Origin: Planctomycetota bacterium
GTDB taxonomy: Bacteria > Planctomycetota > Planctomycetia > Pirellulales > Lacipirellulaceae
Assembly (NCBI GenBank): GCA_029781135.1
Contig: JAKOXH010000026.1
Coordinates: forward strand, 1 to 64,000
DNA length: 64,000 bases
Direction of reading: 5' to 3'
The notes under the pieces were generated by a model. The model had not been told where the DNA came from. It ran no database searches and saw nothing but the letters and a program-made list of their open reading frames with translations. The translations under genes were made by a program, and so were the position numbers. This document shows, piece by piece, positions 1-64,000 of this stretch (position 1 is its first letter; every line of letters starts with the position of its first letter).

Positions 1-664
1 GAGCGACTGCTCCAGCAGACACGGACCAGTAAACACAAAATCTACAGTGTCCACGCTCCCGAGGTGGAGTGCATCGCGAAAGGCAAAGCGCACCAGCGCT
101 ACGAGTTCGGCTGCAAGGCCAGCGTGGCCACTACCAGCCAGAGCAATTGGATCGTCGGCACGCAGGCGCTCGACGGCAATCCTTACGACGGACACACGCT
201 CCGCGGCGCGATCGCCCAAGTCGAGCGGCTGACGGGCCACACGCCGACGGACGTGATGGTGGACCAAGGCTATCGAGGACACGGTTACACAGGCTCGGCC
301 AGCGTGCACGTCGTCCGCTCGATTCCCAAACGAGTGACGCGCGCCGTGCGCCGGATGCTCAAACGCCGGGCAGCCATCGAGCCCACGATCGGCCACATGA
401 AAGGTGACAACCGCATGAACCGCAACTATCTTACCGGTCAAGAAGGTGACCGCATCAACGCCCTGCTCGCCGCCGCCGGCTACAACCTCCGCAAGCTGCT
501 GCGGTGGCTTGTGCTTGCGCCCATTTTCTGGCTCTGGTGCCGGCTCACTGCTACGATTGTCACTCAAGTCACACCACAATCTCGTCTCGATGTGCTTGAA
601 CCCGTGCCCGTGGGAACCCCAAAATCACGATCACCCCGACCGAAGCGTATTTTTCAGGGACGAC
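1..664 (+). mobile_element. Right end of an IS5-type insertion sequence
   Basis: The right boundary is inferred from the terminus-like TTTTTCAGGGACGAC at about 650-664, just after the transposase tail. The left end is outside the window, so the terminal inverted repeat and target duplication cannot be confirmed. Confidence 0.5.
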
Positions 665-708
665 TAACTACAATGGCTCGACTAGCGCGACGGCGCTGGC
701 CACATTGA
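1..708 (+). CDS. IS5-type DDE transposase, C-terminal part (5' end outside window)
   Basis: Catalyses cut-and-paste movement of its insertion sequence. The frame is already open at base 1, so the start and first catalytic Asp lie to the left. The second Asp is seen in VMVDQGYRGH (about residue 88) and the Glu in RRAAIEPTIGHMK (about residue 127). The tail motif NALLAAAGYNLRKLL is typical of the IS5 group. The frame stays open to 708, but the run TTTTTCAGGGACGAC near 650-664 resembles an IS end, so the last codons are probably flanking DNA. Whether the copy is intact cannot be told from this half. Confidence 0.85.
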   Translation, partial: ERLLQQTRTSKHKIYSVHAPEVECIAKGKAHQRYEFGCKASVATTSQSNWIVGTQALDGNPYDGHTLRGAIAQVERLTGHTPTDVMVDQGYRGHGYTGSASVHVVRSIPKRVTRAVRRMLKRRAAIEPTIGHMKGDNRMNRNYLTGQEGDRINALLAAAGYNLRKLLRWLVLAPIFWLWCRLTATIVTQVTPQSRLDVLEPVPVGTPKSRSPRPKRIFQGRLTTMARLARRRWPH

Positions 709-1219
709 CCAATGCGTGGGCCGCATTGGTCGTCCCGCTCGACCCTGGGGATTCGCCCTGGCCGAGCCTTCACACCGTCGCGTATGGCAACTCAGGACCG
801 AAAACGTTAGGCGTGGACATTTTGATGGAATCCCGCAGCTTGGGCATCGGGACGACCAATCCGCTGTCGAATCTGACGCCACTGACGAACGACGACTTTG
901 GCACGCGGCAATTCTTGTGCCCGAGCGCGGTGCCGGAATCGCGGCTCTTCTTCGTTGTAGTGGCGGGGATTTTCGCGGTACAGTACGCGGCGCGGACCTT
1001 GCGGCAAATGGTCCGCCAGGTTCTGGGCGCGCTGGCTTGGATGCGCGGCATGGCGGACTGATTATTGAGGTTCAGGTTGCGAAACGAATGTCGGCCTCCG
1101 TCGCCGTTGGCTCCGGGTTAAACATCCTCCCCTCGTTTCAACCCGAACCGGCGGCAAGGCCGTGCCATGTGTAACCTGAGCCTCATCGCAGCGTTGTGGG
1201 GGCCGATCGACACCGGCGG
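709..1219. other. Decayed coding remnant next to the IS, no intact gene
   Basis: About 500 bases without a credible complete gene. One plus frame open from about 615 to 1061 reads like real protein up to about 960 (for example TNAWAALVVPLDPGD and PLSNLTPLTNDDFGTRQ) and then changes character. It has no start codon of its own and no family I recognise. It may be the stump of a gene broken by the IS. Bases 1098-1123 hold one arm of a dispersed repeat (CGTCGCCGTTGGCTCCGGGT) that recurs as an inverted pair at 14457-14527. Confidence 0.35.
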
Positions 1220-2428
1220 TTACCGACGGCTACGTGAGCGCGGGGAGGCGCTTCTTGTGGAACCAGTACGGGCCAAACTCCCGTGTCGCATCGGTCCATA
1301 GGTCTTGCGAATATCCAGGTCGATTTTGGTCTCGTTTTTCGCAATGTACTCACTGAGTTTGCGACGCTGCTTTGCTGAAAGTTCACGGTCTCCCTCAAGT
1401 GGCTGCAAAGTCGGCCATTCAAGTCTAGTGAACAAACTCTCTGGGGGCATATAGAGATGAATGTGTGGCGGCGGATGGTCGTTACTGAAAACCTGCACTT
1501 GCATTCCATTCCATTTTGGAAACGCTTTGGATACCCGAACTTTTGACACATCGAGCACGAAATACACGGGCGGTCTTGATCGCATCGAATCGAAGAGAAA
1601 CTCTGCCGGTTGACGGGGGGAATGGGTCGGAACTTCGCTCAACATGTATTGACTCGCAAGCCGGCACCCCGCGGCAAATTTGACCGGCGAAATCCAACGT
1701 TCAAAGTCGCAGTAACCTGGCCCTTGGGATTTCATCCAGACTGTTACTCGGCTGGGAATCGGTGACTTGGCTTTCTTGATAGGACGATAGGCCGTTGCGT
1801 TCGCAAGTGCCTCCTCATGGGCGGCCGCAAAGCCATTCGAGAAATATGGATCGTACAGCCGATAGCCGACGACTACCTCGGCTCGCGCACATGCCACCTC
1901 CGCCTGAAAATGGAATCGTTCGTGGTCGAATAGCAAACAACGCGCTTTTTGAAGAATCCAAGTGTCGCTCGGAGACAGTGCCGCTCCCTTAATGATTGTG
2001 GCTGCGAAGAGGATTCCGCTTTCGCGGATGTAGACTCCCCAGTTCGCGCCGTAAAGATGGAATGGCAAGTAGTACGCCAGCACGTCGATTGGTGGATTCG
2101 GTCCTACATCGCGTGGTATATCGTTCGTCGAAATCTCCTGCTCGATGGTGAGCGTCATGCTACCGTCGTCGCGAAATACTAGGCTGTGACCGTCGCGAGA
2201 CACAAGTTCACTATCGCGGGCAGCAACATCGAGCAGAACGGAATCGGTGATCCACGGAGGCACCGGCGGTCGCTCCACTGGAATTGCGTTTGGATCATCG
2301 CCAGGAATTCGTTCCACGCGCGGCCGGCCGGTCTGTGGCTCGCGGTGAGGCTCTCGGGGGCGCTGCCGCTCCGCAGTTGGCGACAAATCGAGTTGCCGCA
2401 CAAATGTGACAAGTTCGTCTAATCGCAT
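1220..2428 (-). CDS. DUF4160-domain protein with an HExxH (metallopeptidase-like) region
   Basis: A 402-residue protein starting MRLDELVTFVRQ. This ATG is preceded at 8 bases by GGAG, which favours it over an in-frame start 19 codons earlier. Residues 169-173 read HERFH, a zincin-type HExxH, and HEEALANA follows about 31 residues later and could supply a third ligand. The C-terminal part (about residues 300-375, with NDHPPPHIHLYMPP) matches DUF4160, a small domain often found in toxin-antitoxin-like pairs. The tail is Ser/Arg-rich. The gene stands alone beside an IS and is less GC-rich than its neighbours. The peptidase role is inference; the DUF4160 match is fairly secure. Confidence 0.6.
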   Translation of the reverse strand: MRLDELVTFVRQLDLSPTAERQRPREPHREPQTGRPRVERIPGDDPNAIPVERPPVPPWITDSVLLDVAARDSELVSRDGHSLVFRDDGSMTLTIEQEISTNDIPRDVGPNPPIDVLAYYLPFHLYGANWGVYIRESGILFAATIIKGAALSPSDTWILQKARCLLFDHERFHFQAEVACARAEVVVGYRLYDPYFSNGFAAAHEEALANATAYRPIKKAKSPIPSRVTVWMKSQGPGYCDFERWISPVKFAAGCRLASQYMLSEVPTHSPRQPAEFLFDSMRSRPPVYFVLDVSKVRVSKAFPKWNGMQVQVFSNDHPPPHIHLYMPPESLFTRLEWPTLQPLEGDRELSAKQRRKLSEYIAKNETKIDLDIRKTYGPMRHGSLARTGSTRSASPRSRSRR

Positions 2429-2709
2429 TGAAACTGCTCCAAGTAACTCGATTTGGATCTTTGCTCGGCCAATAGATCGGGTCAATCAGGACACCTTGAA
2501 TAGCCAAAGGTTCGGGCCGGTAGTGGCCAAAGAAAATGGCGCATCAGCTGAACGGAAGGAGTAGTTTCGGGACCGCTTTCCTTGGCATTTTGGCGGCAAC
2601 ATGACCCGCAGAGAACATTTCTTCGGTGACAACGATGTGCATCATCGGTTCGCGGAGTCGGCGAATTGATTCGAGTTGCCCGGCCGAAACGGCCGGACTA
2701 TGGATCGCC

Positions 2710-3444
2710 CTACGGCAGCTCGCGGAGGCGGATGTTCTTGAACTCGACCGGTGCGCCTTCCGCTTCGAGGCAGAGGTAGCCGGTGTGGGGTTCGCAGTTC
2801 TGGCCGCCGGAAACTTCCTCGCCGTTGACCCACAGGCGGATGTCGCCGTTGATCGCCCGGACGTAGTAGTGGTTCCACTCGTTGATGCCTTTGCTCAGGT
2901 TCTTGCGCGGGAAGCTGCGATCGCCCGATGGCGACACCGGCGGGTACGGCTTGATCTTGGCGGTGCCGACGCTGAACACATCGCCATTGGTCGTAAACCA
3001 ATCGCTTTTCTTGCCGTGCTCCTTCACCCATTGATCGGCATAGCCGTGGTCGAGCACCTGCACTTCGATGCCGCACTTGGGCAAGTTGCCGGGCTTCAGG
3101 CCTTTGAGCGAATCGGGCGACGTCCACACGAAGATGCCGGAGTTGCCGCCTGATTGCTTGTGCTTCCATTGGGCCACGAGTTCGAAGTTAGTGTACTGCT
3201 TTTGCGAGCGCGAAACACCCACCGGCTTGCCGGTGCAATACACGGTGCCATCTTTCCAGGTCCAGGTATCGGGTGCGCCGTTGACCGGCGTGAAGTCTTT
3301 TTCGCCCAGTGGTTGCCAGCCGAGGCCCGTGCCGTCGATGAATGCTTTTGGCAACGAGGCGGCTGGCTCGTCCTCAGCAAAGACGGCTGCCGGGAGCATC
3401 AGTAAGCCCATCAGAAGCCCAAAGCCACAGATCAGTTTGCTCAT
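2710..3444 (-). CDS. Secreted DUF1080 (3-keto-disaccharide hydrolase) family protein
   Basis: A 244-residue protein with a clear Sec signal peptide (MSKLICGFGLLMGLLMLPAAVFA) followed by one DUF1080 domain, a concanavalin-like jelly roll. Recognisable blocks are TWTWKDGTVYCTGKPVG, NFELVAQWKH, GNSGIFVWTS and GIEVQVLDHG, ending near VEFKNIRLRELP. The family acts on 3-keto-glycosides and is strongly expanded in Planctomycetes, where it probably takes part in polysaccharide use outside the cytoplasm. The substrate is not evident. It stands alone and points away from the DUF1549/DUF1501 pair to its right. Confidence 0.85.
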   Translation of the reverse strand: MSKLICGFGLLMGLLMLPAAVFAEDEPAASLPKAFIDGTGLGWQPLGEKDFTPVNGAPDTWTWKDGTVYCTGKPVGVSRSQKQYTNFELVAQWKHKQSGGNSGIFVWTSPDSLKGLKPGNLPKCGIEVQVLDHGYADQWVKEHGKKSDWFTTNGDVFSVGTAKIKPYPPVSPSGDRSFPRKNLSKGINEWNHYYVRAINGDIRLWVNGEEVSGGQNCEPHTGYLCLEAEGAPVEFKNIRLRELP

Positions 3445-3833
3445 ATTTCGCCTCTATTTCGATTTGGAGGTTGGACCATTGCTGCACAGACAACGGATAT
3501 ATTGTCGGGGCTATTGTGTCAAGCATTGAGGCCGCGAGCTCTGCACCAGGCGGCGTGTGGAATTCGGACGCCTTGAATTAGCGGAACCGGCGTTTTGACG
3601 GCTATTTGTCAATTTCCCGCATACTTCACGCGAGTCGGCGAAGCAAATGGCTGACGCAATACGATGGCGGGATTAAACTAAGGACCTATCCCAAAATCGT
3701 TTCATAGAGGGGAACAGGCACATTTTGCTCCGAAGACTCCGCAAAATGAGCCAGTCCCCGTCGATTTTGGGATAGGTCCTAAGCGAGTCGGCTTCTCTTG
3801 GCCTTTCGTGAACTTCGACGTGGCGTGCCATCC
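3445..3833. other. Divergent intergenic region with a palindromic element
   Basis: Gap between the divergently transcribed DUF1080 and DUF1549 genes, so both promoters should lie here. The only clear structure is the 100-base palindrome at 3681-3780. I see no convincing promoter motif. Confidence 0.5.
3681..3780. repeat. 100-bp near-perfect palindromic element
   Basis: Outer arms AGGACCTATCCCAAAATCG (3681-3699) and its exact reverse complement (3762-3780). Nested inner arms (GGGGAAC...CATTTTGC and GCAAAATG...GTCCCC) extend the pairing almost to the centre. It sits about 50 bases before the DUF1549/1553 start. Confidence 0.85.
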
Positions 3834-6260
3834 ATGGTGCGAGGCATCGTAATTCGAGTTGGCATCATTCTCCTGCTGGCGGCGGGTTCGGTTGCCGCCA
3901 CTGGGGCTAATGCGCCGCTCAATTTCACGCGCGATGTGAAGCCGATTCTCGCGCGCCGCTGCTTCGCCTGCCACGGCGCGAGCAAGCATGAAGGTGGCCT
4001 GCGATTGGATAACGCGGAGTCAGCAGTTGCGGCCCTCGATTCGGGCGAGCACGCGATCGTGCCGGGCGATGTCGAGCAGAGCGCGCTTATTGCGCGGGTG
4101 ACGACGGCCGACGAAGCGGAACGGATGCCACCGGAAGGGAAGCCGCTCGCTTCGCAAGAGGTCGAAACACTTAAGCGTTGGATCAAATCGGGTGCGGCGT
4201 ATCAGAAGCACTGGGCCTTCGTGCCACCGGAACGGCATGCGCCACCGGACGTGAAGAACAAGTTGTGGGTCGTGAATCCGATTGATGCGTTCGTGCTTGC
4301 CAAGCTGGAACAGGCGGGCTTTGAGCCGGCAGCAGCGGCCGACAAGCGGACGCTGGCCCGCCGCGCGTATTTTGGCGTAACGGGCCTGCCGCCGACGAAC
4401 GAACAGTTGCAGGCGTTTCTTGATGACAGCGCGCCGGAGGCCTGGCCGCGGCTCGTCGATACGTTGCTTGCTTCGCCCCATTTCGGCGAACAATGGGCGC
4501 GGCATTGGCTCGACTTGGTGCGTTTTGCCGAAACGAATAGCTTTGAACGCGATGGCCTCAAGCCCAACGCCTGGCGTTACCGCGATTACGTCATTCGTTC
4601 GCTCAACGAAGACAAGCCGTACGATCAGTTCATTCGCGAGCAGCTTGCGGGCGACGAGTTGGAAAAGATAACAAACGATTCGATGATCGCCACGGCGTAT
4701 TACCGGCTCGGCACGTGGGATGATGAGCCGGCCGATCCGCAGCAGGCGCGGTACGATGAGTTCGACGATATCCTTTCCACGACCGGCCAGGCGTTTCTAG
4801 GGCTGACGATCGGCTGTGCCCGTTGCCACGATCACAAAATCGATCCGCTGACGCAAAGTGATTATTACGGCTTACTCGCATTCTTCGCCGACGTAACGCC
4901 TTATGCCGATACAAGTGAGCGTGACCCCATGCGATTCAGCCAATGGGACATGTCCACGCCCGAGGAGCGTGCCCGCCGGGCGGCGCTGCGCAAGAAAGCG
5001 GATGACATTCGCGCCGAATCGCGGGCCATTGAGGAGGTGGGCGTCCAGCGGATGTCGGCGGCGGATCAGGAAGTGGCCCGCACGCCCGACCGGACTGCGC
5101 TGCTGCAAAATAAGCTCGAACGTCACCTCAATGTTTCCGAATGGACGCAGTACCAGGAGATCAACAAGCGGCTCGCGGCCGCGCTCGAGGAGATCAAGAA
5201 TCAGCCGCCGCCTGATTCGGCGCTGGCGCTGGCGATGTGCGAGCCGCATCCGCAGCCGACGCACATTCTAATGCGGGGGAGTGCTCATGCACCGGGCGAT
5301 GTGGTGGAACCGCATTTTCCCGCGATCTTCGGCGACGCGATACCGAAAATTCCGGCAGCCGCCGCGGATGCCCGCTCGGCCGGTCGGCGGCGCGTGCTGG
5401 CGGAATGGATCACATCGCCGCGCAATATGCTGACTGCCCGCGTGATGGTGAATCGCGTGTGGCAACATTATTTCGGCCGGGGGTTGGTGCGCTCGACCAA
5501 CAACTTTGGCGAATTGGGCACACCGCCGACACACCCGGAACTGCTTGATTTTTTGGCGCTGTGGCTCGTCGATCACAACTGGCAATTGAAACCGTTGCAC
5601 CGGTTGATTTTGACTTCGAACACGTATCAGATGTCGTCGACAGCCAACGAACGCGCATTGGCCGCCGATCCCACGAATGACTTGCTGTGGCGATTTGATC
5701 CGCGGCGGTTGAGTGCCGAGGAACTTCACGACGCGACGCTGGTCGCCACGGGGCAGTTCAATCCGAAGATGTTTGGGCCGGGGTTCTACCCGACGCTTTC
5801 GAAAGAAGTGCTGGCGACCCAATCGCGGCCGGGCGATGGCTGGGGGCAATCGCCGTCCGACGAACAGGCGCGCCGTAGCGTTTACATGCACTTGAAACGT
5901 TCGCTGTTGCCGCCGCTGCTGACGGCGTTTGATTTTCCCGACGTCGATGCCACGTGTGAAGCACGCTTCGTGACAACGCAACCGGGGCAGGCGCTGGCGA
6001 TGCTGCACAGTGAGTTTTTCAACGAACAGGCCGCCAAGCTGGCGGCACGCACTACTGCTGCGGCGGGGCGTGACCCGCAGGCCCAGGTGGCGCAGGCGAT
6101 TCGGTTCGCGCTCAATCGCCCCGCTACGAAAGATGAAGTCGCCGCCGGTCTCGAACTGATGGACCGGCTTACGAAACAGCATAACCTGAAGCCGGAAAAT
6201 GCGTTGCGCTACTGGTGCCTGACGGTGTTGAATTTGAATGAGTTTGTGTATTTGGACTAA
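3834..6260 (+). CDS. Planctomycete cytochrome c / DUF1549 / DUF1553 protein
   Basis: An 808-residue exported protein. An N-terminal signal (MVRGIVIRVGIILLLAAG) is followed by a PSCyt1 haem-binding motif CFACH at residues 43-47. A DUF1549 domain (from about 120, with HWLDLVRFAET and GLTIGCARCHDHKIDP) and a C-terminal DUF1553 domain (RVMVNRVWQHYFGRGLV, HPELLDFLA) follow. The CARCHDHK segment is a second possible haem site. The ATG at 3834 was chosen because the upstream in-frame start at 3798 is TTG and spoils the signal peptide. The spacer between the two DUFs is short for the family. It forms the usual pair with the DUF1501 gene downstream. The function of this Planctomycete pair is not established; a role in redox handling of sugars or sulfated glycans has been suggested. 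Confidence 0.9.
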   Translation: MVRGIVIRVGIILLLAAGSVAATGANAPLNFTRDVKPILARRCFACHGASKHEGGLRLDNAESAVAALDSGEHAIVPGDVEQSALIARVTTADEAERMPPEGKPLASQEVETLKRWIKSGAAYQKHWAFVPPERHAPPDVKNKLWVVNPIDAFVLAKLEQAGFEPAAAADKRTLARRAYFGVTGLPPTNEQLQAFLDDSAPEAWPRLVDTLLASPHFGEQWARHWLDLVRFAETNSFERDGLKPNAWRYRDYVIRSLNEDKPYDQFIREQLAGDELEKITNDSMIATAYYRLGTWDDEPADPQQARYDEFDDILSTTGQAFLGLTIGCARCHDHKIDPLTQSDYYGLLAFFADVTPYADTSERDPMRFSQWDMSTPEERARRAALRKKADDIRAESRAIEEVGVQRMSAADQEVARTPDRTALLQNKLERHLNVSEWTQYQEINKRLAAALEEIKNQPPPDSALALAMCEPHPQPTHILMRGSAHAPGDVVEPHFPAIFGDAIPKIPAAAADARSAGRRRVLAEWITSPRNMLTARVMVNRVWQHYFGRGLVRSTNNFGELGTPPTHPELLDFLALWLVDHNWQLKPLHRLILTSNTYQMSSTANERALAADPTNDLLWRFDPRRLSAEELHDATLVATGQFNPKMFGPGFYPTLSKEVLATQSRPGDGWGQSPSDEQARRSVYMHLKRSLLPPLLTAFDFPDVDATCEARFVTTQPGQALAMLHSEFFNEQAAKLAARTTAAAGRDPQAQVAQAIRFALNRPATKDEVAAGLELMDRLTKQHNLKPENALRYWCLTVLNLNEFVYLD

Positions 6261-6429
6261 CCACAAAGGACACAAAGGCAGAATGGCAAAATGGAAACCG
6301 CTAATCTGCGCTAATGGTTGCTAATCATCTTGAATTAACAGGTCGGTAGTCTGCTTCTTGTTAGCGACCTATTAGCGGCTATTAGCGGTTGAAAAAGGTC
6401 TTCCCGCCTGCCAGCAGATCGAGTTATTC

Positions 6430-7890
6430 ATGTCATCAACCAAACGGAATCGCGATTTTTGTGGCCGGACGCGGCGAGAGTTTTTGTGGGAGGCTGGCGG
6501 CGGGTTTGGGGCGGCGGCGCTCACGTCGTTGTTGTCGCTCGATGGATTCTTCTCGCGGCAAGCGGCTGCGGCGGCGGTCGCGAATCCGCTGATGCCGAAG
6601 CCATCGGCGCTACCCGCCAAGGCCAAGAGCGTGATTTACCTCTTCATGTATGGCGGGCCGAGCCACATCGATACGTTCGATTACAAGCCCCGCATGGTGG
6701 GCATGGACGGCAAGACAATCGCTGTGAAAACGTTCGGCCGCGGCGGGCACAAGAGCGAGGGGCGCATCGTCGAACCGCGGTGGAAGTTCCGCCAGCGTGG
6801 CGACTGCGGCAAATGGGTCAGCGATCTGTTTCCGTATCTCGGCGAGTGTGTCGATGACATCGCGTTCCTGCACTCGATGACGGCCGAGTCACCGATCCAC
6901 GGGTCGGGCCTATTGATGATGAACACGGGTAAGCTGCAAAGCGGTAGCCCGGCACTCGGCTCGTGGGTCAACTGGGGTCTTGGTTCACCCAACGATAACT
7001 TGCCTGGGTTCGTGGTGATGCTGGCCCGCGAGGGCGGCCCGATCAACGGGGCCAAGAATTGGTCGAGCGGCTACATGCCAGCCAGTTACGCCGGCACGAT
7101 CTTTCGCGCCACCGGTTCACCGATCAACGACCTTTCCTTGCCGGCGGGTACCACGCGCCCCATGGAACGCGATGTGCTCGATACGCTCGCCCGCTCGAAC
7201 GAAAGGCACCATGCGGCGCGGCCCGATCAATCGGAACTTGCGGCCCGCATTGCCACGTACGAGTTGTCGTACAAGATGCAGATGCACGCGCCCGAGGCGG
7301 TGGACATCAGCCAGGAAACCGAGGCCACGAAGCGGCTGTACGGCATTGACCGCGAACAAACCCGCGACTTCGGCACGCGCTGCCTGCTGGCTCGGCGGCT
7401 TGTCGAGCGCGGGGTGCGTTTTGTGCAGCTATACTCTGGCGGAGGCCACAACGACGACAATTGGGACGCCCACGGCGACCTGGTTGCGAACCATTCGCAT
7501 CATGCCGGCGCGACCGATCAGCCGATCGCCGCGTTGTTGAAAGACCTGAAGCAGCGTGGCTTGCTCGATGAAACGCTCGTCATTTGGGGCGGCGAGTTTG
7601 GCCGGCAGCCGACGGCCGAATATGGCCAGGGCACCGGCCGCGATCATAATTCGTATGGCTTCACGATGTGGATGGCCGGCGGCGGCCTCAAAGGCGGCGT
7701 GAGCGTGGGGGCGACGGATGAACTCGGTTCGGCGGCGGTCGAAAGCCCGTTCCATGTCAAACATGTTCACGCCACGGTGCTCGAGCAGCTTGGCCTCGAC
7801 CCTAACCGCCTGGCCTATTTCTATCGCGGCCTCGACCAGAAGCTCGTCGGCGTCGAGCCCGTGGAGCCGATTCGCGAGATCATCGCGTGA
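6430..7890 (+). CDS. Tat-exported DUF1501 protein
   Basis: A 486-residue protein with a twin-arginine signal (TRREFLW followed by a hydrophobic stretch), so it is exported folded, probably with metal bound. The body matches DUF1501, an alkaline-phosphatase/sulfatase-like fold: VIYLFMYGGPSHIDTFDYKP near the start, FVQLYSGGGHNDDNWDAHGD and LVIWGGEFGRQPTAE later, with His/Asp residues suited to metal binding. It follows the DUF1549/1553 gene by 170 bases, the standard two-gene arrangement in Planctomycetes. The gap holds GCTAAT/TTAGCG direct and inverted repeats (6300-6390). Substrate unknown. Confidence 0.9.
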   Translation: MSSTKRNRDFCGRTRREFLWEAGGGFGAAALTSLLSLDGFFSRQAAAAAVANPLMPKPSALPAKAKSVIYLFMYGGPSHIDTFDYKPRMVGMDGKTIAVKTFGRGGHKSEGRIVEPRWKFRQRGDCGKWVSDLFPYLGECVDDIAFLHSMTAESPIHGSGLLMMNTGKLQSGSPALGSWVNWGLGSPNDNLPGFVVMLAREGGPINGAKNWSSGYMPASYAGTIFRATGSPINDLSLPAGTTRPMERDVLDTLARSNERHHAARPDQSELAARIATYELSYKMQMHAPEAVDISQETEATKRLYGIDREQTRDFGTRCLLARRLVERGVRFVQLYSGGGHNDDNWDAHGDLVANHSHHAGATDQPIAALLKDLKQRGLLDETLVIWGGEFGRQPTAEYGQGTGRDHNSYGFTMWMAGGGLKGGVSVGATDELGSAAVESPFHVKHVHATVLEQLGLDPNRLAYFYRGLDQKLVGVEPVEPIREIIA

Positions 7891-8148
7891 TCGGGGCGTC
7901 TTGCTGGCGGCGTGGTTATGCCCCGACTTTATTTGTGAACGTGGTCCGACGTCACGGGTTGTTGCCCCGCAGGCCGGCAGTTGGTCGCACCGTCGGAATG
8001 CTAGCAGTTAGTATATACACACGTTCATTGTCGGCACTTATCTTCCAGCCAGCGCTGTATAGAATTACTACAGGCTGATATGCGCGTTTGCATTATCGGC
8101 TTACACGCATTTCTACGCATTGCTGCCGTAGTTGTACCGATTTTTGCC

Positions 8149-9075
8149 ATGCAACGCGAGCGTATCCACGAATTGAACACGACGCTGGAAAGGCGGATGC
8201 GTCGCGAGACCGCGACGGGTACCGAATTTTGGCTTGCGCGCGATTTGCAGAGCATATTCGGCTACGTGCACTGGGCGAACTTCGAGCGGGTGATCCACAA
8301 GGCCATGATGGCCTGCGAGGCGGCCGGGCACGCGGTCGACGATCATTTCTTACGGCTCGAAAAGATCGAGGACATATCGGCAAGAAGGTCGCTGAAAGTC
8401 ACTGATTACGCGCTGACGCGGTATGCCTGCTATCTTGTCGCCCAGAGTGCGGATGCCACCAAAGACCAAGTGGCTTTGGCGCGAAATTACTTTGCGTCGC
8501 CGGCAAACGAGCAGGACACGGTCGAAGGTCGAAGGGCGGACGCGGAGCGTATCGAGGCACGCCGCAAATTGAGCGAATCGGAGAAAGTGCTCTCCGGCCT
8601 AATCTACGAGCACGTTGAGGATGATGAGGGTTTCCGCCGCATTCGCACCAAAGGCGACCAGGCGTTGTTTGGGGGTGTCACAACGCGACAAATGAAACGG
8701 CGGCTACGCGTGCCCAAGGGCAGAGCCATGGCCGATTTTCTGCCGACGCTGACGATCAAGGCCAAAGACTTCGCCAACGAGATTACAAACTTCGATATCA
8801 AACGCGATTACTTGCATACCGAGGCACAGATCACCCGGGAGTATATCAAGAACAACCGCGAAATCCGCAAGGTGTTGGAACGGCGCAAGATCAAGCCGGA
8901 AGAATTGCCGGCGGCCGAGGATGTGAAAAAGGTCGAACGGCGGCTGTCAAAGGAAGACAAGAGCTTGCTCGAGCAAGCCAGGCGGTCCGTGCCGTCGCGG
9001 CAGCGACTTCTTATTCCCCTGACCGATGTGCAGCTGAGTGCCCACAACGGCATCGGACGACCACAAACGGCCTAA
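8149..9075 (+). CDS. dinD: DinD-like protein (DNA-damage-inducible protein D)
   Basis: A 308-residue homologue of E. coli DinD, an SOS-induced protein reported to oppose RecA filament activity. Matching blocks are TGTEFWLARDLQSIFGYVHWANF, the segment VIHKAMMACEAAGHAVDDHF, and LTRYACYLVAQSADATKDQVALARNYFA. The basic C-terminal half is helical. The frame is open with an ATG at 8080, but that extension is hydrophobic and unlike the family, so the ATG at 8149 is preferred; neither has a strong ribosome site. I see no LexA box that I can defend upstream. No neighbour suggests an operon. Confidence 0.75.
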   Translation: MQRERIHELNTTLERRMRRETATGTEFWLARDLQSIFGYVHWANFERVIHKAMMACEAAGHAVDDHFLRLEKIEDISARRSLKVTDYALTRYACYLVAQSADATKDQVALARNYFASPANEQDTVEGRRADAERIEARRKLSESEKVLSGLIYEHVEDDEGFRRIRTKGDQALFGGVTTRQMKRRLRVPKGRAMADFLPTLTIKAKDFANEITNFDIKRDYLHTEAQITREYIKNNREIRKVLERRKIKPEELPAAEDVKKVERRLSKEDKSLLEQARRSVPSRQRLLIPLTDVQLSAHNGIGRPQTA

Positions 9076-9339
9076 CGCGTCTTGCACTTTTTCTGGCCTC
9101 CGTTTTTCACGTTTGTGGCGGGCTTATTGAGGAAACGCGACCGCGCACTTCGTAATCTGCGGTAGCTAAAAAAACCTTGGCGGAGGTGGGCATTTTCGCG
9201 TATAGTGGTGCCACAGCCATGCCGCCGGCGAACCCACCCATGTGGTGCCATTGGATGTGTTAAGAACCCTAGTCGGGCAGAATAACTGGTTACACGCTGC
9301 CAAGCCCGAGCGAGAGCTAGTCGAGCGTCTCCCCCCATC

Positions 9340-11073
9340 ATGCCACCGATCATCGGCATCGATCTCGGCACCACGAATTCGCTGTGTGCGATCTTTCAAG
9401 ATGGCACACCCCAGTTGATTCCCAATGCCTTTGGTGAAAATCTAACGCCGTCGATTGTCTGCGTCACGGAAGAGGGCGCATTGCTCGTGGGAGCCGCGGC
9501 CAGGGAGCTTCGGGTGACCCAGCCCGATCGCTGCGCGGCCTGCTTCAAGCGGTTCATGGGCTCCCACGAACAGTTGTCGCTCGCCGGCAAGCAATATACG
9601 CCGGTGGAGCTATCGAGCCTCGTCCTAAAATCTCTGCGTGACGACGCTTGCCACCACTTGGGAACCGACGTCACCGAGGCGGTCATCACGGTACCCGCAT
9701 ACTTCAACGACAATCAGCGTCAAGCGACCAAGCAAGCCGGAGAGCTGGCCGGGCTGCGGGTGAAGCGGATTGTCAATGAGCCCACGGCGGCTGCGCTGAC
9801 GTACGGCTTTCATGACCGCGATTCGGAAAAGAAGATCCTGGTAATCGATCTGGGCGGGGGCACTTTCGATGTCACGTACATGGACGTATTCGAGGGAACG
9901 CTCGAAATCGTCTCGACGGCCGGCGAGAGTTTTCTTGGAGGTGAAGATTTCACAGATCGGCTGTTGGCGAGTTTGCTGCAGAAACAGGGGCGGCAATTGG
10001 AAACGGCGGAACTGCAAGAGCCGCACCGCGTTGCCCGCCTGCGACAGCAGTGCGAAATGGCGAAGCGGCAACTCACCAAACTCGAGGCGGTCAAAATCAA
10101 GCTGCCGGACGCCGCCGGTCACATCGCCGACGACTCACTCACAGTGAACGTCACGCGGACCGCGTATGCGAAACTTGTTGAGCCTTTGATTGAGCGGCTC
10201 AAACAACCGGTGGCGAAGGCGTTGCGAGACGGTCGTGCGTCGCCGGACAATATTGACGATGTCATCCTTGTTGGTGGCGCCACCCGGATGCCAGCCGTAC
10301 AGGAATTCGTGCGGCGCTATTTCAGCAAAGAGCCACTCTGCAGATTCAATCCCGATGAAGTGGTCGCATTGGGGGCGGCGGTACAGGCGGCACTCATCGC
10401 CGATGATCAGGCCGTCGATGACTTGGTAATGACGGACGTGTGCCCGCACACGTTGGGGGTCGAAACGGTGAAGGAGTTCGCCAACGAAGTCAAACCTGGC
10501 TACTTCACGCCAATCATCCACCGTAACACCACCATCCCGGTATCCCGAGAGGAATTGTTTCGCACCGTGGCGCCGAATCAACGGGAGGTCCACGTCGTGG
10601 TGTATCAGGGCGAACACCGCCGCGTCGAGCAGAATCTGAAGATTGGCGAATTGAAAGTGACGGGAATTCCACCGGGGCCGGCCGGTAAGGAATTCTACAT
10701 TCGCTTTACGTATGATCTGAATGGCATCCTTGAAGTGGAAGCCTACGTGCTTGCTTCGCCGAAGAAGTACCGAACGGTATTGACGCACAACGCGCGCGGA
10801 TTGAGCCAGGCAGAACTCGACGAAGCGATCCAAAAATTGCAGTCGCTCAAATACTATCCGCGGGAAGACTTGGAAAACCAGCGGCTGCTGCGCTACTGCG
10901 AGCGGTTGGTTGGCGAGATCAGCCCGTTTCAACGGCCCCAACTCGAAAGCGCGATCGACCATTTCGAGTCCGCCATGAGCTCGGGCGACAAAGAATCGGT
11001 GCAGGTCGCGCAGACGACGCTGCTGCAGACACTCTCGATGTTGGGTTACGATTTTCGAGGTCGCGGTGAGTGA
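9340..11073 (+). CDS. hscC: HscC-type Hsp70 chaperone
   Basis: A 577-residue Hsp70, shorter than DnaK and closest in layout to E. coli HscC. The ATPase domain shows [10 protein letters not shown] at the start, [29 protein letters not shown] and [12 protein letters not shown]. The HscC-like blocks [35 protein letters not shown] and [12 protein letters not shown] are also present. The substrate-binding part is reduced and there is no long lid or EEVD-like tail. HscC-type Hsp70s work with dedicated J proteins. Here the next two genes follow with an 8-base overlap and a 31-base gap, so a three-gene operon is likely. No heat-shock element was identified. Confidence 0.9.
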
Positions 11074-11884
11074 CGGCAAAGCACAAGCTCGGCAACGAGC
11101 GATAGACTACCTGGTGCAGCTGCTCCAGATGAACCCCGTTCACGAGGGCGCGGAGATCATTGCAGCGCGAAACGAAGCCCTGGGGCTTAAGAAACAAGCA
11201 ACAGCCCGGCCCGCGGCGCCGGCCGATGCCCAGAAAGCCGATCGGCGGAAACTGCTCGATCAGCTGGAGGAGCTGCGCCGGCAATTTTGGACCATGCCGC
11301 TCGATGCACTCAACCAGCAATTGAATCGCCTCGATGGCCAGGGGTTTGCGGATTTGGAAGCGGCGGTCGCGAGGCTGCGCGTCGTCGCCGTACATCGTGC
11401 GAACTTTCCTCCGCTCGCGCAGCAGGTCGACTTCGATGGCGAGCTGTTCTCGTCGCTCAAGGAGATTCTCACTCGATCGCCACGCGACACGGCCGTACTG
11501 CGCGAGCAGGTTCTATCCACATTCCGCAATCGCGCGCACCGCAAGCGCGGACGCAAGATGATTAAGTTACTGCAACGGGAGTTGCCGGCGATCTATGGGA
11601 TCGAGGCCGACTGGTTCGATACGTTGTACCGGCAAAAGGCCCAGTTGCCGACAATTCGCTTCACTTCAAAGAGCAGCAACAATGCGGCACCAGTGGGTAG
11701 TGGCACGACCGTCCGCAATTACTGGTGGGTGCTGGTGCTGGGTTCCATGCTACTTCGGGCCTGTGCATCGGCGTTCGATCACCACGATGGCGTCAATCGC
11801 TCGCGCGGCACACCAAGTTACGATTATCGTCCGCCCAGCGCGCGTGAATATCGAGCTCCTGCTTCACCGCAACCGCCGAGATAA
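11066..11884 (+). CDS. Hsp70-operon protein with a C-terminal membrane anchor
   Basis: A 272-residue protein that begins with GTG inside the last codons of hscC (8-base overlap), which implies translational coupling. The first 210 residues look helical and charged, with possible coiled coil around [19 protein letters not shown]. One hydrophobic segment (about 218-235, [19 protein letters not shown]) is followed by a Pro/Tyr-rich tail. I know no family for it. The topology suggests a cytoplasmic domain tethered to the membrane. Its position between an Hsp70 and a J-like protein suggests an accessory or client role in that chaperone system; this is inference from context only. Confidence 0.7.
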
Positions 11885-11915
11885 GTGAATCCTCACATGC
11901 CATCAACAGGCCCGA

Positions 11916-13598
11916 ATGTCCGTTAACCCCGACCAGCCCGATTGGAGCTTGCTCCCACACGCCCCACTGCGGTTCTTCGGGCTCAGCGCGGGATTCAGCC
12001 ATCGCGACTTGAAGCGGACGTACAACCAGTTCATTCGCCACTACAAGCCGGAGCGGTTTCCGCACGAGTTCCAACGAATTCGTGCGGCCTACGAACAACT
12101 GGAAAACGCATTGCGCTACGGCCAATCGGCCGAAGATTTGGAATCGACCGGGCAATCGTACGAGTGGATGGCCCAAGCCGAGACGCTCATGCCGCGGCAG
12201 CAGGAGCGGCGTGAGGAGTGTGATACGTCGACCGAGACGCCGTCGCCGCTGCATGAGCGCATCCGTTCTGGCAGCGTGACCGCGATCTACCGAGAGCTAC
12301 AAGAACGAAAGAATAAGACGCCGTACGACTATTACGCCCTGGCCGTTTTGGCCGACGTCGTTGATCGCCGCGATGGTCGAAAGTTTGTGGAGTGGATTCT
12401 TCAAGGGTTGACGGCTTTTCCGAATGAAATTGGGCTCATGCGACTGCTGCACGCGTACTTCGGCGGTGCCGTGGAACCGGGACATCAAGAATCGTTGCTG
12501 GTCGAATGTTCGAAGATCATTCGCGAGGATTTGTTCTTTCCGCTCACCGATCCCCTGTGGCGAGCGCTGCTTGGCACCGGCAACTTTGGCAATTTCCGCG
12601 ACACGCTGCGGCGTTGTGAAACCAATCTCAAAGAGGTGAACATCGACAATCGGATCGCGTTCTATTTGCAGATCTTGCGATCGGCGATGTGGGTGGCCGA
12701 CCCCGTGTGGATTGGCGAAAAGTACGAGTTCCTCGAACAGAATTTCGATCGGATTCCCGGCTTTCTGGATTATGACGTGGAACTGCTGGCTCGGCTTCGC
12801 GCCTACGTTGCGGTTCGCGAGTCGTTCAGGGAAGGCGATGAGGTGCGACAGCGTTTAGACCAGGCGATGCGCGATTACTTCTGCGAAGACCAATTGACCG
12901 GCGACCGCAGTGTACTGGCTTGCCAGGTATTCATGGCCCAAGAGACGGAGCGTTTGGCCGCGGCGTTCGCCGAATTCGGCAGCATGACGTATGCGCCGTT
13001 TTACGCTTTGTGGTTGTGGGTGAGTTACGATGTGGGGGAACGGCACGTCGAGCCACCGAAGGAACAAGTTGATGAGCGGATTTGGCACGAAAGAACCAAC
13101 GCGCTCTGTACCCAGATGGAACGGCAAACGCGGAGTTCTCGTTTGGGTGCCAAGTGGGCAACACGACGTGTCTTGTATCGCATTGTGCAGGCAAGCAGTT
13201 TCTTTGTGCTGCCGCTCATGATTTCCATGGTTGGAGCGGGAATTGTCAGCGTGTCCAACACCAACAGTGGAGGCCGAGCGCGTGAAGATGCGATCATTGC
13301 ACTCGCTACACTGGCTGGGGTAATAATTGGCGTTTGCGGAGGCTTCTGGACTAGTAAGCAAATCACAAAGCGCTATTGGCATCCCTTCGAGTTTCGAATG
13401 GCGGCCGAATGCTACCGCCAGATATGGCAAGATGAGATCATGAACTTTCTCGCACGCTCACAACTGTCCTACCACGTCTTACGGGCATTTATCCTATCGA
13501 TTCCCAACACAGTTACTTCGACACCCTGGGTAAAATATTATGTTGAGCACGATTACGCCTTACCGATGTTCGCGATTGCCCAGCGATTCGTTGTTTGA
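11916..13598 (+). CDS. Membrane protein with degenerate J domain (KPE instead of HPD)
   Basis: A 560-residue protein. Residues about 5-70 (PLRFFGLSAGFSHRDLKRTYNQF then RHYKPERFPHEFQRIRAAYEQLE) have the helix spacing of a J domain, but the HPD tripeptide needed to stimulate Hsp70 reads KPE. The middle (about 110-400) is helical and TPR-like (YYALAVLADVVDRRDGRKFVEW, FPNEIGLMRLLHAYF). Two hydrophobic segments follow near 425-448 and 456-476, then a soluble C-terminus. It lies 31 bases after the previous gene in the hscC operon. By analogy with HscC partners it is probably the co-chaperone, anchored in the membrane. Confidence 0.75.
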   Translation: MSVNPDQPDWSLLPHAPLRFFGLSAGFSHRDLKRTYNQFIRHYKPERFPHEFQRIRAAYEQLENALRYGQSAEDLESTGQSYEWMAQAETLMPRQQERREECDTSTETPSPLHERIRSGSVTAIYRELQERKNKTPYDYYALAVLADVVDRRDGRKFVEWILQGLTAFPNEIGLMRLLHAYFGGAVEPGHQESLLVECSKIIREDLFFPLTDPLWRALLGTGNFGNFRDTLRRCETNLKEVNIDNRIAFYLQILRSAMWVADPVWIGEKYEFLEQNFDRIPGFLDYDVELLARLRAYVAVRESFREGDEVRQRLDQAMRDYFCEDQLTGDRSVLACQVFMAQETERLAAAFAEFGSMTYAPFYALWLWVSYDVGERHVEPPKEQVDERIWHERTNALCTQMERQTRSSRLGAKWATRRVLYRIVQASSFFVLPLMISMVGAGIVSVSNTNSGGRAREDAIIALATLAGVIIGVCGGFWTSKQITKRYWHPFEFRMAAECYRQIWQDEIMNFLARSQLSYHVLRAFILSIPNTVTSTPWVKYYVEHDYALPMFAIAQRFVV

Positions 13599-13650
13599 GC
13601 GCGATGAACGGTTCTTATGGTGATCGACTGTAAACGGGCGCGTTCGCTGG

Positions 13651-14424
13651 CTACTTGGCTTTGCCCACGACTTTGCCCAGCAACATTTCGGGCGTAATCT
13701 TCAGCCGGTCGCGGTGCTTGTCGATCGAGTGGTTGATTTTGTCGGCGAGTTTCTTGCCTTTGAGCTCGTCCTCGGCCGCTTCACGCAGGGCGATGCCGAC
13801 TTCGTGAGCGAACGTGCCGCCGACCTCGCTGATGCGCGTGAGATTGAAGTCCTCGAACTTCAGTCGGGCATCGGTGACGAGCGGGTCAATCGCGTAACCA
13901 GGCAGGAACGAGTCGCTCTTTACCGATTTCACGCCGATATCAGCATCGATGGCCAGACGAATGCCGGTGTTGCCCTCGGCGTCGAGTGCGATGATGTGGA
14001 CGCCGCTTTCGTAGATTTTGATGCGGGCCCACCCATGCACCTTGGCGGCCACGTTGAGCGTGAGCGCAATGCGGCCCGTTTCGAGCGCATGCACGTTCTC
14101 GATCTTGACGTCGAGGTTCTTGTCGGGATCGACGAGCGTTAGGCGATAGCGTTTCCAAATGCCGTCGTTCACCTCGTTCCGATCGCGATGGATATCGAAC
14201 TTGAAAAAGTTGCCGTAGCTGCGGAGGCCGGTGGTCATCAGTTTGGTGCGGCCCCAGTCTTTCGACCCTTCGAACTCGCGCGGGATTTCCGCCGCGATGA
14301 TGTGGCTGGCGAGTTGTGAAACGAGGTCGGGTGCAAATCCGCCGGGCAGCGTGGACGCAGGAGCGGCCGGTTCCGCTGACTTCGCCAGACTAGTGACAAG
14401 ACTAAGCAGAATGAGCAACCACAT
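13651..14424 (-). CDS. Secreted hypothetical protein
   Basis: A 257-residue protein starting MWLLILLSLVTSLAKSAEPA, a clean Sec signal peptide. GAAAGG lies 6 bases before this ATG and supports it over a longer in-frame start at 14661 that reads through a repeat. The mature part is mostly beta-strand-like (LTLVDPDKNLDVKIENVHAL, VHGWARIKIYESGVHIIALDAEG) and ends in a Lys-rich helix. I do not recognise the family. It converges with the hscC operon and seems monocistronic. Confidence 0.75.
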   Translation of the reverse strand: MWLLILLSLVTSLAKSAEPAAPASTLPGGFAPDLVSQLASHIIAAEIPREFEGSKDWGRTKLMTTGLRSYGNFFKFDIHRDRNEVNDGIWKRYRLTLVDPDKNLDVKIENVHALETGRIALTLNVAAKVHGWARIKIYESGVHIIALDAEGNTGIRLAIDADIGVKSVKSDSFLPGYAIDPLVTDARLKFEDFNLTRISEVGGTFAHEVGIALREAAEDELKGKKLADKINHSIDKHRDRLKITPEMLLGKVVGKAK

Positions 14425-14918
14425 ATACCTTTCGCGACCAGAATTGAGACGATGTTGTTTAACCCGGAGCCAACGGCGACGGAAGCAATTTGCGCGCTTC
14501 GCCGTCGCCGCTGGCTCCGGGTTAAACGATTCGGTGGCACCCGCGGACGGCTTAAACTGCTCTTGCATCATGTCGTTTGTCACGATCGAGATGAATGTTG
14601 TTGGGATCCGTGAGGAACGAGTTGTGTTCCGGGTGCCGTGCCCACGGCTCGGCGTGGGCATGTGAATCGCCCCACCAGCATGGCACCCGAATCTGTCTCA
14701 ATTCGTGCCACACGAAGTGTAAACCAAGCCTCCGCTGCGTCAAATTGTTCTACGCGGTTGTGCCACACGAAGTTTTGCGTTTCGTAATACGTTCAAAATA
14801 CCTGAACGCCAATTTCTCACAGAGAGCGATATCCCGCGGCGAGTGCTAGCAGCCTCGACCTGCCGGACCGGATCAGTAAACTCTAGTTCTATTGGCGTCC
14901 GCCAAGGAGGGTTGTACG
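14425..14918. other. Repeat-rich divergent intergenic region
   Basis: A gap of about 490 bases between divergent genes. It holds the inverted repeat 14457-14527, a second hairpin-forming stretch around CGTGCCCACGGCTCGGCGTGG (14637-14657), and a direct repeat of TGCCACACGAAGT at about 14707 and 14761. No gene or clear promoter seen. Confidence 0.5.
14457..14527. repeat. Inverted repeat, GTTTAACCCGGAGCC family
   Basis: Left arm GTTTAACCCGGAGCCAACGG onward (14457-14485) and right arm ending GCTGGCTCCGGGTTAAAC (14500-14527) pair with only an odd mismatch. A single arm of the same sequence stands at 1098-1123. Confidence 0.85.
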
Positions 14919-16097
14919 GTGGAACACGCAGTTGGGCAATTGGAAACGGTACCGTTCCGCGGGTTCGGGCCGTCGACGTTCTGGCCGTTCCGCCGCCACC
15001 GGCAGACGCTCGAAGTATCGTCCGACTTCGCCGACGTGCGTCGCTCGATGCGCGACGAATGCCCACGCCGGCCGGGCGTCTACGGCATGATCGACGCCCG
15101 GCAACAACTCATCTATGTCGGCATGTCGACGGTGTTGCCGAAGCGGCTGGTCACGTATTTTCGGAGCGGCTCAGACGAACGGAAAGAATATCGGATCGCC
15201 GCCCACACCAAGCGCCTCGTATGGGAGGTAATTGGCCACGGCCTCGCAGCCGAGCTGCGCGAGCTGGAGTTGATTCGACGACATCAGCCACGATTCAACG
15301 TCCGCGGCCGACGCGCACGCCGGGCATTGGGCTACCTGTTCTTGTCGCGCGCAGATGCGCCGCAGGTGCGTGTGGCTCGGCAGGTGCCGCGCGGCGTGCG
15401 GCACTCGTGGGGGCCGCTGGTCGTCACCTGGCGAATTCGCGAGGCGGTGGAAGCCGTGAATCGCTACTTCAAACTGCGCGATTGCCGGGCCGAAGTGCCG
15501 ATGCACTTTGCCGAGCAGAAGAATTTGTTCACTTTCGAGTATCGCCTGGAATGCGTGCGTGGCGAAACAGGCAGTTGCTTGGGGCCGTGCGGCGGACAGT
15601 GCACTCGCTCGCAATACATGGCTCAAGTGCGGGCGGCGCGGGCATTCTTGGACGGCGACGATTTTGCCCCACTGACTAAGTTGGAGGCGGAACTAAAGAT
15701 AGCGGTTCTGCATCAGCAGTTCGAGCGGGCCGCCAGCCTGCGAGATCGATTCACGGCCCTGAGTTTCTTGACCGACCGTTTGGCGATCCTGTGTGAGCCG
15801 CCGATGCCGGGGCAGTTTATCTACCCAACGATTGCCGGGCGACGGCCGGTGTGGTTTCTCGTCGCGGCGAATCGAGTTGTGGCGGCGTTGCCCGCGCCGG
15901 CGGATGCGGCACACGCGGCAAGGAATTTGCGGCAATTGCAGGGCATCTACAACCCTGAGTCATTGGCGGCGGTCGAAACCGATCGGTTGGCGACACAAAT
16001 CCTAGCCGGCTGGTTCCGCTCGCACCCGGCGGAGTGGAACGCGCTGCTCGCACCCGGCGAAGCGCTGGAGATATGCTGCCGGATGCGAACCCGTTGA
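14919..16097 (+). CDS. UvrC N-terminal-half / Cho-like GIY-YIG nuclease
   Basis: A 392-residue relative of the incision nuclease UvrC. The GIY-YIG core is PGVYGMIDARQQLIYVGMS (about residues 47-66), followed by an RR..PRFNVR segment. The UvrC cysteine region GPCGGQCTRSQY (about 222) and a UVR-type helix pair (LEAELKIAVLHQQFERAASL, about 255) come next. The C-terminal RNase-H-like nuclease and HhH domains of full UvrC are missing, as in E. coli Cho, which makes the 3' incision only. A perfect AAGGAGG at 14904-14910 sits 8 bases before GTG 14919, fixing the start. A role in nucleotide excision repair is likely. Confidence 0.8.
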   Translation: MEHAVGQLETVPFRGFGPSTFWPFRRHRQTLEVSSDFADVRRSMRDECPRRPGVYGMIDARQQLIYVGMSTVLPKRLVTYFRSGSDERKEYRIAAHTKRLVWEVIGHGLAAELRELELIRRHQPRFNVRGRRARRALGYLFLSRADAPQVRVARQVPRGVRHSWGPLVVTWRIREAVEAVNRYFKLRDCRAEVPMHFAEQKNLFTFEYRLECVRGETGSCLGPCGGQCTRSQYMAQVRAARAFLDGDDFAPLTKLEAELKIAVLHQQFERAASLRDRFTALSFLTDRLAILCEPPMPGQFIYPTIAGRRPVWFLVAANRVVAALPAPADAAHAARNLRQLQGIYNPESLAAVETDRLATQILAGWFRSHPAEWNALLAPGEALEICCRMRTR

Positions 16098-16117
16098 CGG
16101 CCGTGTGGCCAATAAAA

Positions 16118-16252
16118 TGTGGGAGACCTCTCTGAGGCCGATTTGGTGTCGTCGGTGGGTGGCATGCTCTCGCCGCGGCAGTGGCGTGGGCATGTGCCTG
16201 GGCGCGAGATCATGCTAACCCGCTGGCGCGGGAAAGCATGCCACCCACTTCT
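16118..16252. repeat. Palindromic repeat cluster after the UvrC-like gene
   Basis: Begins with half of a GTGGGAG..TCTC..GAGGCCGAT element (16118-16143). This is followed by a larger imperfect palindrome with outer arms GTGGGTGGCATGCT and AGCATGCCACCCAC (about 16155-16252). Gene-free gap. Confidence 0.75.
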
Positions 16253-16308
16253 TCGCTGAAGGCTCGCTGGTTTGACGAGTCCTTCCATCAGCCCTACGAT
16301 TCAGTGCC

Positions 16309-16800
16309 ATGCTGTTGTATCTGTTTCTCTTGTTTACGGTGCTGCCGATCGTCGAGCTGGCGATTCTGATCCGCATTGGCGAGGCCACCGTTTGGTGGGC
16401 GCCGATTTTGCTCGTGATCAGCACGGGCATCGCGGGTGCGGCCCTCGCACGCTGGCAAGGTCTGCAAGTGGTTGGGCGCATTCGCGAAGATGCCGCGGCC
16501 GGTCGCATGCCGGCCGACGCACTCGTCGATGGCTTTCTCATTCTTCTCGCCGGCATTCTCTTGATCACGCCGGGCGTGGTGACTGATATTTTTGGTATCG
16601 CGTTTTTGATTCCACCGATTCGCGCACTCGTAAAGCGGGGTGTGAAGGCCTGGATCAAACGCAATATCCAGGTCCGCGTGGCCGGCTTCAATTCGACCGG
16701 CGCATGGCAGTACGAAAATGGAGCGCCCCCGCGCGATGATGAGATTATCGACGCGCGCGTGGTTGGCACGCGCGTGGAGGACGCCGACGCGCCCCGCTAG
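16309..16800 (+). CDS. fxsA: FxsA family membrane protein
   Basis: A 163-residue inner-membrane protein. The family signature is clear: LFLLFTVLPIVELAILIRIG at the start, STGIAGAALARWQG in the middle, and LLITPGVVTDIFGIAFLIPP. This gives about three to four hydrophobic segments followed by a soluble C-terminus. In E. coli excess FxsA relieves exclusion of phage T7 by the F plasmid; its normal role is unknown. Length is typical. It is convergent with the thiol peroxidase gene, with repeats between them. Confidence 0.9.
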   Translation: MLLYLFLLFTVLPIVELAILIRIGEATVWWAPILLVISTGIAGAALARWQGLQVVGRIREDAAAGRMPADALVDGFLILLAGILLITPGVVTDIFGIAFLIPPIRALVKRGVKAWIKRNIQVRVAGFNSTGAWQYENGAPPRDDEIIDARVVGTRVEDADAPR

Positions 16801-16803
16801 CCG

Positions 16804-16925
16804 TAGGGTGGGCATCGCCCACCATGCCTGTTAGCCGATCTTCGCCGTAGCTGAATTCGCAAGAATTCGGCAGCCTTCAACCGAACTCTTGCGAGTTCGG
16901 CAACCATAAGCAGTGCCCACCCTAC
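16804..16925. repeat. Palindromic repeats, GGGTGGGC..GCCCACC family and relatives
   Basis: GTAGGGTGGGCATCGCCCAC (16803-16822) is itself a hairpin and its outer part pairs with AGTGCCCACCCTAC (16912-16925). Between them lie two more hairpins, GAATTCGCAAGAATTC and CCGAACTCTTGCGAGTTCGG. Occupies the whole gap between two convergent genes and could act as a bidirectional transcript end. Confidence 0.8.
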
Positions 16926-16930
16926 AAGGA

Positions 16931-17449
16931 TTAAACCTCCGACCGCAACGCTTCCAGCGCGGCGTCGTAATCGGGCTCGCTGGTCACTTCCGGCACGTAC
17001 TCGGCATGCACGACTTTGCCGGCGGCATCGAGCACGAATACGGCCCGACATTCGATCTTGAGTTCCTCGATGAGCGTGCCCCAATTCTGGCCGAAGTTGC
17101 GATCCTGGTAATCGCTGCCGACACGCATGTTCTTGATGTTCTCGGCGCCGCAAAACCGGTTCATCGCGAACGGCAGGTCGAGGCTGATCGTGACGGCGTT
17201 GATCTTGTCGCCGAGCGATGCGAGTTGGTCGTTGAATTTCTTCGTTTGCATCGCGCACACGGCTGTATCGAGCGACGGCACCACGCTGATGAGCGTCGGC
17301 TTGCCTTTAAGATCGGCCAGCGTGATCGGCTTCAGGCCCCCTTCGAAATAGAACACTTTGAAATCGGGCGCGGCTTGCCCCGCCTTCACTTCATCGCCGG
17401 CGAGCGTCAGCGGTGCACCTTTGAATGTAATGACTCCAGAACGCGACAT
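16931..17449 (-). CDS. tpx: Thiol peroxidase (Tpx)
   Basis: A 172-residue atypical 2-Cys peroxiredoxin that reduces peroxides using thioredoxin. The peroxidatic cysteine is C65 in PSLDTAVCAM and the resolving cysteine C100 in NRFCGAENIKN, the spacing typical of Tpx. The N-terminal VTFKGxPLxLxGxxxKxGxxAPDF pattern is also present. The ATG at 17449 has GGAAAGGG about 7 bases upstream. Cytoplasmic or periplasmic location cannot be decided; no signal peptide is visible. Monocistronic. Confidence 0.95.
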   Translation of the reverse strand: MSRSGVITFKGAPLTLAGDEVKAGQAAPDFKVFYFEGGLKPITLADLKGKPTLISVVPSLDTAVCAMQTKKFNDQLASLGDKINAVTISLDLPFAMNRFCGAENIKNMRVGSDYQDRNFGQNWGTLIEELKIECRAVFVLDAAGKVVHAEYVPEVTSEPDYDAALEALRSEV

Positions 17450-17582
17450 GACAATACCCTTTCCGTCAATACCGGCAAAGCCGTTGTGCAATGGGCCGAC
17501 TTACGGCCCGGTTCTATGAGGTAGTTACCGATAAGTATGCTATTTTGCCGCGTGGTTGCAAGGGGCGAACCAATGTCGCCGC

Positions 17583-18137
17583 TCAAACATCAACTTGACC
17601 GATTGCCGCGCGATAACAATAGTCGAACAGCAACTCCCACTCGAGTTGCTGAATATCCAGGCACGGCGCGGGGGCATTCGATTTTCCGCGCACCGCGGCC
17701 TGGCATTCATCAACGAAGGCAAATGGGTCGAAGCTGGTGGATTGCAGATTGTCGGCAAGGAGTTCGAACACTAGATGCCGGCCAACATGCCGAAACCAAT
17801 ACTTAGCGTTCGAGAAATCGCCTTCACGGCGGTGCATGATGCCATGCCAATAGCTGCCGCTCGTGGTGTCGATCTTTTGGCTGAGCGAGTGCGACTCATC
17901 CAAAAAATCGTGCAGCAGCCACACGCCGGAAATACAGCACGCGGCCATGTCGGAGTCGGTAACGGGTTTCCGATTGCCGTTATCGGCTCCGTGCGCGAAC
18001 GCCGAATCAACGGTGAGTGATTCGAGTGCCGCGCGAGCGGCGGAGTTGGGCTGGCCGGCATCGAGCGGCCGACGACGATCGGTCGAAAGCAATGACTCGA
18101 AAACAGGACCGTAGGCTGCTGGATCAAATGATGGCAC
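17583..18137 (-). CDS. Conserved planctomycete hypothetical protein
   Basis: A protein of about 184 residues. The central block LLHDFLDESHSLSQK, then SGSYWHGIMHRREGDFSNAKYWFRHVGRH, is strongly protein-like and rich in His, Trp and acidic residues, the sort of block seen in a protein family shared among Planctomycetes. No ATG lies in the conserved part. GTG at 18137 (PSFDPAAYGPVF) with AGGA 9 bases upstream is my choice, but the frame is open to 18440. Function unknown; the conserved His/Glu/Asp residues could bind metal. Single gene between tpx and an ABC operon. Confidence 0.65.
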   Translation of the reverse strand: MPSFDPAAYGPVFESLLSTDRRRPLDAGQPNSAARAALESLTVDSAFAHGADNGNRKPVTDSDMAACCISGVWLLHDFLDESHSLSQKIDTTSGSYWHGIMHRREGDFSNAKYWFRHVGRHLVFELLADNLQSTSFDPFAFVDECQAAVRGKSNAPAPCLDIQQLEWELLFDYCYRAAIGQVDV

Positions 18138-18280
18138 GGTACCGAGTCCTAAGGAAGTGGTTACGTTGCGTGGGAGTAGCTTCAGCAAACCGGGCGCACT
18201 TTGGTATTTTCTGCGGTTGAAGCCATGTGAGTTTTGAACAATCGGGCGTTTCTTCCCGCGAGGAATTACTTGCAGGAGTT

Positions 18281-19150
18281 TCAGTCCTTCTCCGGCGTCT
18301 TGACGTGGAACTCGCTTTGCGAGCAGAGCCAAGCTGCAACTGCGGTGCCGATGACGCTGATGCCCACAAGTACCCAAATACAGGTGGCAAGTTGCGGGTG
18401 GTCGGCAAGGGATGGTTTTTGCGCTGGATCGATTGACCACAGGGTGGCCGCAACGTCGTTTTCATTGCCGCGCGGCCAGTGGACGACGAAATCGAGCGTG
18501 CGGTAGGCGATGATGCGGCTGTAGTAGATGACCGTGCCCATCCGCAGGCTCAGCGGCAGGTTGGCCAGCAGTCCCTCGATGACCACCGTGTAAATCATGC
18601 CCACGATGAGGCTGCGTTTGATGAGCAGGCCGAGCAGGCCGAAGATACTGGCGTAAGCAACGACGGCAAGCGAATGAATTTCGGCGGTCTTGACGCCGCG
18701 ATGTAGTGCGTCGGCGAATGGTACGTCGCTGCGGGCGTAAATCACGCTATGCGTCAGCGCGACGAGGGCGATCGTGAGGACGACGGTGGTCGTCCAAGTG
18801 GCGACCATCTTCACGATGTAAATCAACCACTTGGGCAACGGCCGTATGAGCAGGTAAGTGATCGTTTGGTCCTCTTGCTCATCCTGAATGATGCCCGAGG
18901 CGTAAAGCAGCGCGATGATTGGCAATATTGCCTGCGGAACCAGAATCCACGAGAGCACGAATTCAAGCATCAGCGTGGGGATGCGGGCGCGCGTGGATTG
19001 GATGAGAATGGCCATGCCGGCCGGCATGAGAAACAAGAGCGCCAGGGCGATCCACCGCTTGCCATGCAAGTGTTGGCGCAGCGTGAGCGTGTACAGCGTC
19101 CAGCAGGCGCTCGGGAGCGAGGTACGCGGGGTGGCGGCAGCGGTCGTCAT
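18281..19150 (-). CDS. ABC-2 type transporter permease (module B)
   Basis: A 289-residue membrane subunit with about six transmembrane segments. The motif IIQDEQEDQTITYLLIRPLPKW between segments is typical of ABC-2/NatB-like permeases encoded with bacitracin- or Na-type ATPases. Its ATG overlaps the stop of the preceding ATPase gene by 4 bases, so the two are translationally coupled and presumably form one exporter. Substrate unknown. The N-terminal 25 residues are cytoplasmic. Confidence 0.85.
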   Translation of the reverse strand: MTTAAATPRTSLPSACWTLYTLTLRQHLHGKRWIALALLFLMPAGMAILIQSTRARIPTLMLEFVLSWILVPQAILPIIALLYASGIIQDEQEDQTITYLLIRPLPKWLIYIVKMVATWTTTVVLTIALVALTHSVIYARSDVPFADALHRGVKTAEIHSLAVVAYASIFGLLGLLIKRSLIVGMIYTVVIEGLLANLPLSLRMGTVIYYSRIIAYRTLDFVVHWPRGNENDVAATLWSIDPAQKPSLADHPQLATCIWVLVGISVIGTAVAAWLCSQSEFHVKTPEKD

Positions 19151-20073
19151 AAATCCACGAGGTATTGGAACACGGCTTCGAGGTTGTCATCGTCGGAGTA
19201 GACCGATTTGATTGCCAGGCCGTCTTCGAGCGAGAGGGCGGGGAGGCGGCCGTAGAAGGCATCGGGCGAACGGGTTTCGACCATCAGCGCCCGTTCATTG
19301 GGCAACACGCGCACGCCCTCGACATCATCCCAAGTGACCATGCGGGCGGCGAGGCCGCGAAAATCGTCGCATTCGAGCTTGATGTGGTGGGGGTGGGTAT
19401 CGATGAGGTCACGAATCTGCCGCACGTTGCCTTCGGCAACCAACCGACCGCGGTTGAGCAGTACAATGTTCGGGGTGAGCGCCTGCACTTCGTAGAGAAC
19501 ATGGCTGGAAACAATCACGCTCTTGCCTTGGTTAGCAAGGTGCGTGATGATATCCATGAGCTCGCGGCGGGCGACGGGATCGGTGCCGGTGAGCGGTTCG
19601 TCGAGGAACAGCACTTCGGGGTCGTGTACCAGGGCTTGCGCCATTTTGATGCGTTGCCGCATGCCCTTCGAATAGCCGCGGATGGCGCGGCCTTGGTGCG
19701 GCGTCATGGCGACGGCTTCGATCGTGCGCTCGGCGGCGGCCCGCGCGGCGGAGCGCGAAAGGCCGGTTAGCCGGGCGCAGGTGGATACGAAGTCCCAGCC
19801 GGTCATCCATTCGTAGAAGGCATCTTGCTCGGGGCACAGGCCGATGCGGCGGTTAAGTGCGGCGTGATTCCACATGCGCTCGCCCAACACGCGAACCGAT
19901 CCTTGGCTGGGGCGAAGCTGGCCGGTCGCCAGTTGCAGAAACGTGGATTTGCCCGCGCCGTTGGGGCCCAAGAGGCCGGTGACGCCGGGGCCGACGCGCA
20001 GCGTCAGCCTGTTGACACCGATAACGTTGCCATACCACTTCGACACATCCTGGAATTCGACGACGGGCGTCAT
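19147..20073 (-). CDS. ABC transporter ATP-binding protein (module B)
   Basis: A 308-residue ATPase starting MTPVVEFQDVSKWYG. It has Walker A GLLGPNGAGKST, signature YSKGMRQRIKMAQAL, Walker B VLFLDEPLTGTDP and the H-loop SSHVLYEV. A C-terminal extension of about 90 residues is typical of ABC-2 exporters. The frame opens 6 codons earlier but the internal ATG fits the family start. Pairs with the permease overlapping its 3' end. The module follows a very similar ATPase/permease pair, separated by a palindromic repeat. Confidence 0.9.
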   Translation of the reverse strand: MTPVVEFQDVSKWYGNVIGVNRLTLRVGPGVTGLLGPNGAGKSTFLQLATGQLRPSQGSVRVLGERMWNHAALNRRIGLCPEQDAFYEWMTGWDFVSTCARLTGLSRSAARAAAERTIEAVAMTPHQGRAIRGYSKGMRQRIKMAQALVHDPEVLFLDEPLTGTDPVARRELMDIITHLANQGKSVIVSSHVLYEVQALTPNIVLLNRGRLVAEGNVRQIRDLIDTHPHHIKLECDDFRGLAARMVTWDDVEGVRVLPNERALMVETRSPDAFYGRLPALSLEDGLAIKSVYSDDDNLEAVFQYLVDL

Positions 20074-20112
20074 TTCAGCACGGCCAATCACTTTCCCAAT
20101 TTTCCGGGTCTG

Positions 20113-20202
20113 TGTGGGAGGCGTCTCCGATGCCGATCTTGCACGATCGTAAAAAATGTCTTGAAGTGCGACGTCCCATCGGGGTCGGAGACCCCTCCCA
20201 CA
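20113..20202. repeat. Palindromic repeat, GTGGGAGGCGTCTCCG family
   Basis: Arms TGTGGGAGGCGTCTCCGATG (20113 onward) and GGGGTCGGAGACCCCTCCCA ending 20202 form a long hairpin around a central spacer of about 40 bases. Lies between the two ABC modules. Relatives at 39512-39587, 16118-16143 and inside carB at 51969-52037. Confidence 0.85.
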
Positions 20203-20236
20203 AATTTATCTACTTTCAACAACTGATTGGCGGTGG

Positions 20237-21301
20237 TCATTTGAGGCGATCCAGCGATTTCACGGTGAAGTGGAGCGTACAAGCGGACAGTGCCGCGAGG
20301 ACCAGGAGCACGCCGGCCGACCAGTACCACGGGTGTTGCGTGTACAACATCCGATGCAGGAGCGAGCCGCGCGTGTTGGGGGGCGCGATATCGAACAGTT
20401 TCCGCCAGGCGGAATTCGTTCCGAGCAGGCGTTCCTCGATCCGCTGTAAATTGCCGGTGTAGGAAATGAGCGAACGCCAATCGGTCTTCTCGAAATCGAT
20501 TTCCGTCGTCAAGAACTGCTCGGAGAACCAGCCGTGGCGACCAAAATGGCCCTCGCGTAAACGCTGCTCTTGCGCGACCCAGACCAGAATGTATGACACC
20601 GTGCCGGTGATCATCCAAATGCCGAGCCACATGAGTGAAATGTAGCGTGAATTTCGGGAGATCGAGGACAGGGCAAGGATGAGTAGGCCAGCGGAAAAGG
20701 CGATCACCAAACCATAAACGACGGCCGCGAGCAGGACGCGGTACGTATCGCGCAGGATCGTGATGTCAAGACTGAACAGAAGCCCGGCAATGTAGGCAAT
20801 CGTCGAAGGAACAATGAGCGCGAGGCCAATGATCCCCACGATGACGCCGAGCTTGCCGAGGAAGTAGTCGATTCGCCGCAAGGGGCGTGAGAAATAGAGA
20901 GGGAGTGCATTGTAACGCAGATCTTGACTGATGAGATTTGGGCCGACGACCAACACCAGGATCATCGAGAACCACAGTTCCCACGCCAGGAAGTAGTGGA
21001 AGCAGAGTGTCCAGATATCGGCGCGGTACTCCAGCGGACCGGCCACGACGGGGCGACCCAGCATGCCCATGAGAAATGGTCTGAGCGTCGCGATCGTTTC
21101 CGACTGTCGCTCCACGAGCCCCCACATGCAAAGGACGAATGTCAGCACCAGCGCTGGAATCCAGGAAAGCACCAGAGCCAGGCGCACCGGCCAACTTTGC
21201 AGCGCGGTGCGCACGCCGCGACGGGTGATCGCAAGCCAGCGCCACGCGTGGCCCGCGAGGTGGCCCGACCAGTGCTGATATCCTTGATCGAAAATCGGCA
21301 T
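20237..21301 (-). CDS. ABC-2 type transporter permease (module A)
   Basis: A 354-residue permease with six or so hydrophobic segments and a large loop of about 110 residues near the C-terminus (from REGHFGRHGWFSEQF), probably extracytoplasmic. The segment ISQDLRYNALPLYFSRPLRR is the ABC-2 motif between membrane segments. Its ATG overlaps the TAA of the upstream ATPase gene (TAATG), so the pair is coupled. Probably an exporter or multi-subunit membrane complex; substrate unknown. Confidence 0.85.
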   Translation of the reverse strand: MPIFDQGYQHWSGHLAGHAWRWLAITRRGVRTALQSWPVRLALVLSWIPALVLTFVLCMWGLVERQSETIATLRPFLMGMLGRPVVAGPLEYRADIWTLCFHYFLAWELWFSMILVLVVGPNLISQDLRYNALPLYFSRPLRRIDYFLGKLGVIVGIIGLALIVPSTIAYIAGLLFSLDITILRDTYRVLLAAVVYGLVIAFSAGLLILALSSISRNSRYISLMWLGIWMITGTVSYILVWVAQEQRLREGHFGRHGWFSEQFLTTEIDFEKTDWRSLISYTGNLQRIEERLLGTNSAWRKLFDIAPPNTRGSLLHRMLYTQHPWYWSAGVLLVLAALSACTLHFTVKSLDRLK

Positions 21302-22218
21302 TAGGGTCGCTCCACCGCGTTCAGGAAAACTTCCTCGAGCGTACTACGCTGCGGCAGCAAATGGCGGATTTGCACGCGCTCGGCCGCCGCCGCTTCCCAT
21401 AAACACTGGGGCGATTTATCGGCCGGGATTCGCACGCGCAAGAGTTCGCCCCGCGGCTCGGCAACGCAACCCATTTTCGCAAGGTGCTGCGTGAAGGCAG
21501 CGGAATCGGATTTGAGCCGCACATCGAACGATTGTTCGTGCGTTTGCTTGAGTTCTTGGATGGCCCCTTGTGCCAGCAGTTTGCCGCGACCGAGCACGAC
21601 GACGTAATCGCACACGGCCTCGACATCGGGCAAGATGTGGCTGGAGAAGAGGAGATTGATTCCCTTGTTGTGGGCCAAATCGCGCGCAAGTTCGAGCACT
21701 TCGTTGCGGCCAGCCGGGTCCATGCCGTTGGTGGGTTCATCGAGGATTACGAGCTGCGGATCGTGGACGATCGCCGAGGCGAGTTTCAATCGCTGCTTCA
21801 TGCCGGTGGAGTACGACTCGACCTTGCGGTAGCGGGCTTCACCGAGGCCCACGTAATCCAAAACTTCGTGGGCCCGCTGCAGGGCATCGCCGCCGCTCAT
21901 GCCGACCAGTTCGCCGGCATAGGCAACGAACTCGACGCCTTGCACGTGCGGGAAGAGGCACTCATCCTCGGGCGCGAAGCCGACGTCGCGGCGGATATCG
22001 AGTTGGCGGTGGCGGAAATCCATGCCCAGCACCTCGCCCGAGCCGCGGTCGACCGGGATGAGGCCCAAGAGCGTGCGGATCATCGTCGTTTTGCCGGAGC
22101 CATTCGGGCCCAACAGGCCGATCGCGCCCGTCGGCACGGTGAGGGATAAATCATCGAGCGCCCGCACGTGGCCGTACGTTTTCGTGACGCTGGCGAATTG
22201 AAAGAGGTTGGCGGGCAT
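21301..22218 (-). CDS. ABC transporter ATP-binding protein (module A)
   Basis: A 305-residue ATPase starting MPANLFQFASVTKTYG. It has Walker A GLLGPNGSGKTTM, signature YSTGMKQRLKLASAI, Walker B LVILDEPTNGMDPAGR and H-loop SSHILPDV, then a C-terminal domain of about 85 residues. A longer open frame reaches 22338, but that part is the translated GGGTGGGC repeat, so the ATG at 22218 is preferred. First gene of a four-gene minus-strand set of two ATPase/permease pairs. Confidence 0.9.
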   Translation of the reverse strand: MPANLFQFASVTKTYGHVRALDDLSLTVPTGAIGLLGPNGSGKTTMIRTLLGLIPVDRGSGEVLGMDFRHRQLDIRRDVGFAPEDECLFPHVQGVEFVAYAGELVGMSGGDALQRAHEVLDYVGLGEARYRKVESYSTGMKQRLKLASAIVHDPQLVILDEPTNGMDPAGRNEVLELARDLAHNKGINLLFSSHILPDVEAVCDYVVVLGRGKLLAQGAIQELKQTHEQSFDVRLKSDSAAFTQHLAKMGCVAEPRGELLRVRIPADKSPQCLWEAAAAERVQIRHLLPQRSTLEEVFLNAVERP

Positions 22219-22263
22219 GACCAAGTTAGTGTATCCGTCGGCAAGGCTTTCGTCCAAGAAGGA

Positions 22264-22337
22264 GTAGGGTGGGCACCGCCCACCATAACCACCATCGTGC
22301 TCTACTTCTGCCATTGGTGGGCGGTGCCCGCCCCACA
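22264..22337. repeat. Palindromic repeat, GGGTGGGC..GCCCACC family
   Basis: TAGGGTGGGCACCGCCCACC at the left and GGTGGGCGGTGCCCGCCCCA at the right can pair as arms around a spacer of about 30 bases. It lies in the divergent gap between the ABC exporter genes and the sugar importer. Other copies at 16803-16925 and 61946-61967. Confidence 0.85.
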
Positions 22338-22412
22338 CGTTGCCGTCTATGGCATCAGGGTGTTTCGGCAGCTATTATTCAAGGAACTCTTTTCACTTTG
22401 AGGAAAGCGCGT

Positions 22413-23444
22413 ATGACCAGGGCATGGGCGGGTGTGGCACTGGCCACGTGGTTGATCTTCGCGGGGTGCAGCAGCCGAACGGAAACGGGGCCGCCGCCCA
22501 CATCGCCCGCGAAGGCGAAGCCGAATTTTGCGTTTATCACGAATGGTGTGGCGGGGTTCTGGGAACACGCGCGAGCCGGGGTGAACAAGGCGAGTCAGGA
22601 CTTTGGCGTTGAGGTTACGGTGATTATGCCAAGTTCGCTGACCGACCAGACACGCAAAATTGAAGACTTGCTAACGCGCGGGACAGACGGCATCGCGATC
22701 AGCCCGAAGGACCCGGCCAATCAGGTTGAAATTCTCAACAAGGCCGCCGCACAAACGAATCTCATCACCCACGATTCCGACGCGCCGCAGACGAATCGGC
22801 TGGCGTACGTTGGGATGGATAACTACAACGCCGGGCTGTTGTGCGGCCGCACGTTGCGCGCGGCGATGCCCGAAGGTGGATCGGTGATGATTTTTATTGG
22901 GTCCATCGACCAGGACAATTCAAAACGGCGACGCCAAGGTTTTATCGATGGGTTGTTCGATCGGCTGCCTGATGCAACACGGAATGATCCCATCGGTAGC
23001 GAAGTCAAAAGTGCGGACAAGAAGTTCACCGTGTTGGGGACGATGACCGATCTGTTCGATCGGGCGAAAGCCAAGGCGAATGTCGAGGACACGATCACCA
23101 AGACCCCGGAGATTGCGGGCATGGTGGGGATGTACGAGTACAACCCGCCGTTGATTTTGGAGGCCCTGGAGCGTGCCGGCAAAGTCGGCAAAGTAAAAGT
23201 GATGGGCTTCGATGAGAATCCGGCAACGCTGCAGGGCATCAAGGATGGCACCATCATCGCGACGGTCGTGCAGAACCCGTATCAGTACGGGTACAGGTCG
23301 ATCGAAATGCTCAGCGAATTGCACAAGGGCAACAAGGGGGCTATTCCCGCGGACAAGTTCGTGAACATTCCGGCCCGCGTGATCGATAAGACGAACGTCG
23401 ACCCGTTCTGGCAAGAGATTAAAGAGCGATTGGGACAGAAGTGA
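22413..23444 (+). CDS. Sugar ABC transporter substrate-binding lipoprotein (RbsB-like)
   Basis: A 343-residue periplasmic-binding protein of the ribose/galactose class. The signal ends in a lipobox LIFAGC, so it is membrane-anchored by lipid. The body shows FAFITNGVAGFWEHARAGVNKA, then GTDGIAISPKDP, VGMDNYNAGLLCGRTL and VMGFDENPATLQGIKDG, all typical of family members. GAGGAAA 6 bases before the ATG at 22413 fixes the start. First gene of an importer operon with the double ATPase and permease. Likely sugar or polyol substrate; the exact one cannot be read. Confidence 0.9.
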   Translation: MTRAWAGVALATWLIFAGCSSRTETGPPPTSPAKAKPNFAFITNGVAGFWEHARAGVNKASQDFGVEVTVIMPSSLTDQTRKIEDLLTRGTDGIAISPKDPANQVEILNKAAAQTNLITHDSDAPQTNRLAYVGMDNYNAGLLCGRTLRAAMPEGGSVMIFIGSIDQDNSKRRRQGFIDGLFDRLPDATRNDPIGSEVKSADKKFTVLGTMTDLFDRAKAKANVEDTITKTPEIAGMVGMYEYNPPLILEALERAGKVGKVKVMGFDENPATLQGIKDGTIIATVVQNPYQYGYRSIEMLSELHKGNKGAIPADKFVNIPARVIDKTNVDPFWQEIKERLGQK

Positions 23445-23477
23445 AGCGAGCCGTCCCCCAGGTAACGACGGGAGTAT

Positions 23478-23622
23478 TGTCCGCAGAGGTCGCAGATAAT
23501 CGCAGATGATTTGGAGAAGAAAAATCTGACGAATCTCACCTATTTCCAGACAACATTGTGTTTCGTTTCGCTCTCAAACGCCTTCTAATCTATCTGCGGA
23601 CATCTGCGACATCTGCGGACAA
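23478..23622. repeat. Inverted repeat, TCTGCGGAC family
   Basis: GTCCGCAGAGGTCGCAGATA (23479 onward) and, further right, repeats of ATCTGCGGAC / CATCTGCGAC (23590-23620) form imperfect inverted arms within the 216-base gap between the binding protein and the ATPase genes. Could trim or attenuate the operon message. Confidence 0.7.
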
Positions 23623-23660
23623 AAGAATTTCTCACAGCGAAAGAGCAATGGAATTTCGGA

Positions 23661-25184
23661 ATGGCTCCAAGTCCAACGCCACTGCTTGAAGTTCGCGGGG
23701 TCAGCAAGCAGTTTTCGGGCGTGCGGGCACTGGACGACGTATCGCTGAAGCTTGGGCGTGGCGAGGCAGTCGCGGTCGTTGGCGAGAACGGCGCCGGCAA
23801 AAGCACGCTCATGCGGATCGTGGCCGGCGTCATGCGGCCGACGAGCGGAACGATTCTCGTCGAGGGGGAGGCGGTGGAGTTCGCGTCGGTCGCCCAGGCG
23901 CTGCGCCAGGGGATCTCGCTCATTCATCAGGAGCTGAACCTGGCCGACAATTTGAGCGTGTCGGCGAACATCTTTTTGGGTCGCGAGCCGCGGCGGTTCG
24001 GCATGATCGACCAGGCGCGAATCGATTACGAGGCTCGCAAGTTCATGGATCGAGTGGGGCTGGACGTGCCGCCGCAGAAGATCGTGGGCACTCTCTCGAT
24101 TGGCCGGCAACAGCTGGTGGAAATCGCCAAGGCCCTGAGCACGAATGCCCGTATTCTCATCATGGATGAGCCAACGTCGTCGCTCAGCGAACACGAAACG
24201 CAAAAGCTGTTCGAGGTCGTCCGCGACCTACGCTCGCACGGCGTGAGCGTACTCTACATTTCGCATCGACTCCATGAAGTGGAAGAGCTGGCCGATCGTG
24301 TGATTGTGCTGCGTGATGGCAAATTCTCGGGTGAACTGTCGCGCGAACAGAACCAGCGGCCGAACATGGTGCGGCTCATGGTGGGGCGCGATGTGTCACG
24401 ATTCTATCACCGGACGCCGCACACACCGGGCGCGACGGTTTTGAGTGTCAATCAACTGCGGACTAGAATGTTTCCCAGGCAGGCGGTGAGCTTCGAGATT
24501 CGCGCGGGCGAGGTCGTGGGGTTGGCTGGGCTGGTCGGGGCAGGGCGAAGTGAATTGTTGGCGGCGTTGTTTGGCGTGACGCCGGCTGTGGCGGGCGGCA
24601 TGATCTTAGGGCAGCTGCGCCAGCCGCCGCGATCGGCACAGGAGGCGATCGCGGCTGGGATCATGCTTGCGCCGGAAGATCGCCGCCACGCCGGGCTGGT
24701 TTTGCCGATGAGTGTGAAGACCAATCTCTCGCTCGCGAGCTTGCAGCGCGACCAGCGGCGCGGATTTCTCAATCGCGCGGCCGAAAACCGCGTGGCGGCG
24801 TCGATGATCGAGCTGCTGCGCATTAAGACGGCTGGCGAACGGCAGGTGGTGCGATTCCTTTCCGGCGGCAACCAACAAAAAGTAGTGCTCGGCAAGTGGC
24901 TATGCCTCGACCCCAAGCTGCTGCTCTTGGACGAGCCGACGCGGGGGATCGACGTCGGCGCGAAAGAGGAGATTTACAAGTTGATCGACGAACTCGCCCA
25001 GCGCGGCGTGGCGATTCTGTTTGCATCGAGCGAAATGGAGGAAGTCATCGGGCTTTCGGATCGTGTGCTCGTGATGCACGAAGGGCGGATTTCTGGCGAG
25101 CTCGGCCGGGCGGAGCTGACGGAGGAAACGGTGATGCAGCTGGCGACGGGCGATGCGCACCAAGCGGAAAGGATGGGTGCGTGA
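23661..25184 (+). CDS. Sugar ABC transporter ATP-binding protein (RbsA-like, two ATPase domains)
   Basis: A 507-residue tandem ATPase of the ribose/galactose/xylose importer class. Domain 1 has [30 protein letters not shown] and [14 protein letters not shown]. Domain 2 lacks a classical Walker A ([17 protein letters not shown]), as is normal for the family, and has [16 protein letters not shown] and [17 protein letters not shown]. The C-terminal [21 protein letters not shown] is typical. Its stop overlaps the permease ATG (TGATG), so they are coupled. Confidence 0.93.
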
Positions 25185-26311
25185 TGGGGAATGGGAAACC
25201 CGATGCGATGAAACCGGCAGAGGCTAAGGCCCCCTCACCCAACCCTCTCCCAAAGGGAGAGGGCTTGACGCGCCAAGCGCCTCTTGCGAAGGGCGAAACG
25301 TTTCGGCGGTTCCTGCCGCAGGGGGCCAAAATTTGGGGCATCCTGGGGCTGCTGGTGGCCGTGTGCTTGTATACGGCGATCTCCAGCGATCGCTTCCTGC
25401 GGGTGCAGAATGTCGAGAACCTAGTACACCGCACGGCCCTGTTCGGCATTCTGAGCGTCGGCGCGGCGTTCGTCATCATCACGGGCGGCATCGACCTATC
25501 GATCGGGTCGCTCGTATGTTTGGTCGGCGTGCTGTTGCCGAACCTCATCGCCGAGCATGGCTGGCCAGTGCCGGCAGGCGTGGCGGCCGTGCTGTTGCTA
25601 TCCGTGGCGATCGGTGTGGTGCATGGCCTACTCATCACGAAGATGCGGTTGCAGCCGTTCGTGGTAACATTGTGCGGGCTGTTGTTGTATCGCGGCGTGG
25701 CGCGTGGCATCACGGGCGACATGTCGCAAGGGTTCGGCGTCGAGTACAAAGGCCTGCGGGCGATCGCCACGAGCCGATTGCCGATCTTCGGTTCGTCGGA
25801 CAACGTGTTTCACCTGCCAGCGACGACGCTGATTCTCATCATCATTGCGGTGGTAGCGGCGATTTTTCTCAACAAGACCATTTATGGCCGGTACCTGCTC
25901 GCGATGGGCAACAACCCCGAGGCGGCCCGGTACAGCGGCATCAACGTCGATCGCACGACGCTCCTGGCGTACGTGATTTGCTCGACGCTGGCCGGCCTGG
26001 GCGGCATGCTGTTCGTGCTCGATATCAACGCGGCCCAGCCGAGCGACTTCGGCAATTTCTACGAGCTGTACGCGATCGCCGCGGCCGTGCTGGGCGGCTG
26101 CTCGCTCCGCGGCGGCGAGGGGAGCATCCTGGGCGTGGTGATCGGGGCGGCGGTGATGGTCGTGCTCAGCAACACGATCAACCTCGTTCACCCGGCCTAC
26201 CAGAACATCGAATTCGCGATCATCGGCGGCGTGATCCTCATCGGCGTCATCGTCGATGAACTCGCCCGAAGGCTCGTCACCGCCCGGCGCGAGGCGGTGA
26301 GGCATGGCTGA
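25184..26311 (+). CDS. Sugar ABC transporter permease (RbsC-like)
   Basis: A 375-residue inner-membrane permease with eight or more membrane segments. Family blocks are FVIITGGIDLSIGSLVCL, KMRLQPFVVTLCGLLLYRGVARG, YGRYLLAMGNNPEAARYSGI and AAAVLGGCSLRGGEGSI. The ATG at 25184 overlaps the ATPase stop. Residues 16-27 (PSPNPLPKGEGL) are encoded by a CCCTCTCCC/GGGAGAGGG palindrome of a kind usually seen between genes. It adds a cytoplasmic tail before the first membrane segment. Confidence 0.92.
   Translation: MGNGKPDAMKPAEAKAPSPNPLPKGEGLTRQAPLAKGETFRRFLPQGAKIWGILGLLVAVCLYTAISSDRFLRVQNVENLVHRTALFGILSVGAAFVIITGGIDLSIGSLVCLVGVLLPNLIAEHGWPVPAGVAAVLLLSVAIGVVHGLLITKMRLQPFVVTLCGLLLYRGVARGITGDMSQGFGVEYKGLRAIATSRLPIFGSSDNVFHLPATTLILIIIAVVAAIFLNKTIYGRYLLAMGNNPEAARYSGINVDRTTLLAYVICSTLAGLGGMLFVLDINAAQPSDFGNFYELYAIAAAVLGGCSLRGGEGSILGVVIGAAVMVVLSNTINLVHPAYQNIEFAIIGGVILIGVIVDELARRLVTARREAVRHG
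25231..25263. repeat. CCCTCTCCC..GGGAGAGGG palindrome inside the permease gene
   Basis: CCCTCACCCAACCCTCTCCC followed by AAA and GGGAGAGGG. In frame within the first 30 codons of the RbsC-like gene. A related element stands between genes at 28527-28588. Confidence 0.8.
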
Positions 26312-26329
26312 ATGCAGCAGTAATACGTG

Positions 26330-27676
26330 CTATATCAGGTCGGATTTCTTAAGGTTGCACTTTCGACACAACAACTGGACGTTTGCATCCGTATTACTTC
26401 CGCCTTTGGCAACTGGGATAACGTGGTCAAATTCAAGATATTGATTTGCGCTACATTCTGCACATCGGCCGCCGTAGCGTTGCCAAACGCGCTGGCGGAC
26501 GTCCCGCGGAATATGTCGCATTGGAGCGCCGTCCTGTTGGGAAAGTCGTGTTTGATTCGACAGGGCAAGCGATCCCTCGAAGATCGAGTACGCAATCGGC
26601 TCGTCTTCTTCGACACGAATATACGATTCCGGCTTTTCCATCCGTTGGATTCTTACGATACCGGTCGCACCGTTGTGGCTTACAATCTTACCAAATCTCA
26701 CGTCAAATGATTTAGTATCGCTGGAGAACAATAGGCGATTATCGGTGATCGTAACTGTACCGACATGCTGATCCCATTGCTCTCCACTTTTTAGAATTCG
26801 CTTCTGCATCCAAGTTGCAGGCGAATGATAGTGAACGATTTCACCGGATCGAACTGCAATTCCTGTCGGCCGTTCTAGGGAGGGGAGTTTTCCTCGTCGT
26901 GCGTTTCGAATCGTTTGGAGTGCGGCTATTGATTTCTTAATGTAATTAGCTGATTCAGAGTCCAGTTCAAAAGTTGTAATAAGTTTCTTCAAAACCCTTT
27001 CTTCACTTTCACTAAGCTCACCATCCGACTTTGCGTCTGCAAGAACGTGCTCGATCAATCGCTCTGCCTGGACCTTAACTGCCGACAGCAGGTCTCTCCT
27101 TGATAGCCCGAGTCTCTTGGTCGCTGCCGCTAGACGGCTCCAAGCATCGTCTGCTAGTACGCCACCTTCTGCACAGGCTGCGAAAATGCCGCGGAGGTAA
27201 TCTTCTCCCTCGTTTTGAAAGTACATTCGGACGAATTCTCCCAAGCTCATTCCAACGGACATTGCAATTTGTTCCAATTGCAAAGCTTCTTCGCCACTCA
27301 ACGCGCCGTCATCCATTGCACATGACAGTGATTTTGCGAAGCACTCTCGAGCAGCTAAGTGATGAAGTTGGGTGGCCTCAGCACGGGGAATGTGCAAGCG
27401 TGTGACAACCCACTCAAGCGTCTTCTGTTCTGCAGCGGTGACTTTTCTGTCCTGCCAAGCTCGCACCAATAACGTTTGATAAATTCGGCGTTTCGCGAGT
27501 TCAACGTCATGGTCTGTATAGCCACATTCCTTTTTGAATTGAGCGAGCGAAAACTTCTCGCCAGCGCTCTGCATGTCTCTGTAAAGCAGCGAAACCACCT
27601 CATTTAATCGCTCCTCACGGTCGGGATCGAGAACCTGCCGAGTGGCTTTCCTTATCCATTCGCCGATGGCTTTCAT
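26330..27676 (-). CDS. Composite protein: TerB-like helical region, PH/GRAM-like region, C-terminal HNH nuclease
   Basis: A 448-residue protein. The N-terminal 250 residues are helical and TerB-like, in acid-rich repeats (AMDDGALSGEEALQLEQIA, DAKSDGELSESEERVLKKL). Residues about 285-360 look beta-rich and PH/GRAM-like (GTVTITDNRLLFSSDTKSFDV). The end is an HNH domain: RYGGRCAECSANQYLEFDH followed by VIPVAKGGSNTDANVQLLCRKCN, with both CxxC pairs and the catalytic His. GAGGA before ATG 27676 supports the start. The gene is visibly less GC-rich than its surroundings and lies beside a toxin-antitoxin pair, suggesting transfer. A defence role is possible but not shown. Confidence 0.75.
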   Translation of the reverse strand: MKAIGEWIRKATRQVLDPDREERLNEVVSLLYRDMQSAGEKFSLAQFKKECGYTDHDVELAKRRIYQTLLVRAWQDRKVTAAEQKTLEWVVTRLHIPRAEATQLHHLAARECFAKSLSCAMDDGALSGEEALQLEQIAMSVGMSLGEFVRMYFQNEGEDYLRGIFAACAEGGVLADDAWSRLAAATKRLGLSRRDLLSAVKVQAERLIEHVLADAKSDGELSESEERVLKKLITTFELDSESANYIKKSIAALQTIRNARRGKLPSLERPTGIAVRSGEIVHYHSPATWMQKRILKSGEQWDQHVGTVTITDNRLLFSSDTKSFDVRFGKIVSHNGATGIVRIQRMEKPESYIRVEEDEPIAYSIFEGSLALSNQTRLSQQDGAPMRHIPRDVRQRVWQRYGGRCAECSANQYLEFDHVIPVAKGGSNTDANVQLLCRKCNLKKSDLI

Positions 27677-27811
27677 GGAAGCGATCCTCAATTCGCGCTG
27701 TGCAATGGTACCAATTATAGTAGATCTGTTTTATTCTTCCATTTTGCGCTGGTCATGTACAGATCGAACAGGACTTCGTCTCGAAAGTACTACAAAGGCG
27801 CTCTTGCGCCC

Positions 27812-28213
27812 CTAAAACAGCGTTTCGAATCCCGCGGCGGCGAAGTGGCGGTCGTTGGTGAAGGCTTGGTGGATGCCGAGGCGGCGCATGACGGCGAACG
27901 ACACGTGATCGACAATTCCCGCGTTACCCGCGTCCCCTCGGTCATAAGCGGCCCAGGCCATTGCGCGATCATTGGCGGTTGGCTCGATGATGCGATCGTT
28001 CGACGCCAAGGCTTCGCGCCAGATTCTTACCGCCGGACGATACACGCGGCGGGCGGCTGCGTTGCCGCATTCAAGCAGAACATCGATTGTTGTGATGACG
28101 TTGGTTCGCGATCGCTTCAGATCGTTATAAGCGTCCTGTGCCACGGCATGCCACTGATCCGACTCGTCCCACAGCGCAATCATACCGACTGTATCTAAGA
28201 AGACGATGTTCAC
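27812..28213 (-). CDS. PIN-domain toxin (VapC-like)
   Basis: A 133-residue PIN-domain protein, presumed ribonuclease toxin. Acidic active-site residues appear in NIVFLDTVGMIALW (Asp7), TTIDVLLECGN (Glu) and GNAGIVDHVSFAVMRR plus FTNDRHF (two Asp), the four-carboxylate pattern of VapC proteins. Its start overlaps the end of the antitoxin gene by 4 bases. Length is typical. Confidence 0.9.
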   Translation of the reverse strand: MNIVFLDTVGMIALWDESDQWHAVAQDAYNDLKRSRTNVITTIDVLLECGNAAARRVYRPAVRIWREALASNDRIIEPTANDRAMAWAAYDRGDAGNAGIVDHVSFAVMRRLGIHQAFTNDRHFAAAGFETLF

Positions 28214-28422
28214 GGTTGATGTTCGTTATGTCGCTCGGCCACGTCGTGTTCACCCGAGTTGAAGCGCAGGTCCATCGCGGCATAGATGGCGTCCAAATCC
28301 TGCTTCAACTCGCCGGTTTCGAGCGGCGGCGGAATTACTTGCACGCGGCAGTTTTCCGGTAGCGACACCGGCACAATTGGCCGAAAGACGCCGTGTTCGT
28401 AGATGGCTTCGATGGTTTCCAT
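28210..28422 (-). CDS. Antitoxin of the DUF104/AF2212 type
   Basis: A 70-residue protein starting METIEAIYEHGVFRPIVPVS, the signature of AF2212-like antitoxins that accompany PIN toxins. The ATG at 28422 has AGGTG upstream; a longer frame to 28512 is unlikely. The C-terminal half is acidic and helical (LKQDLDAIYAAMDLRF) and would wrap the toxin. Coupled to the toxin gene by a 4-base overlap. Confidence 0.88.
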   Translation of the reverse strand: METIEAIYEHGVFRPIVPVSLPENCRVQVIPPPLETGELKQDLDAIYAAMDLRFNSGEHDVAERHNEHQP

Positions 28423-28526
28423 GGGGCACCTGCGCGCGCATGTTGGTTTGGGCACTGAATTATACATGGAATCGCGGGGATATCCAAATCTAGCAGCGTG
28501 TCCTACTAGCATTGCTGTGCTAAGGC

Positions 28527-28588
28527 ACCCTCACCTCGCCAGGGCGAGTTCCGAGCAACTCGGCCCTCTCCCGGAGGGAGAGGGAGAG
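28527..28588. repeat. CCCTCACC / CTCTCCC..GGGAGAGGG palindrome
   Basis: Contains CTCGCCAGGGCGAG and CTCTCCCGGAGGGAGAG hairpins in the gap between the antitoxin promoter side and the 3' end of gyrB. The second hairpin ends 3 bases from the gyrB stop codon. Confidence 0.8.
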
Positions 28589-28591
28589 TCG

Positions 28592-31231
<2,640 letters not shown>

Positions 31232-31273
31232 TTACAGTTTCTTCGTCGGGTAAATGTTATCGTTGAACTCGCG

Positions 31274-31645
31274 TCAATCGACCGCTCCGACACGGAAGCG
31301 GAGGTCGCGGATTTTCGCGTCGGGAACTTCGACCTGGAGCTTCTTGAGGACTTCTTGTTTTTGGAATGTCAGTTCTTGAACGGTCATCGAGTTGGCTACC
31401 GTGATTTCCAACACACCGCGGCGGAGCCGGCCTGGGCAGGTGTATTTGGCCAGCACCGGACCGACGGCGGCTTGCCAGGCGGTGGCGAAGTTCGCATCGG
31501 CTTGGATCCGGCCATAACCGCGGGCGGTGATCAATTGGGCAATGACATTGCCGATCGCTTTGGGTTTGCGCGCGTGGTAGCGGCGCTGCTCGCGCTCGCG
31601 GCGAGCGAGGAAGTCGGCGGCATCTTGAGGGTGGTTTGTCGGCAA
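31274..31645 (-). CDS. dciA: DciA-like protein (DUF721), helicase-loading factor
   Basis: A protein of about 123 residues. The C-terminal half carries the DUF721 pattern: WQAAVGPVLAKYTCPGRLRRGVLEI, then VANSMTVQELTFQKQEVLKKL. DciA binds and helps load the replicative helicase DnaB in most bacteria. The position between dnaN and gyrB is the classic one and supports the call. The start is uncertain: the frame begins with TTG at 31645 and no good ribosome site is seen. A short repeat at 31672-31698 lies just upstream. Confidence 0.8.
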   Translation of the reverse strand: MPTNHPQDAADFLARREREQRRYHARKPKAIGNVIAQLITARGYGRIQADANFATAWQAAVGPVLAKYTCPGRLRRGVLEITVANSMTVQELTFQKQEVLKKLQVEVPDAKIRDLRFRVGAVD

Positions 31646-31711
31646 GTTCGGAGGAAACGTGGAAGGGCAGTAAATTCGGCCTCGTGGCCGACGCCAAAGC
31701 CTAGAACTGAA

Positions 31712-32827
31712 TTATCGATCGCGGGCGAGGGGCATGATGACGTAGCCGTAGCCGTCGTCGGTGGTACACACGGCAGCGGCATCGCTGTCTTGCAAATCAA
31801 TCGTGAACGCCTTCTCCGGTTCTAGCACCTTCAAAAAGTCGCTCACAAAACGGGGATCCAGTGTGATCGATATTGGCTGGCCGTCGTAGGCGATCGGCAA
31901 TTCAATGCGTGACTCACCTACCTCGGCCGCCTTGCCGGCCAAGACTAGTGAACCTTCACCAAATGTAAAATCCACGCCGCGGCTTTCCTCGCTAGTAACG
32001 ATCGCCGCTTGGCGGACAGCCGCATTTACGGGGCCAACCGTGAGGCCAATCTTCGTCGAAGTGGGCCGCTGGGGGAACACATCGCGCCAACGGGGATAGC
32101 GCCCTTCGAGCAATCGCGAATAGATCGTGCCGCGCGGGTTCTTCACCAAGATATCGTTCTGGCGAACGGCGATTTGCACTTCGGCATCATCCTCGGTCAA
32201 AGCACGTTCGAGGAGTTGCATGGCACGGGTAGGGACGACGGTGACATCGCCGAACGGGGCCGGCTCGCCGACGGCCTGGGCCGGGCCTTCCATTTTGGCG
32301 AGGCGGCGGCCATCGGTGCCGATCGCCGTAAACGTGCCGTTGTTGAATTCGAGCTTCACACCGCCCAGTGCGTAACGGCTGCTTTCGTTATCGGTCGCGA
32401 AGATCGTGCGGCGAATAAGTTCGCGGAACAGACGGGCCGAGATTTCGTAGTAGCTCGTTTCACCAAACTCGGCAACCGGCGGGAAGTCTTGGGGATTCTC
32501 CGAGGGCAGTTTGAACTGACTGCGTTCGCCGCGGATCTGCGTCCCTTCGCTGCCCGATTCGATACGAAATGTGGCGTCGCTGCTTTCTCGCAGGATCGAG
32601 CCGAAGCGGGCCACCGGCAACACGGCCGCGCCCGGTACATCGACTTCGATACCCGTCACATTGTAGCGAATGCCGACTTCGAGGTCGGTGGCCATCAGCG
32701 TCGCGACGTCGCTCGTTACTTCGAGCTTGACGTTCTGGAGGATGGCTTTCGGGCTACGGGCAGGGGCAATGGGTGCTACCGTCTGGAAGGCATGCAGCAA
32801 TTGTTCACGGTTGCAAATGATCTTCAT
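31712..32827 (-). CDS. dnaN: DNA polymerase III beta subunit (sliding clamp)
   Basis: A 371-residue clamp of three repeated domains: MKIICNREQLLHAFQTVAPI opens domain 1, and GTDGRRLAKMEGP and PVNAAVRQAAIVTSEESRGVDF mark the later domains. It ends with CTTDDGYGYVIMPLA, the usual VMPxR-type terminus in variant form. Length is standard. It lies downstream of dnaA across the probable origin. Confidence 0.97.
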   Translation of the reverse strand: MKIICNREQLLHAFQTVAPIAPARSPKAILQNVKLEVTSDVATLMATDLEVGIRYNVTGIEVDVPGAAVLPVARFGSILRESSDATFRIESGSEGTQIRGERSQFKLPSENPQDFPPVAEFGETSYYEISARLFRELIRRTIFATDNESSRYALGGVKLEFNNGTFTAIGTDGRRLAKMEGPAQAVGEPAPFGDVTVVPTRAMQLLERALTEDDAEVQIAVRQNDILVKNPRGTIYSRLLEGRYPRWRDVFPQRPTSTKIGLTVGPVNAAVRQAAIVTSEESRGVDFTFGEGSLVLAGKAAEVGESRIELPIAYDGQPISITLDPRFVSDFLKVLEPEKAFTIDLQDSDAAAVCTTDDGYGYVIMPLARDR

Positions 32828-33180
32828 CGTGCGTGTTTCCTTTCCTCGTCGATGTTCGATGCCGCCGATGTTTTACGCCCGACGGGCAGGGATGCGTGAA
32901 TTAACAATTGATTATGTAAATCGTTGTAGTAGTAATCTAATGCGAGGGCAAAATGTTGGTAGAGCTGTGTTGGAAAGCTAAAATTCCGGTCCACAAACGA
33001 CTTCGATCAACACACGTGCTGTGGAAAACTGGTTGGTTTCGTGTTGGAACGCTGTTCAGGAAGTGTGGATGGTATGAACGACAGCTGGCAGTGAGTTCGC
33101 GGAGTTCTTCGATTGAGACTTTTGTTCCAAGTTGTTGACGTTTAATCGTCGCGTTTTCCACATTATTCGGTAGGCGGGTT
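32828..33180. other. Probable chromosomal replication origin (oriC), dnaA-dnaN intergenic region
   Basis: A 353-base gene-free, comparatively AT-rich gap between dnaA and dnaN. Near-matches to the DnaA box TTATCCACA are TTTTCCACA on the plus strand at 33154-33162, the same on the minus strand at 33020-33028, and CCATCCACA on the minus strand at 33064-33072. The stretch AATTAACAATTGATTATGTA (32899-32918) is a plausible unwinding element. No exact consensus box is present. The dnaN promoter must also lie here. Confidence 0.65.
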
Positions 33181-34350
33181 TTAACGGCTGAGCAAAATAC
33201 GACGCAAGTTGGTGAGCATCTCCTGCAACTGCGGATCATGTTCCGAATCGTGCAGCATCTTGCGGTAGCTGTGCAGGATCGTTGTATGATCGCGGCCACC
33301 GAGGGCGCGACCAATTTCCTTGTAGCTTGTCGCTGCCAAGTCGCGTGCCAGGAATACAACCAAGCCGCGGGCGAATACGGCCGATTGCCGGCGGGTACCG
33401 CTCTTCAGTTGTGATTGAGGCACGTTTTGCTGGCGGGCAACGACAGCAATGATCTCGCGCAACGTTGGTTTTCGTGCGGCGCGATCTTGAATCAACTGTT
33501 CCGCTGCGTTTTGGTCGACAGCTGTGTTTTTTTGAGATGCACAGAGTTCAAATACCGCACCGAAAAGCTGGTTGGGAGAACCTTCCAGGCTGTGCGCCAG
33601 GCGATTTGCCGTTGCCTCGGTCAACGTGCGACTTAGTGCGGAGGCCGTGTAACGGATGATGCGGGCGCGGACCGCTTCGCCCGGCGGCATGAGTTGGACC
33701 AGGAGGCCACCGGCTAGCCGGCTACGCACGTCGGCCGTGAGATTGGCCAGAGTATTCGGCGGCGTTGTGGCGGTGACGATCACAATGCCGCCGCATTCGT
33801 CGTAACCATCGAGCGTGTACCGTAACTCCTGCATGGTGTGAGGTTCAGACGGCAGGGATTGCAGATCTTCAATCACCAACAATTGCCGGCCGCGAAATTC
33901 CCGGCGAAAATCAAGCTCGCTCTGCCGCTTGGCGGCATCGTGCAGCTTGTGACGAAAATCGGCGGCGGTTGTGTAGACCGCACTCTCTTCGCCGTGCCGC
34001 GATTGCCAATGGCGCACGAGCCCTTGGGCCAGGTGCGATTTTCCGACACCGCTTGGGCCAAAGAGAACGAGTAACTGATAATTGTTCGCGGCCAGTGAGG
34101 TCAGCGATGTCGATTCACGTTGCAGCACGCTCTCGATCGTTGAGGCCACAAGTCGATTTTCAGAACCGACAACAAACGCGGGGAAGGGCCGCGGCACCGC
34201 GGAGTTTTCTGACGATAAGTCGCCCGGCATCAGCATGCGGCCAGACAACGGAATATCGGTGACACAATCGACCATCTTCGGTTCCGTCCGCCCCGGCAAC
34301 GAGCCATCCTCGTTCAACGACGAGGGAGCTTGCTGGTGGAAAATAGGCAT
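33181..34350 (-). CDS. dnaA: Chromosomal replication initiator DnaA (short form)
   Basis: A 389-residue DnaA, below the usual 440-520. Walker A is LLVLFGPSGVGKSH. The Walker B region reads LLVIEDLQSL where most DnaA have LLIDDIQFL. The C-terminal DNA-binding signature GGRDHTTILHSYRKM and preceding SYKEIGRALG are intact. The first 75 residues do not resemble domain I (the DnaB/DiaA-binding part), which seems absent or replaced by a disordered stretch. It binds DnaA boxes and opens oriC. Start taken at 34350; a later start is possible. Confidence 0.93.
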   Translation of the reverse strand: MPIFHQQAPSSLNEDGSLPGRTEPKMVDCVTDIPLSGRMLMPGDLSSENSAVPRPFPAFVVGSENRLVASTIESVLQRESTSLTSLAANNYQLLVLFGPSGVGKSHLAQGLVRHWQSRHGEESAVYTTAADFRHKLHDAAKRQSELDFRREFRGRQLLVIEDLQSLPSEPHTMQELRYTLDGYDECGGIVIVTATTPPNTLANLTADVRSRLAGGLLVQLMPPGEAVRARIIRYTASALSRTLTEATANRLAHSLEGSPNQLFGAVFELCASQKNTAVDQNAAEQLIQDRAARKPTLREIIAVVARQQNVPQSQLKSGTRRQSAVFARGLVVFLARDLAATSYKEIGRALGGRDHTTILHSYRKMLHDSEHDPQLQEMLTNLRRILLSR

Positions 34351-34494
34351 GCAAATTGGCCGCTAAGGCGACCGATCCTGTGGGCCGCAAGAGGGGCGTT
34401 TAGGAGCATTATTTCACGGCAAAAAAGGGAACCCAAATTCTACCCGATTTGGGGTCTGGGCGGGAGCATCCGCCGGCAAAAAAAGGACGAGTTT

Positions 34495-35721
34495 TTATCG
34501 CCCCAAACTATTGCAGACATTGATGATACGTCGAGCGGCAAGTTCCACTTCCTGGCGGGTTGTGCCGATGCCGAAGCTGAATCGTAGCGAACCGGATACA
34601 ACGGCCGGCTTGAAGCCCATCGCAATGTGAACGGGCGAAGGTCCGCTGGAGCCACTGGCGCATGCGGAGCCGGTTGAGCAGGCGACGCCGGCCTGATCGA
34701 GCGCCATGAAAAGTGCTTGGCGATCGAGGCCTTCGAACGAGATGTTCGACGTGTTTGGCAAACGGGACGCAGCACGGCCAATTACCTTGATTTCGCAAGT
34801 TGCAATGGGTGAGGCAGGTCTTCCGTCGTCGGCACGACCGCAAATGAGCGATTCGAAATAGTCGCGGAGCTGGCCCATTCGCGCCGCCCATTCCGACCGA
34901 TGGACTTGCCAGAGTTCAAGTGCCGTCCGCAATCCGACAACAAGGGCAACGGACTCTGTGCCCGGTCGCAAATCGCCCTGTTGATGACCACCGAATAAGA
35001 GCGGTTGAACGTCAACATCGTGGCGGATAACGAGCGCGCCGATGCCGACGGGGCCGCCAAGTTTATGGGCCGCGATGGTCATCGTGGCAGCGCCGAGTTC
35101 GCGGAAATTCAGCGGTAATTTGCCGGCGGCCTGCGAGGCATCCGTGTGCAGCGGAATGCCGCGCTCGTTGCAGATGGCGGACATTTCGGCGACGGGTTGA
35201 ATAACGCCGGTTTCGTTATTGGCGAGCATCGCCGCGACGACGCGAGTATCGGAGGTGAGCAGGCCGGGCAGGTCGCTCACCTGCAGAACGCTGTTGGCGT
35301 CGACGCCGAGGCGATCGATTTTGTAGCCGATGCGCGACAAGTGCTCGCCGAGAGTGGCGATGCTGGGGTGCTCGATGGAAGAGAGCAGGGCACGAGAGGC
35401 GGCGGGCGAAGAGGGGGCCGGGGGCGGGGACGCCCCGGCTCGCTGGGGGCGTTCGAGGAGGCCGCAGATCGCGAGGTTGTTCGATTCTGTGCCGCCGCTC
35501 GTGAAGACAACCCGATCAGGGGTGGGGCCGGTGGTGCTGGCTCCGAGGAGTTCCGCAATTCGGTCGCGGGCGTCTTCGAGCTTGCGGCGAGCGGCGCGGC
35601 CGAACGAATGCTGGCTGACCGGGTTCAATAAAGGCTCCTGCCAGCAGGCGCGCATCGCTTCGACGACCTCCGGCAGGACGGGTGTGGTGGCGTTGTGGTC
35701 GAGGTAGATCGCAGCAGGCAT
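34495..35721 (-). CDS. Cysteine desulfurase (NifS/IscS class)
   Basis: A 408-residue PLP enzyme that takes sulfur from cysteine for Fe-S clusters and thiolation. The start MPAAIYLDHNATTP at 35721 is the family start. FTSGGTESNNLAI, LLSSIEHPSI, LHTDASQAAGK and the PLP lysine in IAAHKLGGPVGIGAL are present. The catalytic Cys loop is CSTGSACASGSSGPSP. Residues about 87-108 (GASPPPAPSSPAASR) are an extra Ala/Pro stretch encoded by a CCGGGGGCGGGGACGCCCCG repeat. No isc or suf partner is adjacent. Confidence 0.93.
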   Translation of the reverse strand: MPAAIYLDHNATTPVLPEVVEAMRACWQEPLLNPVSQHSFGRAARRKLEDARDRIAELLGASTTGPTPDRVVFTSGGTESNNLAICGLLERPQRAGASPPPAPSSPAASRALLSSIEHPSIATLGEHLSRIGYKIDRLGVDANSVLQVSDLPGLLTSDTRVVAAMLANNETGVIQPVAEMSAICNERGIPLHTDASQAAGKLPLNFRELGAATMTIAAHKLGGPVGIGALVIRHDVDVQPLLFGGHQQGDLRPGTESVALVVGLRTALELWQVHRSEWAARMGQLRDYFESLICGRADDGRPASPIATCEIKVIGRAASRLPNTSNISFEGLDRQALFMALDQAGVACSTGSACASGSSGPSPVHIAMGFKPAVVSGSLRFSFGIGTTRQEVELAARRIINVCNSLGR

Positions 35722-35913
35722 ACGTCCATCATAGGCGGACGGATAGGCGGCGAAAATCAGCAGGAAAACAGGGCGAAATCTGCCATTGGGAGCCGTTTGC
35801 CGGGCGAGTACCATTCGGGACCGCAAAACAAAGGTGTTTGGCAGAGCTCGCTCCGCTCTGCGTCGCGGCTAAACACCGGAGATCGACCGCCGCACTGTTT
35901 ACGGAGACTACGC

Positions 35914-36558
35914 ATGCCTTCATTTCAGACGTTTGTTCGGGCGACGGTGATGGCGGCCGTGGTTGCTGTCGTGGTGAAGGGCTGGCACCTTTACGGGCCG
36001 ACGAACGAGCAGGTGCAATCGGCCGTTGCACAGGCAACCGACGTCGGGCGAGCGATCCTCGACCGCTGGAAGCCAAGACCAAAGACGACCGTTCAGGATC
36101 CGCGATTGGCCGCCCCGCGAGCTCGATTGCTGACGCCGCCGGCGATGCCGCCGAACACCACCCAAGCCGCTGCTCCGCCATTGTTGCCGGCAACTCAACC
36201 AGAGGCCCCGAATTTGTTGTCGGCCCAAAGCGCGACAACCCCAAAGCGGCCTAATCCATCGACGACGCCCGCGGCAAATCAAGCAACGCCGCCTGCTAAC
36301 GCCGCCTTGAAAGACCGCATGCCAGAGTTGATGTCGCGATTAGCACAACTTGGAGCGGCCGATACGAATATGGTACCTTGGGGTGACGGAGGGCAGATGT
36401 ATCGTTTCAGTTGCCGCGCTCCGCTCGCCAACGCGCCCATCATGATGCAACATTTTGAATCCGTCGCGGCGGAGCCAACGAAAGCGGTCGAGCAAGTAGT
36501 GGCAAAATTAGAGGCGTGGCGCGTGGCACAGCATGATGGCGGAACGCTGCGATATTAG
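35914..36558 (+). CDS. Planctomycete hypothetical protein with N-terminal membrane segment
   Basis: A 214-residue protein. The start MPSFQTFVRATVMAAVVAVVVKG is one membrane anchor or uncleaved signal. Residues about 50-130 are Pro/Ala/Thr-rich and probably disordered. The C-terminal 75 residues (PWGDGGQMYRFSCRAPLANA, then FESVAAEPTKAVEQVVAKLEAWR) have the look of a compact conserved domain. I do not know its function. Likely anchored with the C-terminal domain outside the cytoplasm. Confidence 0.7.
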   Translation: MPSFQTFVRATVMAAVVAVVVKGWHLYGPTNEQVQSAVAQATDVGRAILDRWKPRPKTTVQDPRLAAPRARLLTPPAMPPNTTQAAAPPLLPATQPEAPNLLSAQSATTPKRPNPSTTPAANQATPPANAALKDRMPELMSRLAQLGAADTNMVPWGDGGQMYRFSCRAPLANAPIMMQHFESVAAEPTKAVEQVVAKLEAWRVAQHDGGTLRY

Positions 36559-36644
36559 CAGTTGCTGCTGGACTCCTTTTTCCGTTTCATTGTCGGAAGC
36601 GAACCCTCCCCCCTGGCTCCTCCCTACAAGGGAGGGGGATTGTC

Positions 36645-37409
36645 GTGGCGAAGTCGCATCGAACATGGCAGTGTGCTTCCTACCAGCGTCGGGGACGTTG
36701 TGCGAACGCGGCGGACGCATTGACGGCTTATACTGTGTCGCCGCGCATATGGAGCCAGCTGCTTCTCGATAGCGATGGCGACGCACCGAAAAGCTCAAAC
36801 GGGGTAGCGGTGGAACCTTGTAGCCGATTGGAAGCGGTACTGTTTTTGGCTCGCGAACCGCTTTCACTGCGTAAGCTGGCGCAAATGGCCAATCTGGCGG
36901 ATGCGACGGAAGCCCGAACGATGCTGGAGTGCTTGCGGAATCGCTACGACGACCGCAACTGCGCGTTTCAGGTAGCGCAAGTGGCGGGTGGCTATCAGTT
37001 GCTCAGTCGGCGGGAATTTGTCCAATGGCTGCGGCCGCGGAACTCGGCCGATCGCGAAATTCGGCTTTCCCCCCCCGCCTTGGAGACGCTATCGGTGGTG
37101 GCGTACCGTCAACCCGTTTTACGGGCTGAGGTGGAGGCCATTCGCGGGGTCGCCTGCGGCGAAATTCTGCGGCATTTGATGGACCTCGACCTTCTCCGGA
37201 TAGTGGGGCGGTCGGACGAGCTGGGCCGACCCCTCCGGTACGGCACAACGAAGCGATTTCTCGAAGTATTCGGTCTATGTAATTTGGACCAGCTGCCTGG
37301 GGCGGCCGAATTGCGGCACGCCCCGGCTGCCGACGATACAACCGGTGATGCGGCGGCCGAATTTTCTGGTTCGAGCGCTGGCTTGACCGACGGCCTTGAA
37401 GCTGCATAG
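36645..37409 (+). CDS. scpB: Chromosome segregation protein ScpB-like
   Basis: A 254-residue protein whose residues about 60-225 match ScpB, the winged-helix dimer that joins SMC and ScpA in the condensin complex. Matching blocks are RLEAVLFLAREPLSLRKLAQ, then ETLSVVAYRQPVLRAEVEAIRG, and PLRYGTTKRFLEVFGLCNLDQLP. The first 55 residues are extra and contain four Cys with unclear role. GTG at 36645 has GGAGGGGG upstream, but that motif is also part of a short CCCTCC/GGAGGG hairpin, so a later start is possible. No scpA or smc nearby. Confidence 0.85.
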   Translation: MAKSHRTWQCASYQRRGRCANAADALTAYTVSPRIWSQLLLDSDGDAPKSSNGVAVEPCSRLEAVLFLAREPLSLRKLAQMANLADATEARTMLECLRNRYDDRNCAFQVAQVAGGYQLLSRREFVQWLRPRNSADREIRLSPPALETLSVVAYRQPVLRAEVEAIRGVACGEILRHLMDLDLLRIVGRSDELGRPLRYGTTKRFLEVFGLCNLDQLPGAAELRHAPAADDTTGDAAAEFSGSSAGLTDGLEAA

Positions 37410-37604
37410 GCTGTGTGTTTTGCAAACCGTGGTAAGATCGTAGCTGCTGTTTGGGGGACGGTGAGTAAGTGAGTAATTGAATAGGCGCTGCGTGTTCGTT
37501 TCGGCCGCGGGCCGATTCATCTACTCGCCTACTCACCCCACGTTCGTCGTCGCCGCTCGAGCGACCAAACGGTCAACGATCGAAGTATTTTGGAGATACC
37601 AACG

Positions 37605-37985
37605 ATGAGTCTGGAAGAATTGCGTGCCGTTGCCCTGTTGGAACGTCAGCTCAAGGCTGCGCGAAAGAAAGAAGAAGACGACGACGAGGAAGATGAAGAA
37701 GAGGAAGAAGGCGATGAAGAAGAGTACGACGACGAGGAACTGGATGACGACGAGCTCGATGACGATGACGAGCTCGATGACGACGACTTCGACGATGACG
37801 ATGACGATGACGATTTCGACGACGACGATGAAGACTTCGAGGATGAAGACTTCGACGACGATGAAGAATGGGAGGAAGTCGAGGACGATGAACTAGAGGA
37901 AGACGAAGAAGACGCAGACGACGATGATGAAGATGAAGAAGAGGATGAGTACGAGTACGAATACGAGGATGAAGACGAGGAGTAA
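37605..37985 (+). CDS. Extremely acidic low-complexity protein
   Basis: A 126-residue protein. The first 20 residues (MSLEELRAVALLERQLKAAR) form a plausible amphipathic helix; nearly everything after residue 25 is Asp and Glu with scattered Tyr, Phe and Trp. GGAG lies 10 bases before the ATG. The DNA is an array of GAC/GAT/GAA codons, so length probably varies between strains by slippage. Such proteins can buffer cations or bind basic proteins; no function can be assigned. The complementary strand also shows an open Ser-rich frame, which is a shadow. Confidence 0.75.
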   Translation: MSLEELRAVALLERQLKAARKKEEDDDEEDEEEEEGDEEEYDDEELDDDELDDDDELDDDDFDDDDDDDDFDDDDEDFEDEDFDDDEEWEEVEDDELEEDEEDADDDDEDEEEDEYEYEYEDEDEE

Positions 37986-38006
37986 GCACCCCCCACGAAC
38001 ACGATG

Positions 38007-38089
38007 AAATGACCAATGACCAAGCACCAATGACCAACTCGGACGACTACGCTCCTGCATTGGTCATTGTGATTTGGTCATTGGTCATT
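38007..38089. repeat. ATGACCAATGACCA inverted repeat with T-run (possible terminator)
   Basis: Left arm AAATGACCAATGACCAAGCA (38007 onward) and right arm TTTGGTCATTGGTCATTT (to 38089) pair over most of 30 bases and are followed by a T-run to 38093. Lies between convergent genes and may end transcription of the acidic-protein gene. Confidence 0.75.
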
Positions 38090-38144
38090 TTTTTGCGCGT
38101 AAGATGGCTGAATAGGGCGCGAGTACGGATAGAACTGTGGGACG

Positions 38145-39446
38145 CTAATCGTCGTCCTTGTCCTTGAGTTGGAACAATCGCTGCAGAGCGTCGAGCAGCG
38201 TGTGGAACGAGCCGTGGCGGGATTCGTCGCGGAGGGATTCGAGCGGCGGATGGAGCAGCTTGGCCAGCAGGCGATCGGCGAACTGCTGAATTTCACGGCG
38301 CGAGCGATCGTCGAGGTCGGGCAGCTTGCCGAATAGCCTTTCGAGCTCGGCGGCCTGGACGGTTTGCAGGCCTTGGCGAAGCCGAGCGATGACCGGACCG
38401 GAGGCGCGATGGCGGGCGTCCGCAATGAATGCCCGAACCTCCTCTTCAACGATTTTCTCGGCGGAGGGCAGGGCGTTCGCGCGGGCTGCGCGGTTGCGTT
38501 CGCATGCTTCGGTGAGATCGTCGATGCCGTAGAGATAGACGCCGATTTCGTTGCCGATCGCCGGCTCGAAATCGCGGGGCACCGCCAGATCGAGCACGAA
38601 CAACGGTCGCCGGTAACGTCCTGTCGCAACCCGCTGGCGGAAGTCGGCGAACGTGACGATGTGGCGTTCGGCCCCGGTGGTGCTAACGACCAGGTCGGCT
38701 GCGACTAATTCGGAATGCAGGTCACTCCAATTAGCGGCGCGGCCTTGCCATTCGCCGGCGAGCCGCTGGGCGCGAGAAAAATCGCGATTCAGCACGACGA
38801 TGCAGCGGGCCCCGGCATCGGTGAGATATTGCAGCGTTTCCTGGGCCATCTCGCCGGCGCCGATGACCAGCACGCGTTTGTCGTCGAAGCGCTCGAAGAC
38901 GCGTGAGGCAAAATCGGATACGGCCACGCTGGGAATACTTACCCGATGGCGGTGCAGATCGGTTTCGTTGGCCACGCGGCGGGCCACGCGAATTGCGGCT
39001 TGGAAACAACCATGCGTCACAGGGCCGGCGCTACCAATGCTGCTAGCGAGTTCGTAGGCCCGCTTCACTTGGGAAAGTATTTGGCCTTCGCCGACGACCA
39101 TGCTATCCAGACTCGCCGCGACGCGAAACAAATGCCGCACGACCGCATCGCCTTCGAGCGCGGTCAGTTCGCGGCGGGCTTCCTCGAACGGGAAGTTATG
39201 GAAATCGGTGATGAAATGGGTCAGGGCCGGCGGAGCTAAGTCGGCCTGCGGATCAGAGGCTGCCGCGTAAAATTCCACGCGATTGCACGTCGAAATCAGC
39301 ACCGCTTCTTGGTCGGGGCGGATCACGCGCCACGCGGCCAGGGCGTCGGTGGCTTGTTCCGCCGTGAACGCCAACCGCTCGCGAACCGCCAAATTGGAAC
39401 GCTGGTGGCTGCATCCGACCATCGCGATGCGAACAGAGGTGTTCAT
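38145..39446 (-). CDS. hemA: Glutamyl-tRNA reductase
   Basis: A 433-residue enzyme that makes glutamate-1-semialdehyde, the first step of C5 haem biosynthesis. The catalytic cysteine is C54 in LISTCNRVEFY. GCSHQRSNLAVRERLAF, then SMVVGEGQILSQVKRAYELA, and the NADPH site VLVIGAGEMAQETL are intact. The ATG at 39446 begins MNTSVRIAMVGCSH; the frame is open further upstream through a repeat. It follows a HemX/CcsA-like gene, as hemX and hemA are linked in Bacillus. Confidence 0.96.
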   Translation of the reverse strand: MNTSVRIAMVGCSHQRSNLAVRERLAFTAEQATDALAAWRVIRPDQEAVLISTCNRVEFYAAASDPQADLAPPALTHFITDFHNFPFEEARRELTALEGDAVVRHLFRVAASLDSMVVGEGQILSQVKRAYELASSIGSAGPVTHGCFQAAIRVARRVANETDLHRHRVSIPSVAVSDFASRVFERFDDKRVLVIGAGEMAQETLQYLTDAGARCIVVLNRDFSRAQRLAGEWQGRAANWSDLHSELVAADLVVSTTGAERHIVTFADFRQRVATGRYRRPLFVLDLAVPRDFEPAIGNEIGVYLYGIDDLTEACERNRAARANALPSAEKIVEEEVRAFIADARHRASGPVIARLRQGLQTVQAAELERLFGKLPDLDDRSRREIQQFADRLLAKLLHPPLESLRDESRHGSFHTLLDALQRLFQLKDKDDD

Positions 39447-39511
39447 AACGGCGATAACGTATGATCTTCTTAGCCAAATGTTCCTTGATTGATACCTGAG
39501 CAGCCAATGGC

Positions 39512-39587
39512 TTGTGGGAGGCCTCTCCGAGGCCGATGGCGTACTCCATCGGATGCCGTCATCGGCGTCGGGAGACGCCTCCCACAA
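39512..39587. repeat. Palindromic repeat, GTGGGAGGCCTCTCCGAGG family
   Basis: Arms TTGTGGGAGGCCTCTCCGAG (39512 onward) and GTCGGGAGACGCCTCCCACA (to about 39586) form a long hairpin in the short leader between the HicB-like gene and hemA. Could influence hemA expression. Confidence 0.85.
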
Positions 39588-39603
39588 ATTAGGTCGACGC
39601 GCT

Positions 39604-39795
39604 TCATGACACGACCAGTTCGTCGATTTTGCGGATACCGGGAATTTGGCCGCTGGTAAGATCGGCGTAGAGATCCTTGAGATGCTCTTTTAGGTCATCA
39701 AGCGTGGTGCCTTGGGTCCAGTAGTCCGGATAATCGACGAAGTAGCCGATGTATCCGCCATCTTCCTCCCAATGGACGTATTTAGCTCTTTGCAT
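39604..39795 (-). CDS. HicB-like protein (orphan)
   Basis: A 63-residue protein, start MQRAKYVHWEEDGGYIGYFVDYPD, then TQGTTLDDLKEHLKDLYADL: the partial RNase-H fold of the HicB/UPF0150 family. No HicA toxin gene is found on either side and no DNA-binding extension is present, so a classical toxin-antitoxin pair is not supported. It overlaps the end of the HemX-like gene by 14 bases and precedes hemA. Confidence 0.8.
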   Translation of the reverse strand: MQRAKYVHWEEDGGYIGYFVDYPDYWTQGTTLDDLKEHLKDLYADLTSGQIPGIRKIDELVVS

Positions 39796-40693
39796 GTTTC
39801 AGTTCCTCAACGTCGGACGTGAATGCTGGTGTCGACAACAGAACGGAGCCGTGATCTTGTGCGTCGGTCCTGGGCAACCTGTGAACATTATTGAGCAGCG
39901 TGAAGGAGGCAAGCGCGATCAGCAAAAACACAAACGAGGCCAGCGTGAGATAGGCCACTTTGCCGCCGCGGGCGGATGGATAGGCATTGCGAAAAATTTC
40001 GGCCGCGATAAGCCAGACGAGCATGGCGGCCAGGCTGATCACCACGGGGTCGGTCCAGATAACATATTTCAAATCGCCGCGGTGGCTGAGGAGCGCCATC
40101 ACCAATCCGGAACAAAATCCGAAAGCGATTAGGAACGTTGAAATTCCGAGCGCGCGACTGTTCACGCCTTCGAGCCATTCCAAACTGGGTAGCCGCAAAC
40201 GATTCGCGGGCGAGCGGGCGTGTTTGAGCGCATAGTTTTGCAGCAAGTACATTAGGCCAGCCAAAAAGCCAATGCTGACGGCCGTCGTCCCAAGTAAAAG
40301 CGATGTGCCGTGAAGCATTCCCCACAAGTAGAACGATCGTTCAGTGGCTAACGGTGTCGTGCTGGCGACTTTCGAACTTAAGATTAGTCCCATCACGATC
40401 GGTATCAGGGCGAGACCGGTGGGCGTGCGGGGCAGATAGAAAATCGTGACGAAATACACGACCGCCAAGACGAATGCGGCCCACAGCAGCCAGTCGGCGG
40501 TAGAAATGGGCAAGGCGTTAGCGGCCGTGAAATCGTTGAACAGGAACACGACGTGGGCGAAGAGGCCGGCTGCCGCGGCAAAAACCAACGGCAGTCGCAC
40601 CCAGGTGGCCTTGCTGCGCAGGCGAATGAGTTCCAGCCCAAATGCCACCAGGTAGCTACCGGCGAAACAGAGGATAGTTATACGTGTGAGCAT
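39782..40693 (-). CDS. HemX/CcsA-like cytochrome c assembly membrane protein
   Basis: A 303-residue protein with eight or so membrane segments, start MLTRITILCFAGSYLVAFGLE. The core WGMLHGTSLLLGTTAVSIGFLAGLMY resembles the CcmC/CcsA/HemX family, which handles haem in the membrane. The WGxxWxWD haem motif of true CcsA is not visible, which favours the HemX subtype. In Bacillus HemX lowers the amount of HemA protein. The hemA gene lies just downstream here, so a regulatory role in haem synthesis is likely. Confidence 0.8.
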   Translation of the reverse strand: MLTRITILCFAGSYLVAFGLELIRLRSKATWVRLPLVFAAAAGLFAHVVFLFNDFTAANALPISTADWLLWAAFVLAVVYFVTIFYLPRTPTGLALIPIVMGLILSSKVASTTPLATERSFYLWGMLHGTSLLLGTTAVSIGFLAGLMYLLQNYALKHARSPANRLRLPSLEWLEGVNSRALGISTFLIAFGFCSGLVMALLSHRGDLKYVIWTDPVVISLAAMLVWLIAAEIFRNAYPSARGGKVAYLTLASFVFLLIALASFTLLNNVHRLPRTDAQDHGSVLLSTPAFTSDVEELKHAKS

Positions 40694-40704
40694 GGAAGAA
40701 GAAA

Positions 40705-40797
40705 GAGGGGGAGACAAGGAGACAGGGAGACAAGGAGATTTACAAGTTTCGCAATTCTCGGTTCTCCTTGTCTCCCCCTCTCCTTGTCTCCTTGTCT
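40705..40797. repeat. GAGACAAGGAG inverted repeat before the HemX-like gene
   Basis: Second copy of the GAGACAAGGAGA / TCTCCTTGTCTC element, with spacer TTACAAGTTTCGCAATTCTC. Its edge is 11 bases from the ATG of the HemX-like gene and 6 bases past the 3' end of the sigma-54 activator gene. Confidence 0.9.
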
Positions 40798-40803
40798 GAT
40801 TTG

Positions 40804-41852
<1,049 letters not shown>

Positions 41853-41856
<4 letters not shown>

Positions 41857-43922
41857 AGCGAAGGCGAAACTTCCGCGGCGGGAGCGGTGGCAGGTGCCGC
41901 GACAGGAGGCGTCGCTGGGACGGCGGGGCGGGCGGTGGGTGGTACGTCGAGCAACGCCGTGCGGCGGAACGTGTAGAACGAATGATTGCCCGACCGCAGC
42001 GTCGCTAGCCATTTTTTGGCTTGCTCGGCCTCGGCAGCGCGTTCCTTGGCCGGAACTGCGTCACGTGCCGCGAGTTTTGTGAGGACTTCAGCAATGTTTT
42101 TGGCGGCCTCGGGCGTATGGGGCCGGGGGACCGCGTAGACGAGTGTATGCTCGGCAGCCAGGCGCTTGGCATCTTCCAGGCGACCATCGGCAGCCAACAG
42201 CGCGATCGGAATATCGCCCGTAGTAGGACTGATGCGCAGCTCGTAGAGGGCTTGGCGAATGTCCGGAATGATCGTGTTCATATCGATCAGGATCATTTCC
42301 AGGTCGGGCATTTCGCGGGCCAGGTCGACGGCATCGCGGGCTCGATTGGCGGCTTGGGCGGCTAGGCCGCTGGCCGCCAGCTTGCCCGCCAGATCGCCGG
42401 CCGCGGCAGCCGTGGGCATGGCGACAACCGCTTGGCGTTCGCCGTTGCCGCCGGCGAACCACATGATGGCATCCGGCACGCGGCTCGATCCGGGGAAGGA
42501 CGTGGTCGGGTTGATCGCCATGATCGCTTGGAGGGCCGCAAAGCGCACGCGTCGGCTGGGGCTATCGACGGCTGCGGCGAGCGGCGCGGGATGACCATTG
42601 ACCGAGGCCAGTGCCGCAATATCCTTTTGTTGCGCGATGGCATTCACAAGAGCCAACGCGGCATGTGAGTAGTTGTTTTTGAGGGCATCGGCGAGCGCTT
42701 CGTTGAGCAGTTGAGGTTCACCCTGGGCGAGATTCGCCGTTGCGGGCAGGCTGGCCTTGTTGCCTGCCAGCCCCGCCGCTTCAAGGCGGAGGACGAGCGC
42801 CGCTTTTCCGGCAACGTAGTCGTCTGGCTGCAAGTGAGCCAATTCCGTGGCGAGTCGGGCAATCCAGATTACTTGAGCTTTGTCGGCGGGAACGCGAGCC
42901 GCGGAGAGCTTCTTGTTGGCGTCGTTCCAGTTCCAGAGCTCGACCAGATTATCGGCATCGACCGCAAAAGGCGGTGTGCCATGTTGGTAGTTCTTGATGG
43001 CGGTACGCAACGCCTGTTCGGCCGCCGCGGCGTCGGCGGGAAGCACGGGGGCTGCTTGGGGAACCCCAAGCTTCTGCAAGAGCGTCGCAACTTCCGTTCG
43101 CAAATTCGAGTCGCCGGTGGTGAGCATCGCGAGCAGGGGTGCATTGACCAGCGGGTGCATCAATTCGATAGCCTCAGCCAGCATGGCCCGCCGCGGCGGA
43201 TCTGGTTCGCGAGCAAAAGCTTCCAGCGCGGCCGTCGCGCCCACATTGCCAGTAGCCGCCAAGTCGTTGCGGGCGGTCGTGCGCGCTTCCGGCGAAGCGT
43301 CCGTCAATTGCTTCACGAGTGCGGCAATCCGCTGCGGATTATTGGCAGCGGCGGCAGCGGCAGTCATGCAGGCGTCGGCGAATGTCGCTCCCTCCGGCGC
43401 AAGTTCCGTCGTGCGGGCGAGGTGCAGCATGCCTTGCGAGCCGAATTCGTTGACGAGGGCCACACGCTGGGCGTCGGTGAGCGGCAACTTCAATAGGTCG
43501 GCGAGGATCGGCTTCGCGAGTTGTGGCCGTCCAAGCTCAATGAGCAGCGTAATGGCTTGAAAAAAATCGCGCGGCTCTTTTCGCGGCATTTCCAGTACGG
43601 CCCGCACCGCGGGATTTGTTTCCAAGGCTGGCTGCACGGTTTCGGTCGGCACTTCGGCGGGCTTGTCAGTTTTGGCAGGTGATGCCGGTGCAGCTGCGGC
43701 CGGGGCTGGATTGGCCGGAAGGGGAGCCGTATGCGGTGTGGCAGTTTCACTCGTCGGCGCGGGGGCCGGTTTGGGCTGCGGGGTCGCCGCTGCCTTTGCC
43801 GGCGGTTTGGGTACGCGCTGCGGCCGAGGTTGCGTTTTACGCTGTTGCGACCAGGCCGTTGATGCCGCGGCGAAAAAGCACACCGTCATGCCGACCAAGA
43901 AGGATCGTAGGATTGTACTCAT
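41853..43922 (-). CDS. Secreted HEAT-repeat protein with a receiver-like domain
   Basis: A 689-residue protein. The signal peptide MSTILRSFLVGMTVCFFAAASTAWS is followed by a Pro/Ala-rich linker (about 26-95) and helical HEAT-type repeats (about 95-470, for example ARNDLAATGNVGATAALEAF). Residues about 499-616 follow a response-regulator pattern: DLEMILIDMNTIIPD (Asp near 547 at the phosphorylation position), TGDIPIALLA, and YAVPRPHTPE where the conserved Lys is lost. A Pro/Ala tail ends it. It lies 4 bases after argH and overlaps the sigma-54 activator gene. Function unknown; an extracytoplasmic scaffold is plausible. Confidence 0.75.
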
Positions 43923-43926
43923 AACA

Positions 43927-45312
43927 TCACGCGTTATTGGTTAAGCGCTCGCGCCACAATTCAATTTGGTGGGCGACTTGTGCGGGGTTCGTCGAGCCGT
44001 AACTGGAAAACGCTTCGATGGCACGGTCTGTGCCGAGTACGTCCAACACCGCCTCGTCGAGCGACGGATGGGCCGACTGAAATTCCTGGAGTGGCAATTT
44101 CGCGAGCGGCACGCCGCGCTTCATCGCCACTGCCACTAGGTTACCGATGATTTCATGCGCCGTGCGTTGCGGCACGCCTTTCACGATGAGATGCTCCATC
44201 AGCGTGGTGGCATCGAGGTAGCCTTCTTCGATACGAGCGGCAATTCGTTCGCGGTTCAGTTCCGCTCCGGCAACGAGTGGGGCGGCGAGCTCTAAACACG
44301 CCGCCACCGTATCGACGGAATCGAATAGCCGCTGCTTGTCTTCTTGCAGGTCGCGGTTATAAGCCAGCGGCAGCCCCTTAATGAGTACGAGTAAGCTGAC
44401 CAGATTGCCGATGACTCGGCCGGTGCGGCCCCGAATGAGTTCGAGCACGTCCGGGTTGATCTTCTGCGGCATGATCGACGAGCCGGTGCAGAATTCCTGC
44501 GGCAGATGGATGAAGCCGAACTCGGTCGTGGACCACAGAATCCACTCCTCAGCCCAGCCGCTCAGATGCGTGGCGATTGTCGACAGGGCGAACGCGAATT
44601 CGAGGACGAAATCGCGGTCGCTCGAGGCGTCCAGGCTATTGGCGACAATGCCGTCGAATTCGAGCTCCTCGGCCACCATCTGGCGGTCGATCGGAATGCT
44701 CGTGCCGGCAAGTGCGGCAGAGCCCAAAGGGAGCTCATTCACGCGGGTGCGGCAATCGGCCAGCCGTTGGCGGTCGCGCTCGAGCTTTTCGATATAGGCA
44801 AGCCAATAATGCTGGGCCAGCACCGGCTGGGCCCGCTGCATGTGCGTGTAACCGGGCAAAATGACGTTGGCATCGCGCTCGGCCCGCGTTAGGAAGGTGT
44901 GCTGGAGGGCTTCCAAGCGGTTCGACATGGCGTCGATTTCATCTCGAACCCAGAGCCGTAGGTCGGTCGACACTTGGTCGTTTCGGCTGCGACCGGTGTG
45001 CAGTTTGCGGCCGACGTCGCCAATTCGGTCGATGAGGGCTCGCTCGACGTTCATGTGGACGTCTTCGAGTTCCTGGCGGAACTGGAAGTGGCCAGCGGCG
45101 ATTTCGCGGCCGATTTCTTCCAAACCCGTGACGATCTGGTGCCGCTCGTGGTCGGTAAGGATGCCGACCTTCGAGAGCATGTTGGCGTGGGCGATCGAGC
45201 CACGGATATCGTGGGCGTACAGGCGGCAGTCAAAGCTCACGCTTTCGGTGAACTTTTCGACGCGACGATCGGTCGCTCGGTCAAAAACTCCGCTCCAGGG
45301 CTTGTCGGCCAA
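43927..45312 (-). CDS. argH: Argininosuccinate lyase
   Basis: A 461-residue enzyme of the fumarase/aspartase superfamily, last step of arginine synthesis (argininosuccinate to arginine plus fumarate). It shows [20 protein letters not shown] at the start, [42 protein letters not shown], and the family signature [20 protein letters not shown]. Standard length. First gene of a tightly packed minus-strand series with the HEAT protein and sigma-54 activator. Confidence 0.97.
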
Positions 45313-45681
45313 GGCATGAATCCCGGGGTAAAAGGCGACAATCTAATCAGGTCGCCAAACATAAGCAAACTTAGCAACATGTTTAGCGTAAATGTGTTAC
45401 GGCGATGTGTCAATGCGCAGTGCGGGGCGGCTGCTCAAAAAATAGGCACTGATTGTCGTGGTAATTCTGGTCGATTCGGACGCGCTAGCCGAATAGGTGG
45501 GTCTTGGTCCATAGGATCATCCGTCGCCGTCGCGTGACAGAATGACAGGAAGCAACTGGTGCTTCCTGAAAAGGTTTTCCAAGATCTGCAATCGACTCGC
45601 GAATAAAAAACTGGTTTGCAGTAGGATTGGTTCCGCGGAGCTCGCGGCAACCGCTAGCGGTTGCCTGACCGAATCTCGAAA
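45313..45681. other. Divergent intergenic region
   Basis: A gap of 369 bases between argH and the small membrane protein genes; promoters for both sides must be here. Two perfect hairpins are visible: CAGGAAGC-7-GCTTCCTG (45546-45568) and GCAACCGCTAGCGGTTGC (about 45647-45664). No gene is seen. Confidence 0.5.
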
Positions 45682-45933
45682 ATGGTGACCGCCATGAATA
45701 GCATTATGCAAATGATCACCGGCCTGCCATCGCCGTTCAATATGGTGGTTCTGGTGGTCCTGGTTATTAGCTTGTTTGGCCTATTACGCTTAATTGCGAT
45801 CCAAGTGCGGATTTACGCATCGCATCGGGAGGACGTGCAGCTCAAGCGGGAACTGGTGGAACGTGGGCTCAGTGCCGAGGAAATCGAGCGGATTGTGCTC
45901 GTAAAGGCGCCGAGCGAGAAAACGAGCTGCTGA
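45682..45933 (+). CDS. Small membrane protein, TM plus SHOCT-like tail (copy 1)
   Basis: An 83-residue protein: one strong membrane segment (FNMVVLVVLVISLFGLLRLIAI), a charged linker, and the tail LKRELVERGLSAEEIERIV, a short helical motif of SHOCT type that mediates contacts at the ends of many membrane proteins. Its start could also be the ATG at 45694. It is followed 54 bases later by a protein of the same plan, so the two form a tandem pair, perhaps one complex. Function unknown. Confidence 0.75.
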   Translation: MVTAMNSIMQMITGLPSPFNMVVLVVLVISLFGLLRLIAIQVRIYASHREDVQLKRELVERGLSAEEIERIVLVKAPSEKTSC

Positions 45934-45987
45934 ACAGAAGATTAAGGCCGCGAAACCGCGCAGAACTCTCACCGAGGAACTACAGGC

Positions 45988-46236
45988 ATGCAAGCGACAC
46001 CTACCAATTTCTGGGAATGGCTGCCGAAGCCGGCCGCTGGCGACATGACGGCCATCATGATCATATCGATCTTGGCGATGGTTGGAATTGCTGCCATTGT
46101 CTCGGCGACAATGTACTGGATTCATAAGAATCGGCTGGATGATGCCCTGAAACGGGAGTTGCTGGATCGGGGGATGACGGCCGAGGAAATCGCGACGGTC
46201 ATCAATTCCGGGCAACAAAGGCTGGGGCCAAAATAG
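45988..46236 (+). CDS. Small membrane protein, TM plus SHOCT-like tail (copy 2)
   Basis: An 82-residue protein with one membrane segment (AIMIISILAMVGIAAIVSATMY) and the tail LKRELLDRGMTAEEIATVI, nearly the same as the tail of the preceding gene. GAGGAA 8 bases before the ATG supports the start. The two genes are probable paralogues in one operon. Confidence 0.8.
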   Translation: MQATPTNFWEWLPKPAAGDMTAIMIISILAMVGIAAIVSATMYWIHKNRLDDALKRELLDRGMTAEEIATVINSGQQRLGPK

Positions 46237-46616
46237 TCAACTCTGCCGTGGCCGAGTTTTCGCCAGCCTCTCTTTGTTAATTCTAAAGTGTTGCCGGGTA
46301 ATGGTATCCGGCGCAGCCCAAGCGGATTCTCCGCGGTTTCGAGCCAGGTTGCCGTTTCTTGGAGATTGGCAATTAGAGGGATTTCGGAGATTGCGTAGAT
46401 TTTTCTGGCAGCTCTATTGTGTTTGCTTTTTTGGCAGTTAAAATAAGGCGAGGTGTAGGAGGCTGCGCTTGCGGTCTCTCGACGCAACATATTTTTTTCC
46501 AACGAGAAGGCAAGGAACTAATGGTGATCGCGTGCTGCGGTAAGCGGCACTAACGAATCGTCTTAATCCGGCTGCTTTTGTGGCGGCCGTTCATTAGTCC
46601 TCGTTGGGAATACACC
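46237..46616. other. Intergenic region, no clear content
   Basis: A gap of 380 bases before a surface-protein gene. It is more AT-rich around 46400-46500 (for example TTGGCAGTTAAAATAAGG near 46432) and may hold the promoter. I see no gene, strong hairpin or known motif. Confidence 0.4.
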
Positions 46617-47258
46617 ATGTTAAATCACCGCCTGACCGGGCGGAGCTATTCATTTTTGCTGGCGTGCTTGGTTAGTACGTTTGCGCTGAATGCTACCGCC
46701 GCAACCATCCCCGGCATGAGCCAGATCGGTGGATGGGTTTACGTTGATCGAAATAATGATGGCCACCTCGCGTTTTTAGGTGAGCCGAATCCCGAGTTCG
46801 TCCTGGGTGACGTTGTCGTCAGCTTGTTCTCGCAAGCCAACAACACCGAGACGTTTTTCGGTTCCACACTGACAGATCCTTACGGCCGATTCATGTTCGA
46901 GAATGTCCCGGTGGGCACCTACGTGTTGAAAGAGACGCAACCCGTCGAATACGTCGACGGGAAAGATACCGTAGGCATCTTCCAGGGCCTCAACGGCTTT
47001 CCTGCTCCGTCGAATCCTGTCGTCGGTACGGCTGGTAATGACCAGTTCGACAACATTGTGCTGACAGCGAATGTAAATGCCGATTACTACTGCTTTGGCG
47101 AACGCGGCGTAAAGGCTGGGTACGCTTCAAAGCGGATGCTGCTGCTGACGTCGCAACCGGGCCTGAACACGGGTGTTCCTGAACCGGCAACCATCCTGTT
47201 GGCGCTGCTCGGTTCATGCGGTACGTGTTGGCGCCGCCGTCCCGGCCGGCGCAGCTGA
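46617..47258 (+). CDS. Secreted SdrD_B-like protein with PEP-CTERM tail
   Basis: A 213-residue protein. A signal peptide (about 1-30) is followed by a B-type beta domain of the SdrD/Cna class: GGWVYVDRNNDGHLAFLGE, VVVSLFSQ, LTDPYGRFMFENVPVGTYVLKE. The C-terminus is a PEP-CTERM sorting signal, VPEPATILLALLGSCGTCW, then an Arg-rich end, which in other bacteria is cut by an exosortase. Start at ATG 46617; the frame runs a little further up. It is probably anchored to or released at the cell surface. Confidence 0.85.
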   Translation: MLNHRLTGRSYSFLLACLVSTFALNATAATIPGMSQIGGWVYVDRNNDGHLAFLGEPNPEFVLGDVVVSLFSQANNTETFFGSTLTDPYGRFMFENVPVGTYVLKETQPVEYVDGKDTVGIFQGLNGFPAPSNPVVGTAGNDQFDNIVLTANVNADYYCFGERGVKAGYASKRMLLLTSQPGLNTGVPEPATILLALLGSCGTCWRRRPGRRS

Positions 47259-47295
47259 GTTTTGAATTTGGTGATTTCCAACGAATCAACAAAAC

Positions 47296-47340
47296 AGGGC
47301 GTGGTGGAATCATTCTTCCACCACGCCCTTGTTTAATTTT
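47296..47340 (+). terminator. Rho-independent terminator
   Basis: A perfect 14-base stem AGGGCGTGGTGGAA / TTCCACCACGCCCT with a 6-base loop, followed by TGTTTAATTTT. It lies between two convergent genes and, with the A-rich left flank, could serve both. Confidence 0.85.
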
Positions 47341-47375
47341 ACGAATGCAAAACGTTCAGGCGCTTGCTTCGATCA

Positions 47376-48713
47376 TTACCATTGGATCTGCACGCTGGCA
47401 TCGAGGCCGTGTGCGACAAGTTGCGAGCCACGGAAGCCGGGGAACGCAGGATCCGAACTACCGCCTTCGGTGGCTGGCGGCAGGTTACGAGGATCAACGG
47501 CGAGACCCGCGGGCAGTTCCGAGCCAGCGCGAACGACATCATTCCAGAGAATGACGTTGTAGCCGGCGCGAACCGAAACGCAGCGGGTTAGGCAGGCACC
47601 GACACCAAGGCGGAATTCTGGAATCAAGGCGAAATCGGAACTGCTGTAGCGGCCGATGTTCGTGAATTCGGAGGTCAACAAGCCACCGCGGTTGACCGTG
47701 GTGCCGTCATCGGGAACCGAGACGATCGTCGTGCCATTGATACGCACGGTGCGCGTGTTGTTGCCGATGCCCAGTTTGGCCATGCCATCGACCCACCACC
47801 AGCAACGTTTTTTGTAGCCTTGGAGACCGATTTCGCCACCGTTGAATTCGTTTTCGGTGCGGAAGCGATCCTGCACGAAGAACGTCGTTCCGGGCACAAG
47901 CTGGGTCTGAGTGCCTTCCAACACTTCTAGGCGCTCGGTAATGCTGAGGTTGGTATCGTACTTGTAGTAGCGATAACCGCCCAACAGCGAGAGACCGGAA
48001 CCGTTGCCACTGCACGGATCGCAGCAGCGCCACAGGCAGTGATTCAACGTGATGCCGGCGCCCTGCAAATTGTCGTCGGATTTTACTTGAGCCGTGCCGG
48101 CAAGCTCGTTGGGTACCGACACAAGTTCAACGTCGGGCAGACCAGTTTCCGTGTTGAAGAAGGGGCGACCGGTGAGGAAGTCGCCTTCCGGCGAAGTGAA
48201 GTTGTAGTTATCGTTGCCGGCGTCAAAATAGTCGGCGCCAATGCCCCAGCTATGGCAGCAATCGAGCCAGAAGCCGCCGAACAAACGGTAGCCACTGCGA
48301 TAGCCATCGTTGACTTCTTCGTGGCCCGAGAGAATCATCGTGGCCGGCTGGCCGAGCTGGCCAGCGGTGCCGGGATAATCTTCGAGCGGACCTTGAGTAA
48401 CGAGGGCTGGAAGGCGGTTTCCTTCGAGCCGCCAGCCAAGATATTCGGCGCCAAACCAGCCCGAGCAGCAGTCGGAGCCGCAGCTGCCGCAGGAGTCACA
48501 CGAATTGCACTGATCGCAAGTCATGCAGCCGTCGCAACTGCCATAGCAATCCGCGCCGCTGTTGCAATCGCAACTGCCGCCGGAGCAGCCGCCATCGCTG
48601 ACAATCATTTCTTCCGCCCGGGCGGAAGCGCCGCGCGCCAATATGGCGCAAGCGCACAACAAACCGAATGCGGCAGCGCGGCGGGACCGGCTGCCCAAGA
48701 GACGCCAAGACAT
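47376..48713 (-). CDS. BBP7-family outer-membrane beta-barrel protein, Cys-rich N-terminus
   Basis: A 445-residue exported protein. The start MSWRLLGSRSRRAAAFGLLCACA is a signal peptide and GGGGGAG lies 7 bases before this ATG. The mature start has about 15 Cys in some 65 residues in CxxC and CxC spacing (GGCSGGSCDC, CDGCMTCDQC). The rest matches the Planctomycete BBP7 barrel: FGAEYLGWRLEG, SGYRLFGGFWLD, LSLLGGYRYYKYDTNLS, then alternating strands ending VQIQW. The final aromatic residue fits an outer-membrane barrel. Role: porin or wall-linked surface protein. Confidence 0.88.
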   Translation of the reverse strand: MSWRLLGSRSRRAAAFGLLCACAILARGASARAEEMIVSDGGCSGGSCDCNSGADCYGSCDGCMTCDQCNSCDSCGSCGSDCCSGWFGAEYLGWRLEGNRLPALVTQGPLEDYPGTAGQLGQPATMILSGHEEVNDGYRSGYRLFGGFWLDCCHSWGIGADYFDAGNDNYNFTSPEGDFLTGRPFFNTETGLPDVELVSVPNELAGTAQVKSDDNLQGAGITLNHCLWRCCDPCSGNGSGLSLLGGYRYYKYDTNLSITERLEVLEGTQTQLVPGTTFFVQDRFRTENEFNGGEIGLQGYKKRCWWWVDGMAKLGIGNNTRTVRINGTTIVSVPDDGTTVNRGGLLTSEFTNIGRYSSSDFALIPEFRLGVGACLTRCVSVRAGYNVILWNDVVRAGSELPAGLAVDPRNLPPATEGGSSDPAFPGFRGSQLVAHGLDASVQIQW

Positions 48714-48968
48714 GATTTTCTCCCCCTTGAGTGCGATCGCAAAAAGTCTGGATCGGGATCGCGAGCGATAAGTTTGTGGTAAGTGGCGGCAATGCCACTT
48801 CTTCCACAAAAACCTATCGGCGAAAGAATAGGGGTTAATCCGTTGAAAACGGGCGCTAGCAGCGCGCCAAAGTCGCGTCTAACGGCCGATTTTGGTAAGG
48901 TCTGCGGACTAAGTAGGAGGTTACGTCGGCGCTTTGCTAGCAGGCAAGTCAGTTCAAATTCACTGCCG

Positions 48969-49775
48969 TTATTGCCGCGTACGGCGTCGGCGCGGTCCGA
49001 AAAACACGGCAGCAACTAGCACGGCGAGACACTCAGGTTCTGGAACGGCGTAACCGGCGGTTGCCGTTCCCGCGCCCATCGTATTGCCATATCGAGCATG
49101 CCAAAAATCATAATCGCCAGAGTCGATCGTGCCGTTGGCGTTGCCATCGGCGCCGCTGCTGGATGGCGAGACGGTTTGCGAAAGCGTCTCGCGCCATACA
49201 ACATAATCGGCGGCATCGACGACGCCGTTGAGGTTGTAGTCGCCTGTTGTGATAGGTGGTGGGGCGGGAGCGCGCTCGTAGGCAAATCCTCCACCTGGAT
49301 GGGAGGTCCAAGCTGTAAATCGCAAATCCAGGTAAATGTTATCGTTCTCCAAATAGACGACAGCATTCTGGGTCAATAAACTCGTTGGCAAAGTCGTCGT
49401 GCCTTGACCGCCATAGGCCGTAACCCAATCCGAAAACGCCAGATTGCTCCAGTTCGTCGCGGCAATCGATTTTCCTGGATTATTCAGTGCGGTCGCCCAG
49501 CGAGTTCCAATCGGCGATTCCGGCGGCAAAGGCGAGTACGAAGCCTCGTCATGGATATTGTAAATGCCTTGTTGCGTTCCGCGTGTGATCCAGACATTGT
49601 TCGTAATGCGATCCTGGTTGACCGGAAACGTCGAGTCGGCAAAGTCAGATTTCGTAAAGCTATACGAAAAGCCCGACCAAACAGATTGGCCGCAAACCGG
49701 GCGGCTGGAAACATAGAACACCACAAGTGACGCGAACGGGACGATTGCCAAGAAGTGGCGCAAGATGCCAAGCAT
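48969..49775 (-). CDS. Secreted protein with dockerin type I domain and PEP-CTERM tail
   Basis: A 268-residue protein starting MLGILRHFLAIVPF, a signal peptide. The first 165 residues of the mature part are an unrecognised beta-rich domain. Then comes a dockerin I with two calcium loops (GDYNLNGVVDAADYVVWRE and GADGNANGTIDSGDYDFWH), and finally a PEP-CTERM tail, VPEPECLAVLVAAVFFGP plus an Arg-rich end. The combination is typical of Planctomycetes. The sorted product may be held at the cell surface. Confidence 0.85.
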   Translation of the reverse strand: MLGILRHFLAIVPFASLVVFYVSSRPVCGQSVWSGFSYSFTKSDFADSTFPVNQDRITNNVWITRGTQQGIYNIHDEASYSPLPPESPIGTRWATALNNPGKSIAATNWSNLAFSDWVTAYGGQGTTTLPTSLLTQNAVVYLENDNIYLDLRFTAWTSHPGGGFAYERAPAPPPITTGDYNLNGVVDAADYVVWRETLSQTVSPSSSGADGNANGTIDSGDYDFWHARYGNTMGAGTATAGYAVPEPECLAVLVAAVFFGPRRRRTRQ

Positions 49776-50172
49776 GAAAGACTCCGCACAAAAGAAGAAT
49801 CGGCATCGCATAACTACACAATGCCGTTGGTCCGGCTGGATCCGCCGTAGCGGTCTGGCCTAACAGTCCGGAGTTTGCCCAAGAGCAGTATCCCCAATCG
49901 GAAGGCGAAATTCAAGTAATTTCTTACCGTTTGTCGCTACGTGGGTGCCGTATCCTCGTTTGGCGATCTCGCGCGGCTTGAGTGACCGGTCTGAGGCGTG
50001 ATACGCTGGAGCGATTTTCCACGTGTGATGAAGCGGCGTCGTTTTGCCGCATCCCGATGAATTGCCGTTCGCCCTTGGCTTGCGAGGCGCGAAACGAACG
50101 GTGGTGGGGGCCTGTTCCGTTCGAATTCATGGCACGTAGACCCGTTTCCCGCCCGCCGAATGCTCGAGTAAT
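49776..50172. other. Divergent intergenic region before carB
   Basis: 397 bases between divergent genes. An inverted repeat CCGTTCG (50063) / CGAACGG (50095) surrounds 25 bases. TTGAGT and GATACG near 49978-50005 could be promoter-like, but I would not rely on them. No gene seen. Confidence 0.4.
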
Positions 50173-53100
50173 ATGCCACGACGCGACGACCTGAAAAAGA
50201 TTCTCATCATTGGTTCCGGCCCCATCGTGATTGGGCAGGCTTGCGAGTTTGACTATTCGGGAACACAGGCCTGCAAGGCCCTGCGAGAAGAGGGATATGA
50301 GGTTGTGCTGGTCAACTCGAACCCGGCCACGATCATGACGGACCCGGCGACGGCCGATCGCACGTACATCGAGCCACTCACCTGGGACGTGGTGGCGAAG
50401 GTCATCGAGAAGGAGCGGCCAGACGCGCTCTTGCCCACGCTCGGCGGGCAGACCGGCCTCAACGTTGCCATGGACCTATGGCGTCATGGCGTGCTGAAGA
50501 AGTTCGGCGTCGAAATGATCGGCGCGAATGCCGACGTGATCGACAAGGCAGAAAGCCGCGACCGGTTCCAACAAGCGATGCAAAATATCGGCCTCGACCT
50601 AGCCAAGGGCAAGACGGTCCGCAGCGTTGAGGAAGCGGTGGCATGGCTTGATGAGATCGGCCTGCCGGCCGTGGTGCGGCCCAGCTTCACGCTCGGCGGG
50701 AGCGGCTCGGCCATCGCGTTTGAGCGCGGCGAATACGAACATTTGGTGCGGCGCGGGCTGGAGCAGTCGCCCGTGCATCAGGTGCTCGTCGAGGAGTCGA
50801 TCATCGGCTGGAAAGAGTACGAAATGGAGGTGATGCGCGACAAGGACGACAACGTTGTCATCATCTGTTCGATCGAGAATTTCGACCCGATGGGTGTGCA
50901 TACGGGCGATTCGATCACGGTGGCACCCGCACAAACGCTGACCGACAAAGAATATCAGCGAATGCGCGATGCCTCGCTCGCGGTGATTCGCGAGATTGGC
51001 GTCGAGACCGGCGGGTCGAACATCCAGTTCGCGATTCATCCCGGCACGGGGCGGATGATTGTCATCGAGATGAATCCGCGCGTGAGCCGGTCGAGCGCGC
51101 TGGCGTCGAAGGCCACGGGCTTTCCAATCGCAAAAATCGCCGCGAAATTGGCGGTTGGTTATCGGCTTCATGAATTGCCGAACGACATCACGCGCGAAAC
51201 GACCGCCTGCTTCGAGCCGACGATCGATTACGTTGTCACCAAGGTGCCGCGATTCGCGTTCGAAAAATTCCCGGACGCGGATGCCACGCTCACCACGCAA
51301 ATGAAGAGCGTCGGCGAGACGATGGCCATCGGCAGCACGTTCAAGGAATCGTTCCAAAAAGCATTACGCGGCCTGGAAGTGAAAAGCGACGGCTTCGGCT
51401 GCGATGCGCTTGACCTGTGGGGCACGCCCGAGCAACCGACGAGCGACCAGATTATCGCCAAGCTCAAGAAACCCGGTGCCGAGCGGGTATGGCACCTGCG
51501 CTACGCATTCAAGAATGGCATGAGCGTTGCGCAAGTGTACGAACTGACCGGCATCGATCCCTGGTTTCTCGATAATCTCCATGAGATTTTTGAAACTGAA
51601 GAAGCACTCCGTGCTACGGCGGAAGGTGGAAAGTGGAACAGGGACTCGGCACTCCTGCGGACCGCGAAGCGGCAAGGCTTTTCCGATCGGCAGTTAGCGT
51701 GCCTCTTCGGCGTCTCGGAAATGGAGGTGCGCAAGGAGCGGCTCGCACTGGGAATTCGCGCGACATTCAAGTCGGTTGATACCTGTGCCGCGGAATTCGA
51801 GGCTTATACGCCGTACTACTATTCGACCTACGAGTACGAGGACGAAGTTCCCAACAAAGGCGCGAAGAAGCGGATCATCATTTTGGGCGGCGGGCCGAAC
51901 CGCATTGGGCAAGGAATCGAGTTCGACTACTGCTGCTGTCACGCGAGCTTCGCGCTCAAGGAATTGAATGTGGGCGAGTCTCTCCGAGACTCGCATCCGT
52001 CCGAGGGACATCCGCGTCTCGGAGAGACGCGGCCACAGTTTGAGTCGATCATGGTCAACTCGAATCCGGAAACGGTGAGCACAGACTACGACACCAGCGA
52101 CATGCTGTTCTTCGAGCCGCTGACGGTCGAAGACGTGCTCAATATTTGTGACCGCGTGCAGCCGGATGGCGTCATCGTGCAGTTCGGCGGCCAAACGCCG
52201 CTTAATCTTGCCCGACGTTTGAAGGATGCCGGCGTGCCGATCATCGGCACGAGCGTCGAGGCGATCGAAGCGGCCGAAGATCGCCAGAAATTCCAGCAAT
52301 TGCTGCACAAGCTCGGCCTGCGGCAACCGCCCAACGGCATTGCCCGAAACTTGGATGAAGCCCGCCGCGAAGTGGCCAAAGTTGGTTATCCGTTATTGGT
52401 GCGGCCTAGCTTCGTACTCGGCGGCCGGGCGATGGAAATCTGCTACGACGACGCCCAATTCGAGCGATTTGTGGCCGAGGCGTTCAAAGTGGCGGAAGGG
52501 CAGCCGGTGCTCATCGACCAGTTCCTCGAAGGGGCGACGGAAGTCGATGTTGACTGCATCAGTGACGGCAAAGATGTCATCGTGCCCGGCATTATGGAGC
52601 ACATCGAAGAGGCCGGCGTCCACTCGGGCGATTCGGCGTGCGCGATTCCGCCGTACAGTTTGCCGGGGCCGGTTGTTGCTGAAATCCGTGCGGCCACCGT
52701 GGCGCTCGCCCGCGAGCTGAATGTCGTGGGTTTGATGAACGTGCAATACGCAGTGCGATGGGAAGAGCCAGGGAGCGAGGAGCGAGGAGCGAGGGGCGAG
52801 AGAAATAGCCGCGACCTTACAGGTCGCCGGGATGTTCAATCCGATGCTCGCCCTGTCGTTTACGTCTTGGAAGTGAACCCTCGCGCCAGCCGCACGGTGC
52901 CGTTTGTGGCGAAGGCGACCGGGATGCCAGTGGCAAAAATCGCCGCCAAGGTCATGGCCGGTATTTCGCTTGCCGAGCAGGGCGTTACGGAAGATCCTGT
53001 GCCAGCGGCGGTCTCCGTGAAGGAAGCCGTGTTCCCGTTCATCAAGTTTTCGGGCGTTGACATCGTGCTTGGCCCCGAGATGCGCTCGACCGGCGAGGTG

Positions 53101-53568
53101 ATGGGGGTGAGCGAGCGGTTCTCGATGGCATTCGCCAAAAGCCAGCTTGCGGCTGGTACCGTTTTGCCGCGCGAGGGCAACATCTTCATCAGCGTCGACG
53201 ATCGCCACAAACGCGGCATCACGGAACTCGCGCAGAAATTGGCCGACCTGAAGTTCTCGTTGCTGGCGACAGGCGGCACGGCCGATTCGCTCGAAGCCGC
53301 CGGCGTGCCCGTGACGCGCGTGAAGAAGCTAGCCGAAGGGAAGCCGAACCTGCTCGATTACTTCGCTGACCGCGCGGTCGCCCTGGTCGTGAACACGCCT
53401 AGCGGAAAACATGCCCGCAGCGACGGCGGCAAGATCCGCGCCGCCGCCGTCCAAGCCGGCGTGCCCTGCGTCACCACGCTCGAAGCCGCCACGGCCGCCG
53501 TGAAGGCTATCGAAGCTTTGCGTGGGGAAGAAATCCAGGTGCAGTCGCTACAAGAGCGGTTTGCTTAG
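50173..53568 (+). CDS. carB: Carbamoyl-phosphate synthase large subunit
   Basis: A 1131-residue enzyme, longer than the usual 1070. It makes carbamoyl phosphate for arginine and pyrimidines from bicarbonate, ATP and glutamine-derived ammonia. Both ATP-grasp halves are intact: [19 protein letters not shown], then [17 protein letters not shown], and [19 protein letters not shown], then [19 protein letters not shown]. The C-terminal MGS-like allosteric domain is [20 protein letters not shown]. Two in-frame insertions explain the extra length: residues about 599-621 and about 866-894, both encoded by repeat-type DNA. The rest is not visibly disturbed, so the protein is probably active. Confidence 0.97.
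51969..52037. repeat. 69-bp palindromic element inserted in frame in carB
   Basis: Left arm TGTGGGCGAGTCTCTCCGAG (51969 onward) and right arm GTCTCGGAGAGACGCGGCCA (to 52036) resemble the GTGGGAG..TCTCCG elements at 20113, 39512 and 16118. Length is 23 codons. It encodes [20 protein letters not shown] at a loop between ATP-grasp subdomains of the second half. Confidence 0.85.
52771..52827. repeat. GAGCGAGGAG tandem repeat plus GCGACCT hairpin inserted in carB
   Basis: Three near-identical GCGAGGAGC units (52774-52800) followed by GCGACCT-TAC-AGGTCGC (52811-52827). The second part matches the intergenic hairpin at 55365-55391. In frame within carB, it adds a Gly/Arg/Glu-rich loop. Confidence 0.8.
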
Positions 53569-53587
53569 TGGCAAGAATGGGGGACGC

Positions 53588-54403
53588 ATGTGGGACGACG
53601 AACTCGACGAACGAGCGATCGCGGCCCTGCGAAAACTGCAGCAGCCGAACGCAGTTCGGCCGGACCCGCCGCCGCTGCGAATTCACCATTTGATGGTTTG
53701 CGCTGCGGTGGCAGCCGTCGAGTTGTCGCTGCTGCGGTTCAGGCTGAGTTGGTCGCCGCAATCGCGAGCCATATTTGGTGGCGGTGTCTTTGGGTTCACG
53801 CAAGTTCTTAACGCCATCGGGTTAACACTTTTCGGCTTTTCGTACTATTGGTGGCGGAAGGGCTACGCGGCATTCACACAGCCCGGGCAAATGCTACTCC
53901 TTCAATATGCGGCGAGTTTGCTGCTGAACCTTTTGTACATGGCATTTGCCTTCACAATGAGGCCGATCGCCGGCTCGGTGCGATCGCCGAGTTCGATTAC
54001 CTGGTTGCCCGCGATCATGGGCATCGGAAGTTTGCTATTCAGTGTTCTCTTGCCGGTCGTATTTTACGGCTGGTGCGCGTGGAAAATCGCAGATACGAGG
54101 CCGTGGAGATTGCTGTTCGTCTTGTGCGCCGTGACGGCCGTGTTGACCTCTCCACTTAGCATGGTGCTGATGCAATTCGTGACGAACGTCGGTCCGAATA
54201 ATATTCAAACAGTCATCGCAGTACCGTATTTGGTTCGCGGAACGATGTTAATGACCGCCGGGGCGCTGGCGGTCGTGACGGATCTAATGGACCAGCGCAA
54301 GCGATCCTGGACGCACTGGACGGCGTTATTCTTGTGGCTGTTTGGACAAATCGGCACCCTGCTCGTGGGAGTATATTACATGTTCGTATGGCGGATGGTG
54401 TGA
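53588..54403 (+). CDS. Multi-pass membrane protein, function unknown
   Basis: A 271-residue protein that begins 20 bases after the carB stop. A charged start (MWDDELDERAIAALRKLQQP) precedes about seven hydrophobic segments (VLNAIGLTLFGFSYYWW, LPAIMGIGSLLFSVLLPVVFYG, ALFLWLFGQIGTLLVGVYYMFVW). No family is recognised. Proximity suggests co-transcription with carB but no functional link. Confidence 0.75.
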   Translation: MWDDELDERAIAALRKLQQPNAVRPDPPPLRIHHLMVCAAVAAVELSLLRFRLSWSPQSRAIFGGGVFGFTQVLNAIGLTLFGFSYYWWRKGYAAFTQPGQMLLLQYAASLLLNLLYMAFAFTMRPIAGSVRSPSSITWLPAIMGIGSLLFSVLLPVVFYGWCAWKIADTRPWRLLFVLCAVTAVLTSPLSMVLMQFVTNVGPNNIQTVIAVPYLVRGTMLMTAGALAVVTDLMDQRKRSWTHWTALFLWLFGQIGTLLVGVYYMFVWRMV

Positions 54404-54732
54404 GCGAGGGAATCATAGAGGGCTGTTTTGTTCTGGTTCCAACGCGCGACTATACTAACGGTCATGAGTACGACGACATTCCATTTCGAATCGTTCGAGG
54501 CCTTTTCGCCGTTTAGCGACGTGGGGCCGTATCGGGCGGCTGCTCATTCCTGGTCGCTCTCACATTAGTTGTCGTTGAAATCTCGGAATTCTGGCGCGAA
54601 GTCGATCGGCAGATGGCGGATTGAAAGCATTTTGCACGATCGCTAGCTTGCATCGGGAAGGCTATTAGTCGTTTGCTCATCAAGGATTAAGCAAATTCTA
54701 GATCGCGAGGCTTATGCGGCCGAAAACTCGCC
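54404..54732. other. Gene-free leader to the candidate RNA
   Basis: About 330 bases with no convincing gene. A 34-codon frame starting ATG 54463 (MSTTTFHFESFEAF) is open but has no ribosome site and is not counted. No other structure seen before the promoter-like element. Confidence 0.4.
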
Positions 54733-54762
54733 TTGACCCGTTGGGCCGCTGTGCCGTATCTT
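54733..54762 (+). promoter_or_regulatory. Promoter-like element for the structured RNA
   Basis: TTGACC at 54733-54738 and TATCTT at 54757-54762 with an 18-base spacer, a fair sigma-70-type promoter, about 7 bases before the first hairpin of the candidate RNA. Confidence 0.5.
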
Positions 54763-54768
54763 CCCGCA

Positions 54769-55141
54769 CCACGACGAGGGACTGACAAGTGGGGCCCGTG
54801 GGGCAAGTCGTCGTGGGAAGCTTCAAGAAACACCAGCGGCCGGCGCCTTGGCTCAACATTGGCACCTAAGCCCGATTTGGCGGCCGGAAGGCCAACAGAC
54901 CACGTGGACGGGTCTGCCCCCCGTTTAGGGATGGCGTGACCCCGCAGCGGTTGGCGTTGGCACGGAGGCCCGCCATCCGCTACGATACACTCCCCGACGC
55001 GCGGCAATCGCTTCCTCCCCCCTAAAGCGATCCTGCTGCGGCGTCCGCCCGCACGCAAGCGTTATTGCGTCCAATCGCTCCCGGAAAGGTGACGACGTCC
55101 TTTGCCCCCCTGGGACGTGTGCTTTTCTGGGAGCTTTTTTT
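54769..55141 (+). ncRNA. Candidate structured RNA, about 370 nt, class unknown
   Basis: Between a promoter-like element and a strong terminator lies a run of nested complementary stretches: CACGACGA (54773) with TCGTCGTG, extended outward by CTTCCC/GGGAAG and GGCCGCTG/CAGCGGCC; GGCCGGAAGGCC; CAGACC/GGTCTG; GGATGGC/GCCATCC. No credible protein is encoded. I looked for RNase P (GAGGAAAGTCC), tmRNA (T-arm and tag) and SRP (GGAAGCAGCC) hallmarks and found none on either strand. Size fits a housekeeping RNA or a lineage-specific one. A 6S-like RNA cannot be ruled out. Confidence 0.5.
55077..55141 (+). terminator. Strong intrinsic terminator
   Basis: GCTCCCGGAAAG pairs with CTTTTCTGGGAGC, with a second inner stem ACGTCC/GGACGT, and is followed directly by seven T. 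Ends the candidate RNA transcript; it is about 290 bases before kdsD. Confidence 0.85.
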
Positions 55142-55364
55142 GCGCTCGCAGTGTTTCAAGGCACATTCTTCGGTTGATTTAGGCATTCTACGCTGCTTGG
55201 GTGCAGCGCATTCTGAGTTGTCGACACGAAGCAAACAGTGTCTTAGTACGCAATCCTGCGCAATCGGTTCGCTTTGGAATCGCGTTGTGGCGAACTCCGA
55301 ATCTCACTAGAATGCTACCCCGTTTCAAAGATTGAACGGTTATTCGAATGTCCGTTCATGTCAG

Positions 55365-55391
55365 TAGCCGCGGACCTACGGTCCGCCAGGA
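55365..55391. repeat. TAGCCGCGGACC hairpin repeat
   Basis: TAGCCGCGGACCTACGGTCC, continuing GCCAGGA, forms a hairpin; the same design occurs inside carB at 52807-52830. A second hairpin, CGATGCGGAGCATCG, follows at 55397-55411, so the short leader of kdsD is highly structured. Confidence 0.75.
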
Positions 55392-55433
55392 CCCGGCGAT
55401 GCGGAGCATCGCGGTTAAAGGAAGACGCTTTTG

Positions 55434-56525
55434 ATGAGCAAGGAAGCTCCCCGGCGCCGCAGTGCGCCAAGAAAGACAATCACCACACTCACGCCGGAAG
55501 AGCAATTGCGGGCGGCCCGCGAGATCGTCCGCCGCGAAGCGGCCGGCGTTTGGAAGGTTTCGTACCGGCTGAACTCCTCGTTCTGCGAAGCGATTCGGCT
55601 GCTGTTCGCTTGCCGCGGCAGCGCGATCATCACCGGCATGGGCAAGGCCGGCCTCATTGGTCAGAAAATTGCGGCCACATTGTCGTCGACCGGCACGCCG
55701 GCCCACTTTTTACACCCGGCCGAAGCATTTCATGGTGATCTGGGACGCGTGCATGCGCAGGATGTCGTCGTCATGCTCACGCAAAGCGGCGAGACGGCGG
55801 AAGTGACGCAGCTCTTGCCATCGCTGCGCGAATTTGGTGTGCCGCTGATTGCGATCACGTCCGCACGCACCAGTAGCGTCGGCCGGGCGGCGAGTGTGGT
55901 CATCGAGCTGGGCGAGCTAGAGGAAGTTTGTTCGCTCGGCCTCGCACCGAGCACCAGCACCACGGCGATGCTCGCGGTCGGCGATGCGCTCGCGCTCGTG
56001 CTCAGCAAGATGCGGAACTTTCAGGCCGATGATTTCGCCCGCTTCCACCCCGGCGGCGCGCTGGGCCGCAAGCTAGGCAAAGTCGACGACATCATGCGGC
56101 CGCTGGCCGATTGCCGGTGCGCAAGCGAATCGCTTTCCGTGCGGGAAGTGATCGTGAAGTGTACGAAACCCGGCCGGCGTAGCGGGGCGATCATGCTCAC
56201 CGACAAAGCCGGGCGGCTCACCGGCCTATTTACCGATAGCGACTTGGCGCGCCTATTTGAGAAGCGTGACGAGTCAGCGCTCGATCGGCCGATGTGTACG
56301 GTTATGATCAATCATCCCACCACCGTGCTCAGCGGCACGCGGGTTGGTGATGCCGTTGCGCTCCTTGCACAGCGGAAGTTCAGCGAACTTCCGGTCGTCG
56401 ATAAGAAGGGCCGACCGATTGGACTCGTGGACGTGACCGACGTATTGGGAATGAAGGAAGAAGCGGAGGCCGAAACGGCGAAGAAGCCGTCGCAAAACAA
56501 CACGCCGCCGAAAAAAGTGGCGTGA
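55434..56525 (+). CDS. kdsD: D-arabinose-5-phosphate isomerase (KdsD/KpsF)
   Basis: A 363-residue enzyme converting ribulose 5-phosphate to arabinose 5-phosphate for Kdo synthesis. The SIS domain is seen in GMGKAGLIGQKIAATLSSTG, then HGDLGRVHAQDVVVMLTQSGETAE, and FARFHPGGALGRKL, the KpsF signature. Two CBS domains follow (IMRPLADCR; FSELPVVDKKGRPIGLVDV). AAAGGAAG lies about 10 bases before the ATG. The N-terminal 20 and C-terminal 20 residues are basic and low in complexity. Cluster with kdsC and the Lpt-like gene. Confidence 0.93.
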   Translation: MSKEAPRRRSAPRKTITTLTPEEQLRAAREIVRREAAGVWKVSYRLNSSFCEAIRLLFACRGSAIITGMGKAGLIGQKIAATLSSTGTPAHFLHPAEAFHGDLGRVHAQDVVVMLTQSGETAEVTQLLPSLREFGVPLIAITSARTSSVGRAASVVIELGELEEVCSLGLAPSTSTTAMLAVGDALALVLSKMRNFQADDFARFHPGGALGRKLGKVDDIMRPLADCRCASESLSVREVIVKCTKPGRRSGAIMLTDKAGRLTGLFTDSDLARLFEKRDESALDRPMCTVMINHPTTVLSGTRVGDAVALLAQRKFSELPVVDKKGRPIGLVDVTDVLGMKEEAEAETAKKPSQNNTPPKKVA

Positions 56526-56536
56526 CATTGGCGATT

Positions 56537-56657
56537 GGCGTCGGCCGCAAGGCCGAATCGATTGCCAGAAACCGATCTTTCCGCTTGCGGTTCAGCTAGA
56601 CGGCAAGTGGAGAAATGGCGTGTGATAGGAGATTCGGCGTGGCCGCCGACGCTAAAC
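56537..56657. repeat. Two copies of the TTCGGCGTGGCCGCCGACGC-type repeat
   Basis: GGCGTCGGCCGCAAGGCCGA at 56537 and ATTCGGCGTGGCCGCCGACG at 56632 are imperfect palindromes of one family, in the gap between kdsD and kdsC. Further copies at 57218-57241, 57675-57700 and 31672-31698. Confidence 0.75.
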
Positions 56658-56683
56658 ACGCGGCGCAATTTTTGGTGTGAATC

Positions 56684-57211
56684 ATGTCGCTGACAACCAT
56701 CTGTGCCAACATCGAGCTGATTTTGAGCGACGTCGATGGCGTGATGACCGACGGCGGCATCTACGTTCTCGACGACGGCCAGCAAATCGTGAAGTTTCAC
56801 ATCCACGACGGCATGGGCGTGCGGCTGTGGCGCGAAGCGGGCAAACGGTTCGGAATTGTGACGGGCCGGAAACTGGAGGCAATCCGCCGACGGGCCGCCG
56901 ACCTGTGGCTCGATATCGTGCGGCTGGGCGTCGACGACAAACTGCCGGTGATTGATGAACTGGCGGCGGAGTTCAACGCGACGCGCGAGCAGGTGTGTTA
57001 TATCGGTGACGATTTGCTCGACCGCGAAACCATTCGAGCCGTGGGTCTGGGCGTCGCGGTCGCCGATGCAGTGGAAGACGTGCGGCGGGCAGCCAAGTAC
57101 GTCACCAGCGTGCCAGGCGGCCACGGCGCCGTCAGGGAAGTCGTGGAGTTAATTCTAAAAAACACCGGCCGCTGGGATGACGTGCTCCAGCGCTACGGTG
57201 GAGCGAATTGA
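56684..57211 (+). CDS. kdsC: Kdo-8-phosphate phosphatase (KdsC, HAD family)
   Basis: A 175-residue C0-type HAD phosphatase removing phosphate from Kdo 8-phosphate. Nucleophile and general-acid Asp16 and Asp18 are in LILSDVDGVMTDGG. ITGR-type motif II reads GIVTGRKLEAIRRRA. VCYIGDDLLD supplies the metal-binding acids, and the family ending VTSVPGGHGAVREVVELIL is present. Standard length. Confidence 0.94.
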   Translation: MSLTTICANIELILSDVDGVMTDGGIYVLDDGQQIVKFHIHDGMGVRLWREAGKRFGIVTGRKLEAIRRRAADLWLDIVRLGVDDKLPVIDELAAEFNATREQVCYIGDDLLDRETIRAVGLGVAVADAVEDVRRAAKYVTSVPGGHGAVREVVELILKNTGRWDDVLQRYGGAN

Positions 57212-57217
57212 AAGCAT

Positions 57218-57241
57218 TTAGCGTCGGCGGCCACGCCGAAT
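57218..57241. repeat. TTTAGCGTCGGCGGCCACGC repeat
   Basis: Reverse complement of the copy at 56632-56657, in the 67-base gap between kdsC and the next gene. Confidence 0.75.
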
Positions 57242-57278
57242 CAACCATCACAACCGTTCCATCTTAGCCAAGGCTCAC

Positions 57279-57650
57279 ATGCGAACCATTTTTGCCAGCG
57301 TTTTGGTGGTGCTTTCCATCGCCGCGCCGCGAGCACTCGCGGGCGATGTTGCGTATCAGTTGGAGACAACAGCAGTTAACGCGGCAATCGTGCGTGGTTC
57401 AGTGACACCAAACGTAATTGAGGTCCGCGACAGAATTTGGGAGGTGGGGGGTGTTGAGGACTCGCAGCAGGTTCTTGAGGACCCAAAAAAGTTCGGGTCT
57501 TTGACAGCTCAACAATTTCGAACGGGACCGACTTGGCTGGATGAGGTTGCCTGGCCCCGAACCCGGGAACTTTTTGGAATCCGGTATTCTCAGGGTGAAA
57601 CGGATAATCGGCAGATTTTTTACATCGGTGGCATAGGAATCCAGCGGTGA
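57279..57650 (+). CDS. Small secreted hypothetical protein
   Basis: A 123-residue protein. MRTIFASVLVVLSIAAPRALA is a clear signal peptide; the mature 100 residues (DVAYQLETTAVNAAIVRGSV, then VIEVRDRIWEVGGVEDSQQ) are of unknown family. Lies inside the Kdo/Lpt cluster but is less GC-rich than its neighbours, so it may be a later arrival. No function can be offered. Confidence 0.6.
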   Translation: MRTIFASVLVVLSIAAPRALAGDVAYQLETTAVNAAIVRGSVTPNVIEVRDRIWEVGGVEDSQQVLEDPKKFGSLTAQQFRTGPTWLDEVAWPRTRELFGIRYSQGETDNRQIFYIGGIGIQR

Positions 57651-57674
57651 TGAGGGGCATTGATTGTTGGCGGT

Positions 57675-57700
57675 AAATTCGGCGTCGCCGCCGACGCTAA
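57675..57700. repeat. AAATTCGGCGTCGCCGCCGA repeat
   Basis: Another copy of the family at 56632-56657, directly before the Lpt-like gene. Confidence 0.75.
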
Positions 57701-57732
57701 GGGCTTCGACACTTTACGTGATTCAGAACTAA

Positions 57733-60700
57733 ATGTTGCGACGCATCCTACGTAGCGCGGTGGTGTTGGGCGTGATTATCGCCGCGTACGAGGTGTACGC
57801 CACGCTGGCGGTGCCGCTGATGGAACCGCCGCTGGCGCTGCGCGAGCAGCACCGAATTACAGACCAAGAGATAAACGATACTTATCGGGCCGTCACAAAA
57901 TACCAACTGCTGCTATCGAACTACTTCCCAAAAACTCATTGGTCCCAAACGCAGCCGCCGAAGGTCATTGCCAACGCTACCGAGCAGTTCATGCTCGTGT
58001 TCGACGAGTTCCAACGTAGCCCGGGCAGCGGCCAGAATGCGGATGGTTCGCCCACGGCTCTCGTGAATATCGCACAGATCGCTGTCTTGTATTTTCCGAC
58101 GCCGCCGCGGGAAGGTGTCACGCCGCCCGAAGACGCGGTAATTCTTGAGGCGTCGCAGGGTGCTCGTTTGGAATTCGATGAATTCCGGCCGGAAGTGGGC
58201 AAGATCGGCCAGATCATTCGCGGCAACTTCCCAGGCCTCATTCGCATCCACAGCAACATGCGCGATCCTGGGCCGGCGGACGACCTGCTCATCGAGACGT
58301 CCGATTTGCAGATGAATACGAAACTCATGTACACGGCTGCCCCGGTTCGCTTTCGCATGGGGCCGAATGTGGGCGGCGGCACCGAGCTGGAAATCCGCTT
58401 CCTCGCCGACGACCATCTGAAGCCAGGCGATCCCGGGCTAAGAATTGCGGGCATCGACTCGTTGGAAATCCGGCGCGATGTGCGGATGCAACTGCAGATG
58501 GATGCGAAAGCCTTGTTGCCCAGGGACGCTAAACAGGATGCAAACGCCGTTGCAGCGCATGGTAAAGACAACCAGCCTCGCGCCACAAATCCTGCGGTGC
58601 AAGTGACGAACGTTGCTCCGCCGAAATCTAGCGTCGAAACCACGCCCATCGACGTGTCCTGCACGGGACCATTTACGTTCGACTTCGTCCGCTACGTGGC
58701 CAGCTTAGACCACGACGTTGAAGTGCGCCAGGTCAATGCGAATGGCCCGTGCGATCAGCTGACCTGCAGCCGGCTTGATATCCACTTCGCGCCGAAATCG
58801 CAAGCCAACACATCCGCACCACCCGCTGTGGTTGACGCTGGCAAACGTCAGCAACAAGAAATAGCAAATCTCGAGCCCGTGGCGATTGTGGCTGAAGGGC
58901 ATCCTGCCGTGATCGTATCGCCGTCGCGCGGCGCGCAAGCCCGTGGCGATCGCATTCACATCGTACTGCACGATAAACGTGTGCGCATCAGTGGCGGCAG
59001 CGATGCGATATTGGTCTATGGAACGAATGTGTTGCAGGCGCCGGTCATCGATTATCAAGACCCCGCCGAAAACGAGGGCACGAAGGTCGGCCGTTTTCGC
59101 GCGACGGGGCCTGGTTCGTTGCATTATGTGGTCGACCCAGCCAAAGCGCAGCAGGTCTTGCAGGCCGAATGGCAGACTTCGGTGCAGCTAGGCCGCGAGA
59201 AGGGCCAGCCGGTGCTCGCGCTCGATGGCCGGCCAAAAATTGCCTTCGCCGAGGCCGGTTCCCTGTCGGCCGATCAAATTCGCATGTACTTACGCGAGCT
59301 TGAAGGGCACGCCGACGAAGGCTTTGCGATCGGCGGCAAAGAGAACAAGACGCAAAATAAACTGCAGCTTGCGCCCGATCGCATGTTGGCGACGGGAAAC
59401 GTCGAAATTGCCTCACCGCAATTCACCGGCCACGTGCGTTCTTTAACGGCCACGTTTCGTCCTCAGCCAAATAATGTGAACTCCGGCGCGACCGCACCGA
59501 CCGCCTCCGGCGACAAAGCAGGCGGAAAGTCCTCGGCGAAGACGCCACAGCAATCGCCGTCCAACGCTCCCCCCAAACCAGCGACAACACCATCGCAGCG
59601 ATACTTCATCGACACCGATCAACTGCATCTAGAGATTTCGATGAACGGGACGTCGCCGGCGCCAACGACAATGGAATGCACGGGCAACGTGTTGCTCCGC
59701 GAGATTCCGCAGGTGGCAACAAACGATCAGCCGCTTGAAATCAGGGGCGGACAATTGTTGGTCGACCGTTTGGATACGCAAACACCGCATGTGATTCTGC
59801 ATGGCGCCGGGCCCGGGCAGCCGCTCGGTGCCGTACCTGCACAGTTAACCGGCCGTGGCGTCACCGTGCTCACGGATACCGTGGAGTTGGATGGCCAAGA
59901 GAACCGTATGTGGAGCGATGGCCCTGGCAAGGCGACGATGCTGAACGCCCGCAACCTAGCCGGTAATCCAACGGCCACGCCTCAACCAATGGAACTGAAT
60001 TGGCAGGGCGGCATGAAGTTCGATGGGCAGCGAATCTACGTCGAGCGCGATGTTACGGTAACTGGCAACGACCTAAAGTTGCGGTGCGACCAACTCGGGG
60101 CCAAGCTGTCAGCGCCGGTCAAATTCGGCGACCAGTTCGACCGAGGCAAAATGCAGCCGAATGAAATCGAGTGCGTTGGCCATGTGATTGCTGAGAATGT
60201 CATGCGCGACGCCCAGGGCGTCACGTCACATCAGGTCATGCAGCTCGCGCGGCTCACGTACAACCAGCAAACGGGCGACTTCACGGGCGATGGGCCGGGC
60301 ACCGTTCGATCGACGCAATTCGACAACAATAGGGGCGGACTGCTTGGTCAGCACGGCGCGCAGCCGCTCGCGAGAACGGCGTCGAGTTCGACCGGCAGCA
60401 AGTTGAGCTTCCTGCGTGTCGATTTCCATCGCGGACTCAAAGGCAACCAAGTGCTTCGTGAACTCACGTTCCAAGAACGAGTGAGAACTGTCTATGGCCC
60501 CGTCGATTCGTGGGAACAAGAACTTGATCCGACGCGTCCGGAAACGCTGCCGCCAGAGACGATTACACTCACTTGCGACAACTTGAGACTGAATGAGGAT
60601 GCCTTGGCGGCACGCGAAGCAGTCGCCACTGGCAACAAGACGCCAAACGTACCGGTGCAGATGATGGCGCAGGGGGACGTGCGGATCGCGGGGCAGGTGC

Positions 60701-60963
60701 CGAACCAGGGCGAGTTCAGCGTGCAAGCCGGTAGCGCCACGTACGAGCAGGCGAAGGATGCGTTCGTCCTCGAAGGCGATGGCCGGACGCCGGCAAAACT
60801 CTGGCGACGGAATGCCACGGGCGTCGATTCCGCCCCGACCGAAGCGCACAAGATTCGCTATACTCTCAAGACGAACCAGGTGAAGGTCGAAGGCTTCCAA
60901 TACCTGGAAATCACGCCGAACGACGTGCAAAACGCCCGCCGGCCGACGCCCCCAAATAAATAG
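57733..60963 (+). CDS. Giant LptC/LptA-like (OstA-domain) envelope protein
   Basis: A 1076-residue protein with an N-terminal membrane anchor (LRRILRSAVVLGVIIAAYEVYA). The body is long and beta-rich with repeated OstA-like strands (LILEASQGARLEF-type segments, FRATGPGSLHY, MLATGNVEIASPQFTGHV, GGMKFDGQRIYVERDVTVTGN, VRIAGQVPNQGEFSV) and a Pro/Ala/Lys linker near 585-625. Directly after kdsD and kdsC, the place where lptC and lptA stand in Gram-negatives. It may do the work of both: carry lipopolysaccharide-like glycolipid across the periplasm. Far longer than LptC (190) or LptA (180). No lptB follows. Confidence 0.7.
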   Translation: MLRRILRSAVVLGVIIAAYEVYATLAVPLMEPPLALREQHRITDQEINDTYRAVTKYQLLLSNYFPKTHWSQTQPPKVIANATEQFMLVFDEFQRSPGSGQNADGSPTALVNIAQIAVLYFPTPPREGVTPPEDAVILEASQGARLEFDEFRPEVGKIGQIIRGNFPGLIRIHSNMRDPGPADDLLIETSDLQMNTKLMYTAAPVRFRMGPNVGGGTELEIRFLADDHLKPGDPGLRIAGIDSLEIRRDVRMQLQMDAKALLPRDAKQDANAVAAHGKDNQPRATNPAVQVTNVAPPKSSVETTPIDVSCTGPFTFDFVRYVASLDHDVEVRQVNANGPCDQLTCSRLDIHFAPKSQANTSAPPAVVDAGKRQQQEIANLEPVAIVAEGHPAVIVSPSRGAQARGDRIHIVLHDKRVRISGGSDAILVYGTNVLQAPVIDYQDPAENEGTKVGRFRATGPGSLHYVVDPAKAQQVLQAEWQTSVQLGREKGQPVLALDGRPKIAFAEAGSLSADQIRMYLRELEGHADEGFAIGGKENKTQNKLQLAPDRMLATGNVEIASPQFTGHVRSLTATFRPQPNNVNSGATAPTASGDKAGGKSSAKTPQQSPSNAPPKPATTPSQRYFIDTDQLHLEISMNGTSPAPTTMECTGNVLLREIPQVATNDQPLEIRGGQLLVDRLDTQTPHVILHGAGPGQPLGAVPAQLTGRGVTVLTDTVELDGQENRMWSDGPGKATMLNARNLAGNPTATPQPMELNWQGGMKFDGQRIYVERDVTVTGNDLKLRCDQLGAKLSAPVKFGDQFDRGKMQPNEIECVGHVIAENVMRDAQGVTSHQVMQLARLTYNQQTGDFTGDGPGTVRSTQFDNNRGGLLGQHGAQPLARTASSSTGSKLSFLRVDFHRGLKGNQVLRELTFQERVRTVYGPVDSWEQELDPTRPETLPPETITLTCDNLRLNEDALAAREAVATGNKTPNVPVQMMAQGDVRIAGQVPNQGEFSVQAGSATYEQAKDAFVLEGDGRTPAKLWRRNATGVDSAPTEAHKIRYTLKTNQVKVEGFQYLEITPNDVQNARRPTPPNK

Positions 60964-61115
60964 CCGGGCCGTCTCGGCCCGGCGTAATCCTTTCTCGATA
61001 CTGTGTGGCTGGGGTCGAGACTCTTGCGAGTCCCCGGCACGGCAACGAACTGGGGGCTCGCTACGCTCGACCCCAGCCACCCGACGGTTCCACTGCCGAC
61101 CCGAGACGGGTCGGC
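60961..61115. repeat. Hairpin and inverted-repeat cluster
   Basis: GCCGGGCCGTCTCGGCCCGGC (60963-60983), outer arms TGTGGCTGGGGTCGAG (61005) and CTCGACCCCAGCCAC (61067), and GCCGACCCGAGACGGGTCGG (61095-61114). Occupies the convergent gap between the Lpt-like and esterase genes. Confidence 0.8.
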
Positions 61116-61861
61116 TATATGATCCGTCGCCGTTCTTGATCGAGGCGCGCGGCAATGAAGCCGATCGCGCGTGGAGCCATGTGGCACGCATACGCAAAAC
61201 TGTGGCCGCCCGCTTCGGTTTCCAGGTCGCACTCAAATGGCACGCCAAGCGACCAAAGTTTCATGCGCAGACGATCGGCCGAGTCGTGCCAACGTGTATC
61301 GGTGGGGTCGCAGCAGAAGAATTGGTTCCGCGGCCAGTTAAGCGGGTGGATGTGCAGGAGCGCCGAATCCTGCCGGGCAGATTCCGAGTCGCCATACATG
61401 ATATCGAGGCCCGGATCGACGCCTTCTTCGATCCGCTTCTGAAAATCGATCGCCGGTGCGATGGCGGCGACCGTGGGAAACACATTCGGATATTTGTAGG
61501 CCATCCGCAACGCGCCTTGACCGCCCATACTTGTTCCGAGTAGCGCCAGCCGCGGTGGACGCGCATTCCAACGCTCCGCGGCGAACTGCACGACATGCTT
61601 CAGCACGAAGGCTTCGGCCGAGATTGCAGCATCGAATTCCGGCCAGATTCGGTCCGTCCACCAACTGCAGCCCGTGACGGGTTCGATCAGGCGCAAGCCG
61701 TACCGATCGATCTGCTCGATAAACGCAGGAAGGTCGCGGAGCGAGGCCATCTCACTACAGTGCAAATAGATGACCGTATAACCATGCGGGCTCGGCGCTG
61801 GCGGCTCATAGAGCCGACAAACATGGCCACCGAGGTCAATTTGATTCCAAGTTCCCGTCAT
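61115..61861 (-). CDS. Alpha/beta hydrolase, esterase D-like
   Basis: A 248-residue hydrolase. The nucleophile is Ser111 in LALLGTSMGGQGALRMA; candidate acid and base are the Asp in CCDPTDTRWHD and the His in EAGGHSFAYA. VIYLHCSEM supplies the oxyanion region. It resembles esterase D and PHB-depolymerase-like enzymes; no signal peptide, so cytoplasmic. Start at ATG 61861 (MTGTWNQIDLGG) rather than the upstream open frame. Substrate unknown. Confidence 0.82.
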   Translation of the reverse strand: MTGTWNQIDLGGHVCRLYEPPAPSPHGYTVIYLHCSEMASLRDLPAFIEQIDRYGLRLIEPVTGCSWWTDRIWPEFDAAISAEAFVLKHVVQFAAERWNARPPRLALLGTSMGGQGALRMAYKYPNVFPTVAAIAPAIDFQKRIEEGVDPGLDIMYGDSESARQDSALLHIHPLNWPRNQFFCCDPTDTRWHDSADRLRMKLWSLGVPFECDLETEAGGHSFAYACHMAPRAIGFIAARLDQERRRII

Positions 61862-61945
61862 AATTGTTCTAGCAACATGCTTATCGCCCAAGCGGTAGTC
61901 GTCTAGTGAACGCGAAGCGGCTGACGTAGAATAGCCGCCTTGCCG

Positions 61946-61967
61946 TTGGGTGGGCATCGCCCACCAA
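61946..61967. repeat. GGGTGGGCATCGCCCACC hairpin
   Basis: TTGGGTGGGCATCGCCCACC plus AA, a single copy of the family at 16803-16925 and 22264-22337, in the divergent gap. Confidence 0.8.
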
Positions 61968-62029
61968 AATTTTCAATAACGTTCGGCAGGCGAGCCGCCT
62001 GCTGCTACGAAATACTGGCGGACGAACGC

Positions 62030-62557
62030 GTGAAGGAAATTCTATCAGCTAACCAGATTCACGATGGCGTACGCCAATTGGCCGATCAAGTGAAGGCCAT
62101 CTACGGCGACCAGCCGCTGACCATTGTCGCGATTCTGACGGGCAGCCTGGTGCTGCTGGCCGATCTGATTCGTCACCTGGAAATGCCGCTCCGCGTAGCG
62201 CTGATCCAGGCAACGCGATATCGCACGCCCGACGAACCGGACGGCAACCCAGACGCGCATGTCGCGCTCTTGCCAAAGCTGAAAGGTCGCGACGTGCTGG
62301 TGATCGACGACATCTTCGATACCGGCCATACGCTCGTCGAGATGCTGGCGCAGATACTGGAGTACGAACCGGCGTCGCTGAGGTCGGCCGTGCTGATGAG
62401 AAAGAATGGTCGCTCGGAAGTGCCCATCCAGCCCGATATCGTAATGTTCGAAATTCCCGACGAGTTTGTCGTTGGTTACGGCCTGGACTATGAAGACCGG
62501 TTCCGCAATTTGCCCTTTGTGGCGGCGCTAGAGCCGGAGGATATCGCGGCCGAGTAA
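62030..62557 (+). CDS. hpt: Hypoxanthine phosphoribosyltransferase
   Basis: A 175-residue purine-salvage enzyme (hypoxanthine or guanine plus PRPP to IMP or GMP). The PRPP motif is DVLVIDDIFDTGHTL. Other blocks are VAILTGSLVLLADLIRHL, RPTAC-type EIPDEFVVGYGLDYEDRFRNLPF. Start taken as GTG 62030 (KEILSANQIHDGVRQLAD), which gives the usual length; the frame extends to 61940 through a repeat. Confidence 0.9.
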   Translation: MKEILSANQIHDGVRQLADQVKAIYGDQPLTIVAILTGSLVLLADLIRHLEMPLRVALIQATRYRTPDEPDGNPDAHVALLPKLKGRDVLVIDDIFDTGHTLVEMLAQILEYEPASLRSAVLMRKNGRSEVPIQPDIVMFEIPDEFVVGYGLDYEDRFRNLPFVAALEPEDIAAE

Positions 62558-62610
62558 TGAGTCACGACGTACTATCCTACGGCAAGGTTACGTGAACTTG
62601 ATGCGAAGAA

Positions 62611-62695
62611 GGGGAGACAAGGAGAAACTCGCGCGACGCGAGTCTCCTTGTCTCCCCCTCTCCTTGTCTCCTTGTCTTTCGGTCTCCTTGTCTTT
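62611..62695. repeat. GAGACAAGGAG inverted repeat before the glycosyltransferase
   Basis: GGGGAGACAAGGAG (62611) and repeated CTCCTTGTCTCC to 62695, with an inner CTCGCGCGACGCGAG hairpin. Its edge is 8 bases before the ATG of the next gene. Third copy after 31131-31217 and 40705-40797. Confidence 0.9.
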
Positions 62696-62703
62696 CAAAC
62701 AAC

Positions 62704-63792
62704 ATGCCCCGCGTTCTTCACATCGTTGATTCGCTTGATTATTGCGGCGCCGTGTCGCAGCTGCTCGCGCTTTCGCAGGGGCTGATCCAGCAGGGTTACG
62801 ACGTGCATGTGTGCACGTTTCAACACCATGCGCCACGATCGATGGAATTCGCCGCGGCGGACATGCCAACGGTTGTGGTACCGCGGCGATGGAGACTTGA
62901 TCCGCTCGCCGACTGGCAACTCGCGCGCCATGTTCGGCGGTTGAAGCCCGACGTGGTCCATACGTGGAACACGGTGCCGGGCATGTTCGGGCCGATTGCC
63001 GCCCGCTACCCCCTCGTTGCCGGATATTACCGCATCGACCGGTGCAAGCCGGGTTGGGAATGGGCGATCGAACGTCGGTACGCGCAGCGAGCCAGCCGAT
63101 TGGTGACAAACAGCGAAGCCGTGCATGGCTGGTGTGTGCAAAATGGCTTGCCGGCCGAGCGGCTGGCCGTCATTTCGAGCGGCGTGGTGCCCGAGCGCCC
63201 AAGCGATGTTTCGCGTGAAGAACTGTTAAACAAACTCGCTTTGCCGCAAAACGCGCGATTGATCGGCGTTGTCGGTCAACTCACCCCGGAAAAGCGCGTG
63301 AAGGATCTGATTTGGGCGGCCGACTTGCTCCGCGTGCTCCACGATAATTTGCGCGTGCTCATCATTGGCGACGGCCCGCTACGCGCGCAGCTTGAAGAAT
63401 ATGCTCGGCTCGCGAGTGATCTCGAGCACATCCGCTTCTTGGGGGCCGGCGATGACGTGTGGCGGATCATGCCGCACCTCGATGCATTGTGGAACGGCAG
63501 CGAAAACGTCGGGCAGTCGGCCACGATTTTGGAAGCAATGGCCGCCGGCGTGCCCGTTGTGGCGAGCGATACGCCCACCAATCGTGAACTCGTCATTGAA
63601 GGTGAAACAGGTTACCTCATCCCCCTCGGCACGCGTGCCGGTCGCGCCGCCCGCGCTCGCCACACCGATCGTATCCTTAGTGATGTGGCGTTGGCCAAGC
63701 GACTCGCGGGAGCTGCTAGAAATCGTTTCCACGAGCGTTTCAACCTGGAGCAGTTCGTGCGGAATCACATCGCTTTATATGAAGCGCGCTAG
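62704..63792 (+). CDS. Glycosyltransferase family 4
   Basis: A 362-residue GT-B enzyme. The N-terminal acceptor half begins RVLHIVDSLDYCGAVSQLLA. The C-terminal donor half has GVVGQLTPEKRVKDLIWAADLL, LIIGDGPLRAQLEE and the acidic donor-site motif SATILEAMAAGVPVVASD, typical of GT4 (retaining). Probably adds a sugar to an envelope polysaccharide or glycolipid. The start MPRVLHIVDSL is firm; no Shine-Dalgarno is seen, as the CTCCTTGTC arm lies just upstream. Confidence 0.9.
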   Translation: MPRVLHIVDSLDYCGAVSQLLALSQGLIQQGYDVHVCTFQHHAPRSMEFAAADMPTVVVPRRWRLDPLADWQLARHVRRLKPDVVHTWNTVPGMFGPIAARYPLVAGYYRIDRCKPGWEWAIERRYAQRASRLVTNSEAVHGWCVQNGLPAERLAVISSGVVPERPSDVSREELLNKLALPQNARLIGVVGQLTPEKRVKDLIWAADLLRVLHDNLRVLIIGDGPLRAQLEEYARLASDLEHIRFLGAGDDVWRIMPHLDALWNGSENVGQSATILEAMAAGVPVVASDTPTNRELVIEGETGYLIPLGTRAGRAARARHTDRILSDVALAKRLAGAARNRFHERFNLEQFVRNHIALYEAR

Positions 63793-63960
63793 TGTGCGGT
63801 TTCGATGCGCACGTGAAGGGGCGTCGCGATTCCACTTGGCTCAAGAGACCAGATGGGTAGAATGGCAGTCTGAGTTGGAGATTGTGCGGTCGCTGTAGAG
63901 GCCCAACGGGCGATACCTTTGGAGCAAGTGGCGATCGGAAACCAGGGAGGTTCGCGCACG

Positions 63961-64000
63961 ATGAAGGACGTTTTGGCCGTGGTGTTGGCGGGGGGCAAGG
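63961..64000 (+). CDS. Nucleotidyltransferase (GlgC-like), first 13 codons only
   Basis: ATG at 63961 with GGGAGG about 11 bases upstream reads MKDVLAVVLAGGK, the glycine-rich NTP-binding start of glucose-1-phosphate adenylyltransferase and related enzymes. The rest lies to the right of the window. GlgC is the best guess because of the KDVLAVVLAGG form, but other sugar nucleotidyltransferases start alike. Confidence 0.65.
   Translation, partial: MKDVLAVVLAGGK

Follow-up and report, generated by a model that had tools for sequence, protein, structure and literature searches.

The RNA described here is probably a trans-acting regulatory sRNA of the Planctomycetia, likely one that binds CsrA and either sequesters it or uses it as a partner. 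Its gene lies in a 64,000-nt window (positions 1 to 64,000 of the forward strand of contig JAKOXH010000026.1, assembly GCA_029781135.1) from a Planctomycetota bacterium (Planctomycetia; Pirellulales; Lacipirellulaceae). The assignment to a CsrA system follows from repeated copies of a hairpin of the kind that CsrA recognizes. We determined the boundaries of the gene by conservation, found covarying structure and motif enrichment within it, and established that a canonical CsrA is present and that Hfq is not detected in 30 relatives.

A conserved RNA gene with its own promoter and terminator

The gene falls in a protein-gene-free interval (54404-55433), with a kdsD-like gene on one side and, on the other, a hypothetical gene that lies downstream of carB. 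The original prediction had been of a structured, non-coding transcript of ~370 nt, marked by a promoter-like TTGACC-18-TATCTT, a series of nested complementary segments, and a terminator with seven T. The features that we assign to the region are as follows.

54733-54762, forward strand: promoter, with -35 TTGACC (54733-54738), 18 nt, -10 TATCTT (54757-54762), then GC-rich CCCGC
54769-55141, forward strand: non-coding RNA of ~370 nt, with a predicted start based on the -10 box (blastn conservation, covarying helices, no conserved ORF)
54768-54816, forward strand: 5' hairpin domain with closing stem CCACGACGA/TCGTCGTGG (z = -2.2), found in genus mates and variable elsewhere
54882-54893, forward strand: small hairpin GGCC-GGAA-GGCC whose loop contains GGA, a weak candidate CsrA site (from sequence)
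54898-54908, forward strand: conserved element GACCACGTGGA (CACGTGG block)
54910-54942, forward strand: helix H2 (GGGUC...GACCC), which forms the base of the central module and folds in the window
54943-54984, forward strand: helix H3 (GCAGCGG...CCGCUACG) with the CsrA-type hairpin at its tip (folding and covariation)
54959-54970, forward strand: predicted CsrA/RsmA-type hairpin GGC-ACGGAG-GCC with ANGGAN hexaloop
54996-55045, forward strand: variable hairpin with C-rich loop CTTCCTCCCCCCT at 55011-55023 (z = -2.4)
55069-55141, forward strand: universal 3' module, comprising single-stranded UCCAAUC, the long hairpin GCUCCCGGAAAGG...CUUUUCUGGGAGC with loop UCCUUUGCCCCCCU at 55098-55111, and the T7 terminator (z = -5.5)
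55398-55424, forward strand: kdsD leader, with GGA hairpin GATGCGGAGCATC (55398-55410) and Shine-Dalgarno sequence AAAGGAAG (55417-55424), a candidate CsrA target outside the RNA
55434-56525, forward strand: kdsD-like arabinose-5-phosphate isomerase gene (SIS and CBS domains), the downstream neighbor in most genomes of the source organism's own family only

Of 68 homologous loci collected without fixing any base, 65 have the sequence TTGACC-N17-TATTCTCC upstream of the RNA, never more than once per locus; its distance to the 3' module in this set ranged from 48 to 415 nt. Since the counterpart of the window promoter is conserved in nearly all of these relatives, the promoter-like element is not a chance match. 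At the other end of the gene, the hairpin GCTCCCGGAAAGG...CTTTTCTGGGAGC at 55077-55134, followed by T7 at 55135-55141, proved to be the strong terminator that had been proposed: its folding z-score was -5.5, and none of 200 shuffles was equally stable. A simple terminator scan misses it because the loop is longer than 8 nt. The expectation that no protein is encoded was likewise upheld, as 54404-55433 holds no convincing protein gene, only short ORFs, and no ORF is conserved over the RNA, those overlapping it in 18 relatives varying in strand, length, and position. We conclude that the locus is a real non-coding RNA gene with its own promoter and terminator, with boundaries supported by conservation, and we infer that it is transcribed in cells.

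A variable 5' part and a near-invariant 3' module

Folding of the whole 374 nt was weakly significant (z = -1.8), whereas the segments 54907-54990 (z = -3.4) and 55068-55137 (z = -5.5) scored far better. Folding energy over the full length being weak evidence, we relied on module-wise folding and covariation. The nested complementary segments that had been seen in the sequence therefore hold up only weakly as one continuous fold but well as single modules, which are strong and covary in relatives.

The RNA follows a two-part plan, in which a 5' part of varying length carrying ANGGAN hairpins precedes a near-invariant terminator hairpin with a C-rich loop. In most members, the central module consists of a helix GGNUCNGCA/UGCGGANC, a helix CGAAGCG/CGCUUCG, and an ANGGAN-loop hairpin at the tip. 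Double-sided changes were observed at 8 and 9 pairs of this module in two separate alignments, with covariation scores of 0.248 (vs. 0.146 +/- 0.012) and 0.254 (vs. 0.143 +/- 0.014) that were reached by 0 of 500 shuffles each. When the pairing partners were shifted by 1-3 columns, pairing fell from 94% to 32-51%. For H2, a family-level alignment showed double-sided compensatory changes at 5 of 7 pairs. The helices thus covary among related genomes, and the structured RNA of ~370 nt, presumably transcribed as such, is supported by both conservation and covariation.

Across relatives, the 3' module comprises UCCAAUC, a hairpin GCUCCCGGAA...UUCCGGGGGC (the latter being CUUUUCUGGGAGC in the window) with the tip GUCCUYYGCCCCCCUGGGAC, and a T-run. 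Its invariance in alignment A1 is partly forced by the search pattern, but blastn-derived loci show the same invariance independently. At the position of the variable hairpin (54996-55045), several relatives have a different hairpin that also carries a C-rich loop. An intramolecular partner that would place the C-rich loop in a pseudoknot was considered and rejected, as candidate pairings did not exceed the chance level (5.9 vs. 6.1). The repeated ANGGA hairpins and the invariant C-rich terminator module had both escaped the original prediction, and both point to regulation rather than to a housekeeping role.

CsrA-type hairpins and the csrA genes of the host

In 44 non-redundant RNAs we counted 43 hairpins with an ANGGAN hexaloop, whereas dinucleotide shuffles gave 1.36 +/- 1.18 (at most 5 in any of 200). 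The 43 are not independent events, being partly homologous between species. The next-best loop triplet was counted 7 times, and there were 2 ANGGAN hairpins on the antisense strand and 3 in the upstream flank. Of the 44 RNAs, 33 contain one or two hexaloop hairpins of the strict form and 11 contain none; extra ANGGAN hairpins occur at other positions in ~10 RNAs. The second pair of the stem was intact in 82 of 82 cases (GC 72, AT 8, GT 2), against at most 79 in shuffles. The window RNA has one canonical ANGGAN hexaloop and weaker GGA sites. SELEX with CsrA yielded the consensus RUACARGGAUGU, and 51 of the 55 ligands had GGA within a hairpin loop (PMC7652899); CsrA is reported to be conserved in Planctomycetes and to recognize A(N)GGA when it lies in a hairpin (PMC10729762). 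The ANGGAN loop of the RNA agrees with both the consensus and this rule.

The corresponding protein is amply present. All 148 genomes of the source organism's order carry csrA, with 7 copies in the source genome itself, and in a phylum-wide sample csrA was found in 19 of 19 class members (4-17 copies) and in 39 of 99 genomes outside the class (1-3 copies). The gene is strongly multiplied across the class (1 to 17 per genome), in contrast to 0 to 3 copies in other planctomycete classes. The encoded CsrA is canonical (MLVLSRKKNESIIIND...VRLGVEAPKEVPVHR, with EAPKEVPVHR). Every RNA-bearing genome that was examined for csrA contains it. Because csrA also occurs in class members with no detected RNA, the two are not strictly linked.

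A candidate target lies next to the RNA gene. Roughly half of the family members that we checked have the Shine-Dalgarno sequence of kdsD inside a hairpin of the GTC-AAGGAA-GAC type, and in many relatives (loci L005, L007, L008, L010, L012-L016, and L018) it sits in a conserved GTC-A(A/C)GGA(A/T)-GAC hairpin ~10 nt before the ATG; the window differs in that its GGA hairpin (55398-55410) lies just upstream of the Shine-Dalgarno sequence. Enclosure of the Shine-Dalgarno sequence is the arrangement expected of an mRNA repressed by CsrA, and from its leader sequence we regard kdsD, a gene of lipopolysaccharide (LPS) sugar synthesis, as a candidate CsrA-repressed gene.

We propose the following mechanism. 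A sigma70-type promoter of its own would drive transcription of the RNA, which would end at its own terminator, and the 5' part of the RNA would offer one to three (sometimes no) ANGGAN hexaloop hairpins, through which one or more CsrA dimers most likely bind. Binding could then lower the amount of free CsrA in the manner of CsrB, RsmZ, and McaS, drawing it off mRNAs whose Shine-Dalgarno sequence lies in a similar hairpin, kdsD being one candidate. Alternatively, CsrA may serve as the RNA-binding partner in cells that lack Hfq, with RNA and CsrA joining at target mRNAs. A counterpoint to the action of a CsrA sponge is that the single canonical site of the window RNA is few for a classic sponge. 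Moreover, since homologues of ~75-120 nt lacking the hairpins keep the 3' module, titration of CsrA is not the whole story or the universal function, and since those minimal homologues retain that module alone, the module must be functional in its own right. A further-reaching version, in which the RNA is the central sRNA of a CsrA riboregulation network, with the ANGGA hairpins docking CsrA as a matchmaker and the C-rich terminator loop acting as the pairing seed, is speculative and on balance unlikely.

Distribution and genomic neighborhood

By blastn, the element was present in 37 of 40 related genomes. All 21 genomes sampled from the same order, and 30 of 41 from the rest of the class, gave a match to a covariance model of the 3' module; the class-level screen was run with strict filters, and some absences may represent diverged copies. 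The same model gave no match in ~330 genomes of other planctomycete classes. In covariance-model searches, the RNA was single copy in nearly all genomes; one genome (G518) had four matches to the RNA model (L227-L230), all others one. Among the carriers is a laboratory planctomycete, Blastopirellula marina DSM 3645 (L096). Homologues range in length from ~75 to 450 nt, the minimal ones (~75-120 nt) consisting of the 3' C-rich module without the hairpins.

An exact scan for the 3' pattern across bacterial and archaeal genomes returned at least 117 stretches, and among the matches listed nearly all titles name planctomycetes. Also among the matches listed were metagenome-assembled genome records titled 'Candidatus Kuenenia stuttgartiensis' (L064, L082, L088, L104, and L133); these titles are probably wrong, as the covariance model matched no sampled genome outside the class of the source organism. 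The pattern fixes bases and so biases conservation counts at loci found with it; the promoter and hairpin statistics given above accordingly rest on loci from blastn or covariance-model searches. A mobile or phage element was rejected as an explanation, given that no viral contig matched the exact 3' pattern and that the RNA is single copy in nearly all genomes.

Adjacent genes are less constant. In the window, kdsD, a KdsC-like phosphatase gene, and a gene for an LptA/LptD_N-domain protein follow one another between 55434 and 60963, which suggests an LPS gene cluster in the source planctomycete. Other families of the order have unrelated genes beside the RNA, most of them convergent, and even within the genus one locus (L037) has a neighbor other than kdsD. 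At L052 (G026), a convergent gene on the opposite strand, 12 nt downstream, resembles by eye that for ADP-glucose pyrophosphorylase (GlgC), the classic CsrA target in Escherichia coli.

Alternative explanations

That the locus might be a divergent housekeeping RNA, as had also been suggested, found no support. The element matched no Rfam family at the gathering level, including the models for RNase P, 6S, SRP, and tmRNA, in keeping with a new structured RNA. At the relaxed level there was nothing credible, the sole match being the plant microRNA MIR8008, a chance match whose 22.5 bits fall short of the 66-bit cut-off. RNase P, tmRNA, and SRP RNA, whose hallmarks had been reported as missing from the element, have their true genes elsewhere in the genome, on C36 (275.6 bits), C25 (179.9 bits), and C70 (50.5 bits), respectively. 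This leaves chiefly 6S RNA, which the Rfam model did not detect in the source genome. A single-copy RNA that is nearly universal in its order and has a promoter with a GC-rich discriminator could conceivably fill that gap, but the element matches no Rfam 6S model even at relaxed thresholds, has no long 5'-3' closing helix with a central bulge, and swings in length between ~75 and 450 nt among homologues; we consider a 6S identity very improbable. The least probable reading is that the RNA is a cis-acting leader or attenuator of kdsD. In most genomes of the family kdsD does follow the RNA on the same strand, at a distance of ~100-470 nt, and its Shine-Dalgarno sequence is in a CsrA-type hairpin. 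However, a strong, constitutive-looking terminator separates the two, the same-genus locus L037 has another neighbor, and in the order's other families an unrelated, usually convergent gene comes next. As the neighboring genes change and the RNA holds no fixed position upstream of kdsD, it is not a kdsD leader.

A more serious, if still doubtful, possibility is a base-pairing sRNA of the RepG type, in which the C-rich loop UCCUYYGCCCCCCU would be a universal seed for G-rich Shine-Dalgarno regions or G-repeats of mRNAs and the ANGGA hairpins would be a lineage-specific addition, possibly a handle for CsrA as a chaperone. The C-rich-loop module is the one part that every homologue retains, even at ~75 nt; an additional C-rich-loop hairpin occurs in many relatives; RepG itself pairs via a C/U-rich terminator loop (PMC8295292); and Hfq went undetected in the 30 relatives. 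Against this, we found no excess of G-rich target sites complementary to the loop in the source genome (13, compared with 16 for a reversed-pattern control), and the internal loop partner stood at chance level as well. The RNA might instead be an sRNA or scaffold for another protein that binds ANGGA-loop hairpins. CsrA binding to the loops is a prediction from sequence, and the UCCAAUCGC and CCCCCC elements, being invariant, hint at a partner other than CsrA, whether protein or RNA. The loop nevertheless conforms closely to the CsrA rule, and no RNA-bearing genome examined lacks csrA, making this reading quite improbable. Our preferred explanation thus remains a regulatory sRNA that likely binds CsrA.

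Relation to known RNAs and significance

Like CsrB/CsrC and RsmX/Y/Z (PMC7652899), the planctomycete RNA is an independent RNA gene, with hairpin loops that would present A(N)GGA to CsrA. With the CsrB/RsmZ class it shares above-chance GGA hairpin loops, a host that has csrA, its own promoter and terminator, and the lack of an ORF. It differs in having no sequence or Rfam match to these RNAs (including the covariance models for CsrB, CsrC, RsmX, RsmY, and RsmZ), one to three canonical sites where they have many, and no known upstream two-component regulator, as well as in its added invariant C-rich terminator module and its restriction to the Planctomycetia. McaS of E. coli, which requires Hfq, has a similar combination of few GGA sites and a separate, potentially base-pairing part. 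It is a base-pairing sRNA reported to be a CsrA antagonist (PMC7652899). There is no homology between McaS and the planctomycete RNA, and Hfq was not found in the planctomycete relatives. RepG of Helicobacter pylori is ~87 nt long and is not known to have CsrA-type hairpins. The C-rich loop of its terminator hairpin is a conserved functional part (PMC8295292), as it appears to be here, but the two RNAs are not homologous and no G-repeat target was found for the planctomycete RNA. SR1 of Bacillus subtilis, although not homologous either, provides a precedent for CsrA-aided pairing, in that CsrA promotes pairing of the sRNA with its target (Muller 2019, as quoted in PMC9029176).

The searchable literature yielded no description of this RNA and no described CsrA-antagonizing RNA in Planctomycetes. 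The Rhodopirellula-1 motif, a candidate RNA reported from Planctomycetes and also from Proteobacteria, classed as probably cis-regulatory and with no Rfam entry listed (Weinberg 2010, PMC2864571), is a possible match, although its description (Proteobacteria, cis-regulatory) agrees poorly with the RNA gene described here. The RNA is therefore probably previously uncatalogued: CsrA-binding sRNAs, among which its predicted binding would place it, are a known kind, and the invariant C-rich terminator module is its distinguishing feature. A conserved gene outside Rfam thereby gains an explanation, and the invariant C-rich terminator hairpin emerges as an additional conserved element. If the arrangement of CsrA as matchmaker and a C-rich loop as seed is true, it would be one undescribed for any known sRNA family. 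For the Planctomycetia, this structured RNA, found across the class as a single copy and equipped with CsrA-type hairpins, is a concrete candidate partner for the multiplied csrA genes.
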